NCBI RefSeq assembly: GCF_000317025.1
Contig: NC_019689.1
Span: 3,612,024-3,676,023 of the forward strand
DNA length: 64,000 nt
Direction of reading: 5' to 3'
Source: Pleurocapsa sp. PCC 7327
Lineage (GTDB): Bacteria; Cyanobacteriota; Cyanobacteriia; Cyanobacteriales; Microcystaceae
Positions 1 to 64,000 of this stretch are shown here, piece after piece. Position numbers and translations under genes: made by a program. Position 1 is the stretch's first letter; each line of letters begins with the position of its first letter. Under the pieces are notes generated by a model. The model saw nothing but the letters and a program-made list of their open reading frames with translations, was not told the origin of the DNA and made no database searches.

Positions 1-209
1 GTTTTCGAGAGTCGATGTTGCCTATTTTTGAGATCTGCGTTTTCTGTCTCAATTTTATCAAGAACATAGGCGCTCAATTTTTGACGAAAACCAGGGATCG
101 CCAAAATTTTCTCACACAATTCATCCGAATAAAGTTGCAGTGCATTTTCAATTTCTTCATCAATCGATTTTTGCACTGAATTTACCCAGATTGAGGTCGA
201 GATAGTCAT
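1..209 (-). CDS. Partial hypothetical protein (N-terminal end only)
   Basis: An open minus-strand frame starts with ATG at 209 and runs off the left edge of the window, giving the first 69 codons. A strong Shine-Dalgarno sequence (AGGAAGG) lies a few bases upstream of the ATG, which supports a real gene. The visible part is hydrophilic and acidic/lysine-rich (MTISTSIWVNSVQKSIDEEI...), with no signal peptide or membrane segment. I do not recognise the family, and the product cannot be named from this fragment. Confidence 0.6.
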   Translation of the reverse strand, partial: MTISTSIWVNSVQKSIDEEIENALQLYSDELCEKILAIPGFRQKLSAYVLDKIETENADLKNRQHRLSK

Positions 210-377
210 TTCAGTTCCTTCCTGTCGTAGTCGATGCTAGAATTCACTGCTTACTTTAATTCCCCAACCTCAAAATTTTGTGAAGGAAATCGGGAAGAAA
301 TCGGGAAGAAGCCGCCAACTGCGATCGCAAAAGATTAAGCAAGCCGAGCCATAACCTGCGTCGCTTTGCAGTACTCC

Positions 378-1109
378 TTAAGGTTCCCTCAAAGCATCCC
401 GCTCGCTACCCAACTCCTCTACTAAAGTTGATTGTCGCGGCATGTTGAGTCGATAACCGATACCGTGAACCGTCTCGATTAACTGCTTGGGAGCGCCTGC
501 GGAGTTTAGTTTGTGGCGCAGGCTTTTGATATGTGCTTTGACTGTTTCTTCTGTTGGCGGTTCTTCTAAAGACCAGATGTGTTCGATAATAACGCTGCGA
601 CTGATAACCCGTCGACCATAGCGCATGAGAAGTTCTAGGATGGCATATTCTTTGGGAGTGATGTGGAGGAAACGATCGCCATAAGTAACTTCAAAGGTAC
701 TCGGATTAAGGCGCAAGCTACCCCAGGTTAAAATCGGAGGCGCACAAATCTCGCTCCTACGCAGCAAGGCTCGAATTCTTGCAAATAGCTCCGATAAATC
801 GAAAGGTTTGACGATATAGTCATCGGCTCCGGCATCTAATCCAGCAACTTTGTCGGTGCTAGCGTCGCAGGCAGTCAGAATGAGGATGGGTTTGAGAAAA
901 CCGCGATCGCGCAGCCGTTTGCACAAGCTAATACCATCTAATTTAGGCAGCATCACATCTAACAAAACGAGATCGTAGTCGATTGTTGCAATTTGCCGCC
1001 AAGCCGCTTCCCCATTTTGGACGACATCAACCGCATAGCGTTGGTTGGCAAGCGCTTCAGATAAGCTGACAGCTAGCGTTACATCATCTTCAGCCAGGAG
1101 AAATCTCAT
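378..1109 (-). CDS. OmpR/PhoB-family two-component response regulator
   Basis: This 243-residue protein has a receiver domain (about residues 1-115) followed by a winged-helix DNA-binding domain (about 127-222). The acidic pocket D8/D9, the phospho-acceptor D51 in the LLDVML strand, T79 and K101 in VKPF are all present, so the receiver should be phosphorylatable. The effector half ends in the typical VKAHIKSLRHKL...GIGYRL block of OmpR-type regulators. No histidine kinase lies beside it inside the window, so the partner and target genes are unknown. The RppA-like subgroup of cyanobacterial regulators is a possibility but is not established. It is probably a cytoplasmic transcription factor. 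Confidence 0.93.
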   Translation of the reverse strand: MRFLLAEDDVTLAVSLSEALANQRYAVDVVQNGEAAWRQIATIDYDLVLLDVMLPKLDGISLCKRLRDRGFLKPILILTACDASTDKVAGLDAGADDYIVKPFDLSELFARIRALLRRSEICAPPILTWGSLRLNPSTFEVTYGDRFLHITPKEYAILELLMRYGRRVISRSVIIEHIWSLEEPPTEETVKAHIKSLRHKLNSAGAPKQLIETVHGIGYRLNMPRQSTLVEELGSERDALREP

Positions 1110-1303
1110 GGAAGGTTTATTCTTTTGTTTTTTTGTTTTGAGTCGATTTTGAAGGCTTTACCAACTGCTCTTCCTTATCAAAATAATATACGAGGTTCTC
1201 GCTAGCGATCCGAGGTGGGGCGATCGCCAAAAATATTTTTTAACGATTAACCTCTTGCAAAATTATCCGACCTGTCGCTATAATAAGAGGCTGTTGTCAG
1301 CAA

Positions 1304-1375
1304 TCCTCGGTAGCTCAGCGGTAGAGCGGTCGGCTGTTAACCGATTGGTCGTAGGTTCGAATCCTACCCGGGGAG
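1304..1375 (+). tRNA. tRNA-Asn (GTT)
   Basis: A 72-base cloverleaf. The acceptor arm TCCTCGG pairs with CCGGGGA with one T-G wobble. The D-arm AGCTCAGCGGTAGAGC and T-arm GTTCGAATC are canonical. The anticodon loop CTGTTAA carries GTT at 1336-1338. No CCA is encoded. Confidence 0.96.
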
Positions 1376-1390
1376 TTAATAAATTAACCC

Positions 1391-1528
1391 AAATCTTGCA
1401 CTGCGATCGGTAAGCCTCATATTCCGCCAAGAAATAAATTTCTTGGCTAACAGCCCAAGTCCATTAAAATGGACTAAATTAATTCTGCTGTGAGTCTTCT
1501 TTAGAAGCGGGTCATCTCTCAGGTGCAA
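1391..1528. repeat. Dispersed multi-palindrome element, copy 1
   Basis: A non-coding stretch between the tRNA and the DUF1517 gene. It opens with AAATCTTGCAC and closes with CTCAGGTGCAAA, an imperfect inverted pair. Inside are two near-perfect palindromes, CCAAGAAATAAATTTCTTGG and AGTCCATTAAAATGGACT. The same palindromes in the same order recur near 19.9 kb (opposite strand) and 54.0 kb, which marks a dispersed repeat family rather than a local structure. Confidence 0.6.
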
Positions 1529-1565
1529 AAAATAGATTGCCGTGGAAAGATTCCCACGGCAATCT
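1524..1565 (-). terminator. Rho-independent terminator of the DUF1517 gene
   Basis: A 12-bp perfect stem AGATTGCCGTGG/CCACGGCAATCT with an 8-base loop is followed on the minus strand by CTATTTTTTG. It lies about 30 bases after the stop of the gene at 1595-2551. Confidence 0.85.
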
Positions 1566-1594
1566 GTCAGAATCTATTCAATTGATAGCTTAAA

Positions 1595-2551
1595 TTAAAC
1601 TAGCTTCAAATTGGGATATTCAGCCAAGATGTCCTCAGAGGTTAGAGTATCTCCTTGTGCTTGAGGAGTCCAGAGAACCTCGACGGCTAGCAGGCGATCG
1701 CTGCCGATTCCCCCAATTTGTTGCAATGCTTGGCGTAAATCTTCAGAATCGTTAATCTTGGGCAGTTCGAGTTTTCCTTCAACACCGACTAGAATGGTGA
1801 CGACGATGTAGTCCCCAGAACCGTTGCCTGTTTGGGCTAGTTGTCCCTGTCCTTCTAAGAGAGCCGTTGGCGAGGCTTGTCTGAGTTGGTTATTGACGTT
1901 TGAGAGCGTTTCTGAGGTAAATTTGCTCCGTTCTGCCAAGTCTAGCTGATTGAATTTTGCTTCTGCTGACTCTAAGGTAGTTTGATAGGATTCCGTAGCG
2001 CCGTAAACCCAATATTCGGGATGGCGTAGCAAGGCTAGGCTGGCTTCTTGGAGAACCAGAACGCGCCCCGCAGCCGAATTAGTATCTGCGCTCAAGGCGA
2101 TTTCATTCAATTCTCTCTGCAAACCACGGGCATTAGCGAATAACCCGACTTGTACCTTAGCAACAGAAATTTTAGGACTGCCGTACTCGAAGGAAGTTCC
2201 ATCTCCTTGCATGCTGGTACTGCGAAAGCTTCTTACGAGAAAGTTGGCGATCGCAATAAAGATCAGAATGGTAAACAGTCCCCCAAAGCCGCCGCCAAAG
2301 CCGAAGAAAGGCAACAAAAAGGGAAATCCAATACCGCCGCCATAGCCGTAGCCATAACCGGGCGAACTATAGCCGCCTCCAGGAGGGGCATAGGTTCGGC
2401 TGGGAGCGCGGAAGGAACCGCCGCCGATTCTACCGCCACTGCGGGCAGCCAAGGCAGTACTTGCATTGCCAAAAACTAAGGTGAGAACCAGTCCCAGAGC
2501 TATCAGGGATTTTAAAAGAGATTTTATTTTGGGAAATCGTTGTTTAGACAT
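1595..2551 (-). CDS. DUF1517 family membrane protein
   Basis: This 318-residue protein has an N-terminal signal-like segment (about residues 12-35, ending TALA). A glycine/tyrosine-rich linker follows, then a hydrophobic stretch (about 75-107, FPFLLPFF...TILIFIAIANFLV) and a soluble C-terminal domain rich in helices. The overall plan and the soluble part match DUF1517, a family shared by cyanobacteria and plastids whose biochemical role is not settled. It is predicted to be membrane-anchored at the thylakoid or plasma membrane. It stands alone, with its own terminator just downstream. The glycine-rich region is low complexity, so only the C-terminal domain should be used for homology. Confidence 0.85.
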   Translation of the reverse strand: MSKQRFPKIKSLLKSLIALGLVLTLVFGNASTALAARSGGRIGGGSFRAPSRTYAPPGGGYSSPGYGYGYGGGIGFPFLLPFFGFGGGFGGLFTILIFIAIANFLVRSFRSTSMQGDGTSFEYGSPKISVAKVQVGLFANARGLQRELNEIALSADTNSAAGRVLVLQEASLALLRHPEYWVYGATESYQTTLESAEAKFNQLDLAERSKFTSETLSNVNNQLRQASPTALLEGQGQLAQTGNGSGDYIVVTILVGVEGKLELPKINDSEDLRQALQQIGGIGSDRLLAVEVLWTPQAQGDTLTSEDILAEYPNLKLV

Positions 2552-2730
2552 GGGAATACTTTGGTTGTCTACGCTCGGTTCATACTTTAGCGACTTAGAT
2601 CGATACCAGTCTCGTTTCGCTAAAGATTTTTAAGAATAAATGTTTACCCAACTGGCAGTGTAACAACTTGTATCTTTTAATGTATCCCACCTAGCACTAT
2701 AAATACGAGCGATCGCAGGTGAGGAAATCT

Positions 2731-5700
2731 TCACTCAATGGTACGGTTCTCTCTTTGAAGCTTGTGCAAATAAGCGATCGCCTTTTGATAATTCGCTCCC
2801 TGTCCTTGTTGCTGGTACAAAAACACGGCTTGCTGACAATCTTTTAGCGCTAAGGAGCGATCGCCCAATTCAGCATAACATTGACTGCGATAGAAGTAAG
2901 CAGCTGCATGAGTCGGCATTCCCTCGATAATTCGCTCGAGATCCCGAATAGCTTCCCGAAAATTGCCTAAATTGGCGTAAACTCTGGCTCGATTATAAAG
3001 CACCCCCCTATGATAAGGGTCGATCTCCAGCGCTCGGTTGAAATAGTCGAGGGCAGCCTGAAAATCTTGTCCTTCTAACTTGAGTATGCCTTGCTTGTTC
3101 CATTCGGTTGCCTCCCGATTCCAAACGTGCTTTTGACAGACCTGGCAAGCTTGCTTTTCTATCTCGGTTTGAGGATTTTTGAAGGCGGGATGATAGCGCA
3201 AGCGATCGCAGCAAACTTGCAACCAACTCCGCCAACCACCGCCGCGCCACAAATACACTTTTCCATTCAAACTGCTGCCGACCAGAATTTGTCCGTTGGA
3301 ACTGAAAGCCACTGAGGTAGCTTCACTTTTGTAAATCTCGAAGGGTTGAGCGATGGGATTGCCTGAGAGATCCCATAGCCTAATCGTTCCGTCGCCGCCG
3401 CCGCTGACAATTGTCTGTCCGTCTGGATTGAAGGCAACTGAAGTGACGTAACTTTCATGACCCCGAAACGGTTCGCCAATGGGATTGCCTGAGAGATCCC
3501 ATAGCCTAATCGTTCCGTCGCCGCCGCCGCTGACAATTACCTGTCCGTCTGGACTGAAAGCCACCGAATTAACCCGTTCCCGATGACCCTGAAAGGGACG
3601 AGCGATGAGGTTGCCCTTCAAATCCCACAGGCGGATGGTTTTGTCCCAACTGCCGCTAGCGATTTTCTCTCCATCAGGACTGAAGACAACTGAGGTGACA
3701 TCTCCTTCGTGACCTCGAAAGGGACGAGCGATGAGGTTGCCCTTCAAATCCCACAGGCGGATGGTCTTATCCCAACTGCCGCTAGCGATTTTCTCTCCAT
3801 CGGGACTGAAAGCTACCGAGGTAACGTCATTTTCGTGACCCTGGAAAGGTCGGGCGATGGGGTTGCTTGCCAGATTCCACAAGCGGATAGTCCTGTCCCA
3901 ACTCCCGCTAGCAATTGTTTGTCCGTCGGGACTGAAGGCAACTGAGGTGACATCCCCCGCGTGACCTCGAAGCGGTTGACCGATGGGATTGCCTGAGAGA
4001 TCCCACAACCTGACCGTTCCGTCGCCTCCTCCAGTTGCAAATATCTCCTCTTTGCCCTCTTTATCAACCGGGGTGGGACTAAAAGCCACTGACCAGACGG
4101 AAACTTCGTGCCCTTGGATAGGTCGATGAAGAGCATTGCCTCGGAGATCCCACAACCGCACGCTTTTGTCCGTACTGGCGCTGGTAACTGTTTGTCCGTC
4201 TGGACTGAAGGCAAGCGAACGCACGGAACTCGTGTGACCTCGAAGCGGTTGACCGATGGGGTTGCCTGAGAGATCCCACAACCGAACTACTTTGTCGCTA
4301 CTCCCGCTAGCGATTAATTTTCCTTCAGGGTCGAACGCGATCGCGATAACATAATCCTCATGACCGCGAAAAGGACGACCGATCGTTTTGCCTTGCAAAT
4401 CCCACAACCGAACTGTCGTATCCCAACTGCCGCTAGCGATTTTCTCTCCATCGGGACTAAAAGCGACGGCAGCGACTTTATCTTCATGACCCCGAAACGG
4501 TTCGCCGATGGAATCGCCAAAAAGATCCCACAACCTCACCGTTCCGTCGCCGCCACCGCTGACGATTGTCTGTCCGTCGGGACTAAAGGCAACCGAGGTA
4601 ACATCTCCTTCGTGTCCTTCAAATGGCAGACCGATGGGGTTGCCTTGCCGATCCCACAATCGAACCGTTCCGTCGCCGCCACCGCTGACGATTGTCTGTC
4701 CGTCGGGACTAAAGGCAACCGAGGTGACATCCCCTTGGTGACCTAAGAAAGGGCGAGCGATCGCGTTTCCTTCGAGGTTCCACAGTCGAACCGTTCCGTC
4801 GCCGCTGCCGCTGACAATTGTCTGTCCGTCGGGACTAAAGGCAACCGAGGTGACATCCCCTTCATGCCCTCTAAAAGGTTGACCGATGGCGTTGCCTTGC
4901 CGATCCCACAGGCGCAAGGTTTTATCCCAGCTTCCGCTGACGATTATTTGTCCGTCAGGACTGACGGCAACTGCCTTGACTCTATCGTCGTGCCCTTGGA
5001 ATATATTTTGCTCTCTTGCGATTTCCATCGCACTGTTTAGACAGGTTTGCACGACGGGAAGCATCTGCTGCGGAAATTTATCTGCATTTTCTCCTGTTGT
5101 TTGAATGGCCAACACTAGACCTTCTAGCGGTCGAACGGGCAATAAATTTTGCGCTCTCGCTGCTTGCTCTCGCAGCTTGGTTTCATCAAGTATCCGATTT
5201 AACTGTTGAATTTGTGTTTCTTTTGACTTCAGCGCCTGATTTTGCCGGGCGAGACTTGCGTCGAGAAATCGATCTTCGTCGGGACTCAAACCATCCACGG
5301 CTAAATTAAATAACCAAGTATTTCTCAGTTCGCAAGCTTTCTCTAATTTAGATCCATACCAAAGTTTTGTATTGGCTTGCTCTCGATCCTCTTGAGACAA
5401 AATTTTCCAGGCATCTGCTGCTTCAGTTAGTTGTTTTTTGATGACCAAAACTTGACGAGCTTCTTCTAACCAATCTCTCAGAAATTTCCACCGATGCAGC
5501 AAGGTTTCATGGATAATTTCTACTGAGTTCGTAGCGCGATCGCAGGTTAACAAATTCCCTTCAATTAGTTGTACGATCGCCGTTTGACTGATTTCATCAT
5601 TGAAGTTAGATAGTTCTGCTCTTTGACTAACGGCAATTCCCTCGCGCCCCGATTCTTCTACATCGACAATCTTTACTAGCTTTAAAAAAATTTTCTTGGC

Positions 5701-6726
5701 GGCTATTTGTTCTAATTTAGAGAGACTATTATAGACTCGATTCGATTGATTTTGTAATGCCTTTTCAATCTTACCTAATTGCCTATAAGTGCTTAGTTTT
5801 AAAGTTCGCTTGTCAAGATCTTCACTGTGCCAAAGTAAGTTGAGTGCGTGTTGTAATAGAGGTAAAGAGTAGTTATACTCTCTAATGTCCTTAAGAATTT
5901 CTGACACTAATTCCTCTTCAAAAATTACTCCGTTTCTGGCAGCGGGTTGCTCGATCGCTAAACGCAGAGAGTTGGGGTCTATATTGGCGATCGCTCGAAT
6001 ATTTTTTCGATCTATTGTTATGTCTAAAAATTGAGGATAAGCACTGATTTTGTCTAAAAATTCGGTTTTGATTGCTAGAATAATTTTTATTTTGACAAAA
6101 CTTTCAGACGTACGATCGAGATGATTATAGAGATGAATTAAACTATCAATAAATTTATCGGTCTTTTCGGTAGCACTAATCGTCAAGAGTTCTTCAAAGC
6201 GATCGATAAAAATAAGCCAGTAACTTCCATCATTTCTGGCTTGTAGGACTTGAAAAAATTTGCTCAGACCATCGACTTCTTCTCTAAGAATCAGTTCGGC
6301 TTCTTCTGGATTGCAATTTTGTCGAACGAGTGCCTTAAATAACGATACAAAAGGATTGCGATTGGGGTAACAAATAACCTCAATAAATTTTGACGGTAAA
6401 TTGTTTCTAATTCTAGGAAGCAACCCCGCTTGAATGACTGATGTTTTCCCACTTCCCGAAGCTCCCAAAAGTAAAATTAAGTTTTTTTTGCATAACTCTT
6501 CGAGTAAGTGAAAAGTTAATTTATCTCGACCGAAAAAATAATCGCAATCTTTGGCTGTGAATGGCTTTAATCCTTTATAAGGCGAAGTCGAAATTAAAGG
6601 TCTACTTTTAATTTGCTCGGCAGAAATATCTAGAATCGGTGTTGGCGAAAAATGAAAAACATTCTGACCATCGCTGAGAGTAATAGTTTGGTTATGAAAC
6701 TGAGGATTGGTTGACTTCCAAGCCAT
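2731..6726 (-). CDS. STAND-type NTPase with 14 WD40 repeats and C-terminal TPRs
   Basis: A 1331-residue protein. It starts with a short unique segment, then the PYKGLKPF...FFGRD lead-in typical of novel STAND NTPases and a P-loop GASGSGKTS with the lysine at residue 94. A Walker-B-like strand (WLIFIDRFEELL) follows around residues 169-181. After a helical region (about 430-575) come 14 WD40 units (about 577-1190), enough for two seven-bladed propellers, and then TPR-like repeats (about 1230-1325). STAND NTPases are signal-responsive switches, and in cyanobacteria such proteins are often orphan regulators. Some relatives act in phage defence or programmed death. No effector domain is recognisable at the N-terminus, so the output is unknown. 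It is a single gene with no obvious operon partner. Confidence 0.88.
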   Translation of the reverse strand: MAWKSTNPQFHNQTITLSDGQNVFHFSPTPILDISAEQIKSRPLISTSPYKGLKPFTAKDCDYFFGRDKLTFHLLEELCKKNLILLLGASGSGKTSVIQAGLLPRIRNNLPSKFIEVICYPNRNPFVSLFKALVRQNCNPEEAELILREEVDGLSKFFQVLQARNDGSYWLIFIDRFEELLTISATEKTDKFIDSLIHLYNHLDRTSESFVKIKIILAIKTEFLDKISAYPQFLDITIDRKNIRAIANIDPNSLRLAIEQPAARNGVIFEEELVSEILKDIREYNYSLPLLQHALNLLWHSEDLDKRTLKLSTYRQLGKIEKALQNQSNRVYNSLSKLEQIAAKKIFLKLVKIVDVEESGREGIAVSQRAELSNFNDEISQTAIVQLIEGNLLTCDRATNSVEIIHETLLHRWKFLRDWLEEARQVLVIKKQLTEAADAWKILSQEDREQANTKLWYGSKLEKACELRNTWLFNLAVDGLSPDEDRFLDASLARQNQALKSKETQIQQLNRILDETKLREQAARAQNLLPVRPLEGLVLAIQTTGENADKFPQQMLPVVQTCLNSAMEIAREQNIFQGHDDRVKAVAVSPDGQIIVSGSWDKTLRLWDRQGNAIGQPFRGHEGDVTSVAFSPDGQTIVSGSGDGTVRLWNLEGNAIARPFLGHQGDVTSVAFSPDGQTIVSGGGDGTVRLWDRQGNPIGLPFEGHEGDVTSVAFSPDGQTIVSGGGDGTVRLWDLFGDSIGEPFRGHEDKVAAVAFSPDGEKIASGSWDTTVRLWDLQGKTIGRPFRGHEDYVIAIAFDPEGKLIASGSSDKVVRLWDLSGNPIGQPLRGHTSSVRSLAFSPDGQTVTSASTDKSVRLWDLRGNALHRPIQGHEVSVWSVAFSPTPVDKEGKEEIFATGGGDGTVRLWDLSGNPIGQPLRGHAGDVTSVAFSPDGQTIASGSWDRTIRLWNLASNPIARPFQGHENDVTSVAFSPDGEKIASGSWDKTIRLWDLKGNLIARPFRGHEGDVTSVVFSPDGEKIASGSWDKTIRLWDLKGNLIARPFQGHRERVNSVAFSPDGQVIVSGGGDGTIRLWDLSGNPIGEPFRGHESYVTSVAFNPDGQTIVSGGGDGTIRLWDLSGNPIAQPFEIYKSEATSVAFSSNGQILVGSSLNGKVYLWRGGGWRSWLQVCCDRLRYHPAFKNPQTEIEKQACQVCQKHVWNREATEWNKQGILKLEGQDFQAALDYFNRALEIDPYHRGVLYNRARVYANLGNFREAIRDLERIIEGMPTHAAAYFYRSQCYAELGDRSLALKDCQQAVFLYQQQGQGANYQKAIAYLHKLQRENRTIE
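3250..4985 (-). repeat. Tandem WD40-coding units, period about 126 bp
   Basis: The middle of the STAND gene is a chain of units about 126 bases (42 codons) long. Some neighbours are almost identical at DNA level: the units beginning near 3595 and 3721 share long exact blocks such as GGGACGAGCGATGAGG. One unit (near 4040) carries a lysine/glutamate-rich insertion. Such identity at synonymous positions indicates recent unit duplication or gene conversion. Confidence 0.85.
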
Positions 6727-6982
6727 AGCTGGTTCTAGTAAATTTTAGGTTTGCAGGATTCTGGAGCTATTGCAGTTAATATTTGCCACAAATACCAAAT
6801 TACGAATTTTTAATTGTTAATTGAAATATATTCTCTTGCTTGCAATGCGAACCAATCGCGATCGCAAACTCGCCCAACTAAAACTTCTCCAACGGTCGGA
6901 ATGGATAAAACGGTGGCGATCGCTTTTTGAGGGTTTCATGATTTTTATTGTTGCAGCTCTTAAATTTATTAGAGCGCAAGAA

Positions 6983-7813
6983 TTAGCCAATCGAACAACC
7001 GAGACTCTGAGCGGTATTGTTGCGCGTGTAAGCATTCCAAGTTCCTAACTCTTGGGCAGAACGACTGCACAGCATCGCTTTTGTTTCTTCGCTCAATCCT
7101 TGAACTAGCGTAAAATCGGCTCCAGCAATACTCTGCAATTGTTCTAAACTTGCATTTGTCAAATCGGCGGCTCGCAAATCCGCTCCCTGTAATTCTGCCC
7201 CAATCAGTCGAGCATTCCGTAAATAGGCTCCGGTGAGAAAAGCCCCTTGAAGATTAGCTCCGCTCAGAGCTGCTCCTGCCAAATTCGCCCCCGTTAAATC
7301 TGCGCCGCTGAGGTAAGCGCCTCGTAGGTTCGCCCCTCGCAGATCTGCCTCTCTGAGATTAGCCGTGTTGAGAAACGCGCCGCCTAAATTGGCTCCCGGT
7401 CCAACTGCACCAGAATTTTTGTAAGCAAATCCTTCAGTCCAAACGGTTTGAGAATCGTATCTAGCTAGTTGTAGCCTAGCACCTTCGAGTCGAGCATCTT
7501 TGAGATTGCATTGCTCTAGGCGAGCGCGAAATAAGTAACTATCTTCTAAATTAGCGCCTTCTAGGTTGGTGTTAATTAAATTCGCCCCCCGCAAGTCGGC
7601 GCCTTTGAGATTAGCGTTGCTGAGATTAGCGCCGTTGATGTGAGCGCCAATTAAGTTAGCCCCCCTTAAATCGACACCAGACAAATTCATCTCGGTGAAA
7701 TCCATTCCCTGTAGGTTGGCATTGGCAAGACTTTTACCTTGCTTGAGGGTTTGTAAGATATCGCTAGATAAAGAATTCCAAGAACGGGAAGAGAACTGTT
7801 TGTGAATGGTCAT
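6983..7813 (-). CDS. Pentapeptide-repeat protein
   Basis: About 276 residues if read from the ATG at 7813 (MTIHKQFSS). An in-frame start 30 bases further upstream at 7843 is also possible but gives a hydrophobic prefix unlike the family. From about residue 30 the protein is built of A(D/N)LXX pentapeptides (ANLQG, ADLRG, ANLSG) in two blocks. A non-repeat segment of about 30 residues (SQTVWTEGFAYKNSGAVGPG) lies between them. The blocks predict right-handed quadrilateral beta-helices. The C-terminal tail after the repeats (about 60 residues) is helical. Pentapeptide proteins are numerous in cyanobacteria and mostly of unknown function. There is no signal peptide from the 7813 start, so a cytoplasmic location is likely. 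Confidence 0.85.
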   Translation of the reverse strand: MTIHKQFSSRSWNSLSSDILQTLKQGKSLANANLQGMDFTEMNLSGVDLRGANLIGAHINGANLSNANLKGADLRGANLINTNLEGANLEDSYLFRARLEQCNLKDARLEGARLQLARYDSQTVWTEGFAYKNSGAVGPGANLGGAFLNTANLREADLRGANLRGAYLSGADLTGANLAGAALSGANLQGAFLTGAYLRNARLIGAELQGADLRAADLTNASLEQLQSIAGADFTLVQGLSEETKAMLCSRSAQELGTWNAYTRNNTAQSLGCSIG

Positions 7814-7895
7814 AAAGTTTATCTGAAGGATGATTGATGTCAATTATCCTAAAATTTGTGCGATCGCGACCCTGAGTTTTATTGATTTTCTTATA

Positions 7896-8993
7896 CTAAA
7901 GCTCGTTTACCTTTAGCTTAACTAACTCCGCAATCTCGACTGCGAACTCCGAACTCGGTAAAATCGAGCCATCGGGTGCTTCGAGGACAAATCCGGCATC
8001 GCGGAGCATTTCTAAGTCAGCACGAGCAGCTTGTCCGGCAGTAGTCAGATAATCGCCAATAAAGATAGAATTGGCTGGATATAAACCTAAAGGTTGAAGC
8101 GATCGCAAATGCACTTCCCTTCCTCCTGCAATTCTAATCTCTTGAGAAGGAAGGAGAAAGCGAAACAGACACAGAATTCGCAAACAGCGACGCGGGTTTA
8201 ATTGTTGCACCTTGCCGAGGGGAGTTCCCGAAATGGGAATGAGAAAGTTAATCGGAACGCTAGTAACTTGCAACTCCCGCAGAGAAAGCGCCAAGTCGAT
8301 GATATCGTCGTCTGATTCTCCCATACCGACAATTCCGCCGGAACAGGTTGTAATGCCTGCTGTTTGGACATTTTTTACCGTGGTGACGCGATCGCTAAAC
8401 GTATGAGTAGTGCATATATTAGGATGGTAGTTTTCTGAAGTATTTAGGTTATGATTGATGCGATCGACTCCTGCCTCTGCTAGACGATGGGCTTGCTCTT
8501 GACTCAGGAGTCCCAGACATGCGCAGACTTTGAGGTCGTGTTTGCGTTTGATCTGGCGCACTGCCTCTAGAACTTTAGTAAAGACGGACTCGCTCGGAGA
8601 ACGTCCCGAAATAACAAAACAAAACGTTCCTGCCTTTAATTGTGCCGCGCGATCGGCAGCAGCGAGAATTTTTTCCTGTGCTAGCAGGGGGTATTTTTCG
8701 ATTTCTGCTGTCGAAATTTTCGATTGAGAACAGTAATGACAATCCTCTGGACATAAGCCACTCTGAGCATTGAGTAAAAAATGCAGCCGTACTCGATTTC
8801 CCCAATAGTGACGGCGCACGCAGTAAGCTGCTGCAAGCTGTTCGAGTAAAACCTCATCGGGTGCTTGCAAGACTGCTTGTGCTTCTTGACGGGTTAGGAG
8901 TTCGCCTCTCAGAGCGCGATCGGCTAGACGATTCCAATCGGGTAAATTACCAGAGAATTCTGTCATGGGTGTTTGATTGCTTTCAGGGGACAA
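7896..8993 (-). CDS. bioB: Biotin synthase
   Basis: This 365-residue radical-SAM enzyme inserts sulfur into dethiobiotin in the last step of biotin synthesis. The radical-SAM cluster motif [13 protein letters not shown] gives C81, C85 and C88. The downstream [24 protein letters not shown] and ISGTPL blocks are those of BioB. The tail [21 protein letters not shown] agrees. An internal ATG at residue 10 is an alternative start. Another biotin gene, bioF, lies 22 kb away, so the pathway genes are scattered, as is usual in cyanobacteria. Confidence 0.96.
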
Positions 8994-9195
8994 GTATTAT
9001 TAATTGTTCTACTACAGATGGAGTTTGTCTACTCATACAAAATCCTTGTTCAAAATATCTATGCGCCCAAATCTCCAGCAGCGTATTATTTTGGCTATTT
9101 TGCTTTTCTTGAGTACGAGCTAACGATAAAGTAGATCCGAAACTTAAGTCTCGAAAAAATCCAAATTATCGAAGAGAGGACTTATATTAAGTAAA

Positions 9196-11463
9196 ATGGA
9201 CGAACAATTGGAAGTTTTTTTCTCATTATTTACACCTGTCAGCGACCTAGCCACAGGAGAAATCGGTCGGAGGTTAGAAGCCGTTTTCGGTCGCCGTGGT
9301 AATGATAGCTTGTATGCCTTTGCGCCCGGCGCAGCTAGTCCGCCCCAAAATCAAAATGTCGATATTTTATTCGGGGACATATTTGACAACACTTTAGAAG
9401 AATTTGAAGTTATTTTTGGTATCCAGACTAGCCCCCAAGGCGGCAATCCCCTACTGATTCTAGAGAGGAATATCCCCTCTGTAGGAAGAGACCGTCACGT
9501 TCTCGGAGATACCACTACACCTTACTATTTAGGCGACCCAAATACTCTAACTACCTCGAATCTATTTGGGACTAATGAGTTTGCCGTCATTTACGATTTC
9601 GATCCCAATCAAGATACGATACAGCTCAACGGTTCAGCACAGGATTATGTCTTGCTAGAAGTGAATAATTTGCAGGTTGAAGGAGTCTCACAGCCGTTTT
9701 TTGGTGAAGCGATTTTTTCGCTTAGACAAGGAGTCCCCGACCTCGTCGGCTACGTGATTTCGAGAGATGAAGTCGATTTAAGTCTGAGGGCTAATTATTT
9801 CGAGTATGTGGGCAACCAACCCCCACGAAGACCAGAGCAGAGACGGGTTCAACAATTAGGGGGAGCTGGACTCGAACTCGGAATTGATACAGCTACAGAC
9901 CCTTCGGGTAATGTCTACGTAACCGGAACGACTACTGGGACGATTCAAAATGGAACCACCTCCGCAGGGTTCTCAGATTTCTGGGTAGCCAAATACGACA
10001 GCCGAGGCAATCAGTTATTCATTCGGCAGTTTGGCAGTTCTGATAATGACTCGGTCTTAGACATCGCCACGGACAGTGCCGGGAACTTCTACGTGTCGGG
10101 AGCGACCCAGGGCAACTTGTTTGGTCCGAGGCAGTCACAATCACAGGATTCCTATGTAGCCAAGTACGATAGCAATGGCAATCTGTTGTGGGGGCGGCAA
10201 TTTGGTTCTAATGTAATCCCTAATGCTTTTTCCAGTGCTGCTACAGCTCTTGATGTGGATGCACAAGGAAATGTCACTGCATCGGGATTGGGACTGAAAA
10301 ATAACACTCGAACAAACATCTTTAATTTTCCCATTCAGGACGATTCTTACGCGCTCAGATTCGACACTAATGGCAACCAGCAGTGGTTTACGGAGATTAG
10401 AGATCCCGTAGCTCCTGCCCCTTTGAACGAAACTCCCTTTTTTGACGAGACATACGACGTTGCCGTCGATAGGAATGGTAATACCTACTTAGTCGGATGG
10501 ACTCAGGGTTTAGTCAGAGAATCCGATCCTGGTCGAGAGGTTTCCAAGTATGATGTTTGGTTGGCGAGGCTCAATCCCAGCGGTCAGGTGCAGTGGGTTC
10601 AACAGTTGGGAAGTCAAGATTTGGGTCTTGAATTTCCTTGGGGAGTTGACACTGACAGCCAAGGCAATGTCTACGCGACTGGATGGACGACAGGCAATTT
10701 TCCGGCAGGTAGCCAAGCCAATCCTGCTTACGATATCTGGCTTGCCAGATTTAACCCAGCAGATGGCACTCCGACATGGATCAGACAGTTCGGCACTCCA
10801 GGCGATGATGGCTCCTTTTTAGCTGACATGGAGATCGACTCACAAGATGGGATCTACATAACCGGATATACCGACGATAGGCTCGGCGGACGCGGCAGAA
10901 ATAGAGGAAGAAATGATGCCTGGGTGGCGAGATTCGACACGGCAGGCAACAATCAGTGGATTCAACGGTTTGGAAGTGCGGGAACCGACTACGCGACAGG
11001 CATTAGTGTAGATGCCAACGCGAGCAGAGTTAATGTGACTGGATTTACCGATGGTTCTTTAGGAGCTACCAATACTGAAGCTGTAGATGCCTGGTTCGCT
11101 CAGCTTGACGCTAGGCGGGGAAGAGTGCAAAGAGTGACTGGCTCTGCAAGGGATAGAATCGCTGGCGACGAGTCGGGTACAGCGCCTACTGAGGCTTCCC
11201 AACTTGTCCCCAGCCAGCAACTTCCCGCTGGTGACAATCGCGCTAATCCCAGTCAGGGGGTTCCTGGGAGTGTTGCAGTAGACCAACAGCGAGTTGAATC
11301 TGCGCTCGCTCGCATCTTCGATCCCAATGCGGCAAACGGTTTCCCCAGGGCTTTGGGAAATGCGGTTAGAGATGATTTTGCTAACTTTCTCAATCCCACC
11401 GACACTCATTCAGCCTCAGATCCAACTCTAACTCCAGCCGATGCCGATACAGTTGTAGCTTAA
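9196..11463 (+). CDS. SBBP-repeat beta-propeller protein with RTX-like N-terminal region
   Basis: This 755-residue protein starts at ATG 9196 after a GAGAGGA ribosome site. Residues about 30-210 resemble the cyanobacterial calcium-binding/haemolysin-like region (RGNDSLYAF, GDTTTPYYLGDPN, FGTNEFAVIYDFDPNQDTIQL). Residues about 215-650 contain repeated SBBP units of the form W(V)QQLGS...GNVYVTGTT...D(F/A)WVAKYD, which should fold into a beta-propeller. The last 100 residues are rich in D, N and A. There is no Sec signal peptide. RTX-like proteins are commonly exported by type I systems, so extracellular location is an inference. The role is unknown. The gene is monocistronic and divergent from bioB. 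Confidence 0.82.
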   Translation: MDEQLEVFFSLFTPVSDLATGEIGRRLEAVFGRRGNDSLYAFAPGAASPPQNQNVDILFGDIFDNTLEEFEVIFGIQTSPQGGNPLLILERNIPSVGRDRHVLGDTTTPYYLGDPNTLTTSNLFGTNEFAVIYDFDPNQDTIQLNGSAQDYVLLEVNNLQVEGVSQPFFGEAIFSLRQGVPDLVGYVISRDEVDLSLRANYFEYVGNQPPRRPEQRRVQQLGGAGLELGIDTATDPSGNVYVTGTTTGTIQNGTTSAGFSDFWVAKYDSRGNQLFIRQFGSSDNDSVLDIATDSAGNFYVSGATQGNLFGPRQSQSQDSYVAKYDSNGNLLWGRQFGSNVIPNAFSSAATALDVDAQGNVTASGLGLKNNTRTNIFNFPIQDDSYALRFDTNGNQQWFTEIRDPVAPAPLNETPFFDETYDVAVDRNGNTYLVGWTQGLVRESDPGREVSKYDVWLARLNPSGQVQWVQQLGSQDLGLEFPWGVDTDSQGNVYATGWTTGNFPAGSQANPAYDIWLARFNPADGTPTWIRQFGTPGDDGSFLADMEIDSQDGIYITGYTDDRLGGRGRNRGRNDAWVARFDTAGNNQWIQRFGSAGTDYATGISVDANASRVNVTGFTDGSLGATNTEAVDAWFAQLDARRGRVQRVTGSARDRIAGDESGTAPTEASQLVPSQQLPAGDNRANPSQGVPGSVAVDQQRVESALARIFDPNAANGFPRALGNAVRDDFANFLNPTDTHSASDPTLTPADADTVVA

Positions 11464-11613
11464 GTTCAGCTTCTAGAGGTTTTCAGCTTGAGGATCTTCA
11501 AAAACAGGCTTGATGAAAGCTTATTGAATTGATAATAATGACAGGAACGCGATCGCAGTTAACCTTAATTACTCGCAACAGAGAAACGATCGAGTGCAGA
11601 CTTCCGATTGTCT

Positions 11614-12510
11614 TTAATTTGCTCCCACAAACTCTAAAATACGATCTGCTGTTATCTGAGGCTGTTCTAGATGGGGAACGTGACCGCAATTTTCTATCCA
11701 AACGAGTTGGCTATCGGGGAGCAACTGCTCGAATTGCATCGCTGCTTTCGTTCCCAAAATGCGATCGCACTTTCCCCATAAAATTAAGCTAGACTGCTGG
11801 ATCTGCGATAGTTGAGTAGAAAAATTGCCATAACCGCCGCTTTTAGTGAAAGCAATCAACGCTTCTCGCCACCCCGGACAATTTAAGTGCAAAGCAGCAC
11901 AGAGTTGAGCGTCTCGACTGGCAAAGCTTTTGTCATAGTAAGCGGCGCGACTGATGTTTTGACGGACTCTCGGATTGCGCAAAAACTCTGTCGCCCAGTA
12001 GTCCAAGGGAGGAAACATCAGTTTCCCTGCCATTGGAGAATTGCTTAATCCGGCACTATCCAAGAGAATCAATTTTTTGACGGCTTCTGGATAAGCTAGC
12101 GTAAAATCGATCGCGGTTGCCCCTCCCATCGATGCCCCAACTAAAATAACGGGCTGTTGGATGAGAGTTTTCCAGAAATAGTAAAGATGGGCTTTAATCT
12201 CTGCTGATGAAAACGATAATCCGGGAAGCCTTTGTGTAAAGCCAAATCCCAATAAATCAACTGCCCAAGTTTCTCTAGCTTGGACTAATAGCGGCATCAA
12301 GCGACGAAATTCTAGGAGCGAACTATCAAACCCGTGCAGTAATAGAAATGGCGTTTCTCCCCTTCCCTGACGAGTGTAAGTCATTGTTATGGATTGAGGA
12401 CTGAGTGGCGTTGAGAGGGCATGAGATTCGATTTGACGAATTAGAGCGATCGAAGTCGATTCGGTTAGATTTTCGGCTTCTGAGGGAATAAAGCTGGGAA
12501 ACATAAACAA
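11614..12510 (-). CDS. Alpha/beta-fold hydrolase
   Basis: A 298-residue protein with the complete alpha/beta hydrolase pattern: the oxyanion segment LLLHGFDSS (about 56-64), nucleophile elbow GASMG with S127, a catalytic aspartate in ILWGKCDRILG and a catalytic histidine in NCGHVPHLEQP near the end. The substrate cannot be read from the sequence; esterases, lyases and haloalkane-dehalogenase-like enzymes share this plan. No signal peptide is visible. It is flanked by unrelated genes and a decayed insertion sequence. Confidence 0.88.
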   Translation of the reverse strand: MFMFPSFIPSEAENLTESTSIALIRQIESHALSTPLSPQSITMTYTRQGRGETPFLLLHGFDSSLLEFRRLMPLLVQARETWAVDLLGFGFTQRLPGLSFSSAEIKAHLYYFWKTLIQQPVILVGASMGGATAIDFTLAYPEAVKKLILLDSAGLSNSPMAGKLMFPPLDYWATEFLRNPRVRQNISRAAYYDKSFASRDAQLCAALHLNCPGWREALIAFTKSGGYGNFSTQLSQIQQSSLILWGKCDRILGTKAAMQFEQLLPDSQLVWIENCGHVPHLEQPQITADRILEFVGAN

Positions 12511-12559
12511 TAAAGCCGTATTTTAATAGCGATACCTCTTTATTGAAGTTTAAACCCAA

Positions 12560-12851
12560 GCACTCATTTTAGGTGCCTTACAGACAAAAGAAACGTCATT
12601 GATAATTCGCCATTCGCCATTAAAATCTAAAAACATTGAATTTATAGCTATAATCCATCTCTATTTCTCAATCGCAAACTGATAATTGCCAATTGCGAAT
12701 TGCTATAAGATGTTTCGCTTCGCGATCGCTACGCTCAACATGACGTACTATACTTTTGGGCTCTGTACAGGACAAAAAATGAGAGTAGAGGTTGCAATAG
12801 GTGACAGAAAAAGGGTCTCATAGAAAGTTACCACACAATCGTTGAACCCCT
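12560..12851. other. Intergenic stretch with short palindromes and the probable left flank of a decayed insertion sequence
   Basis: No gene is visible here. The stretch holds AT-rich inverted motifs (ATTCGCCATTCGCC, CCAATTGCGAATTG) like those near 37.97-38.05 kb. It also holds CTGTACAGGAC at about 12765-12775, upstream of the IS4-type transposase remnant. A similar CTGTACAGGA lies near 50.86 kb. The sequence just before the transposase is therefore probably the insertion sequence's left end. Confidence 0.4.
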
Positions 12852-13353
12852 ATGAACCAAGTTAACCTACTGCGAGACAGTTTGAAACCCCTTCTCCCAT
12901 GGCACGGTGCTCGACTCAATTTTCTGGCTTTGTTTTTAATTGCCCTCATCAGAGTTAAAATAGCGGTAGGGTTTAGGAGCGAGGCGAAAACTGGTTCAAA
13001 CTATCAGCGATTACAACGGTTTTTCAAAAAATTCGACCTTGATTATTCTTTGATTGCTAAATTGATTGTTGCCTTAAGGAAAATTCCGCAGCCTTGGGTA
13101 TTAAGCATTGACCGCACAGAATGGTCGTTTGGGCCAACTCGTTTTCATATCTTTATGCTGGGAATCGTACATCAAGGAGTAGCTGATCCGATAGTTTGGA
13201 CGATGCTGTCGAAGAAAGGCAACTCTAACAGTGATGAGCGGATGGATTTAGTCGATAAGTTTTAGGAAATATTCCCCGACGCCAAAATTGATTATCTATG
13301 TGGAGATAGAGAGTTTATCGGCCAAGAATGGTTAATTAATTATTATCTCGGAT
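12852..13353 (+). pseudogene. IS4-type transposase remnant (N-terminal part, internal stop)
   Basis: From ATG 12852 the frame encodes a typical cyanobacterial IS4-group transposase start (MNQVNLLRDSLKPLLPWHGA). It includes LSIDRTEWSFG with the first catalytic aspartate. A TAG at 13263-13265 interrupts it, but the same frame continues with family-like sequence, EIFPDAKIDYLCGDREF, which contains the second catalytic aspartate. It then ends at a TGA near 13353. Full-length relatives are longer, and the C-terminal part with the catalytic glutamate is missing. The element is therefore dead. Compared with relatives there also seems to be a short deletion around RVKIAVGFRSEA. Confidence 0.85.
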
Positions 13354-13499
13354 GACTCGCCCACCACAGCTATTACTGACTATGGATTAATATTTAACAC
13401 TTAATTAGAGAAAATTTAAAAATTAATTAATCTTTAATTTTTGAGTTGATTAAGACACAGCTGTTCAAAAATTTAATAATGGATGTACTCTAAAAATTA

Positions 13500-13802
13500 A
13501 TGATGTCTAATTCAACCATTCGTGTTATTGCCCACGTAATAGCACTACCTAACAAAATAGAAGAATTAAAAGCAGTTCTTCTCAATCTTGTCGAACCTAC
13601 TCGTCAAGAAGAAGGTTGTATTCAGTATGACTTATTTCAGAATCAGACCGATCCGACCGATTTTACTTTTGTAGAAGAATGGACGACTAAACAAGCTTTA
13701 GACAAGCATTTGGCGAGCGAACATCTTCAAGCTGCCGTACAAAAAATAGATGGTTTAGTAGCTGCTAATCCAGATATTCGGACTTATCATCAATTAAAGT
13801 AA
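13500..13802 (+). CDS. Antibiotic-biosynthesis-monooxygenase (ABM) domain protein
   Basis: This 100-residue protein is a single ABM domain: VIAHVIALPNKIEELKAVLLNLVEPTRQEEGC, then YDLFQNQTDPTDFTFVEEWTTKQALDKHLASEHL. This is the ferredoxin-like dimeric fold of YgiN-type putative quinol monooxygenases. ATG codons at 13500 and 13503 are alternative starts one codon apart. Substrate and reaction are unknown, and the family also contains non-catalytic members. It lies immediately after the decayed insertion sequence and may be expressed alone. Confidence 0.85.
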   Translation: MMSNSTIRVIAHVIALPNKIEELKAVLLNLVEPTRQEEGCIQYDLFQNQTDPTDFTFVEEWTTKQALDKHLASEHLQAAVQKIDGLVAANPDIRTYHQLK

Positions 13803-13825
13803 GTTAAGCAAAAATTTCAGATAAA

Positions 13826-14017
13826 TTAGACGTTTTCTGCCCAATCCCAAATTTTTTCTAACTGTCGAAGATTAATTAATCCATACTTCCATAAAACCAT
13901 CGGCAACACGGTGGGATTTTCTTGAGAATAACGGAGAGCGAGTTTGATGGAGTTGCCTGGAACGGCTAACTCTTCGACTAAAAATTTAACCAATCGTTGT
14001 TGCGTCTTAGTTTTCAT
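13826..14017 (-). CDS. DUF2949 family small protein
   Basis: A 63-residue protein read from ATG 14017 (MKTKTQQRLVKFLVEEL). The open frame extends upstream to 14191, but that part overlaps the C-terminal coding region of the neighbouring SPFH gene and is not conserved-looking. The shorter start is therefore chosen. The pattern (L)VKFL.EEL.(I)P...I.LAL......LPM.LW.YGLI.L.QLE.I.DW matches DUF2949, a small cyanobacterial family of unknown function. A second member lies at 42791-42988 in this window and aligns along its whole length. Confidence 0.78.
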   Translation of the reverse strand: MKTKTQQRLVKFLVEELAVPGNSIKLALRYSQENPTVLPMVLWKYGLINLRQLEKIWDWAENV

Positions 14018-14132
14018 CGCTCTAACCCAGCTAACGATTTTGACTTGAAACTGAATATACTCAACCCACGTGTCAAGAAAATGACAAGCGATTTTTGCTA
14101 AGAACAAATTGCGATCGCTAAATTTGCTAGCG

Positions 14133-14975
14133 TTATTGTTGCACGTCACTAATATTAAACAAAAAGGGCACGTTACTCTTAGAATCGCCACTAATTACTA
14201 GAACTCTTGGCATTTGTGCGCCGCCTTCTCTCCACGATTCGATCGCTTCTTTTTGCAACACTAATGCCCCGCCCTGCGCTTTGAGGGTTTCTGCCAGCAA
14301 TCGTTGCGCTTCTGCCTTGCCTTTAGCACGGTTGATGTCTGCTTGTGCCTGTTGTTCGGCTTCCTGGGCGATGTAAACGGCTCGTTGAGCGCGTTGTTCG
14401 GCAATTTGTTTCTCTTCTACCGCTCTGGCAAACTCAGGAGAGAAAGTGAGATCGACAACGCTAGTATCTAACACGATAATCCCATACTTCTCTAAGCGTT
14501 CGCCCAGCGCATTATCAAAGTCTTGTTTGAGTTCGCTTCTTTGGGTAATGGCTTGTTCTACCGTTCTCTTAGCCGCAGCAATTTTGAAAGATTCTTGAGT
14601 TTGAGGCGCGATAATTTTGGAGACAATATTTTGTAAGGTACCTTGTTTTCTTCTAATGTCCACTACTTGCACGGGATCGAGACGAAAGTTGATAGCAAAG
14701 CTAGCCGATAAATCCTGAAGATCCTTAGTCGAACTCTGTGCGGGAACTTCAAACTTCTGCACCGTGACATCATAAATATCGACAGTGGAAACAAAAGGAG
14801 GCTTGAAATGCAGCCCTTCTAGCAATGCCCCGTCTCTCGCTTTCCCCAAAATACTTAATACTCCCGCCTGTCCGGGGTTGACGATGACAAAAGAATTAAA
14901 ACCAATTAAAACGATTAAAGCAATAATAAGTCCGCCGAGTAGGGATTGCCAATTTGTCGAAGCCTGAGATTTCAC
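14133..14975 (-). CDS. SPFH/prohibitin (band 7) membrane protein
   Basis: This 280-residue protein has one N-terminal membrane helix (about residues 13-32, LLGGLIIALIVLIGFNSFVIV). A band-7/SPFH domain follows (about 33-210, starting NPGQAGVLSILGKARDG), then an alanine/glutamine-rich coiled coil (EEKQIAEQRAQRAVYIAQEAEQQAQADINRAKGKAEAQRL). Cyanobacterial prohibitins form large membrane rings that are linked to protein quality control. The exact role is not shown by the sequence. The gene's 3' end lies 115 bases from the DUF2949 start, with no recognisable terminator between them, so co-transcription is possible. Confidence 0.92.
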   Translation of the reverse strand: MKSQASTNWQSLLGGLIIALIVLIGFNSFVIVNPGQAGVLSILGKARDGALLEGLHFKPPFVSTVDIYDVTVQKFEVPAQSSTKDLQDLSASFAINFRLDPVQVVDIRRKQGTLQNIVSKIIAPQTQESFKIAAAKRTVEQAITQRSELKQDFDNALGERLEKYGIIVLDTSVVDLTFSPEFARAVEEKQIAEQRAQRAVYIAQEAEQQAQADINRAKGKAEAQRLLAETLKAQGGALVLQKEAIESWREGGAQMPRVLVISGDSKSNVPFLFNISDVQQ

Positions 14976-15178
14976 GGGTTGCTCTCCTTCTGGTATGCGA
15001 TTCGCCCATCCGCATCATACAGAAAAAAATGCCCTCTGGTTTGACTGCTTACTTTTGATGCTCGCCCATCTGAGGCACGAATCGCTGCTTGAATCTTAGG
15101 AGCCAAAGTTAAAACACATGTTATAACTTAAGAAAAAGAAAACAATCGATCTCGCACCTGGGCACATCGTAAGTCATT

Positions 15179-15406
15179 ATGGCAATGCAACTCAAAATCA
15201 GAAAAATTGGCAACTCTTATGGTGTCATCTTTCCCAGTGAAATGATATCTCGACTCAAAGTAGCTGAAGGAGATTCCGTATACGTCACTGAGTCTGCTGA
15301 AGGATACAACATCTCTGCTTTCGATCCTGACTTTGCAGAAACAATGGCTGCTTTTGAAGAAACCTACCGCCAGTATCGCAATGCTTTCAAGGAACTTGCC
15401 AAGTGA
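15179..15406 (+). CDS. AbrB/MazE-type antitoxin
   Basis: This 75-residue protein has an N-terminal SpoVT-AbrB DNA-binding fold (about residues 3-48: LKIRKIGNSYGVIFPSEMI...VAEGDSVYV). A short acidic helical tail (FAETMAAFEETYRQYRNAFKELAK) is the likely toxin-binding part. Its stop codon overlaps the start of the downstream Doc toxin by four bases (GTGA), the usual coupling in such operons. It probably neutralises the toxin and represses its own promoter. The pairing AbrB with Doc is a known arrangement. Confidence 0.9.
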   Translation: MAMQLKIRKIGNSYGVIFPSEMISRLKVAEGDSVYVTESAEGYNISAFDPDFAETMAAFEETYRQYRNAFKELAK

Positions 15407-15834
15407 CCGGCAGAGAATCTGTATGGTTATCAGAAAAGGCTATTAAAGCTATTTATGAAATTCTGATAGCCAGAACTGGTGGTACTTTTGGAGTGCTAGA
15501 CCCAGGAATGCTTGAGTCTACCCTAGCTAAACCCAAAAATCTTTACTACTACAGCGATCGCGCTTCTATTTTCAGGCTTGCCGCAACCTATGGCTATGGT
15601 TTTATTAAAAATCATTGCTTCGTTGATGGCAATAAAAGGGTAGCTTTAGCTGCGGTTGCTGTTTTTCTCATCAGAAATGGCTACCGACTGAATGCAAGTG
15701 AAGTTGAAGCTGCGACATTCTTTCTCAATTTAGCAAGCAGAATTGAAAGCCAGGATGAGGGAATAGATCGCCTGACGGAATGGATTGAGAAGAACAGCAA
15801 TCCTATAGAGAAAAGCGATCCAAATACTTTTTGA
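15403..15834 (+). CDS. Death-on-curing (Doc/Fic-fold) toxin
   Basis: This 143-residue protein starts at GTG 15403 and overlaps the antitoxin stop. The signature HCFVDGNKR with H71, D75, N77 and R79 matches the Doc active-site motif HxFxDxNKR. Doc kinases phosphorylate elongation factor Tu and stop translation. The protein has the usual length and an intact motif, so the toxin is probably functional and held by the upstream antitoxin. No insertion-sequence or plasmid genes adjoin it, so a chromosomal addiction or stress module is the simplest reading. Confidence 0.92.
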   Translation: MTGRESVWLSEKAIKAIYEILIARTGGTFGVLDPGMLESTLAKPKNLYYYSDRASIFRLAATYGYGFIKNHCFVDGNKRVALAAVAVFLIRNGYRLNASEVEAATFFLNLASRIESQDEGIDRLTEWIEKNSNPIEKSDPNTF

Positions 15835-16005
15835 AGCAGCTAGAAAAGTTTACCCATTAGATAGTTAATTTGTACCTGTTCGGTTTGACTGAAGTCGCGA
15901 TCGCAACGACTCTTAAGACTCAGAAATTATTCCGGCTAGCATTATCCCCCTTCCAAAATCCTCCCTCTACAATAGAAGTGTGAAGAAAGTTTGCAGGCTT
16001 GGGAT

Positions 16006-19000
16006 ATGAAACGCATCGTTGTCATTACTGGGTTTGAATCATTCAACGCCGATCTATACCGAAAAGCGGCACAGTTAGCGACTTCTCGATGTGAGGGATT
16101 AGAGGTGCAGGTATTTAGCGATCGCTCTCTCATGACGGAACCTGAAACAATAGAAAAAGCCCTCAAAGATGCCCAAGTCTTTTTTGCTAGCTTAATCTTC
16201 GATTACGACCAAGTAATGTGGTTGCGTCAGAGGGTGCAGCACATTCCTATCCGCCTCGTCTTCGAGTCCGCACTCGAATTAATGAGTCTCACGCAACTGG
16301 GTAAATTCTCCATTGGCGACAAACCCAAAGGAATGCCCAAACCCGTTCAATTCATCCTCAGCAAATTCTCTAGCGGCAGGGAAGAAGACAAACTCGCTGG
16401 ATATATCAGCTTCTTAAAAACGGGGCCCAAACTCCTCAAATTCATCCCTCTACAAAAAGTTCAAGACTTGCGAAACTGGTTGATCGTCTATGGGTACTGG
16501 AATGCTGGCGGTTCGGACAATTTCGCTGCCATGTGTTGGACTATTGCAGATAAATATTTAGGATTGAAAGTAGGAGACATTCCCGAACCCATCGAAACTC
16601 CCAACATGGGATTGTTTCATCCCGACTATCCAGGATATTTCACCTCTCCTTGCGAGTATTTGGATTGGTATTTTCAAAGGAATCAGGAGAAAAAGGATTC
16701 TCCAGTAGTTGGTATTCTCCTTTATCGCAAGCATGTCATTACCAAACAATCCTATATCGCTAAACTCATTCGTTATTTTGAAGAAGAAGGGTTGATTCCC
16801 TTACCTGTTTTTCTCAATGGGGTGGAAGGTCATGTTGCAGTTAGGGATTGGATGACTACTGAATATGAAACCCGTCAACGCCAGCAGGGAAATATTGAAA
16901 CTCCCTCTCTATCCCAAGATGCAGTAGAAGTTGACGCGATCGTTTCTACCATCGGTTTTCCCTTAGTTGGCGGTCCTGCGGGTTCGATGGAAGCAGGACG
17001 GCAAGTAGAGGTTGCGAAAAAAATTTTAACGGCTAAGAATATTCCTTATATCGTTGCCGCACCTTTGCTAATTCAAGATATTTATTCTTGGACGAGACAA
17101 GGTATTGGCGGATTGCAAAGCGTGGTATTGTATGCATTGCCAGAACTCGACGGCGCGATCGATACCGTTCCGCTGGGGGGATTAGTTGGAGAAGATATTT
17201 ATCTGGTTCCAGAAAGAGTCAAACGCCTCACGGGAAGAATTAAGAACTGGATTAAACTAAAACAAACGCCTCCTGCCGAACGGAAAATTGCGATTTTATT
17301 ATATGGTTTTCCGCCCGGATATGGGGCGACCGGAACGGCAGCTTTATTAAATGTTCCTCGCAGTTTGATTAAGTTACTTCAAGCACTAAAAGAACAGGGT
17401 TATACGGTTGGAGAACTGCCGGAGGATGGAGAAGAAATCATTCGTAGAGTGAAAGAGGCGGATGAGATAATTAGTGGTAAGGAGCAACTAACAACAACAG
17501 TTAATGTAAAAACTTTAGAAAATTGGTTGGGTTATCTCCTGACGACTCGCATTGAAAAGCAATGGAAATCGCTGACAGGAACGGGAATTAAAACCTATGG
17601 AGATGAGTTTCAGATCGGTGGAATTCAATTAGGAAATATTTGGATTGGAGTCCAACCACCACTCGGTCTTTCTGGCGACCCAATGCGATTGATGTTTGAA
17701 AAAGATTTAACCCCCCATCCTCAGTATGCAGCTTTCTATAAATGGTTGCAAAATGATTTCCAAGCCGATGCTGTCATTCATTTTGGCATGCATGGAACGG
17801 TAGAATGGTTGCCAGGATCGCCGTTAGGAAATACGGCTTATTCTTGGTCGGATATTTTATTAGGAAATCTACCTAATCTCTATATCTATGCCGCTAATAA
17901 TCCCTCGGAATCTATCTTGGCAAAACGTCGAGGATATGGAGTATTAATTTCCCATAACGTACCGCCCTATGGTCGGGCAGGATTATATAAAGAATTGATG
18001 GCACTGCGAGATTTAATTGCAGAATATCGAGAAGATCCTGAGAAAAATTATGCTCTCAGAGATGCTATCTGCCAGAAAATTGTCGATACGGGATTGGATG
18101 CAGATTGCAAATTTGAAGAGGGAGAAAAGCAAGGCATTGCTTTTACAGTTGAAAATGCTCGTCTGTTCAGCAAACATGCATTAACTAATTATTTTGTCAA
18201 GGTGTATGAATACTTACAAGTGGTAGAACAACGGTTATTTTCTTCGGGATTGCATACTTTAGGGGAAGTTCCCAATGAAGAAGAATTGACTTCCTATCTC
18301 GAAGCTTATTTTGGGGATAAATTACCAGAAAAGGCAAGGGAAGCTATTGTGACAGGAGAAAAAGAAACGCTAGAAATTTTCTATTCACAAAACGGTTATT
18401 CAGAAACGATAAAAGAAGCTCAAAATATTCGAGATTTGCTATTTCAAACTACTGAGGAATTAACCAATCTTCTTCGAGGATTAAATGGAGAATATGTACC
18501 GCCCGCACCTGGGGGAGATTTATTGCGGGATGGAATTGGCGTATTGCCGACTGGAAGAAATATTCACGCTCTAGATCCCTATCGAATGCCTTCGTCTGCT
18601 GCCTATGAAAGGGGAAGAGAAATTGGGAAAAAAATTATTGCCCAAAATTTAGAAGAACATGGCAAGTATCCGGAAACCGTGGCGTTAATGTTATGGGGAT
18701 TAGATGTTATTAAAACTAAAGGAGAATCCATCGGGATTTTATTAGAATTAGTTGGTGCCGAACCTATCAAAGAAGGGACGGGAAGGATCGTTCGTTACGA
18801 GTTAAAACCTTTATCAGAAGTCGGACATCCTCGCATTGATATTTTAGGAAACCTTTCTGGGATTTTCCGAGATACTTTTGTCAATATTATTGAGTTATTA
18901 GACGATCTGTTTCAACGGGCAGCAGAAGCAGACGAACCAGAAGAAGAGAATTTCATCCGCAAGCATGCTTTAGCTTTAAAAGCACAAGGCGTTGAAAATG

Positions 19001-19728
19001 CCTCGGCACGTTTATTTTCTAATCCAGCAGGAGATTTTGGTTCTCTCGTAAACGATCGAGTTGTCGATGGCGATTGGGAATCAGAAAATGAGTTAGCGAA
19101 TACTTGGAAAAATCGCAATGTATTTAGTTATGGCAGGAAGGATAAAGGACAAGCAAGACCAGAAGTATTAAACCAATTATTACAGACTAGCGATCGCGTC
19201 GTTCAAGAAATAGATTCAGTCGAATATGGACTAACAGATATTCAAGAATATTATGCCAATACCGGAGGCTTAAAACTCGCCGCAGAAAAACAAAGTGGCA
19301 AGAAAGTTACTGCCAATTTTGTTGAAAGTTTTTCTCGCGATACAACTCCCCGAAAGCTAGAAGAAGTGCTGCGTTTGGAATATCGAACTAAGTTATTAAA
19401 TCCAAAATGGGCAGAAGCGATGGCAAACCAAGGCTCGGGGGGCGCCTATGAAATTTCCCAACGCATGACAGCTTTAATTGGTTGGGGAGGAACGGTCAAT
19501 TTTACCGATTCTTGGGTATACGACCAAGCTGCACAAACCTATGCATTGGATGCAGAAATGGCGAGAAAATTACGCAAGGCAAATCCCGAAGCTTTCCGTA
19601 ATATTGTCGGACGAATGTTAGAGGCACACGGACGCGGTTTCTGGCAAGCTGATGAAGAGAAATTGGAAAAATTAAGAGAATTGTACGATTTGACTGAGGA
19701 AGAACTTGAAGGAGTAAAATTTGAGTAA
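16006..19728 (+). CDS. Large chelatase subunit, ChlH/CobN family (second copy in window)
   Basis: About 1240 residues from ATG 16006 (MKRIVVITGFESFNADLYRKAA). A TTG 15 bases upstream is the only alternative. The protein is a full-length member of the family that inserts Mg2+ or Co2+ into tetrapyrroles with ATPase partners. Recognisable blocks are [63 protein letters not shown] and the C-terminal GRGFWQ. The same blocks occur in the longer ChlH at 57239-61249. Cyanobacteria commonly hold this shorter paralog, annotated either as Mg-chelatase H or as a CobN-like cobaltochelatase. The sequence alone does not decide the metal. No I/D or S/T subunit gene is adjacent. Confidence 0.88.
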   Translation: MKRIVVITGFESFNADLYRKAAQLATSRCEGLEVQVFSDRSLMTEPETIEKALKDAQVFFASLIFDYDQVMWLRQRVQHIPIRLVFESALELMSLTQLGKFSIGDKPKGMPKPVQFILSKFSSGREEDKLAGYISFLKTGPKLLKFIPLQKVQDLRNWLIVYGYWNAGGSDNFAAMCWTIADKYLGLKVGDIPEPIETPNMGLFHPDYPGYFTSPCEYLDWYFQRNQEKKDSPVVGILLYRKHVITKQSYIAKLIRYFEEEGLIPLPVFLNGVEGHVAVRDWMTTEYETRQRQQGNIETPSLSQDAVEVDAIVSTIGFPLVGGPAGSMEAGRQVEVAKKILTAKNIPYIVAAPLLIQDIYSWTRQGIGGLQSVVLYALPELDGAIDTVPLGGLVGEDIYLVPERVKRLTGRIKNWIKLKQTPPAERKIAILLYGFPPGYGATGTAALLNVPRSLIKLLQALKEQGYTVGELPEDGEEIIRRVKEADEIISGKEQLTTTVNVKTLENWLGYLLTTRIEKQWKSLTGTGIKTYGDEFQIGGIQLGNIWIGVQPPLGLSGDPMRLMFEKDLTPHPQYAAFYKWLQNDFQADAVIHFGMHGTVEWLPGSPLGNTAYSWSDILLGNLPNLYIYAANNPSESILAKRRGYGVLISHNVPPYGRAGLYKELMALRDLIAEYREDPEKNYALRDAICQKIVDTGLDADCKFEEGEKQGIAFTVENARLFSKHALTNYFVKVYEYLQVVEQRLFSSGLHTLGEVPNEEELTSYLEAYFGDKLPEKAREAIVTGEKETLEIFYSQNGYSETIKEAQNIRDLLFQTTEELTNLLRGLNGEYVPPAPGGDLLRDGIGVLPTGRNIHALDPYRMPSSAAYERGREIGKKIIAQNLEEHGKYPETVALMLWGLDVIKTKGESIGILLELVGAEPIKEGTGRIVRYELKPLSEVGHPRIDILGNLSGIFRDTFVNIIELLDDLFQRAAEADEPEEENFIRKHALALKAQGVENASARLFSNPAGDFGSLVNDRVVDGDWESENELANTWKNRNVFSYGRKDKGQARPEVLNQLLQTSDRVVQEIDSVEYGLTDIQEYYANTGGLKLAAEKQSGKKVTANFVESFSRDTTPRKLEEVLRLEYRTKLLNPKWAEAMANQGSGGAYEISQRMTALIGWGGTVNFTDSWVYDQAAQTYALDAEMARKLRKANPEAFRNIVGRMLEAHGRGFWQADEEKLEKLRELYDLTEEELEGVKFE

Positions 19729-19779
19729 TCCAAAATAATTCTGACTACAGAATTTGCCTTACTAAATGGAAGCGGTCGC

Positions 19780-19966
19780 TAGAGTTTGATTGAGTTTTTT
19801 AAACTCAGAGCTCGTACCTACGCTTCACCCGACAAGGGAATAAATTCCTTGACGCGATCGCAAAAGTCCTCTTCGGAAAACTAAATGATGACTGAATAAG
19901 GCTTTCGATCTATTTTAATAGACTTATGCTATTAGCCAAGAAATTGATTGCTTGGCAAGTTAGATA
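19780..19966. repeat. Dispersed multi-palindrome element, copy 2 (opposite orientation)
   Basis: The intergenic region after the chelatase gene holds three palindromes. TGAGTTTTTTAAACTCA may serve as a terminator near 19791. CAAGGGAATAAATTCCTTG lies near 19837. The pair near 19908-19958 reads, on the minus strand, CCAAGCAATCAATTTCTTGG then AGTCTATTAAAATAGA. That last pair repeats the order seen at 1.4 and 54.0 kb. No gene is visible between 19729 and 20100. Confidence 0.55.
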
Positions 19967-20100
19967 TATTAGATAGCAATTCTATTGAGCAATAATTGTG
20001 GTAATGATTCGTAAATTATGCTGAGATACTGACAGTTCCTCACACGCACAGTCTTATTCTCAAGAAAATTTACAGCATCACACAGACAATAAGAGAACTG

Positions 20101-22571
<2,471 letters not shown>

Positions 22572-22660
22572 TTAATCTGTTACCAGTTACCGGTTACTGG
22601 TTATTAATTACTATTATTAACTATACTACCTAACATTTTAGTGTTTGCTGGTCGCTGAAT

Positions 22661-23119
22661 TTAAAACGGGCAATCGTCGTCTTCATCATCGAGTTGTACG
22701 TCCCACCTGGCTGAAAGGACTTGCGCGACCATAGCTTCGAGGGTAGCTGCATCAATATTGCTCGTAACTTCTGGATCTTGCAAAGTGTTGGCAACAGGAA
22801 TGAGGCGCAGTTGGCGATTGTCTTGAATGAGATCGAAGTAGGTTTCTTTTTCTAACGATTGATGAAGCTGTAAATAGTCAAAACTTAAAACGTTAAGATA
22901 TAGCTTGCGGTTGGCTACGAGTGTGGCTCGATCTGGATCGACAAAAACTTCTAGAACCCATCCTTCTCCTTCGCTTTGTAGCTGACCGTCTAGAGTATGA
23001 ATGTAACGAACGCGACCCAAATCGCTAAGTAAACGTTGTATGTCGGCTTTATTGACAATCGTACCGGAATCGATAATGCAAGGGGCGGGTAGGTGGTGCG
23101 CGGATTGTTCCTGACTCAT
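22661..23119 (-). CDS. Conserved cyanobacterial hypothetical protein
   Basis: This 152-residue soluble protein has no signal peptide or membrane helix. It has an alternating strand/helix look (RVRYIHTLDGQLQSEGEGWVLEVFVDPDRATLVANRKLYLNVLSFDYL) and ends in a very acidic tail (DDEDDDCPF). I do not recognise a named domain, but codon use is like the neighbours and the frame is long, so the gene is probably real. It is divergent from cobS, with about 145 bases between the starts. Confidence 0.7.
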   Translation of the reverse strand: MSQEQSAHHLPAPCIIDSGTIVNKADIQRLLSDLGRVRYIHTLDGQLQSEGEGWVLEVFVDPDRATLVANRKLYLNVLSFDYLQLHQSLEKETYFDLIQDNRQLRLIPVANTLQDPEVTSNIDAATLEAMVAQVLSARWDVQLDDEDDDCPF

Positions 23120-23263
23120 AGGAAATAGCCTTTAATGGTAATTGTCTTGACAGCCCAAGGGGGGAATTCTATGCATATCCCGATCTTGAATCCGGTAAGC
23201 TACGACACAATCTTAGCCCAAGATGTCCTGACTGTTTCTTAAAGTTTTAGATAAAGATAATTT

Positions 23264-24055
23264 ATGAAGGGAGTGGATTGGAAAATCATATCGCGCTGGC
23301 GAGAACGACAAACAACCTCTTTTTTTGGTGCTGTTACCTTTTATACCATAATACGGCTCCCAAAAAACTGGCAGCTAGAATTTCGACGGATTGCTCGTTG
23401 GGCGCCTTGCATTGGGTCGATCGTAGGAGGATTGTTAGGGCTAGCTGACGGGGTTTTGCAGCGACTGGGATTTTCAGTCTTAACTCGTAGCGTTTTGATT
23501 ATTACTCTTTGGATTGCACTGACGGGAGGACTTCACCTCGATGGCGCGATGGATGCAGCTGATGGGTTGGCTGTTGGCGATCGCGATCGCCGACTAGAGG
23601 TCATGAAAGATAGTGCGACGGGAGCTTTTGGCGTAATGGCAGCCCTCGTCGTATTGGCGATCAAAACGGCGGCTTTGTATGATTTGGAGTCTTACCGCTG
23701 GCTGGGATTGATGGGTGCTGCTGGATGGGGACGTTGGGGACAAGTAGCCGCGATCGCCTTTTATCCTTATCTCAGACCGACAGGAAAAGGAGCCTTTCAT
23801 AAACAAAGTCTGCGCCTGCCCCAAGATCTTCTATTCGGTCTTGTCTTTTTATTGAGTCTTGGCGGACTTCCCTACTTACTCGACCCTCATCAATGGTGGC
23901 TGGGATTGGGAATGACGGTGGTTGGAGGCGCGATCGCGCTTTTATCCGGTTTCTGGTTCTATCGCCAGTTTGGCGGACACACGGGCGATACTTACGGCGC
24001 AGTTGTCGAGTGGACGGAAGCGCTATCGCTTTGCTTTTTTACTGTCTTTTTCTAA
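23264..24055 (+). CDS. cobS: Adenosylcobinamide-GDP ribazoletransferase (cobalamin synthase)
   Basis: A 263-residue polytopic membrane protein that joins adenosylcobinamide-GDP to the lower-ligand nucleoside in the last stage of cobamide synthesis. The family signature LTGGLHLDGAMDAADGL followed by RRLEVMKDSATGAFGV (about residues 85-125) is intact, as are GWGRWGQVAA and the C-terminal GGHTGDTYGA. About six hydrophobic segments agree with an inner-membrane enzyme. Its presence means the organism completes a cobamide (in cyanobacteria normally pseudocobalamin), which would need a cobaltochelatase elsewhere. Confidence 0.95.
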   Translation: MKGVDWKIISRWRERQTTSFFGAVTFYTIIRLPKNWQLEFRRIARWAPCIGSIVGGLLGLADGVLQRLGFSVLTRSVLIITLWIALTGGLHLDGAMDAADGLAVGDRDRRLEVMKDSATGAFGVMAALVVLAIKTAALYDLESYRWLGLMGAAGWGRWGQVAAIAFYPYLRPTGKGAFHKQSLRLPQDLLFGLVFLLSLGGLPYLLDPHQWWLGLGMTVVGGAIALLSGFWFYRQFGGHTGDTYGAVVEWTEALSLCFFTVFF

Positions 24056-24084
24056 CAGCAGCTTTTTCTTCTAACTTACGACTT

Positions 24085-24546
24085 TTACTTCACTGGTCGC
24101 AAGCGAGTCATTTTTAGCTTAAAATTGCCGCTTCCCGTTTCTCCAAAGGCGCGAACGCGAATGATGTAGTTTCCCGTCTCTGTAATTCGCGCAAACAGAA
24201 GCGAATTTGTCGATCCATCCGGTCCGTCGTCATTTTCTGCTACCGTCGAACCGTCGGCGGCAAGCAGGACGATAATGCTATCAAAATCATCGGAAGTTAG
24301 GTCGATCGCTACCTGATCTCCCTCTTCTAGCTGCACGAAATAATCGCGAGCAAACCCTCCTTCGCCTGTGGGGATATCTCGCTCGGTAAGCTTATCGGAG
24401 ATTTCGGAATTGGTGGGCATGGGAAGCGGATTATATAGCTTCTCCTGTGCCTTCACTGGCACGGTTTTCAGTCCTATCAGTAGTGAAAGCGTCCCAAATA
24501 CTAAGGGCAAATGCCAACGATTGACGCAGAGGATAGCCATACACAA
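24085..24546 (-). CDS. Secreted PPC-domain protein
   Basis: A 153-residue precursor with an N-terminal signal peptide (about residues 10-33, LPLVFGTLSLLIGLKTVPVKAQ). A single bacterial pre-peptidase C-terminal-type beta domain follows (about 65-150: YFVQLEEGDQVAIDLTSDDFDSIIVLLAADGSTVAENDDG...NYIIRVRAFGETGSGNFKLKM). PPC domains bind or stabilise secreted enzymes and occur alone in cyanobacteria. No catalytic domain is present, so function is unknown. A second ATG at residue 3 is an equally likely start. Confidence 0.82.
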   Translation of the reverse strand: MCMAILCVNRWHLPLVFGTLSLLIGLKTVPVKAQEKLYNPLPMPTNSEISDKLTERDIPTGEGGFARDYFVQLEEGDQVAIDLTSDDFDSIIVLLAADGSTVAENDDGPDGSTNSLLFARITETGNYIIRVRAFGETGSGNFKLKMTRLRPVK

Positions 24547-24577
24547 TTCGGTCGCTCGATCTTAAACCTATTCATTT

Positions 24578-24979
24578 TGACACTCCCACCGATAAATTGG
24601 GGGATTCTTGCTTTATCGGGTAAGGCGCGCTTAAAATCATCTTTGATTCCGAGCAACGTCCAGATTTCCCTCGGCAAGCTACTATTTAACGTCCACTGGC
24701 TGTCCGACAGCAGACAAAAAATTTAACTTTCCTTTCTTCAGACTATATCGCGACAGATACTTAAACGCCAGACGCACGTTCCAGCAACGTGTCCTCCCCT
24801 GTTACTAAGTATTTTTTCTTAGTTTGACTTTCTGACTACTGAGAATCACTAATTTTGCCTCTCGTGGCACTCATGGATGCGTTGATTTGTTCATTGTACC
24901 ACGTCTGACCGTTATTCACGAGGCTCTTAAAGAGCCGTTCACCTTCTATCAAGTGTCCGAGGGGCGGGAGAAGATAGAA
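24578..24979 (-). other. Gene-free stretch with an IS200/IS605-like end and decayed coding remnants
   Basis: On the minus strand the stretch ends with a perfect 8-bp hairpin CCGATAAA/TTTATCGG (24589-24619) followed by GGGAGTGTCA. This resembles the right end of cyanobacterial IS200/IS605 elements. Further upstream on the same strand is a 47-codon frame with no start codon (24836-24979), reading ...GHLIEGERLFKSLVNNGQ and ...WYNEQINASMSATRG. It looks like the tail of a lost protein that I cannot name. A palindrome AGGCTCTTAAAGAGCC lies near 24921. I infer a decayed mobile element. Confidence 0.4.
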
Positions 24980-25121
24980 TTATATCGTTTTGAGAAATTC
25001 CTGCTATAAATCACCCTTTTCCCACACCTCTCACTCTTTTATCTCTCATCTTCTGCAAGGATTTACAGAAATTGATTTTAGGTTCTTCTTATTGACTTAT
25101 AGCAAGATAACTTGGCTAAAA

Positions 25122-25931
25122 TCAACCAAAACGACCGCTGACGTAATCTCTAGTCGCTTCTTGGATGGGATTTTGGAAAATTGTTTCAGTTCGGTCATAT
25201 TCGACCAAATAACCAACTTTTCCTCCCTTGGGAGTAGCTTCTGCATTATAGAAAGCCGTGTAATCGGATACCCGTGACGCTTGTTGCATGTTGTGGGTGA
25301 CGATGATGATGGTATATTGCTGTTTCAACTCGTGAATTAACTCTTCCACCTTTAAAGTAGAAATGGGGTCTAGGGCGGAACAGGGTTCGTCCATTAAAAT
25401 GACTTCCGGTTGAATCGCGATCGCTCTGGCAATACATAAGCGTTGCTGCTGTCCGCCTGAGAGGGCAAGTCCGCTTTCTTTGAGCTTATCTTTAACTTCA
25501 TCCCATAGGGCAGCTTTGCGCAGAGAATCCTCGACTAACTCGTCCATATTGCCTTGATAACCGTTAATCCGCGCGCCAAACGCAATATTTTCATAAATAG
25601 ACTTAGGAAATGGATTCGGCTTCTGAAATACCATGCCAATGCGGCTGCGCAACGCCACGGGATCGACTTTTTTGTCATACATATCGCGTCCGCGAAAGGT
25701 AATTTTCCCTTCAACCCTTGCCCCTGGAATTAAGTCGTTCATGCGGTTAAAGCAGCGCAGAATCGTACTTTTTCCACATCCAGAAGGTCCGATAAACGCA
25801 ACGACTTTGTTTTCTGGTATGTCGAGGGAAGTATCGCGAACGGCTAAATTAGAACCATAGTATACAGAAACATTCTGAACTCTTATAATCGCTTCGGTGA
25901 TGACATTAGTAGAAGAAGAATCGGATAGCAT
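25122..25931 (-). CDS. pstB: Phosphate ABC transporter ATP-binding protein
   Basis: The 269-residue ATPase of the high-affinity phosphate importer. Walker [10 protein letters not shown], signature [14 protein letters not shown], Walker B VILMDEP with the following catalytic region, and the switch histidine in [10 protein letters not shown] are complete. The PstB-specific blocks [17 protein letters not shown] and [21 protein letters not shown] are clear. It is the last gene of the pst cluster, 72 bases downstream of pstA, and acts on the inner face of the plasma membrane. Confidence 0.97.
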
Positions 25932-26003
25932 AAGATTGAGCCAAAACTAATAGATGAGAAATAAATTCTAAATTTCTAAGTTAAAAGTTCCCAATTAATG
26001 AAT

Positions 26004-26924
26004 TCAAACTCGCTTTTGGAACTTATTGCGTAAAATAATTGCTGTGGCATTCATTGCCAACAAAACAACCATCAAAACGATAATTCCCGCTGCTGCATTC
26101 ACATGAAATTCTTTTTGGGGACGAGAAACCCAGTTAAAGATTTGAATGGGTAGTACGGTAAAAGAACTCTGTAAATTCTCTGGTAAAAATGAGACGAAGG
26201 TCAGCGCGCCAATAGTAATCAGAGGAGCTGTTTCTCCAATTGCCCGTGCCAAAGCCAGAATTGTTCCCGTTAAAATCCCTGGGAGAGCCACTGGAAAAAT
26301 ATGCTCGCGGATTACTTGCCAGCGAGTCGCGCCCAAGGCGAAACCTGCTAGTCGCAAGCTGTTAGGAACGGCACGTAATGATTCGCGGGTTGTGACGATG
26401 ATAATCGGCAGTACCAACAAGGCGATCGTGAGAGAACCTGCCAGAATACTCCGCCCTCCCGTAATGGGTGCCATTACCCGAACGAAAAATCCTAACCCTA
26501 ACAATCCATAGATAATGGAAGGAACCCCGGCTAAGTTAGCAATATTGATTTCAATGACCTTGGCTAAAAAGCTATCTCGCGCAAATTCTTCCAAATAAAT
26601 TCCCGCCCCAACTCCGATGGGAAAAGCCAATAGCGCTACCAACCCTAACATCCAAACGGTTCCTGCTAGGGCAGATAAAATGCCTGCCTGTTCCGGTCTG
26701 CGGGAGGGAAAACTGCTTAGAAACGTCCAATTGAGGCGAGGTAAACCATCAATAAAGGTATCCAATAGTAAAACTGCTAATACGGCTAGCGATACAAATG
26801 TCGCCACCCAAACCAGGATTTCAAAAAACCGATCCACTCCATAGCGTTGGGCGCGATCGCTCTGAAAAAGCTCTTGGTCTTGCTGGCTTTTTCCTGAAAA
26901 CAATCGAGTATTTGGACGTGTCAT
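26004..26924 (-). CDS. pstA: Phosphate ABC transporter permease PstA
   Basis: About 306 residues from ATG 26924, which overlaps the pstC stop in an ATGA arrangement. An upstream in-frame start at 26957 would overlap pstC by 37 bases and is less likely. The protein has about six membrane helices and the permease coupling loop ([28 protein letters not shown]...[11 protein letters not shown]) that contacts PstB. The overlap with pstC implies translational coupling. Confidence 0.95.
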
Positions 26925-27853
26925 TCGTACTTCTCCCGGAAACGGCGAACGAACCAAAAGCTAAAAATATTGAGTGCCAGGGTGATGAGGAACAGGGTCA
27001 TACCCACGGCAAAAATGGTCTTATAAGCGAGGGATCCTGCTGGCGTATCTCCCAAACTGACCTGCACGATAAAGGCTGTCATTGTCATTACGGGCACGAA
27101 GGGATTTAGTCCCAATCGAGGATTTTGACCGGCAGCGATGGTCACGATCATTGTTTCCCCAATTGCCCTAGAGATGGCTAAAATGAGCGAAGCGACAATT
27201 CCTGAAAGAGCGGCTGGCAAGACGACGGCAAGAATGGTTTCTCGCTTGGTTGCTCCCAGGGCATAAGCTCCCTCGCGCAAGCTGCGAGGAACGGCATAGA
27301 TAGCGTCTTCACTTAAAGAAGCGACTAATGGAGTGATAGAAATTCCTAAAACTAGCCCGGCACTTAGGGCATTGAATCCCTGCAAACCGGGGATAAAGTT
27401 TTGCAATAAAGGAGTGACAAATAGTAAGGCAAAGTAGCCATAAACAACTGTGGGCACGCCCGCTAAAATTTCTAGACCGGGTTTGAGCCACTTACGTACC
27501 TGGGGACTAGCATACTCGCTTAAGCAAATAGCAGCTAGCAAGCCTAACGGTAAAGCGATCGCAATGGCAATAACGGAAGTCAGAAATGTCGCACTAATCA
27601 GGACGAAAATCCCAAATTGAGCGTTAGCAAACAGGGGAGTCCATTGCTTGTCGGTTAAAAACTTCCACAAGGGAACCGCTTGGAAAAACTCAATCGTCTC
27701 AAAGATTAGCGTCAGGACAATCCCGATGGTGGTAGCGATAGAAACCAAGGCAAACAAAGCAAAAATTGCTTTGACAGCTAATTCCATCCGTTCGCTCAAT
27801 TGCCGCCGAGGTTGCCACAGGTTCGATCTAGACAACGGTAATTCTAAAGTCAT
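26921..27853 (-). CDS. pstC: Phosphate ABC transporter permease PstC
   Basis: About 310 residues from ATG 27853 ([13 protein letters not shown]). The frame is open from a TTG at 27907, but that extension lacks family character. Six hydrophobic segments and the coupling loop [31 protein letters not shown]...[15 protein letters not shown] identify PstC. It is the first of the two membrane subunits. Its stop overlaps the pstA start, and pstS lies about 77 bases upstream. Confidence 0.95.
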
Positions 27854-27929
27854 AACGTGATAGATAAGGGGTGAAAGGCGAAAGGGAAAGGCTCCCTTGC
27901 CCTCCAAGTTAATAGCGTCTTGTTACTTT

Positions 27930-29018
27930 TTACTTCTCTTTTGCCAGAATATCTGCAAGTTTCACGCCTACTGCGGGTTCTCCGCCAAAGACGGTGCCTA
28001 TTTTAGTAGTTTCTAAGCGCTCTTTTACTACTGCGAGAATATCATCGGGAAGCGGCACGTAGCCAGTCTCTTTAATCAGACCTTTATTGGCTGGATCGAT
28101 CTGAAATTGAGCAAACGCTTTAACCGCAGGTTTGTCAAGGGAAGTTTTCTTGACGTAAATAAATTCTGGACGAGACAAAGGTTTGTAGCTACCGTCAGCA
28201 ATCGTCGTTTCGCTTGGTTCTACGCAATTGCCATCCCCGCTATCGATCGCGACTAGCTTCAGTCTATCTTTGTTTTCTTCGAAGTAAGCATAACCGAAGA
28301 AGCCAAGACCGCCTTCATCGGAGGCTACCCCTTGAACGATTGTGTTGTCATCTTCGCTTGCGGTGAAGTCGCCTCGACTTTCGCCTTCTTCACCCACAAT
28401 AGCAGCCGTAAAGTAGTCGTATGTACCGGAGTCAGTGCCTGCACCATACAAACCAAGACGTTTATTGGGAAAGCCTTCTCTAATTTGATTCCAGTTAGTG
28501 ACTTTGCCTTGGGCAGCGGGTTCCCACATCTTCTTGAGTTCCTCTACTTTTAAGCAAGTTGCATAGTCGTTTGCCGGATTGACCACTACCGATAGACCGT
28601 CAAAAGCGACGGGGAGTTCGACATATTCAATGCCATTTTTCTGACATAGTTCGATTTCTTCTTTTTTGATCGGACGAGAAGCATTGGAAATATCGGTTTC
28701 TCCAGCACAGAATTTCTTAAACCCACCGCCAGTTCCAGATACTCCAACCGTCACTCTCACGTTGGGATTTGCCTTCATAAACTCTTCTGCCATCGCCTCC
28801 GAGATCGGAAAAACGGTGCTAGAACCGTCAACTAATACTGCACCGCTTAGGTTAGAAGCGGCAGGTTGACTGCTTTCTTGAGTTCCTGAGGGACTTGAGG
28901 TGGAATCAGGAGTGGTGGTAGTTTGATTTCCTCCGCCGCAGGCGGCTAAAGTTAAAGCTAATCCGATAGATGATAAACGAATGGAAAGCTGGCGTTTAGT
29001 TTTCTTAGAAAGGGTCAT
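27930..29018 (-). CDS. pstS: Phosphate-binding lipoprotein PstS (copy next to pstCAB)
   Basis: About 362 residues from ATG 29018 ([11 protein letters not shown]). A purine-rich GAAGAAAAC precedes this start, and an in-frame ATG at 29057 adds a non-signal prefix. A lipoprotein signal peptide ends in LTLAAC. The mature domain has the phosphate-binding blocks [44 protein letters not shown] and [12 protein letters not shown], which supply the serine, threonine and aspartate ligands of the PstS cleft. It delivers phosphate to PstCA in the periplasm. Confidence 0.96.
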
Positions 29019-29129
29019 AAAGTTTTCTTCAGATGACGCATTTTTCAGGCAAGGCATGTTTTTGTAAATTCGTAACTTAAAAAACCTTATTGATTTTACG
29101 ACACAGCCTAACTCTTGTTGGTAAACAAG

Positions 29130-29158
29130 AGGTTAAGAAAATTGCTTTGGATGTTAAG
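29130..29158 (-). promoter_or_regulatory. Pho-box-like repeats upstream of pstS
   Basis: On the minus strand two copies of CTTAAC(C/A)T (plus strand AGGTTAAG at 29130-29137 and ATGTTAAG at 29151-29158) lie 21 bases apart, about 110-140 bases before the pstS ATG. The cyanobacterial Pho box is made of CTTAACCT-like repeats at about 11-base spacing, so these fit two outer half-sites of a weak array. Control by SphR/PhoB is inferred. Confidence 0.5.
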
Positions 29159-29430
29159 ATTTTTTGGGGATTTGTTTAAATAGCTCAAATTAAACTTGTA
29201 CTTTTGTCGTTAGCTTGAAGAACAATTAATCGTCTATTGGTAAAGCGTAGTCTCTAAAGAAAAGGTTGGAATATGCTATCAAAACTAGATTTTCTATTTG
29301 GAATCTTGTTGTCAACTTTTGATTTCTAAAAAATTAGAAAAGTTTTTGAGGCGGAGTTAACATTTAACTTTCTCTCGATCTTGTCTAGACAACTGGGTCC
29401 ACTTCAATCGATAGCTAGCTAAGAGAAAAG

Positions 29431-29468
29431 AAAAAAGCCGTCAATTCTTTTCTGAGAGGCAGTTGACG
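29431..29468 (-). terminator. Rho-independent terminator after the second pstS
   Basis: On the minus strand CGTCAA (29463-29468) and TTGACG (29439-29444) form a stem, followed by GCTTTTTTC. It sits 37 bases beyond the stop of the gene at 29505-30524. It implies that the second pstS is transcribed separately from pstS-pstCAB. Confidence 0.65.
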
Positions 29469-29504
29469 TTTGACAGCGAGTGAAAATTATTTTAGTCTGT
29501 TAGC

Positions 29505-30524
29505 TCACTCTAATCGTTTCTCTCTCTTGAGCAGTTCCTGAAGCGTTAACTTTTCAGAATGTCCGGCAAAAGCAGTCCCGACTTTACGACTCTGGAAATG
29601 GTCAAGAGCAAACGTATATGCTTCATCGGATAAGGGTACATAACCTACTACCTTAGCCAGATTTTCAGCATTGACGAGATAGAATTGAACGAAGTTCTGC
29701 AATCCTGGCTTCTCTTCTAGCAACTTAGCATTCACATAGATGAACAGCGGGCGAGCAAGAGATTGATACTCACCTTTAAGTACTGTCTCGCTTGAAGGCA
29801 ATACAGGACCTCTGCCTTCGTCAATGGCTACTGCCTTAAGTAGGGTTTGGCTTTCCTCATAATAAGCATAGCCAAAGTAGCCCAGACCATTGGGATCGTT
29901 CCTGACTCGTCGCATTAACTCGTAGTCATCCTCGCTGGCGGTATAATCATTCCGACTGGCTCCTACTTTACCGACGACTATCTCGGTAAAGTAATCAAAC
30001 GTCCCAGAATCTCGACCTGCACCATATAGATTGAGAGGTTTGTCGGGCCACTCAGGACGAATCTGATTCCAACGGGTAATTTTTCCCTGTGCTGCTGGTT
30101 CCCATATTTTTTTCAGTTCTTCTAGGGTAAGGCTCTGTGCCCAAGTATTGGAAGGATGTACGACTATTGTTAGGGCATCATAGGCAACTGGCAATTCAAG
30201 GTACTTTACTTGATTGGCTTTACAAGCTTCTATCTCCTTATTTACGATCGGACGAGACGCATTGTTTATATCTGTTTCACCTGCACAAAATTTTCTAAAC
30301 CCACCTCCCGTACCAGAGAAAGCAACTGTAATCTCAGGAGCATCGCTGCGTTCAAATTGATACTCTTTGACGACTTCATCGGTCAAGGGGAAAACGGTAC
30401 TGGAACCATCAATAACGATGGGCTGTTGCTGGATTTGAGAGGTTGATGTTGGCGGTACGCTACAGCCTGTCACCAGAGTAGAAAAACTCAGGGCGATCGC
30501 CCACCCACAAACTTTTATATTCAT
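29505..30524 (-). CDS. Second phosphate-binding lipoprotein (PstS paralog)
   Basis: This 339-residue protein starts at ATG 30524 behind a good ribosome site (AGGAGATAAAACA). The signal peptide carries the lipobox LVTGC (about residues 17-21). The mature part repeats the PstS pattern: [56 protein letters not shown]. It is clearly homologous to the pstS 0.5 kb downstream but has diverged through the middle. Cyanobacteria often keep several PstS proteins that differ in affinity or induction. That reading, and use of the shared PstCAB, are inferences. Confidence 0.94.
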
Positions 30525-30695
30525 TGTTTTATCTCCTTATTCCCATCAAGGAGTGTTTTCTATATATTTCAAATAAATTTGATACATTAGGTCAAGTAAA
30601 AGCTTATGGTTTGATAAAAATCTTAATATTTTGGTGCCGCGATCGCTCCTGCCCAAGATGTTTTTGTAATTTTAATATCAAAAATTTTTGTTAAT

Positions 30696-31856
30696 TTAAT
30701 CTGCAAGTATTGATGTAATTGATATTACTAACTGCTGAATCTGGTTAGGTTCGTGAGTTGCCATAACTGAGAAGCGAATGCGGCTGGTGGGAACTGTGGG
30801 AGGGCGAATGGCTGGGGCAAAAATTCCCCTTTCTTTGAGTTGTTTGGCTAGCGTTAATGCTTCAGCAGGCGTAGCTAAACCAAGACAAATAATCGGCGAT
30901 TCGGAAGGCAATAAATTTAGTCCAGCTAGTTGCTGTTTTAGGAAATTAACATTGCGCCACAATTGTTGACGGCGATCGCGATCGGTTTGCACAATTTCAA
31001 TAGCTGCTAATGCTGCTGCTGTATCGGCGGGAGAAAGCCCTGTAGTATAAATCCAACTGGGGGCGCGATTGCGTAAAAAATCAATGAGGGTTGCCGAACC
31101 CGCAACATATCCTCCCAAACTCCCCAAGGCTTTACTCAGCGTCCCTATTTGAATGAGTTCTTTCCCCGTGCAACCGAAGTGTTCTACACATCCCGCACCC
31201 GTTTTTCCCATAACTCCGGTAGCATGGGCTTCATCAATTAAAACCATGCAGTCAAAGGCTTCTGCTAGAGATAATAATTGGGGCAGGGGACACAAATCGC
31301 CGTCCATACTAAAAACGCTATCACTCACAATTAAACAGCGACGATATTGTTGGCGATATTGCTGTAATTTTGTTTCTAAATCTGCCAGATTACAATGAGA
31401 ATAATCGATAACTTTTGCGCCGCTTAGTTTGGCTCCATTTTTTAAGCTGGAGTGATTGTATTGGTCAGAAAAAATCACGTCGCGCCGTCCGACTAAGGCG
31501 GGAATTGTTCCTATATTTGCAAGATAGCCAGAACTAAAAACTAGCGCATCTTCTGTTTGTTTTAAAGACGCGATCGCGCTTTCTAATTTCTCGTGCAATT
31601 CTCGATGTCCGCTCAATAATCGAGAACCCGTGCTACCCGTTCCTAATTCTTTTATCGCTTCTATTGATGCTTGAATTAAGCGCTCGTCTCCTGCTAGTCC
31701 TAAATAATCATTACTGGCAAAATTAATCAGCGATCGTCCTTCTAAATTTACAATTGTTCCCGGACGACCATAAATTTTTTTTACCGAACGATACCAATCT
31801 GCACGATGAATTATTTCCAGAGATTCTTTAATCCAATCATAAGGATTTGAGGACAT
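30696..31856 (-). CDS. bioF: 8-amino-7-oxononanoate synthase
   Basis: This 386-residue PLP enzyme condenses pimeloyl-thioester with L-alanine early in biotin synthesis. Family blocks are [57 protein letters not shown] and the PLP lysine in [17 protein letters not shown] (lysine about residue 243). Related alpha-oxoamine synthases (KBL, ALAS) share the fold. The length and NDYLGLAG form favour BioF, and bioB is present in the same window. The gene is monocistronic. Confidence 0.92.
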
Positions 31857-32024
31857 ATTTTGTCATATCAATAATCGGAGTATAAATCTTTCTTTCTCTT
31901 AAGCTTTATTCAGTTAATCCTACTATTTAAGTCGTTTTGGCTCGCAAACTGAATTGCTTAATAATAGATAGCACTTTGCGTCTTTGTGTGCGCCTATCAT
32001 CCCCTAGTTGTGCGACGCTATAAA

Positions 32025-33119
32025 TTAAATTAACAACGTTGCATGATTATCAATTAAATCTGGAATTCCATTCCCATTAGTAGCGCTGAATTGTTGAAAG
32101 TAATGACGAACTAATGGCGGAAAATCAACAAAATCAAAAACTGCATCGCCCGCTGCAATATCTGCCCAGAAATAGCGTAACTGAGGGACTAATTTTTCTG
32201 CTTCTTCCATTGATAAATTCAAAGGATGTCCGGTTAGTAATCTTATCATAAAAGGATAAGAGCGATCGCCCATCCATTTTCGGGAAATTTTTGCTAAATC
32301 TTCCCATCCCGGTAGAGATTTTAGACGATGAGATTCTATTTTTAACTCCCAATTTCCCCCTCTTTTGGCTTGCATTTCCAAGATACGATAGGGGTGAGGA
32401 TAGCTGACCAAAGATCCAGTCGTAATCTCATAAATTCCCTCTTCATAAGCTACATCTTGAACGTGTAAATGCCCGCTAAAAATTAGCTTGATGCCCGCTT
32501 CTTGAAGTATTTGTAGCAAAATAGGAGCATTGTCAAGCATATAACGCTTGCCAAGTTCGTGGCGAGATTGCCCTGGTAAATGTTCGATTACGTTGTGATG
32601 AATCATTACCAATACTAATTTATCTCGAACATCTGGAAGCAATTTTTCCAACCATGCTAATTGTTCCTCATCTAAACATCCTAATTGCTTGCCATGAGAA
32701 TCGAATTGATTAGAATTAAGGGCAATTAATTGAACCCCTGGTAAAATTTCACAAGTATAGTAATGTTGTTGAGAATTCTGATAGCCAAGCTGACGGTAAC
32801 AGAGGGGAAAATCTTGAAATCCAATTGACTGTTCTGTTGGCAATAAAGTTGGGATGTCGTGATTGCCAGGAACGACATAGACGGGAAAAGGCAAAGTTTC
32901 TAGGCGTTGTTGCAGCCATTGATGATTTTCTGGTTCTCCATCTTGGGTTAAATCCCCTGGAAGTAAGAGAAAATCGAGATTTATTTGTTCTAGATGCTCT
33001 AATACAACCTCTAAAGCAGGAATACTGACTTCTACTAGATGAAAACGGTTGGAACGATTCCAGATAGTTTGGGGAACAGCAATATGGGGATCGCTGATAA
33101 TTGCAAAACGAAAATTCAT
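32025..33119 (-). CDS. Calcineurin-like metallophosphoesterase
   Basis: A 364-residue cytoplasmic protein with the full two-metal phosphoesterase motif set: ISDPHIA near the N-terminus, GDLTQDGEP, GNHDIP, MIHHNV and SGHLHVQD. These provide the aspartate, asparagine and histidine ligands. The C-terminal third (about 270-364) is less familiar. Members hydrolyse cyclic nucleotides, phospholipids or nucleotides, and the substrate cannot be told here. The resemblance to the 3',5'-cyclic-nucleotide phosphodiesterase (CpdA) type is only general. Confidence 0.9.
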   Translation of the reverse strand: MNFRFAIISDPHIAVPQTIWNRSNRFHLVEVSIPALEVVLEHLEQINLDFLLLPGDLTQDGEPENHQWLQQRLETLPFPVYVVPGNHDIPTLLPTEQSIGFQDFPLCYRQLGYQNSQQHYYTCEILPGVQLIALNSNQFDSHGKQLGCLDEEQLAWLEKLLPDVRDKLVLVMIHHNVIEHLPGQSRHELGKRYMLDNAPILLQILQEAGIKLIFSGHLHVQDVAYEEGIYEITTGSLVSYPHPYRILEMQAKRGGNWELKIESHRLKSLPGWEDLAKISRKWMGDRSYPFMIRLLTGHPLNLSMEEAEKLVPQLRYFWADIAAGDAVFDFVDFPPLVRHYFQQFSATNGNGIPDLIDNHATLLI

Positions 33120-33295
33120 CGCGAATATAAGAACGCAAAATTGCTTAAGAACTTTTAACTATTGGCCAGTATATTAGCGTAGCGTGTCTCAGGCAAATTC
33201 TATTAAGATTGTTTTATTGCTAATTCAGCTCAGTCATAAATTATTGTTATTTAGTCGGATTTGATATAAATTTCTGACAAAAACATTTTATTCGT

Positions 33296-33375
33296 CAAGA
33301 AATAAATTTCTTGGCGAATCGAAAAAGTCCACTTAAGTGGACTTTTTCGATTAGCTTGGGAATTGATTCCCAAGT
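33296..33375. repeat. Cluster of three palindromes including a 36-bp perfect one
   Basis: Non-coding DNA between two genes. In order it holds CAAGAAATAAATTTCTTG, a perfect 36-bp palindrome at 33317-33352 (AATCGAAAAAGTCCACTT and its exact complement, no loop), and CTTGGGAATTGATTCCCAAG. The first and third resemble the outer palindromes of the dispersed elements at 1.4, 19.9 and 54.0 kb. The central one could also act as a bidirectional terminator. No gene is visible in 33120-33408. Confidence 0.7.
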
Positions 33376-33408
33376 GAAAGTTTAGCTAGAATTTACTTAG
33401 CTCGATCG

Positions 33409-35835
33409 CTAAAAGGTTCGCCAAATTTTGAGAGTTTTGTCTTCGCTGCCGCTGACTAGAGTTTGTCCGTCTGGACTGATGGCAAGGACGCTGACGGATT
33501 CTTGATGTCCTTTGAGCGTTTGCAGCAATTTTCCCGTATTCAGATCCCAGACTTTGATAGTTTTATCATGGCAAGCAGCGATCGCGTACTGGCTATCGGG
33601 AGCGATCGCGATCGCGCGAATTGTCCCCGAATGTCCTTTAAAAGTATGCAGGAGTTTGCCCGTCCCTATCTCCCAAAGTTTGATAGTTGCGTCGTCGCCA
33701 CCGCTGAGGAGCATTTGTCCGTCAGGACTGACGGCAAGGGCTTTTACGCCACCATCGTGTCCGCTAAGCGTGTGTAGTAACTCTCCGGCAGATAAATTCC
33801 AAATTCTAATCGTTTTGTCTTTACTACCGCTGATCAGCGTTAGACCATCCGGGCTAACTGCCAGAGAATACACCCACTCTTTATGTCCAAAAAGCGTAAG
33901 AAATGACTCTCCCGTCTGTAAATCCCAGAGTTTGATTTTATGGCTACCACTGGCGAGGAATTGCTTGTTTTCACTCTGCCAAACACCGATCGCCAGAGAA
34001 TGAATGGCTTGTTTGTGACCAAATAGAGTGCGATGGAGTTTTCCCGTTTGCAAGTTCCAAATTTTGATCTGACTTCTCTCGGCAGTTTTATCGCTACTCG
34101 CTAGCGTCTGTCCGTCGGGACTAAAGGCGACTGTTAAAACTTTCCCCGCATGTCCGCCGAGTTTGTGACTCGAAGATAGTCGATCGCTTCCCTTATCCAA
34201 GTACCATAACTCCAGCGTGCTACTATTAACCTCGCTAACTAATTTTGGCTCGTCAGAACCAATGGCTAGCGAGGATACTTTCCCAGAAATTCCTTTCACC
34301 GTATGGCACAGAGCAAACTTAACCCGCTTGCTTGCCTGAGTTATCTGTTTGCAGGGAACAATTGCGTTTAGGAGATTTTCTACCTGAGTTGCGCCCGACT
34401 CATCTCCCAGGAGCGACAAACAGGCTTTAAGGCTTTCGAGGTAGTCTCTGTCTTCGCTAGTTAAGGTAGTTGGGATAGTTTCTGGGGTAGATAATTGAGG
34501 TAAATGGTGCTGTTGCAGCCACAACTGTAGCGAGTAATCCACTTGTTCTCTAAACAAAGATTTGTCGGGGAAAGAAGCAAGACTGAGCGCAAGTTTCAAA
34601 GCTAATTCGGGAATGTCTTTAGGTCGTTCGTTTGCTAAGGCTTTAAAAATCTCTCGATAGATTAAAACTGTCGTGCGGACGATTTCGTCAATGGATAATC
34701 GATCTGCGATCGCCCCTCTTAATTGAGGCAGCCATTCGGATAAATTTGGGGGAGTATTGTAGTGGATAAGATAGTGAATGTCTGCTATCCAGCCCGCTAT
34801 TAAACAATTACAGATACTCAAAAATTGACATAATGCTTCAACATCTTTGCGATCGATTTGATAAGAAAAGTTTAGCTCTCTCAAATCGATACCAGCCGCT
34901 TGTAAAGCTTCTGCTTCTTCTAAAAGATCGAGATTGACAGTGTTGTTTCCTCCTAGACGCTTAACTTCTTCTCTGGTTTTTCCCAGGGCGAGAAGTTTCT
35001 GGCGTGTTTCTTTCCATCGCAAAGCTCTCGCTTTTGCCGACTCTTGTAGAAACGTTTTGTAAGGCAGTTTAAAAATAGTTGCATAGCAATATTTTTCCTG
35101 CTCAAATCCCCAATACGCTATGCGAAAATTAAGAAATTCTCTCTCAATTTCTGACTCGATAATTAAAGTCGGTTCTGACTTTAGCACTCCAAAGATTGCC
35201 TTAATATTTGCTTCTCCATAAACGCCGCGATCGCTCCACGCTCCTCCTAAAAATTCTGTCGGTCTAACCTGAGAGTGTAGCGAATAGTTTTGGCTGAGAA
35301 ATTCTCGCAGTTCCTGAGCTAGGATTGATTCGATTTCTCGCGTTCCTAGACTAGTTTCTTTGCTTTCTAAGTATATTTTAGGAGACGCGAGAATCACTCG
35401 TAATGGAGTAGGACTGCGATCGCCAATAGATTCTAAAAGTTGGGAGGGAAATAATCGTAGGGGCCAATGTTCTAGTGTTTTTTGCAGTTCGGGAAGTTTT
35501 AGCGTCGTTTCTTGGACGCGATCGGCAATTTTTGAAAATACTTCGTTATCTCGACCGAACGATTGTTGTTGTAGAGTTTTGTCTCTGTTAAAAGAGGATT
35601 GCCAATCTAAATTTTTTAACTCAATACTTGAAGTAAAATTTACAATAGCCTCTCGAAGATAACTCGCTTGCTTTTCTCTAATTCCCAATGAGTTTAATAC
35701 CAGTTCGGTGCGCTCTTTTTGTCTGTTTGTTAGTTCTTCTTGTAGGCTACTTAGTAGCGTATTCGTCCCCGTATAAACTAAAGTTGAAAAGATAGGCTTA
35801 GCAACTTGAATGAATAAGTTAAACCATTGCTCCAT
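33409..35835 (-). CDS. WD40-repeat protein with an unrecognised 500-residue N-terminal half
   Basis: An 808-residue protein. Residues from about 520 to the end form seven WD40 units (the last are SGHDGGVKALAV..., KGHSGTIRAIAI..., KGHQESVSVLAI...), one complete seven-bladed propeller that closes at the C-terminus (KIWRTF). The first 500 residues do not show a P-loop, protease or nuclease motif that I recognise. They include a mildly hydrophobic opening (IFSTLVYTGTNTLLSSL), coiled-coil-like stretches and a mixed alpha/beta part around 150-260. There is no signal peptide. The layout (unknown domain plus propeller sensor) resembles cyanobacterial signalling or conflict proteins, but no function can be assigned. 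Confidence 0.8.
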   Translation of the reverse strand: MEQWFNLFIQVAKPIFSTLVYTGTNTLLSSLQEELTNRQKERTELVLNSLGIREKQASYLREAIVNFTSSIELKNLDWQSSFNRDKTLQQQSFGRDNEVFSKIADRVQETTLKLPELQKTLEHWPLRLFPSQLLESIGDRSPTPLRVILASPKIYLESKETSLGTREIESILAQELREFLSQNYSLHSQVRPTEFLGGAWSDRGVYGEANIKAIFGVLKSEPTLIIESEIEREFLNFRIAYWGFEQEKYCYATIFKLPYKTFLQESAKARALRWKETRQKLLALGKTREEVKRLGGNNTVNLDLLEEAEALQAAGIDLRELNFSYQIDRKDVEALCQFLSICNCLIAGWIADIHYLIHYNTPPNLSEWLPQLRGAIADRLSIDEIVRTTVLIYREIFKALANERPKDIPELALKLALSLASFPDKSLFREQVDYSLQLWLQQHHLPQLSTPETIPTTLTSEDRDYLESLKACLSLLGDESGATQVENLLNAIVPCKQITQASKRVKFALCHTVKGISGKVSSLAIGSDEPKLVSEVNSSTLELWYLDKGSDRLSSSHKLGGHAGKVLTVAFSPDGQTLASSDKTAERSQIKIWNLQTGKLHRTLFGHKQAIHSLAIGVWQSENKQFLASGSHKIKLWDLQTGESFLTLFGHKEWVYSLAVSPDGLTLISGSKDKTIRIWNLSAGELLHTLSGHDGGVKALAVSPDGQMLLSGGDDATIKLWEIGTGKLLHTFKGHSGTIRAIAIAPDSQYAIAACHDKTIKVWDLNTGKLLQTLKGHQESVSVLAISPDGQTLVSGSEDKTLKIWRTF

Positions 35836-36070
35836 AAATTTTTTCTTGAGCCAAGAAGGAGTTAATCTCTTGAGAAGTTATTCTTGCATTAGAATCTAGG
35901 TTCATCTCAACAATATATACAATAGAATTCTACTTGTCTGCGACCGTAGCTTCTCAAACTCGCTTTAGACCAGATATAGTTGCTAAATATTAAACCGCAG
36001 TAAGTTAGCTCCCAAGGTTATGGAAGATTAAAATTTTGGTTAGCATTTGGATAAGAAATTCGCGTCAGTT

Positions 36071-37462
36071 TTAAAACTCCGCATTTAAAGGAGTGCGAGG
36101 GAAAGGAATGACATCGCGAATATTGCCCATTCCTGTCATAAACTGTATCACTCTTTCAAATCCCAATCCGAATCCGGCATGAGGAACGGTTCCAAAGCGA
36201 CGCAAGTCTAGATACCACCACAAATCTTTTTCCGGCATTCCTAGTTCTTTAATGCGTTTTTCTAAAACATCTAGTCGTTCTTCCCGTTGAGAACCGCCGA
36301 TAATTTCTCCAACTTTTGGCACTAAAACATCCATGGCGGCAACGGTTTTGCCATCATCATTCAAGCGCATGTAAAAGGCTTTAATAGAAGTCGGATAATC
36401 TGTCACGATGACGGGTTTTTTAAACAGTTCTTCTGCCAAATAGCGTTCGTGTTCTGACTGTAAATCGACTCCCCACTCAACGGGATATTCAAACTGACGA
36501 TCGCTCTTCTCTAATAACTTAACCGCTTCGGTGTAAGTTATACATGCGAACTCATTGTTGATAATATTATCTGCCGTTGCCAGCACGGTGTTATCGATGC
36601 GCTGGTTGAAGAATTCCATGTCTTCGGGGCAGTTGTCGAGGACGGATTTGAAGATATATTTTAAGAAAGCTTCTGCTAACTCGCGATCGCCTTTTAAGTC
36701 ACAGAATGCCATTTCCGGTTCTACCATCCAAAACTCTGCCAAATGGCGGGAAGTATTAGAATTCTCGGCGCGGAAAGTCGGTCCAAAAGTATAAACTTTC
36801 TGGAATGCCATTGCCATGACTTCTGCTTCTAACTGTCCGCTGACGGTTAAATAGGCACGCCGTCCAAAAAAATCTTGAGCGAAATCAATTTCTTGTTTGT
36901 CCGTGCGAGGAAGGTCGTTTAAATTTAAGCTAGTGACGGTAAATAACTCTCCCGCACCTTCGCAGTCGCTTGCCGTAATAATGGGCGTATGAACCCACAA
37001 AAATCCCCTTTCCTGAAAGAATTGATGAATAGCTCTAGAGCAAGCGTTGCGGACTCGCATGACGGCACCCATCGTATTGGTGCGCGATCGCAAATGTCCG
37101 ATAGTACGCAAAAATTCAAAGGAGTGGCGTTTCTTTTGCAGGGGATAGGTTTCGGGTTCTGACTCTCCGTAAATTTTTATAGAAGACGTTTCCAGTTCGA
37201 TTCGCTGCCCTTTTCCTGGCGAAGGGACGAGTATCCCGGAGACTTCGACAGATGCGCCCGTATTCAACTTTTTGAGAGATTCTTCATAATTGGGGACATC
37301 GGGATTGAGAATGACCTGTAAATTTGCCATTGAGGAACCATCGTTGACCTCGATAAAAGCAAACCCCTTCAATTCCCGCTTGGTACGCACCCAACCCTGA
37401 ATCGTTACTGATTCGTCTGGTTGACCATTTTTCAATACTTCCCCAATCCGTCGAGTCATCAT
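36071..37462 (-). CDS. asnS: Asparaginyl-tRNA synthetase
   Basis: A 463-residue class IIb synthetase. The N-terminal OB-fold anticodon-binding domain (about 1-115, [26 protein letters not shown]) is followed by the class II core. The core has motif 2 ([22 protein letters not shown]) and motif 3 ([27 protein letters not shown]). [13 protein letters not shown] is the AsnRS rather than AspRS form. It charges tRNA-Asn in the cytoplasm, and a tRNA-Asn(GTT) gene occurs at 1304-1375. The gene stands alone. Confidence 0.97.
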
Positions 37463-37707
37463 GTTTTTTTGCGATCGCTAATGAGTCACTAAACTAAGCG
37501 GCTACTTCTCATCCGCACTTTTTTAGTTTAATCGCTATCTTGCCTGAGTTTGGAACCCATTAGAGACAAACTCGATGAGAGTCTTTCGCCAATCAATAAT
37601 TATAAGTAAAATTTATAGTAATTGGGTCTCAGATTGTTGCAGCTTTCCGGAATTTTAGTTACAGTTATTAACATAATGCTTTACAAAACGTAATTTAAAG
37701 GGGAATT

Positions 37708-37860
37708 ATGGAGAACGAAAATCGCAACGAGTTCAAATTCGGCTTCACTCCCGGCGCTGAAAATTGGAACGGTCGCCTAGCCATGATCGGTTTTGCAGCT
37801 GCTCTAATTATCGAGTTAGTTTCCGGTAAAGGCGTGTTGCACTTCTGGGGTTTGATGTAG
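37708..37860 (+). CDS. High-light-inducible protein (one-helix Hli/Scp)
   Basis: A 50-residue protein starting at ATG 37708 behind AAAGGGGAATT. The chlorophyll-binding motif [12 protein letters not shown] (residues 18-29) and a single membrane helix (about 24-40) define the Hlip/Scp family related to plant light-harvesting proteins. Hlips bind chlorophyll and carotenoid, protect photosystem II assembly and delay pigment loss under strong light. The gene has its own downstream terminator and so is probably a short monocistronic transcript. Expression is likely stress-induced, although no regulatory motif was identified upstream. Confidence 0.95.
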
Positions 37861-37912
37861 TTTCTAACGCAATCGCCCTTCGTCAATCTCAATCAAATAA
37901 TCTTACTAAAAT

Positions 37913-37950
37913 AACTGGGTATCCTCATGCAAAGGAAACCCAGTTTTTTT
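37913..37950 (+). terminator. Rho-independent terminator of the hli gene
   Basis: AACTGGGT (37913-37920) pairs with ACCCAGTT (37938-37945), with an inner TCCT/AGGA stem, and is followed by a run of seven T residues. It lies about 50 bases after the stop codon. Confidence 0.88.
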
Positions 37951-37964
37951 AGGACAGGGATTAG

Positions 37965-38045
37965 TCAATCTAATTCGCAATTCAAAATTGCCAATTCGCA
38001 ATTAGAGTCCGACAATTGCGAATTGCGAACTATCAATTGTCAATT
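37965..38045. repeat. Short AT-rich inverted repeats between hli and sigA
   Basis: Repeated CAATTCGCAATT, CAATTGCGAATTGCG and CAATTGTCAATTG words occur here on both strands and can form alternative hairpins. A similar set occurs near 12.61-12.70 kb. Being at the 3' end of sigA (stop at 38077), they may help terminate or stabilise its mRNA. Confidence 0.4.
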
Positions 38046-38076
38046 GCTTAGGGCATACCTTACCCCTGCCATTCGT

Positions 38077-39201
38077 TTAGCGGATATATTCTTTAAGAAT
38101 ACTGTTGCGATTGGGGTGACGCAGTTTGCGTAACGCCTTTGCCTCAATTTGGCGAATCCGTTCGCGGGTAACGTTGAAGATTTGTCCGATTTCTTCAAGC
38201 GTCTTCATCCGTCCGTCATCTAACCCATAACGCAGTCGCAGCACGTCCCGTTCGCGGGGACTGAGAGTGTCGAGGACGTTTTCTAAATCTTCGCGCAACA
38301 AATTTTTGGAGACTTCATCTTCAGGGGTTTCGCCGTCTGCTTCGATAAAGTCTCCAAGTCGAGAATCTTCTTCTTTACCAATAGGGGTTTCCAGGGAAAT
38401 AGGCAGCTGAGCCGATTTAGCAATAAACCGCAATTTCTCGATAGTCATTTCCATTCTGGTGGCGATTTCTTCCTCAGTCGGCTTGCGGCGCATTTCCTGA
38501 GAGAGAATCTTAGTGGTTTTCTTGATGCGGGAGATGGTTTCGTAGAGGTGAACTGGGAGGCGAATGGTGCGGGATTGATCGGCGATCGCGCGCGTAATTG
38601 CCTGCCGAATCCACCAAGTCGCATAGGTAGAGAATTTATAACCTTTCTCGTGATCGAACTTTTCGGCAGCCCTAATCAATCCGAGCGATCCTTCCTGGAT
38701 TAAATCCTGGAAAGATAAACCGCGATTCATATATTTTTTCGCAATAGAAACTACTAGACGCAGGTTAGACTGCACCATTTTGTCTTTTGCTCTTCTGCCC
38801 AGGTAGAGGCGGCGTTGAAACGCGGGCAATTCCATTTCCACAGCCTCTGCCCATTCGCGATTGTTGGGGAAGCGACCCAAGCGCTTTCTGAGTTGCTCGT
38901 AAATGCGTTCTAATTCCAGCAAATCGGCGATTTTGCGAGCCAATTCAATCTCTTCTTCGGCTCTTAAGAGACGAATACGACCGATTTCTTGTAAATAGAC
39001 GCGAATTGAGTCTTCTGTATAGGGTTTCTTTTTACTTGTCTCGCGACGGCGAGAGCTACCCCTTACTTTCCTGTCTTCAGGTTCAGCAATAGCGTCTTCT
39101 AAGTCCTCCATCTTATCGCCATCGAGGTCTTCTTCTATGAAGGGTTCCCAATCCGTTTGAGGCTCAGTAATAGTTGCAAGTACTTCGTTGGCCTGCGTCA
39201 T
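38077..39201 (-). CDS. sigA: Principal RNA polymerase sigma factor (group 1)
   Basis: This 374-residue sigma-70 factor has an acidic N-terminal extension (about 1-60) and region 1.2 ([16 protein letters not shown]). Region 2 carries [26 protein letters not shown] and the -10 binding segment [17 protein letters not shown]. Region 3 and region 4 ([25 protein letters not shown]...[19 protein letters not shown]) with the -35 helix-turn-helix follow. The length and full set of regions match the cyanobacterial housekeeping factor (SigA/RpoD1) rather than the shorter group 2 factors. A long gene-free region precedes it, which leaves room for a complex 5' leader. Confidence 0.93.
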
Positions 39202-39600
39202 GCCGTTTTCCTCTTACTCCTGCTGTGCAAAACGAGAAGATTTCTTGGTTAGTTTAACTTAATAAGTTTTAGGTGTTTAAGGCGAGATTAGCTTTCTGGT
39301 TTGGCTCGACACGTTTCCTGACTTTTGTCGGAAAGGTTCGCCATCTATCGCCATCCTGCAAGACTTTGCTAGGATAACAATCTTCTGCCTTCGAGAAAAT
39401 TGTAAGCCTTCCCGATTGTAGCTTCGATTACAACAAAATGGTTGGGGCTTTTGATTAAATTGCAAAAGAACAAAGCAACTTTTGCTATGATTGAACTTTT
39501 TTCCTCGAACGCATTCATTATTCTGGCTTTCCTCAGAAAACTACCAGGTTGTAATTGCGGGTAGACTATTTTGTTTTAGTCTTGAACCCCTGATTTTATA

Positions 39601-39677
39601 GCTTAGCTTACAATCCTTGAAAACAGGATTGAGAGATTTTTTTCTCTCGATCGAGTTTATAGGCTAATAAGCTAAGC
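39601..39677. ncRNA. Candidate structured RNA in the sigA upstream region
   Basis: Within the gene-free region 39202-40044, a perfect 10-bp outer stem GCTTAGCTTA/TAAGCTAAGC (39601-39610 and 39668-39677) encloses two hairpins. One is CAATCCT/AGGATTG with a 7-base loop. The other is GAGAGA/TCTCTC with a six-T loop. This is a three-way-junction shape. It could lie in the 5' leader of sigA (minus strand) or be an independent RNA. No known family was recognised. Confidence 0.35.
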
Positions 39678-39697
39678 ATAAGACAACCTAGCTGACC

Positions 39698-39726
39698 TTG
39701 ACACTCTTATATAGATGAGCTAATAG
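39698..39726 (+). promoter_or_regulatory. Orphan consensus-like sigma-70 promoter
   Basis: TTGACA at 39698-39703 and TAATAG at 39721-39726 are separated by exactly 17 bases. The promoter points to the right, away from sigA and toward the converging deacetylase gene, with no plus-strand gene downstream. A short hairpin GCTAC-TTTTTT-GTAG about 25 bases after the -10 box may end a very short transcript. The rest of 39202-40044 shows no convincing gene. Confidence 0.4.
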
Positions 39727-40044
39727 CCAACAGTCTCGATCCTTAAGCAGGCGAGCTACTTTTTTGTAGTCTCAAAATCTTCAGCTATTGTAATTAATTT
39801 CACGTCAAAGTGCAGCTAAAACCAATAAAAAACAACTTAATTGTTTTGTTATGAATAGTGCATATGTACCAGTAAGGATTTGTTAAGATAACTGAATCGT
39901 TACCTTACCTAAAGTTTAAATTTTCTGTTGAGAAGCATTGATAAATTTTGTAAAAAAATTTAGGATTTGAAGTTGAAACGTTACTCGCTATCAGATTTTA
40001 TATATAAATTAAGTAAGCGATCGTTGTCGATCTTGCGAAAGTTC

Positions 40045-40719
40045 TTAAGGATGCTTCTGCCGCCAAAGTTCGTCAATGGTTACGAAACGATAACCTTTTT
40101 GTAAGAGACGGGGAATTAAATTAGCAGCGATCGCGCTTACGTCCTGTCCGCCACAATAACCGTCGTGCAGAACAATTATGGAGCCATTGCGGACGTTCGC
40201 CATAACTCGGTTGCTAGCAACAGCAATGCCGGGACGCACCCAGTCCTCTGGCACCACAGACCACATCACCGGACGATAATTGTTTTGGTGTAAAAGCTGT
40301 AGAACTTTAGGAGTAAATAAACCGTTGGGAGGTCGAACGTCGCAGACGCGATCGCGATCGATCTGACAAGCATTGGCGATCGCGGTTTGCGTTTTCTGCA
40401 AGCTTTGTTTGAGTTCGTCTGGGGTTAGCAAAGGAAAAGAGCGATGGTGATACCCATGCAGTCCGATCCAGTGACCGCGTTGATGAATTTCTTTGGCAAG
40501 GGAGGGATTTCTGTCTACACAAACGCCCAACAAAAAAAAACTTGCCTCGATCTGGTATTCGTCTAAAACTTTTAGAAGTTGAGGAGTGTATTCGGGATGG
40601 GGACCGTCATCGAAGGTGAGAGCAATTGTCGGTGAAGCTTCATCGCCATTCCAGAGGCAGGTAGGAAAGGTTGGTTTGAGAATCCGATACAAAATCGGAT
40701 AGAGAGGAGCCAATTGCAT
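40045..40719 (-). CDS. Polysaccharide deacetylase (NodB homology domain)
   Basis: A 224-residue protein that is almost entirely one NodB/CE4 domain. Motif 1 TFDDGPHP supplies the catalytic base and metal aspartate. Motif 2 GLHGYHHRSF supplies the metal histidines. Motif 3 RPPNG replaces the usual RPPYG, and motif 5 IIVLHDG follows. CE4 enzymes remove acetyl groups from chitooligosaccharides, peptidoglycan or exopolysaccharide. No clear signal peptide is seen (the N-terminus is MQLAPLYPILYRILKP), so it may be cytoplasmic or loosely membrane-bound. Confidence 0.92.
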   Translation of the reverse strand: MQLAPLYPILYRILKPTFPTCLWNGDEASPTIALTFDDGPHPEYTPQLLKVLDEYQIEASFFLLGVCVDRNPSLAKEIHQRGHWIGLHGYHHRSFPLLTPDELKQSLQKTQTAIANACQIDRDRVCDVRPPNGLFTPKVLQLLHQNNYRPVMWSVVPEDWVRPGIAVASNRVMANVRNGSIIVLHDGYCGGQDVSAIAANLIPRLLQKGYRFVTIDELWRQKHP

Positions 40720-40818
40720 CAGAGCTTATTTCATCGGATGAGGCGCGATAATTCTACATCATCCTTATATATGCTAACAAGATAAGGGCAAGGCATGACC
40801 CGAACAATTGACGATAGA

Positions 40819-40890
40819 AGCCCGTGACGAGGATTGAACTCGTGACCTCACCCTTACCAAGGGTGTGCTCTACCACTGAGCTACACGGGC
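40819..40890 (-). tRNA. tRNA-Thr (GGT)
   Basis: The minus strand gives a complete cloverleaf: acceptor GCCCGTG/CACGGGC, D-arm AGCTCAGTGGTAGAGC, anticodon loop TTGGTAA with GGT, and T-arm GTTCAATCC. It is separated by 27 bases from the tRNA-Tyr gene upstream, and the two are probably co-transcribed. Confidence 0.96.
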
Positions 40891-40917
40891 ATTTTAAGCT
40901 TTATTTATATATTGTGG

Positions 40918-40999
40918 TGGGCCGGGCTGGATTTGAACCAGCGTAGGCATAGCCAGCGGATTTACAGTCCGCCCCCATTAACCACTCGGGCACCGACCC
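40918..40999 (-). tRNA. tRNA-Tyr (GTA)
   Basis: A type II tRNA with a long variable arm. The acceptor GGGTCGG/CCGGCCC has one T-G pair, the anticodon GTA sits in the loop CTGTAAA, and the T-arm is GGTTCAAATCC. CCA is encoded directly after the discriminator (complement of TGG at 40915-40917), unlike the other tRNAs here. It is first in a tandem with tRNA-Thr. Confidence 0.96.
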
Positions 41000-41149
41000 A
41001 TTAATGTCACGATTAATCATCATAGCACAACTTTCATCTCAATAAAAACTTTTTTGCCCAATCCTCAAAAATCAGGATTGTCAGCTTCGCGATCGACGCG
41101 AGCATCTTCACTAGATTGTTATTCCCACTCGGCAACTTTAGCTTCGTTT

Positions 41150-41836
41150 ATTAAAGTGCATTGGTAAGCGTGCAAAGTTCAAAACGGTGAAGCTCAAGGC
41201 ATTGACCGAGGTTTGTACCATCTGGCAACCACCTCAGACGGTCAGTTCTTTAGCTCAAACAAAGTTCGTGCTACGCCAAGACGGTATTTGTACAATTGGC
41301 GCAAGTTGCAGCAAAAAGGTACTCGAAGCGCGAAGCGTCGCCTAGGGGCGATGTCAGGCAAAGAGAAGCGGTTCATGGGCGACGTTAACTATTGTGCAAC
41401 CAAGAAGCTTGCTAGACAGCCTGATTACACAGTTTTTGTGTTGGAAGATTTGTCGGCCCTTCGCACTCAAAGGCGAGGTAAAAAGCTCAATAAGTAGCTC
41501 TCTAGCTGGAGCTTCTATCAGTTTGAGCAATTCCTTTCGTATAAGGCTGAGGCGCTTGGCAAACGAGTTGTCTTTGTCGATGCTCGGTATACCAGTCAGA
41601 AATGTTCTCGGTGTGGGCATGGCAGTAGCGCCAACCGGAAAAAGTCTCGATTCTATTGTGGCTCTTGCGGCTACACGGCACATGCAGATCTAAACGCTGC
41701 GGTGAATGTGCGAGATAACGACATTCTTTCCCTTGCTCAAATCGAGACGGGGGAACAGGGATCAGTCAATGCTCCTCATGGTTCGGGGACTCTCGGTTCC
41801 CAGAGCCAAGCCGCATCCGCTTGTCGGTGCGGTTAG
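41150..41836 (+). pseudogene. IS200/IS605-family TnpB remnant (C-terminal two thirds, internal stop)
   Basis: The frame reads GEAQGIDRGLYHLATT (RuvC-like first segment), VFVLEDLSALRTQRRGKKLNK, then a TAG at 41495-41497. It continues in the same frame as LSSWSFYQFEQFL, YTSQKCSRCGH..., CGSCGYTAHADLNAAVN and ends at TAG 41836. The zinc-finger cysteine pairs and the last RuvC aspartate (HADLNAA) are intact. The N-terminal third is missing and the stop breaks the rest, so the RNA-guided nuclease is inactive. Its end abuts the broken gene at 41837. Confidence 0.9.
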
Positions 41837-42558
41837 TTGACCCAACCAGATTGTCTTTATAAGAGAAAAAAGATAGCAGCGATCGCTTCCGTTCAGTTTG
41901 GAGAAGATCGCGGTCTTGTCGATAGCATCTTCTTTACTGGAGAGGAAAAAGATGGCGGTACTGAGTTTGCCTTAGAATTGGAAACTAATACTCTTCATGC
42001 TGTGCCTTGGTTGGGACGGGCGGCTTGGGAAAATGTTACTGAAATCGACACTGGTACTACAGATAAAGTAGCATTATTGGTTGGCGACGATCGCGAAGGT
42101 GCGCCTTTATTAATGTATGTCGGGAAAAAGATCCTAGCGAAGAGGCTGATTTCTTAGCTCGTAACGGTTTGAGCAATGGCAAACTTTATACTTGGGTTCC
42201 CGATGAAGGGGCAGATACCCCAACTTTTACTCTTGAAGGTGGTCAAAATGTTATTACCGGGGATGAAGGCGCAGACCAATTCTGGATTGCGGTAGCCGAA
42301 ATTCCCGAATCAGCTAACACCATTACTGATTTTGAATCGGGCGTGGATGTTTTGGGGATTATTGGCTTGGGAATTGGTTTTGAAGACCTCAGTCTTACCC
42401 AAGATGGGGATAAGACCTTAATTGCTACTGGTGAGAAAGATTTAGCTATTCTGCTTGGTGTGGAAGTAGATAGTCTGAGTTCGGACAATTTTGTTTTTGT
42501 TTTTAACCTCAAGTTCTACTTGGGTTTGAGGCTTTTTTGGGGGTGTTTTTTTATCTAA
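41837..42558 (+). pseudogene. Truncated, frameshifted secreted phosphatase-like protein with RTX-like C-terminus
   Basis: Two frames join at about 42125-42135: ...LLMYVGKK in the first, and DPSEEADFLARNGLSNGKLYTWVPDEG in the second. The first part (GLVDSIFFTGEEKDGGTEFALELETNTLHAVPWLGRAAWENVTEI) resembles the large secreted PhoX/DUF839-type phosphatases of cyanobacteria. The last part (VITGDEGADQFWIAVAEIPES...ITDFESGVDVLGI) is the usual RTX-like C-terminal module. The N-terminal portion is absent and replaced by the TnpB remnant. A further slip near the normal end makes the frame read into the terminator hairpin. The phosphatase label is moderately sure, and the broken state is clear. Confidence 0.75.
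42507..42538 (+). terminator. Rho-independent terminator of the broken phosphatase-like gene
   Basis: CCTCAA (42507-42512) pairs with TTGAGG (42526-42531) and is followed by CTTTTTT. The present open frame reads straight through it, which shows that the original stop was lost. Confidence 0.75.
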
Positions 42559-42790
42559 GTCCCGTTAAGTAAATGACGCGATCGCCAAATCCGATCTGAA
42601 ATCTTCCTGATTTCTCAAATGCTTTGGAAGGATGGAAGATGGCGATCGCCTAGATCCCAAATGGGTTCTATATATGCATATGCCAGCCATTTTAGAAAAA
42701 GGTGTCTGGCGGTTTTGAATATCCAGTTCTTAATGTAAAGGTTCATGTATCTTTCTCAGAAATCTCTAATCTCTTAATAATTTCTTTTGA

Positions 42791-42988
42791 TTACGCCGTC
42801 TCCAGCCAATCATCAAAAATTTGTTCTAACTGTCCTAGATCGATTAGTCCATACTGCCACAGGAGCATCGTTAGCTGATTGGGAGCCTGTTGGACTTTAG
42901 AGATGGCTAAAGCGATCGCCGATGCCGGAATTTTCAGTTCCTCTTGTAAAAAATGAATTAACTTTTTCTGCATGGCTTTATTGACCAA
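42791..42988 (-). CDS. DUF2949 family small protein (second copy)
   Basis: A 65-residue protein. Its pattern KLIHFLQEELKIPASAIALAISKVQQAPNQLTMLLWQYGLIDLGQLEQIFDDWLE aligns end to end with the protein at 13826-14017. DUF2949 is a small cyanobacterial family without known function. The shape (helical, hydrophobic heptads, tryptophan/tyrosine at fixed places) suggests a protein-binding module. An ATG at residue 6 is an alternative start. Confidence 0.82.
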   Translation of the reverse strand: MVNKAMQKKLIHFLQEELKIPASAIALAISKVQQAPNQLTMLLWQYGLIDLGQLEQIFDDWLETA

Positions 42989-43098
42989 GGTTTCTTCTTA
43001 CTAAGATAGAGCGGCTCCTCGTTTTTGTAAACTTATGTAAATTATTTTAAGATTCTGATGACTCAAAACATTTTTGTATTATTTCTCCAATCCACCGC

Positions 43099-43190
43099 TC
43101 ACATAAACTTAATTCTAGCTGCGACGGCTGCCTGTAGATCTTCACGGCGATCGCCAACATATAAACAATCAGTAGGCTCATTCGTGAGAG
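43099..43190 (-). pseudogene. Scrap of a HAD-family phosphatase
   Basis: Between in-frame stops the minus strand reads NEPTDCLYVGDRREDLQAAVAARIKFM. The core YVGDR.EDLQAA is the motif IV/GD..DI region of HAD phosphatases. No start codon or other HAD motifs remain, so this is the tail of a deleted gene. The rest of 42989-43347 shows no gene. Confidence 0.5.
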
Positions 43191-43347
43191 GTTAAGAAAA
43201 CTATGCTTTAGTCATCAGCTTTTCCTTTGTTGTAAGCTACGCTGAAATGGTACAAATATCGATAACAAGGAAGCGATCGCTTTCGTCTCTAAGACATTGA
43301 CAAATAATGTGGTGACAGAATTTTCCTATTGCAGTTTATATAACCTA

Positions 43348-43421
<74 letters not shown>

Positions 43422-43585
43422 GCACGATTTTTTATCATAACACAATAACTACTTATAGGGACAAATTTTTTAGTTAATTTCAACACAGAGTGCTTCACTT
43501 TAAAAACTGTCTCTAAAGATCGCGCGATCGAGCAGGGTTTGCTACAATAGCATGCGGTCATTAAGCCTATGTTTGGTTAAAATCT

Positions 43586-44089
43586 TTGAGCCAACCAGTA
43601 GATATTCTTCCCCCTGATACACTAGCGCAAGAACTAGCAGCCATTCAGCAAACTGGCTCCAAGCGCATTGCTATTTTAGGCTCGCGCCATGTTCCCCTAA
43701 CTCACCAGCAGCTGATCGAAATGATGAGCTACGCTCTCGTGTTGGGCGGCAATCGCCTAATGACCTCTGGTGCCACGGGAACGAATGCAGCCGCTATTAA
43801 AGGTGCCATGCGAGCCGATCCTAATCTTTTAACCGTAATTCTGCCTCAAAGTCTCGAACGCCAGCCACGAGAATCACAGGAACAACTCAGACAAGTTATT
43901 CACCTAGTACAATGCCCAGAAAACGATCGCTTGTCTCTGGCTGAAGCCAGTGCTATATGTAATCGAGACATTATCTCTCGCTGTCAACAGCTTATTTGCT
44001 TTGCCTTTCACGATAGCGAGACGTTGCTGAAAACTTGCCAAGAAGCAGAAGAACAACGTAAGCTAGTTACCTTATTCTATTTTGACTAG
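43586..44089 (+). CDS. DprA/LOG-like Rossmann-fold protein
   Basis: A 167-residue protein that appears to start at TTG 43586 (MSQPVDILPPD), since no ATG lies upstream of the conserved part. Blocks KRIAILGSRHVPLTHQQLIEMMSYALVLGGNRLMTSGATGTNAAAIKGAMRA recall the nucleotide-binding Rossmann region of DprA/SMF and LOG proteins. The rest of DprA is absent. It is one of the short cyanobacterial proteins sometimes annotated as recombination mediator-like. A role in DNA uptake is not shown. A TACAAT -10-like box lies near 43549. Confidence 0.7.
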   Translation: MSQPVDILPPDTLAQELAAIQQTGSKRIAILGSRHVPLTHQQLIEMMSYALVLGGNRLMTSGATGTNAAAIKGAMRADPNLLTVILPQSLERQPRESQEQLRQVIHLVQCPENDRLSLAEASAICNRDIISRCQQLICFAFHDSETLLKTCQEAEEQRKLVTLFYFD

Positions 44090-44227
44090 GATAACGCTCG
44101 CCCTCGAATCGCGAGATTGGGGAAATTAACCAAAACTAACCCAATCGCTCTGTAATATATTCTGTAATATATTTTGTTATCTTTGCTAGTGCACTTTGAT
44201 GCCGCGCTTTTTATTATAGTAGGCAAT

Positions 44228-44291
44228 TAAAGCTCTCAAGTTCTCTTTTAAGCTCTCTCAAGAGAGTAACTTTTCAGAGCTTTTGAGAGCT
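44228..44291 (+). promoter_or_regulatory. Structured leader upstream of the COP23 gene
   Basis: Nested inverted repeats built on AGCTCTC/GAGAGCT words. An inner CTCTC-TCAA-GAGAG hairpin lies inside an outer AGCTCTCAAG ... CTTTTGAGAGCT pair. They lie 40-105 bases before the ATG at 44334 and before a GAGGAG ribosome site. They may form an RNA structure in the leader, and a regulatory effect is inferred. Confidence 0.4.
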
Positions 44292-44333
44292 AAGAGCCAA
44301 GAGAATACCCAATCTAAAGAGGAGTAAACCCAT

Positions 44334-44864
44334 ATGAAATGGAAGTTAATTGTATCTATTTTTCTGGGGACAGTTTTATTAACGACGCTCAGTTTGAGAC
44401 CAGCCAAAACTCTCTCTCAGGAAAACCCTCAGCCTAACTCGCAACCTGAAATGACTTTTGTCTGTGCCTCAGATGTAGCTCCGCCAACTACCTATGCTTA
44501 CATTCCAGGAAAGGTCGAGCTTCAACCCTTAATGAGCTGGTATTCTGAATATTTACTTCCAGGCGATTCGGCAGCAGCACTTTGTCAACAAGCCGCTCTA
44601 AAACTACAAAGCAAATACAACGAGCAACAGGAGTACCTCTTGGCAAGCAATTGGACAGACGAAATGTGGAAAGTCTGCATGGTCTCAAAAGAAGGGGAAG
44701 ACTGCAATGCAAGCAGTAGCGTCTATTTATTTAGTTTAAACAGCAGCTATCAATCCCCTAGATGTTTAATGGAGGGAATTCAACCTTTACAATGTCCTCG
44801 CTCTAGAGGAAAGGTTATCAGCCTTCCAGGAGGAAGTTATACGCCTAAATGGTGGATTTTCTAA
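44334..44864 (+). CDS. COP23-domain exported protein
   Basis: A 176-residue precursor with a signal peptide (residues about 1-28, LIVSIFLGTVLLTTLSLRPAKTLS). A COP23-type domain follows: TFVCASDVAPPTTYAYIPGK, SWYSEYLLPGDSAAALCQQAALKLQSKY, WKVCMVSKEGEDCNASSSVYLFSLNSSYQSPRCLME. At least six cysteines suggest disulfides outside the cytoplasm. COP23 was first noted as a circadian-oscillating membrane protein in unicellular nitrogen-fixing cyanobacteria, and its biochemical role is unknown. It is the first of three co-oriented genes (spacing 91 and 38 bases) whose products are all exported. Confidence 0.8.
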   Translation: MKWKLIVSIFLGTVLLTTLSLRPAKTLSQENPQPNSQPEMTFVCASDVAPPTTYAYIPGKVELQPLMSWYSEYLLPGDSAAALCQQAALKLQSKYNEQQEYLLASNWTDEMWKVCMVSKEGEDCNASSSVYLFSLNSSYQSPRCLMEGIQPLQCPRSRGKVISLPGGSYTPKWWIF

Positions 44865-44955
44865 AGCTGCATTGGTCTCGTCAAAAGTTGCTATCTGTGA
44901 AAAGATGGAATGATTGAGCTAAAAATTTGGAATTTATCTCCTTAAACTTTGAAAA

Positions 44956-45972
44956 ATGCTTGCTAAGTCCATCTACTGGCTACCTTTTGTTTCTTTACTG
45001 ACTGCTACTTTATTACAAGGTACTACACAGATTGCCCGAAGCATGGAAGAGCAAGATTCTGTTTCAAAGCGATCGATTCAAAATATAAATCCCCCAGCAC
45101 GGACTGGAAGTTTTCTTGAAGACTCAAACTTTTTTTCGCTGCCAATTTCTCAATCCAACACGCCATTCTCACAAAATACAATGATAGAACCCCCTAACTT
45201 GCGCCGCGCGCCCGTTGGCGGAGAAGAGGAATTTAAACCCAAAAAAGTGCCTTTAAATATTCCTGGACTTGAACAGATAGAACAACAGGAAGCTAGATCG
45301 GCTCCCTATAAAGCAGCTCCTAGCATTTCTATCATAACCCCTTCTGGTTACGGAGCTGATTGGGGAACAGCGGGGATTGGAATTGGTTTTCAACAGAGAA
45401 CTCGTTTTACAGAAACTAGCGATGCGGTAGTCGGATTAGGTTTTGGTTTAGGCGACGCTCAAAACCTTGTGGGCATTCAAGTCGGTCTTGCCTTAGTAGA
45501 TGTCAGCGATCCTTTCAGAGATGGAAGTATAAGTTTTAAAGTCCATCGACGTTTACCATACGATTTCAGTCTCGCCGTAGGCGTACAAGGTGGAGTAACT
45601 TTTGGAGTAACCGACGGAGGTTCATCTGTTTATGGCGTTGTCAGTAGAAGATTTGCCCTCAAGCGAGATGTCAGAGAACCGTTTAGCGAAATTTACACTT
45701 CTTTAGGAATTGGGGGAGGACAATTTCGCTCGGAGTCTGATATTAATGAGGGAGTTGAATCTGTGGGATTATTTGGTAGCGTAGCCGTAAGAGTTCTCGA
45801 ACCAATGAGTTTAATTACTGAATGGACTGGTCAAGATTTAACGATAGGAATTTCATGGGTTCCTTTTCGAGATCTCCCTCTAGTAGTTGTTCCAGCAGTT
45901 ACTGATGTGACTGGAACGGCTGGAGATGGCGCTCGATTTCTCATTGGCGTTGGTTATGGTTTTTCATTTTAA
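44956..45972 (+). CDS. Putative outer-membrane beta-barrel protein
   Basis: A 338-residue precursor with an N-terminal signal peptide (about 1-29). A disordered, proline/glutamine-rich linker (about 30-125) is followed by a C-terminal half of alternating short strands with aromatic and glycine residues (VVGLGFGLGDAQNLVGIQVGLALVDVS, LGIGGGQFRSES, GARFLIGVGYGFSF). The final residue is phenylalanine, as in outer-membrane barrels recognised by BamA. I do not recognise a named family. It sits 38 bases upstream of the CHAT protease gene, so the two are probably co-transcribed and may act together at the cell surface. Confidence 0.7.
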   Translation: MLAKSIYWLPFVSLLTATLLQGTTQIARSMEEQDSVSKRSIQNINPPARTGSFLEDSNFFSLPISQSNTPFSQNTMIEPPNLRRAPVGGEEEFKPKKVPLNIPGLEQIEQQEARSAPYKAAPSISIITPSGYGADWGTAGIGIGFQQRTRFTETSDAVVGLGFGLGDAQNLVGIQVGLALVDVSDPFRDGSISFKVHRRLPYDFSLAVGVQGGVTFGVTDGGSSVYGVVSRRFALKRDVREPFSEIYTSLGIGGGQFRSESDINEGVESVGLFGSVAVRVLEPMSLITEWTGQDLTIGISWVPFRDLPLVVVPAVTDVTGTAGDGARFLIGVGYGFSF

Positions 45973-46010
45973 TTGATTTAACAATTAATTGAGATTTTGA
46001 TGATAAGAAT

Positions 46011-48134
46011 ATGAAAATCTTTCAATCTTGGTTCAAAATCAGTTTATTCGTCAGTCTATTTCTAATGCTTACCACTCCTGGTAATACTCAGACTGGCAAC
46101 ATGTCAGATGTTACCGGACCCAATCCTATTCCTGGGGATACTAATCCAGATGGTGGTAACAATAACTCTGGCGGCGATACCAACTCCGGTGGGAATACCA
46201 ACTCCGGCAGCAATAACCAAGCAGGGGGCAATACTAACTCCGGTGGTGGAACCGGCAACATCAGTTCGGGTACTGGCAATACTAACTCCGGCAGCAATAA
46301 CCAAGCAGGGGGCAATACTAACTCCGGTGGGACTACTAACTCCGGCAACAATAACCAAGCAGGGGGCAATACTAACTCCGGTGGGACTACTAACTCCGGC
46401 AACAATAACCAAGCAGGGGGCAATACTAACTCCGGTGGGACTACTAACTCCGGCAACAATAACCAAGCAGGAGGCAACCGCATGGGGACTAATACTTCTA
46501 ACAACCGCAACGCAGAAGGCAGTAATCGGACGGGGGCCAATTCCCGCAACGCTGAGTCAGAAGATAAGACACAACGGGCAACTGAATCGGAAGACCAGAA
46601 TCGACAGGCAACGGAACGAGGAAGAACTGACCGACAGGAAGCTTCGCGAGAGCAAGAGGAAGCCAAACGAGAACAAGCTGAACGAGAACGAGATGAACGA
46701 GAACGAGCCGAACGGGAAGAACAAAAAGAAGAGAAAACCGATAAAGAGGCTCAGCCACAACAAGCTGCTGTCACTGTAGATAGAAGTGCTTATGACAGTC
46801 AGCTTCAACAAGCAGATCCCGTGCAAGCAGTACAGCTTCAGGAAGAGTTTCAAGCAGTAGAAATTCAGAATTACTTAGGCATAGAACTCTATGGAGACAA
46901 TCCTCCTCCCGAAAAGATTTCTGCTAGCTTATCCAATCTCAGTCAAGTCACTGGGAAAAAATCCGCAGTGATTTATGTATCTGCTGTTGATGAAGAAATC
47001 ATTACTTTTTCAGTTTTGCCAAGTCCTTCTCAGGTCTCCGATCGCTCTGGTGCCAGCAGTCAAATTCATGGTTCCAAAGAGCAAAACCCAAAAGATAAGC
47101 TCGCTCAGCAAAATGAGTTTACCATGTTGCATAAAACATCGATCCCGCGAGCTAAATTATTAGAAACTGTTAAAAAGTTTCAGGAAAATATCAGCGATGA
47201 ATTTAAGGTAGGAGAACAAGAATATTTACCATATTCTCAGCAGTTATACCAGTGGATTATCGCACCTATAGAAGACCAGTTAAAAGCCAATGGGATTGAT
47301 ATTTTGGTGTTCGCGTTGGACGATGGTCTAAGAGGATTACCGATCGCAGCTCTTAACGACGGTCAACAGTATTTAGTTGAAAAGTACGCTTTAGCTATAG
47401 TTCCCAGTTTTGGTCTAACCGACATTGGGTATGTCGATGTAAGAAAAAGCCCTATTCTAGCTATGGGGGCTTCAGAATTTACCGATAAAGTTCCTCTACC
47501 AGCAGTGCCAGTCGAACTACAAACCGTTATCGAAAATCCTCGTCGCGGAGAGAAGTTCCTTAATCAAGATTTTACGATCGCAAACTTCAAAAACGAGAAC
47601 CTGAAAGAACGGTTTTCTATTATCCATCTGGGAACTCACGCAGAATTTCAACCAGGAGATCGAGATCGATCTTACATTCAATTCTTTGATAGCCGACTCA
47701 GCATGGGTCAACTCGTACAACTCAGCGACGAACTGGGCTGGAGTTCGTCTAAAAATTATCCGGTAGAATTACTGGTGTTGAGCGCTTGTCAGACGGCTTT
47801 AGGCGACCGCCAGGCAGAATTGGGATTCGCTGGGCTAGCCGTTGCAGCTGGAGTCAAGTCAGTCCTCGCCAGTCTTTGGAATGTCAGCGACTTGGGAACT
47901 TTGGGCTTGATGGGTCAGTTTTATCAAGAGTATGGCGAATTTGCCAACAAAGCAGAGGCTCTGCGACAAGCTCAGTTAGCTATGCTCAAAGGACAAGTAC
48001 GAGTAGACAATGGCAAGATGATGCTGGCGAATGGAGAAAGTATCCAGCTTCCACCGGAGTTTCCCAAGGGAACGTTAGAGCTATCTCATCCTTACTATTG
48101 GGCTTCCTTTACCATAATTGGCAATTGGAACTAA
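46011..48134 (+). CDS. Exported CHAT-domain (caspase-like) protein with repeat-rich N-terminus
   Basis: A 707-residue precursor. A signal peptide (about 1-27) is followed by an Asn/Gly/Ser/Thr repeat region (about 30-165) and a highly charged coiled-coil stretch (about 170-245, REQEEAKREQAERERDERER). A linker and a CHAT domain (about 380-707) complete it. The catalytic dyad appears intact: H543 in IIHLGTHAEF and C593 in LVLSACQTALG. Downstream GVKSVLASLWNVSD and AEALRQAQLAML are typical. CHAT proteases are separase/caspase relatives, and bacterial examples include gasdermin-activating and Craspase-type enzymes. Here the signal peptide implies action outside the cytoplasm, which is unusual for defence CHATs but common in cyanobacteria. 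Substrate is unknown; see the COP23 and barrel neighbours. Confidence 0.85.
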   Translation: MKIFQSWFKISLFVSLFLMLTTPGNTQTGNMSDVTGPNPIPGDTNPDGGNNNSGGDTNSGGNTNSGSNNQAGGNTNSGGGTGNISSGTGNTNSGSNNQAGGNTNSGGTTNSGNNNQAGGNTNSGGTTNSGNNNQAGGNTNSGGTTNSGNNNQAGGNRMGTNTSNNRNAEGSNRTGANSRNAESEDKTQRATESEDQNRQATERGRTDRQEASREQEEAKREQAERERDERERAEREEQKEEKTDKEAQPQQAAVTVDRSAYDSQLQQADPVQAVQLQEEFQAVEIQNYLGIELYGDNPPPEKISASLSNLSQVTGKKSAVIYVSAVDEEIITFSVLPSPSQVSDRSGASSQIHGSKEQNPKDKLAQQNEFTMLHKTSIPRAKLLETVKKFQENISDEFKVGEQEYLPYSQQLYQWIIAPIEDQLKANGIDILVFALDDGLRGLPIAALNDGQQYLVEKYALAIVPSFGLTDIGYVDVRKSPILAMGASEFTDKVPLPAVPVELQTVIENPRRGEKFLNQDFTIANFKNENLKERFSIIHLGTHAEFQPGDRDRSYIQFFDSRLSMGQLVQLSDELGWSSSKNYPVELLVLSACQTALGDRQAELGFAGLAVAAGVKSVLASLWNVSDLGTLGLMGQFYQEYGEFANKAEALRQAQLAMLKGQVRVDNGKMMLANGESIQLPPEFPKGTLELSHPYYWASFTIIGNWN
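46311..46472 (+). repeat. Three near-perfect 54-bp tandem units inside the CHAT gene
   Basis: Units start at 46311, 46365 and 46419 and encode the 18-residue block GNTNSGGTTNSGNNNQAG. They are almost identical in DNA, and partial variants extend to the left from about 46187. The perfect DNA identity points to recent slippage or recombination and predicts length variation between strains. Confidence 0.9.
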
Positions 48135-48235
48135 CAAAAGGGCAGTTTCTTTCCTAATTTCTTTATTAATTGGCGATTTTCGGGAAATAGCTTGAGCCTA
48201 CTAAAAAAGATTGAGAGGCTCAAGCTTTCTAATAT

Positions 48236-48365
48236 CAATTACATAAATAAACGAACTTGTCAGTTTTATAAAGCCATGGGATTTATGCCCGATGGCATGT
48301 CTAAACAAGATAGACGAGAAAATACAATCCTGACACAATTGAAATACTCGTATATCAATCTTTAA
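48236..48365 (+). pseudogene. C-terminal scrap of a GNAT acetyltransferase
   Basis: The frame ending at TAA 48365 reads NYINKRTCQFYKAMGFMPDG and then MSKQDRRENTILTQLKYSY. NK.....FYKAMGF.PDG is the acetyl-CoA-binding end of GNAT proteins. Upstream motifs are absent. It is a remnant left between the CHAT gene and ycf51. Confidence 0.6.
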
Positions 48366-48412
48366 GATTGAATAGGATTCGATGGGCTACGAATTATTTG
48401 AGATTATTGCCA

Positions 48413-48940
48413 ATGGATACGTCATCGCTGGATTTTTCTACTTATACTCAATGGTTGGGAATCTTGACCTTAATATGTCTCGTCCTCACAATTTTGGGGT
48501 TTGTCTTCGGGTGGGGCATTCGCTTTCGCTTGGTCGGGGTAACGAGTTTTATGGTAGTTCTGACGGCAGGAATATTTGCTCTGGGACTGGGATTATTTAC
48601 TCGCACGGTTGTCCCCGGTGCCGTTCGTTTTGCTCTGGTTTACGATAACGGGGCAACCCAGGCAGTAATCGCCGTGCCGCCGAAAATAACCGAATCGGAA
48701 TTGGAGGCAACGCTGCGGCAAGCTGCTGACGATTTATTTTCCTATGGCAGAAACAGCATTGGTGGCGAAAATCAATTAACCATTCGGGCGCGCGTCTTGC
48801 TGCATCCAGAATCAGGAGTATCAGTACCAGTGTATGTGGGACAAGTCAAGCGATCGCTCGCTAAACGGGACGACGACCAAATGCAAATCGAAATCTTCCC
48901 CGAAAGTCTCGCTAAATTGGAAATGAACGCTAAGGGATAA
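48413..48940 (+). CDS. ycf51: Ycf51 family membrane protein
   Basis: A 175-residue protein from ATG 48413 (MDTSSLDFSTYTQWLG). The frame is open 45 bases further upstream but the added residues do not look conserved. Two N-terminal membrane helices (about 13-36 and 40-62, LTLICLVLTILGFVFGWGI and LVGVTSFMVVLTAGIFALGLGLF) are followed by a soluble domain (RFALVYDNGATQAVIAVPPKITESELEATLRQAADDLFSYGR). The arrangement matches Ycf51, conserved in cyanobacteria and some red-lineage plastids. Ycf51 has been linked to photosystem I assembly in published work, but I cannot verify function from sequence. Confidence 0.85.
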   Translation: MDTSSLDFSTYTQWLGILTLICLVLTILGFVFGWGIRFRLVGVTSFMVVLTAGIFALGLGLFTRTVVPGAVRFALVYDNGATQAVIAVPPKITESELEATLRQAADDLFSYGRNSIGGENQLTIRARVLLHPESGVSVPVYVGQVKRSLAKRDDDQMQIEIFPESLAKLEMNAKG

Positions 48941-49010
48941 CGATCGAAGAGCAACAGAGGCTAACATAGAGAAAAATACATCCATATTAATGAGATAGAA
49001 CGTTACAAAA

Positions 49011-50141
49011 TTGTCTAGTCACGCTGCCACTTCGCTCATTTCTCTGTTTGTCGCCCCCACTCAAGTCCTGCGGGGTGAAAATTCTCTTCAAGCTGCCGCA
49101 GAAGCGATCGCCCTTTTGGGAAAGCGTCCCTTAGTCGTTGGCGGCAACCAGACGTTAGGGATCGTCAAACCTCATCTCCAGCCTCTCTTCAAACAATCCA
49201 AACTGAACGCCTCTGAGGCAACCTACAGCCCCGACTGTTCGGAAACCTCGTTAGCCTCTCTCAGAGAAGCCGTCAAAGAGCATCAAGCCGATCTGATTAT
49301 TGGCGTTGGTGGCGGAAAAGCCTTAGATACGGCAAAATTGCTGGCGCATCGGTGTCAATTGCCCGTAGTCACCATTCCCACCTCTGGGGCGACTTGTGCT
49401 GCTTGGTCGGCTCTGTCTAACGTTTATTCTAATGAAGGAGCATTTCAATACGATGTCCCTTTAAGTCGCTGTCCCGATCTCCTCATCCTTGATTATGAGT
49501 TAATTAAAACTGCGCCGCAACGGACGCTCGTGGCAGGAATTGGAGACGCGATCGCGAAGTGGTACGAAGCCTCGGTTAGCAGTGGTGCTTCAACGGCAAC
49601 TCTGACTATTGCTGCGGTACAACAGGCAAGAGTTTTACGCGATATCCTCTTGCAAAAATCCTCTGCTGCCCTAGAAACTCCTGGCGGCGAAGAGTGGCGA
49701 GAAGTGGTCGATGCAACCGTTTTACTCGCAGGAGTCATCGGCGGGTTGGGCGGAGCAAATTGCCGCACGGCTGCTGCCCATGCCGTTCACAATGGCTTGA
49801 CCCATATTCCAGCCGCTCACCATGCTTTACACGGAGAAAAAGTTGCCTACGGTATTTTAGTGCAATTGCGGCTTGAAGAAATGATCCAGGGAAATCAACT
49901 TGCCGTCTCCGCCCGACAGCAGTTATTGAAATTCTACGACGAGATCGGTTTGCCAAAGACGCTAGAAGATTTAGGGTTGAAAAATATTACTTTAGCCGAA
50001 CTGCGTTATGCGGCAGAAATCACTTGCCGTCCCGATTCTGATATCGATCGCCTGCCTTTCCCCGTTTTACCCGAACAGTTAATGGCGGCAATGGTGTCTA
50101 CAGCATATGAGTGTGCCAAAGTTTCCAGCCTGCGCGTGTAG
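49011..50141 (+). CDS. Iron-containing/glycerol-dehydrogenase-like alcohol dehydrogenase
   Basis: A 376-residue protein that seems to use TTG at 49011 (MSSHAATSLISLFVAPTQV). The NAD-binding GVGGGKALDTAKLLAH and TIPTSGATCAAWSALSNVY blocks and the metal ligands (aspartate in GIGDAIAKWYE, histidines in AAAHAVHNGLTHI and HALHGEKVAYG) place it in the group III Fe-ADH/GldA superfamily. A dehydrogenase acting on a small polyol is the likely role. The precise substrate (glycerol or another diol) is not evident. Related 3-dehydroquinate-synthase-like enzymes share the fold but have different motifs. Confidence 0.9.
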   Translation: MSSHAATSLISLFVAPTQVLRGENSLQAAAEAIALLGKRPLVVGGNQTLGIVKPHLQPLFKQSKLNASEATYSPDCSETSLASLREAVKEHQADLIIGVGGGKALDTAKLLAHRCQLPVVTIPTSGATCAAWSALSNVYSNEGAFQYDVPLSRCPDLLILDYELIKTAPQRTLVAGIGDAIAKWYEASVSSGASTATLTIAAVQQARVLRDILLQKSSAALETPGGEEWREVVDATVLLAGVIGGLGGANCRTAAAHAVHNGLTHIPAAHHALHGEKVAYGILVQLRLEEMIQGNQLAVSARQQLLKFYDEIGLPKTLEDLGLKNITLAELRYAAEITCRPDSDIDRLPFPVLPEQLMAAMVSTAYECAKVSSLRV

Positions 50142-50188
50142 TTTATCGCGATCGCGCGGGTAAGGGCATTAAATAAAGCAATAAGAGC

Positions 50189-50245
50189 TTAATTTTCATA
50201 AATTTCTAGCGGCAGATCGTCTGGATCTTTAAAGGCAGGGGCATT
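50189..50245 (-). pseudogene. C-terminal scrap of a VOC/glyoxalase-fold protein
   Basis: Between in-frame stops the minus strand reads NAPAFKDPDDLPLEIYEN. This is the FKDPDG..LEIYE end of VOC-superfamily proteins with the metal-ligand glutamate. Nothing upstream remains, so it is a relic. The rest of 50142-50432 contains HIP1 sites but no gene that I can support. Confidence 0.5.
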
Positions 50246-50432
50246 CTACCAAATTAGCCTCTCATATTTTTTAGGAGCGCGATCGCTCGACTTGATTTTA
50301 TAACAAGTGTTCGATATAGTAAAATTCAGCGATCGCGTCATTGGCGAATGCGAAAATCCAAAATGGTATGATGCGAGCGGGAATCTTAGCACAAGAGATG
50401 TAGTTAATAGCGGCTGGAGCTAGAGGGAACAA

Positions 50433-50696
50433 ATGAAAAGCAACCTGTTGTCTAACACTTCGCGCATTTGGCTGCGATTGACGAAATGGAAGCTTCGCTG
50501 GGCGATCGCTCCCAATTCCTATATCAATACGCTGATGATATTACACGAGATTGCTTTAGAAGACTTGGAGTTTTATGCCATTTACGACCCCAATATTTTC
50601 AGCGTAGCCGTTACGATTTTGATGTTTAAGCCGATTGAATATCTCCTTGAGGTCGCTGTTTGCTTATTTGCCTCCCGCTGGCAGTGCGATCGATAA
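50433..50696 (+). CDS. Small hypothetical protein
   Basis: An 87-residue frame from ATG 50433 preceded by GAGGGAACAA, an acceptable ribosome site. The sequence has a basic, tryptophan-rich N-terminus (RIWLRLTKWKLRWAI) and one hydrophobic segment (about 56-75, FSVAVTILMFKPIEYLLEVAVCLF). No family is recognised. Its 3' end touches a dispersed repeat, so the C-terminus may be truncated or altered. It could be a real small membrane protein or a chance frame. Confidence 0.4.
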   Translation: MKSNLLSNTSRIWLRLTKWKLRWAIAPNSYINTLMILHEIALEDLEFYAIYDPNIFSVAVTILMFKPIEYLLEVAVCLFASRWQCDR

Positions 50697-50836
50697 GTTT
50701 GCACCATTCTCAAGTCAGCGATTGAAATCGCTGCCTCATATTTCAAGTCGTCTAAAGACGACTGCATAAGAGAATTTATTTCCCGGCGGTTGATGCAACT
50801 GCTGCAAGAGGTAAGTTTCAACTAAGATCTTGCACC
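50697..50836. repeat. Dispersed multi-palindrome element, copy 3 (variant)
   Basis: It contains CAGCGATTGAAATCGCTG, then AAGTCGTCTAAAGACGACT, then further hairpin-like DNA, and ends in ACTAAGATCTTGCACC. That terminal word is identical to the left terminus of the 53982-54152 element. The block ATCGCTGCCTCATATTT is shared with the complement of that element. I see it as a rearranged member of the same family. Confidence 0.55.
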
Positions 50837-50965
50837 TTCATTCTCATGTGTCCTGGACTGTACAGGATTAAAAAAACTTTTATCATAATGAATAACTTGT
50901 GTTTATCATAGCTCTTTATTATAATCTTATTTATAACGAACATTCGATATTAAGTTGATTCATTA

Positions 50966-52132
50966 ATGATTCTCAAACGCTTGCGCAAAACACCCCTAGC
51001 TTGGCTTCAGCTAAAGAAAGAAAAAACGCGCTTTTTCGTCGCTTTAGCAGGAATTGCCTTTGCAGATATTCTCATGTTTATTCAATTGGCATTTCAAGAT
51101 GCGCTCTATGATGCAGCCGTCAAACCCCATCGCAATTTAGAGGCAGATTTAGTCTTAATCGATCCGCAACTACAAACCCTGTTCTCGGTCAAAAGCTTTC
51201 CGAGAGAGCGTCTTTATCAAACATTGGCATATGAAGGAGTCGAGTCCGTCAGTCCCGTCTACTTTGCCTCTGGGCAGTGGCGCAATCCTGAAACTCGTCT
51301 AGAGCGGACTATTCTCGTGTGGGGAATCGATCCGGTAAAACCGACATTTAAGTTTTTAGAAGGCAACCAAAATCGAGAGCAACTAAAGCAGCTCAATCGG
51401 GTGCTATTCGATCGAGCAGGTCGTCCAGAATACGGAGCGATCGCGGATATTTTCAACCAGACTGGTACCCTAGAGACAGAAATAAACAACAAAGCGATCG
51501 CGGTGGCAGGTTTGTTTACCAACGGAGCATCCTTTGCTGCCGATGGCAACGTCATCGCTAGCGAATCTACCTTTCTGCACCTATTCCCCAATCGCCAACC
51601 CAATCAGATCGATATCGGTCTGATTGCACTCAAACCGGGTACAGATGTCGAAACAGCGCGATCGCGACTCGACGCAGGTTTGCCCGACGACGTTCTAGTC
51701 CTGACTACAGAAGAATTTGCCCAAATCGAGCAACAATACTGGGCAAATAGTACGGGCATCGGTTTTATCTTTGGACTGGGAGTAATTATGGGTTTCATCG
51801 TCGGGATCGTCATCGTCTATCAGATCCTCTACTCCGACGTATCCGACCATTTGCCGGAATACGCGACGCTCAAAGCAATGGGATACAGCGATCGCTATTT
51901 ACTAACAGTTCTCATGCAAGAAGCTTTAATTCTAGCGGTACTGGGTTATATTCCGGGATTTATTCTATCGCTCGGACTGTATCAGCTAACCTACGCCGCC
52001 ACCATGCTTCCCATCGCCATGAAAACCAGTCGGTCGATTACCGTGTTTATTTTAACGGTTTTGATGTGTTTTATATCGGGCGCGATCGCGATGCGGAAAT
52101 TACAATCTGCCGATCCCGCAGACATTTTTTAG
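50966..52132 (+). CDS. devC: DevC-type ABC transporter permease
   Basis: A 388-residue protein. One N-terminal membrane helix (about 24-45) is followed by a large extracytoplasmic domain (about 50-255) and three C-terminal helices (GIGFIFGLGVIMGFIVGIVIVYQILY, EALILAVLGYIPGFILSLGLYQL, FILTVLMCFISGAIAM). This is the MacB/FtsX-like plan of DevC. The opening LAWLQLKKEKTRFFVALAGIAFADILMFIQLAFQ is typical of the DevC family. DevBCA exporters carry glycolipids in heterocystous species, but DevC homologs are also widespread in strains without heterocysts. The usual DevB membrane-fusion gene is not next to it. The ATPase DevA lies 0.5 kb downstream. Confidence 0.88.
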   Translation: MILKRLRKTPLAWLQLKKEKTRFFVALAGIAFADILMFIQLAFQDALYDAAVKPHRNLEADLVLIDPQLQTLFSVKSFPRERLYQTLAYEGVESVSPVYFASGQWRNPETRLERTILVWGIDPVKPTFKFLEGNQNREQLKQLNRVLFDRAGRPEYGAIADIFNQTGTLETEINNKAIAVAGLFTNGASFAADGNVIASESTFLHLFPNRQPNQIDIGLIALKPGTDVETARSRLDAGLPDDVLVLTTEEFAQIEQQYWANSTGIGFIFGLGVIMGFIVGIVIVYQILYSDVSDHLPEYATLKAMGYSDRYLLTVLMQEALILAVLGYIPGFILSLGLYQLTYAATMLPIAMKTSRSITVFILTVLMCFISGAIAMRKLQSADPADIF

Positions 52133-52167
52133 AATTTTCAGAAAGTTTTATTAAAAATTTAACAAAT

Positions 52168-52575
52168 ATGGAGACATTACTGAGTTCTATTGTCGCGATC
52201 GCTGCTATTGATAGCATTAATCCAAGTGCTATGGCAGTTCAAATTTATCAAATTTATTTGTTGAGTACGCCGAAACCAATAGCTCGTTCTGTCACTTTTA
52301 TCGTTGGAAAAATTCTTTGCCGCTTGGATAGCTGGTTGGTTATTAATTCTAGGATTGACTCAAATTATCGCTCAACTATTCAGCCGTCTAAACGAAGTTA
52401 TCTATTTTTTCAGTTCCTTCTTGGCATTGTCTTAATTCTGCTTGGCTACCACTCCAACAAATTTGCTAACCAGTCAACGACTAATTTTTCTTTCATAAAA
52501 ATGCTGCTTCCGTACTCGATCGCATTCATCCCTCGATCGCTGATTAGTTTCCCAAAATCATGTGCGTCGTTCTGA
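52168..52575 (+). pseudogene. Broken membrane gene (GAP/Sap-like) between devC and devA
   Basis: It starts at ATG 52168 (METLLSSIVAIAAIDSINPSAMAVQI), a polytopic membrane family start. The family-like continuation FFAAWIAGWLLILGLTQIIAQLFSRLNEVIYFF lies in another frame from an A-run near 52312. It returns to the first frame near a T-run at 52406 (FQFLLGIVLILLGYHSNKFANQ). After that the sequence degenerates and stops. Two compensating frameshifts and a truncated tail mark a pseudogene. Confidence 0.75.
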
Positions 52576-52665
52576 TAATTTTTGGCTTTTTACTAATAGT
52601 TGATTCTGTTATCTATCTATTCAGTCACTCAATCTTTTAACTAGATTATCAATCCAAAATTAATC

Positions 52666-53370
52666 ATGACCCAAACTACACTCACTCCCATTATTTCTGC
52701 CCGCAACCTCAACCATTACTTCGGTCAAGGTGCGCTTCGCAAACAAGCTTTATACGACATTAATTTAGAGATTAACTTCGGCGAAATCGTCATTATGACG
52801 GGACCTTCTGGATCTGGTAAAACAACTCTATTAACTTTATTAGGAGGCTTACGTTCTGCCCATGAAGGTAGCCTAAAAATATTAGGACAGGAAATGTGCG
52901 GCGCAAGCAAGCAACAGTTAACGCAAGTTCGCAAACGAATTGGCTATATTTTTCAGGCAAACAACCTAATGACTTTCTTGAGTGCAAAGCAAAATGTGAA
53001 GATGTCTTTGGAATTACACGAGGATTTTCTTGATGAAAAGATTGATGCCAAAGCGATCGCAATGTTAGAATCCGTTGGGTTAGGAAATCGCGTCGATTAT
53101 TATCCAGAGAATTTATCTGGCGGACAGAAACAACGAGTTGCGATCGCACGCGCTTTAGTTAGCCATCCTCAAATTGTCTTAGCAGATGAACCCACCGCCG
53201 CACTCGATAAAAAATCCGGTCGAGATGTGGTGGAATTGATGCAAAAGTTAGCGAAAGAGCAAGGCTATACTATTCTACTGGTGACTCACGACAATCGCAT
53301 TCTCGATGTCGCCGATCGCATTATTTACATGGAAGATGGTCGTTTAGTTGATGATGGTAAGACAAAGTAA
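52666..53370 (+). CDS. devA: DevA-type ABC transporter ATPase
   Basis: A 234-residue ATPase of the MacB/LolD group: Walker A GPSGSGKTT, signature LSGGQKQRVAIARAL, Walker B IVLADEPTAALD and the switch histidine in LLVTHDNR. The ending ADRIIYMEDGRLVD is typical of DevA. It pairs with the permease at 50966-52132 as half of an export complex, although a decayed gene separates them. No C39 peptidase domain is present, so it cannot itself cleave double-glycine leaders. Confidence 0.92.
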   Translation: MTQTTLTPIISARNLNHYFGQGALRKQALYDINLEINFGEIVIMTGPSGSGKTTLLTLLGGLRSAHEGSLKILGQEMCGASKQQLTQVRKRIGYIFQANNLMTFLSAKQNVKMSLELHEDFLDEKIDAKAIAMLESVGLGNRVDYYPENLSGGQKQRVAIARALVSHPQIVLADEPTAALDKKSGRDVVELMQKLAKEQGYTILLVTHDNRILDVADRIIYMEDGRLVDDGKTK

Positions 53371-53530
53371 TGCGATCGCATATATTTCATTCCAGATATT
53401 TTAAGAATTTACTAAATATAAAGATTTAGTATTTATATTAAGAAATCAATGTTTTTTAAAATTATCTTATCTGTCAAGCAAATAGTATTATTTAGGCTTT
53501 AGGATATAGAGCGAAGAATTGGAGGAAATT

Positions 53531-53767
53531 ATGAATCCTTTCGAACAAAATAAATCCACAATCCAAATAGAAGATTTAGGTTGCTTGAGAGAATTATCCG
53601 ATCTAGAAGTGGAAAAGATTGCTGGTGGTGCTGGTTCCACATCCAATCCAATTCAAGCCATGGAAGCGCTCTTACAACAGGCACAACGTATGGCTATGAT
53701 GGCAACCGCAGCAAATATCTCTGCTAGCTCTGCGAGGAATCTTGCCTCCCCAGCAAGAAAGCAATAA
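53531..53767 (+). CDS. Small peptide with double-glycine leader (bacteriocin-like precursor)
   Basis: A 78-residue peptide starting at ATG 53531 immediately after a perfect GGAGG ribosome site. A TTG 12 bases upstream is unlikely. Residues 11-33, IQIEDLGCLRELSDLEVEKIAGG, have the hydrophobic-periodic pattern and terminal GG of leaders cut by C39 peptidases. The proposed core (34-78) starts AGSTSNPIQAMEALL and is rich in A, S, M and Q with an amphipathic helix. It lies 160 bases after devA. It could be a secreted bacteriocin, a signalling peptide or a substrate of a PCAT encoded elsewhere. No tailoring enzyme gene is near. Confidence 0.75.
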   Translation: MNPFEQNKSTIQIEDLGCLRELSDLEVEKIAGGAGSTSNPIQAMEALLQQAQRMAMMATAANISASSARNLASPARKQ

Positions 53768-53981
53768 GAATTTTGAATAGTTTGATAAACCAGAAATCTG
53801 AGTACAAATCCAATGGCTAGCGTAGTTTTGTCTACGGTAGTTCATCGAGTTAGGGCGATCGCGTGTGAGCAATTTATTAACGTAAATCAAACTGCGATCG
53901 TCCGATAAAAGTCTTTTAAAATCCAAAATCGATTTGGATCGTTTCGCGTTGACGCGGCTAAAACGCATAAAATAGCTTGTA

Positions 53982-54152
53982 ACTAAGATCTTGCACCCTT
54001 CGCAACAGGTGCCTGGAAATCAATTTCCAGGCTTATATATCAAGTCCATTAAAATGGACTGAAACACTTCTCTAGTCGTATGAAGACGACAAATATGAGG
54101 CAGCGATAGAACATCGAGGGTCGGACTGTTGAGACTGGCGCAAGATCTCAGT
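53982..54152. repeat. MITE-like multi-palindrome element with terminal inverted repeats, copy 4
   Basis: The left end ACTAAGATCTTGCACC and right end GGCGCAAGATCTCAGT are inverted repeats with two mismatches. Inside are CCTGGAAATCAATTTCCAGG, AAGTCCATTAAAATGGACT and AGTCGTATGAAGACGAC. The right end abuts the stop of the lyase gene at 54154. It carries no coding sequence. Its palindromes recur at 1.4, 19.9 and 50.7 kb. Confidence 0.7.
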
Positions 54153-54153
54153 T

Positions 54154-54708
54154 TTAACTAACTTTTAGTTCTACGCCAAATCCAACTAAAGCGACTTGTT
54201 CGAGTGGCTGTCCTTCTGGCGGACGTTGATAGTTGATTATTTTTCTAATGCGTAAACTGGGATTAACTAATGTAATCGAATCGACGGAGACAACGCGAGT
54301 GTAATGAGTCGTCATTAATAATTCTCTGGTTTGAGAATCGAAGCGAAAATGAGAAATAATTGGTTTTGCTTCTTCATAGGCGCGATCGCGCAGATAATCC
54401 CCTTCTAAAAAAGCATTAATTTTTTGTTTGGGAACGAATAAAAGATTGAGTTGTTGAGAGACTTCTTCGCCTTTTTCAGAAATTGTATAAAATCCTAAGC
54501 TAAATCCTGGAAGACTTTCTAAATTTGATAGTAGAGCATATTGATTATCTGACATAACTTTAGCTTTTAGATCGGAAGTTAGAGGAGCGATGGTAAATTC
54601 TGTTCGCGATCGCTCGACTTCATTGTGGGTTAAATAGTGATACGTTCGTTCCGTCGCCCAACTGCCCACGCAACAATCAAAAAATTCTACAAATTTAGAA
54701 GTATCCAT
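54154..54708 (-). CDS. CpcS/CpeS-type phycobiliprotein lyase
   Basis: A 184-residue lipocalin-like protein: FVEFFDCCVGSWATERTYHYL, SRTEFTIAPL, LPGFSLGFYTISEKGE, LNLLFVPKQKINAFLEGDYLRDRAYEEAKPIISHFRF. This is the S/U-type lyase family (former DUF1001) that attaches phycocyanobilin to the conserved cysteine of phycobiliproteins. It lies 76 bases downstream of the phycobiliprotein-like gene at 54785-55357 on the same strand. That position suggests that this protein is its client. Which member (CpcS, CpeS) it is cannot be fixed by eye. Confidence 0.85.
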   Translation of the reverse strand: MDTSKFVEFFDCCVGSWATERTYHYLTHNEVERSRTEFTIAPLTSDLKAKVMSDNQYALLSNLESLPGFSLGFYTISEKGEEVSQQLNLLFVPKQKINAFLEGDYLRDRAYEEAKPIISHFRFDSQTRELLMTTHYTRVVSVDSITLVNPSLRIRKIINYQRPPEGQPLEQVALVGFGVELKVS

Positions 54709-54784
54709 AATTCAGTTTTTAAAAAAGCTAAAGACTTACAACAGTTAGTGTAAAAAAAATGCCCATACAGTCATTTATTCAAAT

Positions 54785-55357
54785 TTACTGAAACTGTTTC
54801 ATTTTCTCAATTAAATGGTCAAAGTAAGGAGCGATATTTTCTAATTCTTCCCCTTGAAATTGTTTTAAACTAAAACACTTTAAATTTTCCAATCCTAAAA
54901 CCATTGCCTCTAAAGGAACGCGCAATTCTTGGTAAAGTAATTGCATATTGTTTAATCCTTCTTGACTGGTATAGGCGGTACTTTGACCAGCAATGCCATA
55001 AGAAATGCAGCGCAAAAAATGCCAGAAATCTCGCCAACAAGCTTCTGCCCTTTCAGGAGGATATAAGTCGCCTCCTGGTTGAGTAATATTCGGAAATCGT
55101 TCTAAAACTTTCTTTCTAGCTTCGCTAACGATTTCAGTCGCTTTTTCTCTCAATAATTTTGCTCTTTCGAGTGACACTAAGGTCTCTGAAGAAAGGGTTT
55201 TGATTCGTTCTATGTCTTCGTCAGTAAGATAGCGACCTTCATCATCTGCTTTCTGAAAAATGGCAATTACTTCACTAGGATAATGGTTTTTCCAAGTTGC
55301 AAAGCTAACAATTCTTGCCTTGGGAATTAATTGTTTAGCTCTTTTGCTGAGTTGCAT
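54785..55357 (-). CDS. Phycobiliprotein-like protein retaining the bilin-binding cysteine
   Basis: A 190-residue protein with a globin-like phycobiliprotein pattern. GRYLTDEDI (about 41-49) matches the GRYLS..EL element. EACWRDFWHFLRCISYGIAG places C107, R109, D110 and R116 exactly as the C84-x-R-D87...LR motif that holds the chromophore. YQELRVPLEAMVLGLENLK follows the usual YNSLGVP...I....MK ending. It differs from phycocyanin and allophycocyanin subunits by a longer N-terminal half and an insert around 85-103 (LERFPNITQPGGDLYPPERAE). I infer a stand-alone bilin protein, perhaps a regulator or minor phycobilisome component. The lyase next to it supports bilin attachment. Confidence 0.8.
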   Translation of the reverse strand: MQLSKRAKQLIPKARIVSFATWKNHYPSEVIAIFQKADDEGRYLTDEDIERIKTLSSETLVSLERAKLLREKATEIVSEARKKVLERFPNITQPGGDLYPPERAEACWRDFWHFLRCISYGIAGQSTAYTSQEGLNNMQLLYQELRVPLEAMVLGLENLKCFSLKQFQGEELENIAPYFDHLIEKMKQFQ

Positions 55358-55415
55358 AATTCTAAGATAACTTAACTAAATGTTTTTGCTCCCGAACGTT
55401 TTACTGAATTTGTTG

Positions 55416-55634
55416 TTACTGAATTTGTTGGGCACGAAGTTTTTCTATGGCGGCATCAATCCGAGCAATTTCAGGATGTCGGGAAAGGTGTTCCATAGCA
55501 GCTTTTTTAGAAAATTTGGCTTTTTGCGCCATTTGGAGCATTTCGTTGACAAGCCTTTCTCGATATTGCTCTAATTCTAGGATGACTTCCTTAATTTCTG
55601 CTGCTGATACTGGTGTGGTTAAATTCTCAGACAT
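55416..55634 (-). CDS. Small conserved helical protein
   Basis: This 72-residue protein is predicted to be nearly all alpha-helical (AAEIKEVILELEQYRERLVNEMLQMAQKAKFSKKAAMEHLSRHPEIARIDAAIEKLRAQQ). No signal or membrane segment is seen. I have no function for it, but the start (ATG 55634), charge periodicity and codon use look genuine. It lies 58 bases upstream of the phycobiliprotein-like gene on the same strand and may be in its operon. Confidence 0.7.
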   Translation of the reverse strand: MSENLTTPVSAAEIKEVILELEQYRERLVNEMLQMAQKAKFSKKAAMEHLSRHPEIARIDAAIEKLRAQQIQ

Positions 55635-55755
55635 AAGCTCTACTTTCTGTTAACGATATATTGCTCTAGCCTTTATCTTCCCAAAACCTGTCTCCTATCG
55701 CTACTTTTGTAAAGTAAAGTAAAGTAGAATTAAGAAAACTGTCTCGATAACGCTT

Positions 55756-56412
55756 ATGGAAATTAACCAGATTGAAGCCTGTCTGAAAAGTTCTGACTCT
55801 CAAGATAGACTCAAAGCGATCGTTGAGTTAAGACGTTATGATTCAGAGATAGCCGTTCCCCTGCTGCTCACTAGAATACGCGACCAAGAATTTATCGTCC
55901 GTTCCTTTGTGGCGATGGGATTGGGTAGAAAGCAATCGGCAGAAGCATTTGCTGCCTTGCTAGAGTTAATGCAATTCGATCGCGATCCTAACGTTCGTTC
56001 GGAAGCTGCAAATTCTCTCTCGTTTTATGGCGAGATAGCCATGCCTCATTTAGTGGCAACCTTTTATCGGGACGATCATTGGTTAGTTCGTCGCAGCATT
56101 CTTGCAGCAATGGTTGAATTAAATTCTCCAGAAGAATTGTTTGAAGTCTGTGCGTGCGGATTAGAAGGGGAAGATCTGACAGTCCAAGAAGCTTCTGTTA
56201 ATGCGTTGGGTTTGCTTGCTGGTACGATTAGAGAAGACGCCGCATTGGAAAAACTTTTAGCTTTAGTTAAAGTAGATTGGTGGCGCCTGCGAGCGGGTGT
56301 TGCCAAAGCTTTAGCAAAATTTGACGATCCGAGGGCAAAAGAAGCTCTCCTACAGCTAAAAGAAGATGCGGATCATCGCGTTGTAGGGGCAGTCTTGGAA
56401 AGTTTATTGTAG
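55756..56412 (+). CDS. HEAT-repeat protein (CpcE/IaiH/NblB-like)
   Basis: A 218-residue protein made of about six HEAT/PBS-lyase helical pairs (RDQEFIVRSFVAMGLGRKQSAEAFAALLELM, RDPNVRSEAANSLSFYGE, DDHWLVRRSILAAMVEL, VDWWRLRAGVAKALAKFDDPRAKEALLQL). In cyanobacteria such proteins include CpcE/CpcF bilin lyases, the degradation factor NblB and IaiH. Their repeats bind phycobilin proteins or related partners. It is divergent from the phycobiliprotein-like/lyase genes, which fits a link to bilin biology. The exact subgroup is undecided. It converges with the HAD hydrolase with four bases between them. Confidence 0.8.
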   Translation: MEINQIEACLKSSDSQDRLKAIVELRRYDSEIAVPLLLTRIRDQEFIVRSFVAMGLGRKQSAEAFAALLELMQFDRDPNVRSEAANSLSFYGEIAMPHLVATFYRDDHWLVRRSILAAMVELNSPEELFEVCACGLEGEDLTVQEASVNALGLLAGTIREDAALEKLLALVKVDWWRLRAGVAKALAKFDDPRAKEALLQLKEDADHRVVGAVLESLL

Positions 56413-56415
56413 CAA

Positions 56416-57120
56416 TTAGCGACTTTGAGAAAAAACTCGCTCGATCCTTTCTAATTCTAAGTCCCACAAGTAATCGATCGCCCAGTTGGCTAAACGTTGC
56501 ATGATATGAAAGGGATAGGTATTGGCTATCCCGACTACTTGCATTCCTGCCTTTTTTGCTGCTTGAATTCCGGCAGGAGTATCTTCGATCGCTAAGCAAT
56601 TTGAGGGTTGTAGTTGTAGTGTCATGTCTAAACGATTGAAGCGCTCGACTGCTAGCAGATAGCCATCGGGTTGGGGTTTGCTGGCTTTTAGATCGTCGCC
56701 TGCTACAATAACACTGAAATAGGAAGCGATGCCAGCGCGTTTTAGAATCAGTGCAACTTCCGAACCCAATGCACCCGTTACTACTCCTATTTTTAATCCT
56801 TTTGCCTGAATTTTAGCTAGAAAATCTGTTAGTCCCGAATAAATTGGCAGCGTTTCTAATTGTTCTATGCGTTGCTGATAAGATCTAGATTTAATTTCAA
56901 TTAATCGATCGAGATAATCGTCTAATACCATTCGTCCTCGACGAGAAAGAATGTTAGACAGACAAGCACGATCGCTCCTTCCCAAACAAAATTCTTGAAA
57001 CTCCCCAGCAGAGGGACGCAGATTTTCTCTCAATAAAATTTCATCAACTAACTCTTTATGAATTGGTTCGTCGTTGATAATAACGCCATTGAAGTCAAAT
57101 AAAATTGCTTTTAAAGTCAT
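56416..57120 (-). CDS. HAD-IA family hydrolase (beta-phosphoglucomutase-like)
   Basis: About 234 residues from ATG 57120 (MTLKAILFDFNGVIINDEP); the open frame extends 51 bases upstream without family character. Motif I FDFNGV has the nucleophile aspartate but asparagine in place of the second aspartate, DxNGV, a variant seen in some sugar-phosphate phosphatases and mutases. Motif II GVVTGALG, the motif III lysine (SKPQPDGY) and motif IV CLAIEDTPAGIQAA are intact. A loss of the acid/base residue would favour phosphonatase- or phosphatase-like activity on an unknown sugar or nucleotide phosphate. Confidence 0.87.
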   Translation of the reverse strand: MTLKAILFDFNGVIINDEPIHKELVDEILLRENLRPSAGEFQEFCLGRSDRACLSNILSRRGRMVLDDYLDRLIEIKSRSYQQRIEQLETLPIYSGLTDFLAKIQAKGLKIGVVTGALGSEVALILKRAGIASYFSVIVAGDDLKASKPQPDGYLLAVERFNRLDMTLQLQPSNCLAIEDTPAGIQAAKKAGMQVVGIANTYPFHIMQRLANWAIDYLWDLELERIERVFSQSR

Positions 57121-57179
57121 CCGCTTTTGGATTTTTATGTTTAATTTTATGATGAAATTTGATTGAAACAATTATTAAT

Positions 57180-57219
57180 AAAAAGAGACACGACAAAAAA
57201 TTTTATCGCGTCTCTTTTT
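57180..57219 (-). terminator. Strong bidirectional-type terminator after chlH
   Basis: AAAAAGAGAC (57180-57189) and GTCTCTTTTT (57210-57219) form a perfect 10-bp stem with A- and T-rich flanks, about 20 bases after the chlH stop. It separates chlH from the HAD gene downstream. Confidence 0.88.
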
Positions 57220-57238
57220 CATTTTATCCTATTGAGAA

Positions 57239-60200
57239 TTACTCAATCCCTTCAATCCGATCTTCAACCTCTTGATACAACTCGCGCAAACGGTCTAGAT
57301 TCTCTTCGCTGGTTTCCCAATAACCGCGACCGTTGACTTCGAGTAACGTGCCGACAATTTTGCGGAAAGAATTGGGATTGAGATTCATCAAACGCCGACA
57401 CATTTCCTCATCTTTAATGAAGGTGGAATTGACATCTTCATAAACCCAATTATCGACTGCATCGGCAGTTGCAGACCAACCCATCGTATTGACGAGACGT
57501 TTCGAGAGTTCTCTCACGCCTTCGTATCCGTGACTGAGCATTCCCTCATACCACTTGGGATTGAGTAGCTTCGTCCGCGCATCCAAGCGCACGGTTTCCG
57601 ATAGCGTCCGTACCTGTGCGTTAGCAGTCGTCGTATCGGCAATGTATGCCGCAGGTTTCTTGCCATCTCCCCGTAGGTTAGCAACAACTTTTGTCGGGTC
57701 GGAGTCGAAATAGTGAGAAACGTCGGTAAGACTGATCTCAGAAGAATCGAGGTTTTGGAAGGTCACTTCCGCGGTTTTGAGTGCCGATTCAAATATCTTC
57801 CGATTTTCATTCATCACGCCGGGATTGTCGGAGTCAAAGGCAAAGGACTTGCGATTGAGATACATTTCCTGTAATTCTTTTTCTTCTTCCCAACTGCTGT
57901 TTTCTACTGCCAGGTTGATGTTAGAAGAATAGGAACCGGAAGCGTTGGAGAAGATGCGAGTCGCCGCTTGACGCAAGCTTAATCCCGTATCTTTTGCTTG
58001 TTCTAAGGCGTGTTTGCGGACATAGTTCATTTCTAAGAGTTCGTCTGCTTCCGCTGCCAGCTTCACCGCTTGGTCGAGTAGATTCATCTGATTGATGAAC
58101 AAGTCGCGGAAGACTCCAGAACAGTTGACCACTACGTCAATACGAGGACGACCCAATTCTTCGAGGGGAATCAATTCTAATTTATTAACTCGTCCTAAGG
58201 CATCGGCAACGGGTTTGACTCCCACCATCCACATAATCTGTGCCAAAGATTCCCCATAGGTCTTGATATTATCGGTTCCCCAGAGGACACAGGCAATTGT
58301 TTCGGGGTATTTGCCGCCATTATCTGCCTTTTGTCGCGCTAGCAGTCGGTCTACGACGATTTTAGCCGATTTTACTGCCGCCATCGTTGGAATGGATTGG
58401 GGATCTAGCGCGTGGATATTCTTACCCGTTGGCAGAACGTCGGGATTGCGGATGGGGTCGCCTCCGGGACCGGGAAGAACGTATTCGCCTTCTAATGCCT
58501 TTAGCAATGCACCGAGTTCGTTATCGGCGCAAACCTGTTCTAAGCAGAATTCGAGATATTCAAACAGGGGTTTCAATGCCTCCTGGTCAACTTTGGGATA
58601 ACCCAATTGATGCAACGCTTCTACCCAAGGCGCTTTTTTGCCGATATTGAAGAAATTGAGTTTGGAAATCATCGATACTCGTCCCTCTGCGTCTACCTGC
58701 GCCTTGACTAAGGCAGATACGGCAGCGCGAGTTGCTTGAGTGATGTTTTGCAGCAAGTCAACGTCTTCGAGGATTCCTTTGTCGCTATTTTTATAGATCT
58801 CGTCGATATCGCGTCCGATGCTATTGGCAATGATACGAGGTAAGGAAAGAATTTCTTCTTCTTCGCGATCGAGAATGGCTATATTCACTAAAGTTGCGAT
58901 CGCTTCTTCGGCGCTTGGCGGTTTGCCGATGACATGTAATCCGCAAGGCAGTAAGCGCGATTCGATTTCCATTAACTTGCGATAGACCAAACCGACGACG
59001 TTATCTCGTTCTTGGGCGGTCATGTCTTGGGCATTGGTTTCTGGTAAAGCGATATCTTTGTCCAGATTGCACAGTCGCGCTTTATCTAAGATGGTATCGA
59101 CAATCTGTACCCCACGCCCGCTATCTTTGAGGGTTTGATAAGAACCAATTAACTCGCTGAGTTCTTTCAACCCTTTGTATAATCCTGCATTTTCTGCGGG
59201 AGGAGTAAGATAGGAGATAGTTTCGGCATAGCTGCGACGCTTGGCAATGGTCGCCTCGGAAGGGTTATTCGCCGCGTAGTAGTAGAGGTTGGGAAGATTC
59301 CCAATGAGGTTGTCGGGGTAACAATCTCCAGACATTCCCATCTGTTTGCCCGGCATGAATTCTAGGGATCCGTGCGTTCCAAAATGCAGGATGGCATCTG
59401 CTTTCCAGACATGATTGAGATAAGTATAGTAAGCGGCAAATCCGTGGTGGGGACTTGCAGAACGAGAGAATAACAAGCGCATGGGGTCGCCTTCGTATCC
59501 GAAGGTAGGCTGTACGCCGATGAAGACATTACCGAAATGCTTGCCGTAAATGAGTAGGTTTTGTCCGTCGCTGTTGAGATGTCCTGGCGGCGGTCCCCAG
59601 TTTTCTTCGAGACGGACTGAATAGGGGGTTAAGCTTTCGTACTGTTCGACCGACATCCGATAGGCAATGTTTAATTCGGGGCTTTTGTACTGTGCCTGCG
59701 CGTCGTGAATAACTGCTTCCATCAACGCTTTGGGCGACTCCGGCAAATCTTGCACGTCATAGCCATTACCTTGCAGTGCCTTCATTACTTCATAAATCGA
59801 ACCGAAGACATCTAAATAGGCAGCCGTTCCGACATTTCCTTTATCGGGAGGGAAGCTAAAGACGGTGATAGCTATTTTCTTTTCTAGTTTGGGCTTTTTG
59901 CGTAGGTTTGCCCACTTCATTGCCCGTTGCGCGATCGCTTCGATTCTATCCTGTAAAGCGATCGCTCGTCCGGTGTTTCTATCTCGACCGGAGAGAATAA
60001 TCGGTTCGATCGCGCCGTCTAATTCTGGAATGGCAATCTGCAAGGCAACTTGAATCGGATGCAGTCCCAGATCGCTTTCTTCCCATTCTTGCGTGGTTTG
60101 GAAGACCAGGGGCAAGGCGCACATATAGGGGCGATTTAGGCGCTTAAGCGATTCAATTGCTTTGGGATGGTCTTGTCGCGCGGGCCCTCCCACTAAGGCA

Positions 60201-61249
60201 AATCCAGTCAGAGAGACTGCGGCATCGACAAGAGGAACTTTGTCCTTTGTCGTTTTTCCTTTGTCATTGACTAATGACGAATTGTAGAAATAAGCGTCAA
60301 CGGGTTTCGAGAAATCCAATCCGCCTGCAAAGACGGGAATTACCCTTGCGCCCATCGCTTCCAATTCCTGGATCATCGCCACATAATGGGCATCATCGCC
60401 CGTTACCAGGTGAGTTCGTTGCAGGATCAGACCGATACAAGGGGCTAAAGGATCTTTGAGATCCTCGGAAATATCGGTGCGGCTGTTATACCAATGGAGA
60501 TAGTCTTTGACATCCTCAAACATTTTCATCGCTAGCGGATGCCAAATGCCCATGTCGGGATAAACGACGGGTTCTTGATACTCAACCGACTTATCCTTAT
60601 TTCGATCCTTAAAAACATATTTATCTGCCAACATCAGCAGGAAATTCTCCAGATTTTCCGAAGAACCGCCCAACCAATACTGGAAACTGAGCATAAAATT
60701 GCGGGCATCCTGTGCTTTATCGATGGGAAGGTATTTTAGGACTTGCGGCAGAGTACGCAATAGTTTGAGCATGGCGTCCTGGAAAGATGCGCCCGAATTT
60801 TCCTTACGCTTGCGCATGAACTGCGCGATCGCACTTTTAGACTGACCGAGTTGCGCCATCGAGAAACTTCCCATTTTATTGAGGCGCATTACCTGTGGCA
60901 TCGACGGAAAGACCACGATCGCGTCCAATTTATCTCTATATGGCTGTACTGCTCCTACCACTTTTTCGGCTAGGTCTTCGATAAAAATCAGCGAGGCAAT
61001 AAAAATATTCGCTTCGGCGATATCTCGCTTAAAATCTTCGTAATTTTCTCGATCGCGCAGTTCTTCGATTAAATAGCCGCTAATTTCGATCGCTAGTCTG
61101 GGATTGTTTTGGTTAATCTGCCTGACAGCGGCAGATAGGGAACTCTGGTACTGAGGCTCTAGCACGACATAGACCACCTTTAGTAAGGAACGCCCGTCTA
61201 AGTTTTCTGGAACGATATGGCGAATGGTGGACTTGACGTGAGTGAACAT
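57239..61249 (-). CDS. chlH: Magnesium chelatase subunit H
   Basis: A 1336-residue subunit of the enzyme that inserts Mg2+ into protoporphyrin IX with ChlI and ChlD, the first committed step to chlorophyll. The N-terminus [21 protein letters not shown] and the long N-terminal domain are those of cyanobacterial ChlH, with the expected length of about 1330. Later blocks [52 protein letters not shown] and the end [12 protein letters not shown] agree. It has its own terminator. A shorter paralog is at 16006-19728. The 250-base region upstream (61250-61497) has no recognised element. Confidence 0.97.
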
Positions 61250-61633
61250 ATATGACGCTTCTCCTTCTGATTCGGTCTGCTTGGATAGGGGAAAGAAACA
61301 GGCTCAACAATTTTTAATGACCTGCAATATATAGTCCACTTGTGTTTGTATCAGAAAATGACCTACCAATGAGCGCTTACTCTCCTATTCGACACAATTT
61401 GATAAAAATAGAGACTTGTTTTGTTACATTTTTAAACAAAATAGTGAGTGTTTGCTTTAATTAATTTTTTACAAAATTTAACATAATAAATCTCTATTTG
61501 TTATTTTTGAAGAGTAATAATAGTTCCGTCGGTTCTATGCCGAGTCGCTGCGGGACGGGAAGCGATCGCTTCCAAGCTGTTATTGACAAGTTAAACATGG
61601 GAACAATAGCAGTAGTTCGACCCACCACCAAAT

Positions 61634-63030
61634 ATGCAATACCTGCTTTACGCGATCGCTTTCTACTTACTGATACTCGTTCTCCCCTATCTCATTGCTT
61701 ATTTACAGTTTCGCAAGTCGATCTTGCAATACCCAAAGTACGAAATTTGCTCGGATAATAGCCTTCCCGTTCATCTGACGGAGTTATTTCAAAAGCCAAT
61801 TAAAGATTTAGAGCCATTTGGCTTCGAGCCATGCAGCTATTTACTGGTAGAGCAAATGCAAAAGCTCGATCCGCAGACAACCTAGGAGCTTTTACGATAA
61901 ATATATCGAGAATTATATCGATCGCTTACTGAAGTTAAAACAGATATCGACCGTAAAGGACACTAACTTATTTCAATACAATCGGCTGACAGCTTTCAAA
62001 AAAGCGCGACAGTCTGTTTAAAGTAGTCGGCGTAATTTGTCTGGGATTGTTAAGAATCAACTCGCCGATGATACTTGCATTTACTTTGCTTATCGCCTTA
62101 AGCATTCCCAGCAGCTTTCGCATTGCCAAAGTTCATGCCAAGTTGCGCCAAGAACTGCGACAAAACCCGCTCACAGATCGAGAAAATCTCCTGCCTTCCA
62201 TCTTCGGACATCTAAAGCAATTGGGATATGGCAACTTGCCCCATACTCAAAAATCGGTGCTGGTAAAAGAATTAATCCAACGCCATTACGAATCGCGTGC
62301 CGATTGGAGGACGAGGGTTTTTCTGAGTGCCATTTATTTAGGAAGCTTATTTGGAGGAGTCGCTGGCGCTTTTGGGGCAATCTCTCCCCATTGGATAGGT
62401 TTGCTGTCTTCTTACTTTAAAAGTTCCCAACAAACGCGCGATCGCATTACTCAAGAAAGACAGCAGGAGATCGATCGCGCCACCGAAGCTTTACGTCGCA
62501 ATCCTAATGATGTCGATGCTTATCTCAAACGAGCGCAGATGTATACTTGGCTGGGCAAGGATCGGGAAGCGCTAGCCGATTACGATTGCGCTGTCAGTTT
62601 AAAACCCGACGACATATCATCTCGCCTGAATCGCGCTAGTTTTCGTGCTAAGTTGGAAGATAGTCAAGGCGCGATCGAGGATTACGACTACGTACTGCGC
62701 CTAGAACCTCACAACATACAAACCTACTACAGTCGGGCGCAACTGCGCAATGAAATAGGAGACTATCGGAGAGCTTTTGACGACTACAATACCATTATCC
62801 AATTCCATCCCAAAGATAGCTGGGCTTACGTAAAACGTGGCTATGTTCGCCAGCAGCTAGGAGATTACAAAGGTGCGCTTGTCGATGCTAACCGCGCGAT
62901 CGCCCTAGAACCAGAACTGCCTGATGCCTATGCGCTGCGCAGCGAAGTCCGCCGCCGTCTGGGAGACAAAAAAGGCGCTCTTGCCGACGAGAAAAAAGCA
63001 GACGATCTCTACGAAACCTCGAAATACTAA
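61634..63030 (+). pseudogene. Frameshifted membrane TPR protein (third part may still be expressed)
   Basis: Three frames add up to one protein. (1) 61634-61885, MQYLLYAIAFYLLILVLPYLIAYLQFRKS to LLVEQMQKLDPQTT. (2) About 61888-62017, SFYDKYIENYIDRLLKLKQIS...AFKKARQSV. (3) KVVGVICLGLLRINSPMILAF onward, ending at 63030. The last frame from 62047 encodes 327 residues with two membrane segments and five TPRs (NPNDVDAYLKRAQMYTWLGKDREAL and so on, about 140-320). The breaks are at about 61886 and at a T-run near 62017. The ancestor would be a 460-residue membrane TPR protein. It may be a real pseudogene or carry sequencing errors. Confidence 0.75.
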
Positions 63031-63186
63031 CGGTTAGCAACAGAAATTTCATAAAGCTTGCATTTTAGGTTTCATGGGTTTCTCTTTTCTATTTTCTTTA
63101 CTTGGCTATAGTTTTCACAAAAACTAGCCAAAATAACATAGTAACTCAATTGTATTTTTTAACTGAATCTCTGGAGTAGGTTATTA

Positions 63187-63615
63187 CTAATTCGTTAAAA
63201 GTTTTTGTAATGTTGACTTGCCATGAATCAATGCGATCGCATAATCCAAACTTGGCCGATGTATCGCGGGGAGAGATGTTCGCCATTGCTTAAAAGGCGT
63301 TGTTTTCTTATTATAGTTACAATCCCAACACATTACTAAAAGATTGCTCGTGTCTAAAGCTTTTGTATAGTGATATGATAATGGTTCTAGATGGTCAATA
63401 GTTCCAAACTTAGTATCCTCTCCACAAACAGGACAAATATAACCCAATTTTTCTAATTGCTGCTGTTTAAACTTTTTTCCATCTTCCGAGTCTCGCCATT
63501 GCTCGAACAAAGCTCGTTGGTGTTGCGTACAGTCTCTAATAGTTGAATAAAACCGGGCTGCATTGCGAGAGAGCTTATCTGCTTTTAAACTAGCTTTTTT
63601 TGACCAAGATGTCAT
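63187..63615 (-). CDS. HNH endonuclease domain protein
   Basis: A 142-residue protein with a compact HNH core: CPVCGEDTKFGTIDHLEPLSYHYTKALDTSNLLVMCWDCNYNKK (about 70-113). Two CxxC zinc pairs flank the DH catalytic step, and the asparagine and final N/K complete the fold. The N-terminal third is helical and basic. Its start overlaps the stop of the upstream gene in an ATGA arrangement (63612-63615), so the two are translated together. HNH proteins of this size act as defence nucleases or as domesticated mobile nucleases; the sequence cannot decide. Confidence 0.85.
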   Translation of the reverse strand: MTSWSKKASLKADKLSRNAARFYSTIRDCTQHQRALFEQWRDSEDGKKFKQQQLEKLGYICPVCGEDTKFGTIDHLEPLSYHYTKALDTSNLLVMCWDCNYNKKTTPFKQWRTSLPAIHRPSLDYAIALIHGKSTLQKLLTN

Positions 63616-63977
63616 TTTCTACCTCGTTTTATTTTACTTTCTAGCTTTGTTAGCGTCATTTCTAATTCTCGATCTTTACTATAAAAATTATTAGCTAATA
63701 CGTCAGATTTGCAATTCCAAAAAATCGAGCAGCTATTCTTAGTTATTCTTTGTTTATGAAATTTTTCTAGCCCGATGACCTCGGCAGTTTTTCTAACTGA
63801 TAACAAGACTTTATCGACCATCTCAGGTTCGCACTCTAAAACTGAAAGAGCATCCTGAAAATCTTTTTTATAATTAAAATTATAACTAGATAACTCAGGG
63901 AATAAATATTTGAATTCTTGAGTTTTGCTAACCTTGGTTAACTTAAAAATCTTTTGTTTTATCTCGTCTCGTTTCAT
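63612..63977 (-). CDS. Hypothetical partner of the HNH endonuclease
   Basis: At least 121 residues from ATG 63977. The same frame stays open to the window edge (preceding codons read ELEPKKK), so the true start may lie outside. The protein is lysine-rich and helical, with no recognised domain (KLTKVSKTQEFKYLFPELSSYNFNYKKDFQDALSVLECEPEMVDKVLLSVRK). Base composition is more AT-rich than the core genes, a mild hint of transfer. Coupling with the HNH gene suggests a two-component unit. Confidence 0.65.
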   Translation of the reverse strand: MKRDEIKQKIFKLTKVSKTQEFKYLFPELSSYNFNYKKDFQDALSVLECEPEMVDKVLLSVRKTAEVIGLEKFHKQRITKNSCSIFWNCKSDVLANNFYSKDRELEMTLTKLESKIKRGRK

Positions 63978-64000
63978 TTTTTTCTTGGGTTCTAACTCTA

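Follow-up and report, generated by a model that had tools for sequence, protein, structure and literature searches.

CHAT proteases have so far been discussed mainly as effectors of immunity and cell death: TPR-CHAT/Craspase and other CHAT effectors work intracellularly and are guided or sensor-triggered. Targeting of a cargo to an outer-membrane pore by an N-terminal segment is known from curli, where the segment of CsgA next to its signal peptide directs it to CsgG, a lipoprotein oligomer. In the T9SS of Bacteroidota, PorP/SprF-like barrels are described as often genetically linked to type B CTD cargo and needed for its secretion or surface anchorage (PMC9143113, PMC12618676).

The locus analysed here shares features with each of these systems. 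As with PorP/SprF, a barrel gene stands beside a partner gene on the same strand, and the partner would be the cargo. However, PorP/SprF cargo bears a C-terminal domain and depends on the T9SS, whereas the tag described below is N-terminal, the hosts are cyanobacteria, and 63 scanned barrels gave no PorP/SprF family match (Pfam and NCBIfam, E 0.01). The pairing of a barrel with an exported-looking partner also recalls TpsA/TpsB of two-partner secretion (TPS), and cyanobacterial TPS proteins likewise carry C-terminal CHAT domains. In contrast to TpsA/TpsB, 63 scanned barrels had no family match to POTRA, ShlB or Omp85 (E 0.01), and the CHAT protein studied here gave no match to a TPS domain. 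With TPR-CHAT/Craspase it shares a CHAT protease domain with a His/Cys dyad, but it looks exported, had no TPR reported in the family scan and is paired with a barrel. A putative targeting segment beside the signal peptide is shared with curli, whereas family scans of the barrels gave no CsgG-type match.

A three-gene locus with an exported-looking CHAT protein

The locus lies in a window of 64,000 nucleotides, the whole stretch of DNA analysed, from the genome of Pleurocapsa sp. PCC 7327 (4.99 Mb, single contig); all features below are on the forward (+) strand. The initial annotation had described three co-oriented genes separated by 91 and 38 bases, each starting with a signal peptide. The ORF coordinates agree with this layout: a gene for a COP23-family, exported-looking small protein (44334..44864, 176 aa) is followed after 91 bases by a gene for an outer-membrane-type barrel protein (44956..45972, 338 aa) and after another 38 bases by a gene for a CHAT protein (46011..48134, 707 aa). 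Judged by eye, the three N-termini are indeed signal-peptide-like. The left edge had been placed at 44228, where there is no start codon; 106 bases of leader precede the COP23 ORF. The terminator scan lists nothing terminator-like on the coding strand within either gap, so co-transcription is weakly favoured. Among named relatives Hydrococcus rivularis NIES-593 stands closest, with a barrel that is 98% identical, and pairwise comparison with it indicated purifying selection on all three genes (COP23, dN 0.0096 and dS 0.097; barrel, dN 0.0092 and dS 0.104; last 460 aa only of the CHAT protein, dN 0.0084 and dS 0.161).

The CHAT protein consists of a signal-peptide-like start, a short tag, a low-complexity linker (46128..46751), a pre-CHAT region and a CHAT protease domain (47229..48131; PF12770, residues 407-705), which ends in GNWN. 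The linker contains tandem repeats (a 54-bp unit in 3.7 copies at 46280-46477) and differs between near-identical proteins, which are 707 aa long in the window and 776 aa in Hydrococcus. The PF12770 match reached 211.7 bits against a cut-off of 24. Both residues of the dyad initially described, His543 and Cys593, are in place, and Cys593 is the sole cysteine of the protein. The family scan returned only CHAT and one sub-threshold match.

The barrel protein starts like a signal peptide and continues with a low-complexity N-terminal region and a conserved barrel-like domain of about 217 residues (approximately residues 122-338). In the Pfam and NCBIfam scans it was above no family cut-off (OMP_b-brl at E 0.35 and one NCBIfam match far below its cut-off). 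Among 63 barrel relatives weak matches to outer-membrane families were found (OMP_b-brl in three; YfaZ, SLH, OMP_myx_plus and por_somb in one each). The protein has conserved columns, by a rough measure its hydrophobicity alternates, and its C-terminus (...GVGYGFSF) closes with Phe, in line with the outer-membrane-like ending noted at the outset. Solved structures gave no informative match to the barrel or the CHAT protein. From the weak family matches and the sequence pattern we tentatively infer that the second gene encodes an outer-membrane beta-barrel. A resemblance between its last hairpin, D[IV]TGxAGDG, and the partner tag, SD[IV]TGPN, might hint at mimicry but was spotted post hoc and without a fair null.

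The barrel and its downstream partner form a unit

A search of 388 genomes of the class gave relatives of the barrel in 137. For the survey we combined the window with 80 of the matches listed in these 388 genomes and with 80 named GTDB loci, the best 80 of 186 confirmed in a scan of GTDB genomes. The resulting 161 barrels comprise 150 distinct ones; five have no next gene (L092, L095, L096, L141 and L184), which leaves 145 readable cases. The next gene was on the strand of the barrel in 143 of these, at a median gap of 31 bases, and the two exceptions (L093 and L132, the latter with Ns) both resemble ORF-picking artefacts. The gene before the barrel, on the other hand, was co-stranded in 32 of 76 cases of the first locus set. 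Since the next gene is nearly always co-stranded and the preceding one is not, we take the barrel and its downstream partner as the unit.

By a simple rule, 70 of 78 partners at the first loci looked exported; this rule is loose, since 395 of 933 ORFs of at least 100 aa satisfy it as well. Many partners are short, and 0 of 12 scanned non-CHAT partners were above any Pfam cut-off. The initial annotation had linked the three genes by their spacing. This linkage holds up against the refuting condition set for it, that the genes would rarely adjoin elsewhere, with three amendments: at the core of the cassette stand the barrel and its partner, the partner can be CHAT or one of several other types, and COP23 may be present or absent.

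One distant barrel (26% identity) was found on annotated plasmids, in Cetobacterium (Fusobacteriota). In this one case the next gene, 12 bases on, encodes a protein of 88 aa that looks exported and lacks the tag.

A short N-terminal tag is enriched in the partners

Many partners carry, a few residues past the likely cleavage site, a tag of the form (Q)[ST]GN[QM]SD[IV]TGPN, or more loosely (Q)xGN[QM]SD[VI]TG(P)N, which the initial annotation had not mentioned. In the window CHAT protein it reads QTGNMSDVTGPNP (residues 27-39, 46089..46127), and the same type occurs in non-CHAT partners of related barrels. A strict version (N-x-S-[DN]-x-[TS] within the first 140 residues, a pattern drawn from the same data) was present in 79 of the 145 partners and in 5 of 1252 other ORFs, two of which themselves follow a barrel (L192). 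The strict form occurred in 42 of 58 CHAT partners and, with three contig-cut CHAT partners excluded, in 34 of 84 non-CHAT partners, so the tag is common to both groups. Its serine is residue 31-33 in 32 of the 42 strict-tagged CHAT partners. A relaxed form was found in 55 of the 58, was absent from L182 and L197 and was replaced by a variant in L191. In some partners the tag occurs repeatedly, with as many as five repeats. The strict tag is missing in 66 of the 145 partners, and the most distant barrels are among those whose partners lack it; the claim is limited by this and by the origin of the pattern in the same data.

The CHAT payload is inherited with one barrel clade

The barrel of the window belongs to a clade of 63 members, in 58 of which the next ORF encodes a CHAT protein. 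The remaining five are incomplete: L131, L135 and L140 have a tagged partner that runs off the end of the contig, L132 contains Ns, and the contig of L141 stops before any next gene. Although the contigs of L131, L135 and L140 stop before the CHAT domain, we counted these three among the CHAT cassettes on the basis of their tag and clade; L132, in which Ns broke the ORF picking, is 'other' in the cassette counts but has a CHAT gene and was treated as a CHAT cassette in the trees. The catalytic His was present in 58 of 58 cassette CHATs and the Cys in all 57 that reach that far (L128 is cut), and 57 of the 58 end in G-x-W-N. These proteins are 478-818 aa long, with long and variable linkers.

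CHAT is the payload of 62 of 144 labelled barrels, all in this one clade. On a tree of 147 barrels (L095, L096 and L192 left out) the payload switched once, compared to a mean of 46.6 changes after shuffling, a result that partly reflects common descent. The branch was supported at only 87 (FastTree) and 84 (IQ-TREE). In a quick tree without the cut L128, 57 cassette CHATs formed one clade against eight others with a support of 96, two of the others being very long-branched. Barrel type and payload are thus inherited together. Moreover, nine named genomes contain CHAT and non-CHAT cassettes side by side: Oscillatoria sp. PCC 10802, O. princeps RMCB-10, Laspinema D2a, D2d and D3b, Oscillatoria SIO1A7 (whose L192 is outside the tree), HE19RPO, S11.Bin022 and Oscillatoriales S07.Bin090. 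In these genomes the CHAT-clade barrel is next to CHAT and the other barrels are next to other partners. Species descent alone is therefore insufficient to account for the match of barrel and payload. The host genome has nine CHAT matches above the cut-off, and because this is few for a 5 Mb genome, we judged a chance adjacency of CHAT in every cassette of the clade to be implausible.

We also reversed the search and looked for the CHAT part in 388 genomes, with at most a few matches scored per genome. Among the matches listed, 15 CHATs outside the window reach the last residue of the query, and 11 of these are known barrel cassettes. The other four all end in GNWN. Two of them (in G133 and, as a second copy, in G168; L238 and L240) look exported and have neither the tag nor a barrel within 12-13 kb. 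The third, in G017 (L239), is tagged, and its contig begins 323 bases upstream; the fourth (L241, G242:C536) is itself truncated at the start. Since the barrel-less CHATs are without the tag, the tag seems to go with the barrel and not with the CHAT domain, as judged from the only two cases that are fully readable.

COP23 is an optional member of CHAT cassettes

The COP23 protein of the window matches PF14218 only marginally (30.7 bits, cut-off 27) and was missed by the genome-wide family search. We found a COP23 gene within 1.5 kb upstream in 22 of 61 CHAT cassettes and in 1 of 84 others; this count was made with a final COP23 model that was seeded from cassette COP23s and may under-count COP23s elsewhere. 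The sole 'other' cassette with COP23 was L132, which really is a CHAT cassette, and with this reassigned the counts become 23 of 62 and 0 of 83. In two cassettes (L048 and L182) COP23 is divergently oriented. A model built on the single window copy gave only two COP23s in the loci and would have argued, mistakenly, against a linkage of the three genes; this reading was dropped once divergent neighbours, added to the model, revealed the wider association.

The cassette COP23s fall into two groups, one in Pleurocapsales and one in Acaryochloris/Thermosynechococcus. In a tree without six duplicate loci, a single COP23 group was rejected (p-AU 3e-5; 0 of 200 bootstrap trees). Because the two sets do not group together, the phylogeny indicates that COP23, although optional, was recruited to CHAT cassettes at least twice. 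At a distance of 2-4 kb, COP23 genes likewise accompany eight non-CHAT barrels (L047, L170, L172, L190, L192, L200, L202 and L203) and barrel L184, whose partner is cut off. This result counts in part against a specific tie of COP23 to CHAT cassettes, and COP23 may be associated more widely with the barrel family. None of the six other COP23 matches in the host genome adjoins a CHAT-barrel pair; one of these (L115) is about 6 kb from a TPR-CHAT that adjoins TPS genes. In UCYN-A, COP23 transcript levels follow a diel course and are highest together with those of N2-fixation genes (PMC10153697), a finding without direct bearing on the window paralogue.

CHAT domains are also joined to two-partner secretion

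A Pfam scan of 20 CHAT proteins (18 from the best matches to the window CHAT plus L243 and L059, chosen by similarity and not as a census, with the contig-cut L252 and L262 left out) found CHAT in all 20 and a TPS secretion domain in 18. The two without it are L256, a contig-end fragment, and L257, a protein of 471 aa. In addition, three exported-looking TPR-CHATs of the host genome adjoin TPS genes, one of them directly behind a ShlB-type transporter. Because of these fusions and neighbourhoods, outer-membrane delivery of CHAT appears to be a recurring theme, and among the indirect arguments that the barrel cassette delivers to the surface this one is the strongest. Among open-licence full texts we found no paper that connects CHAT domains with two-partner secretion, or with hemagglutinins in cyanobacteria. 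One such text deals with CHAT domains, the outer membrane and cyanobacteria, and its CHAT-bearing target is predicted to be cytoplasmic. The export of the CHAT protein proposed initially thus gains from the signal-peptide-like N-termini and from the related CHATs joined to a TPS domain; export itself, and surface over periplasm, are still read from these features.

A possible barrel-cargo cassette

We propose, with about even chances, that the locus is a cognate barrel-cargo cassette, in which a POTRA-less outer-membrane barrel captures or exports a tagged partner and CHAT is one such cargo. The second gene would encode the barrel, and the next gene a Sec-exported partner whose mature N-terminus presents the short linear tag. 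The barrel would recognise the tag, and the partner would be passed through the outer membrane or held there. In the CHAT clade the payload would be a dyad-intact cysteine protease on a long, repeat-rich tether, which the cassette would bring to the outer membrane and probably expose on the cell surface. COP23 may serve as an accessory exported protein in some lineages. Passage of the partner through the barrel domain is doubtful, since a domain of about 217 residues may not have room for a folded protein; anchoring or periplasmic control are therefore alternatives.

In the periplasmic alternative, the barrel would have a function of its own, as a channel or as a structural protein of the outer membrane, and the tag-bound partner would stay in the periplasm to gate, plug or proteolytically control it, with no export to the surface. 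This would account for the strict pairing and for the tag as well, and would suit both the small size of the barrel domain and the many short partners above no Pfam cut-off. However, the long and variable linkers of the CHAT partners and the CHAT relatives joined to TPS secretion domains, which suggest surface delivery, argue in the other direction, and we consider this explanation unlikely. An ordinary operon of co-transcribed envelope proteins without physical or functional contact would fit the short gaps, which are frequent in bacterial operons. It would leave unexplained that the barrel clade predicts the payload even within genomes with several cassettes, that CHAT and non-CHAT partners share a tag missing from the two readable barrel-less CHATs, and that COP23 joined at least twice; we give it very little credence.

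CHAT domains are treated as conflict-system effectors in two publications (PMC10907252, PMC9729208), and the barrel might accordingly sense or receive a phage or toxin, upon which the exported CHAT protease would be activated, with envelope damage or cell death as the outcome. PADLOC models matched none of the COP23, barrel and CHAT proteins at E 0.01, a result that an undescribed defence system would escape. Since the CHAT protein moreover looks exported rather than cytoplasmic, with no TPR reported in the window copy, a defence role seems quite improbable. The self-recognition function suggested initially is conjectural, as nothing observed speaks for it or against it.

The cognate cassette can be extended to a broader and more tentative proposal, which we regard as possible rather than probable. 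The cassettes would form an undescribed cyanobacterial delivery or anchoring system, in which a small POTRA-less barrel reads the tag xGN[QM]SD[VI]TGPN on swappable payloads, and CHAT, set on the surface in this way and via TPS proteins, would give extracellular caspase-like proteolysis. If true, the barrel-tied and TPS-joined CHATs would mean that caspase-like proteolysis takes place on the surface of cyanobacteria, and would offer a direct handle on its substrates. Given how widespread the barrel homologues are, the barrel-tag pair may be a general outer-membrane cargo route in cyanobacteria. The tag is only about ten residues long and easily tested experimentally.

The leader upstream of COP23

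Upstream of COP23 the leader contains a hairpin (44232..44297), a weak candidate for a 5' UTR element. The RNA fold of 44225-44333 had an energy of -27.9 kcal/mol (z -2.1), and 6 of 200 shuffled sequences folded equally well. The sequence is mostly retained in Hydrococcus (locus L127).

CHAT domains joined to two-partner secretion

Twenty CHAT proteins, chosen for their similarity to the exported-looking CHAT protein of the window rather than as a census, were scanned for additional domains. In 18 of the 20, CHAT forms the C-terminal part of a haemagglutinin-type protein with a TPS domain, as in the fetched loci L243 (2690-6544), L245 (2252-6565) and L248 (5519-9307). The CHATs of these TPS-domain proteins are apparently brought to the surface by two-partner secretion. 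Three of the 20 ORFs additionally contain a domain of glycosyltransferase family 2. One of them, L258, was examined singly; here glycosyltransferase, TPS domain and CHAT follow each other in a single open frame (2585-7342), which may represent either a true fusion or an in-frame neighbour; the other two ORFs, assigned by eye, are L261 and L263.

In the genome of the window itself, TPS genes adjoin three exported-looking TPR-CHAT proteins, at genome positions 3147801 (L113), 1703645 (L115) and 3197712 (L116). At L115, the genes for TpsA, a ShlB-type transporter and the TPR-CHAT protein follow in this order on one strand.

Sequence features of the cassette and its relatives

The linker coding region of the window CHAT protein contains a 54-bp tandem repeat (46280-46477). 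The composition of this array differs from that of the near-identical copy in Hydrococcus rivularis NIES-593, as does the protein length. The last hairpin of the upstream barrel-type protein carries TDVTGTAGDG (residues 316-325; 45901-45930), a motif common across the barrel family. The N-terminal tag (46089-46127) of the gene product directly downstream carries SDVTGPN, which is common across the partner family. The two motifs resemble each other.

An aromatic residue stands at the C-terminus of many short proteins that look exported (RVW, RTW, RYW, RTF, NLW, WWIF, PLW and similar), among them partner proteins (L053, L059, L061, L069, L070 and L079), COP23 (the window copy, L121 and L125) and the exported-looking proteases of L047. 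Such an ending could possibly serve as a C-terminal signal.

Upstream of COP23 lies a hairpin-rich leader (44232-44297; RNA fold -27.9 kcal/mol, z -2.1), the sequence of which is mostly conserved in Hydrococcus. In the Acaryochloris-type loci L037, L038, L040, L042 and L044, COP23 is immediately preceded by a putative Ser/Thr kinase, recognized by eye, that ends in NICPGPLC or a near variant.

A cassette resembling that of Hydrococcus was found in L128, recorded as Candidatus Gracilibacteria, with a barrel 59% identical to the window barrel; L128 is probably a misassigned cyanobacterial contig. A distant barrel relative is encoded on a Cetobacterium somerae plasmid (L207:3833-4936), where a small exported-looking gene lies 12 bases 3' of the barrel, followed by exopolysaccharide-type genes.

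Elsewhere in the window, a small ORF (53519-53767) has, by eye, a leader-like stretch, LSDLEVEKIAGGAG, which we take to be of the double-glycine type. It follows ORFs (50966-52132 and 52666-53370) that, also by eye, resemble a permease of the DevC type and an ABC ATPase.
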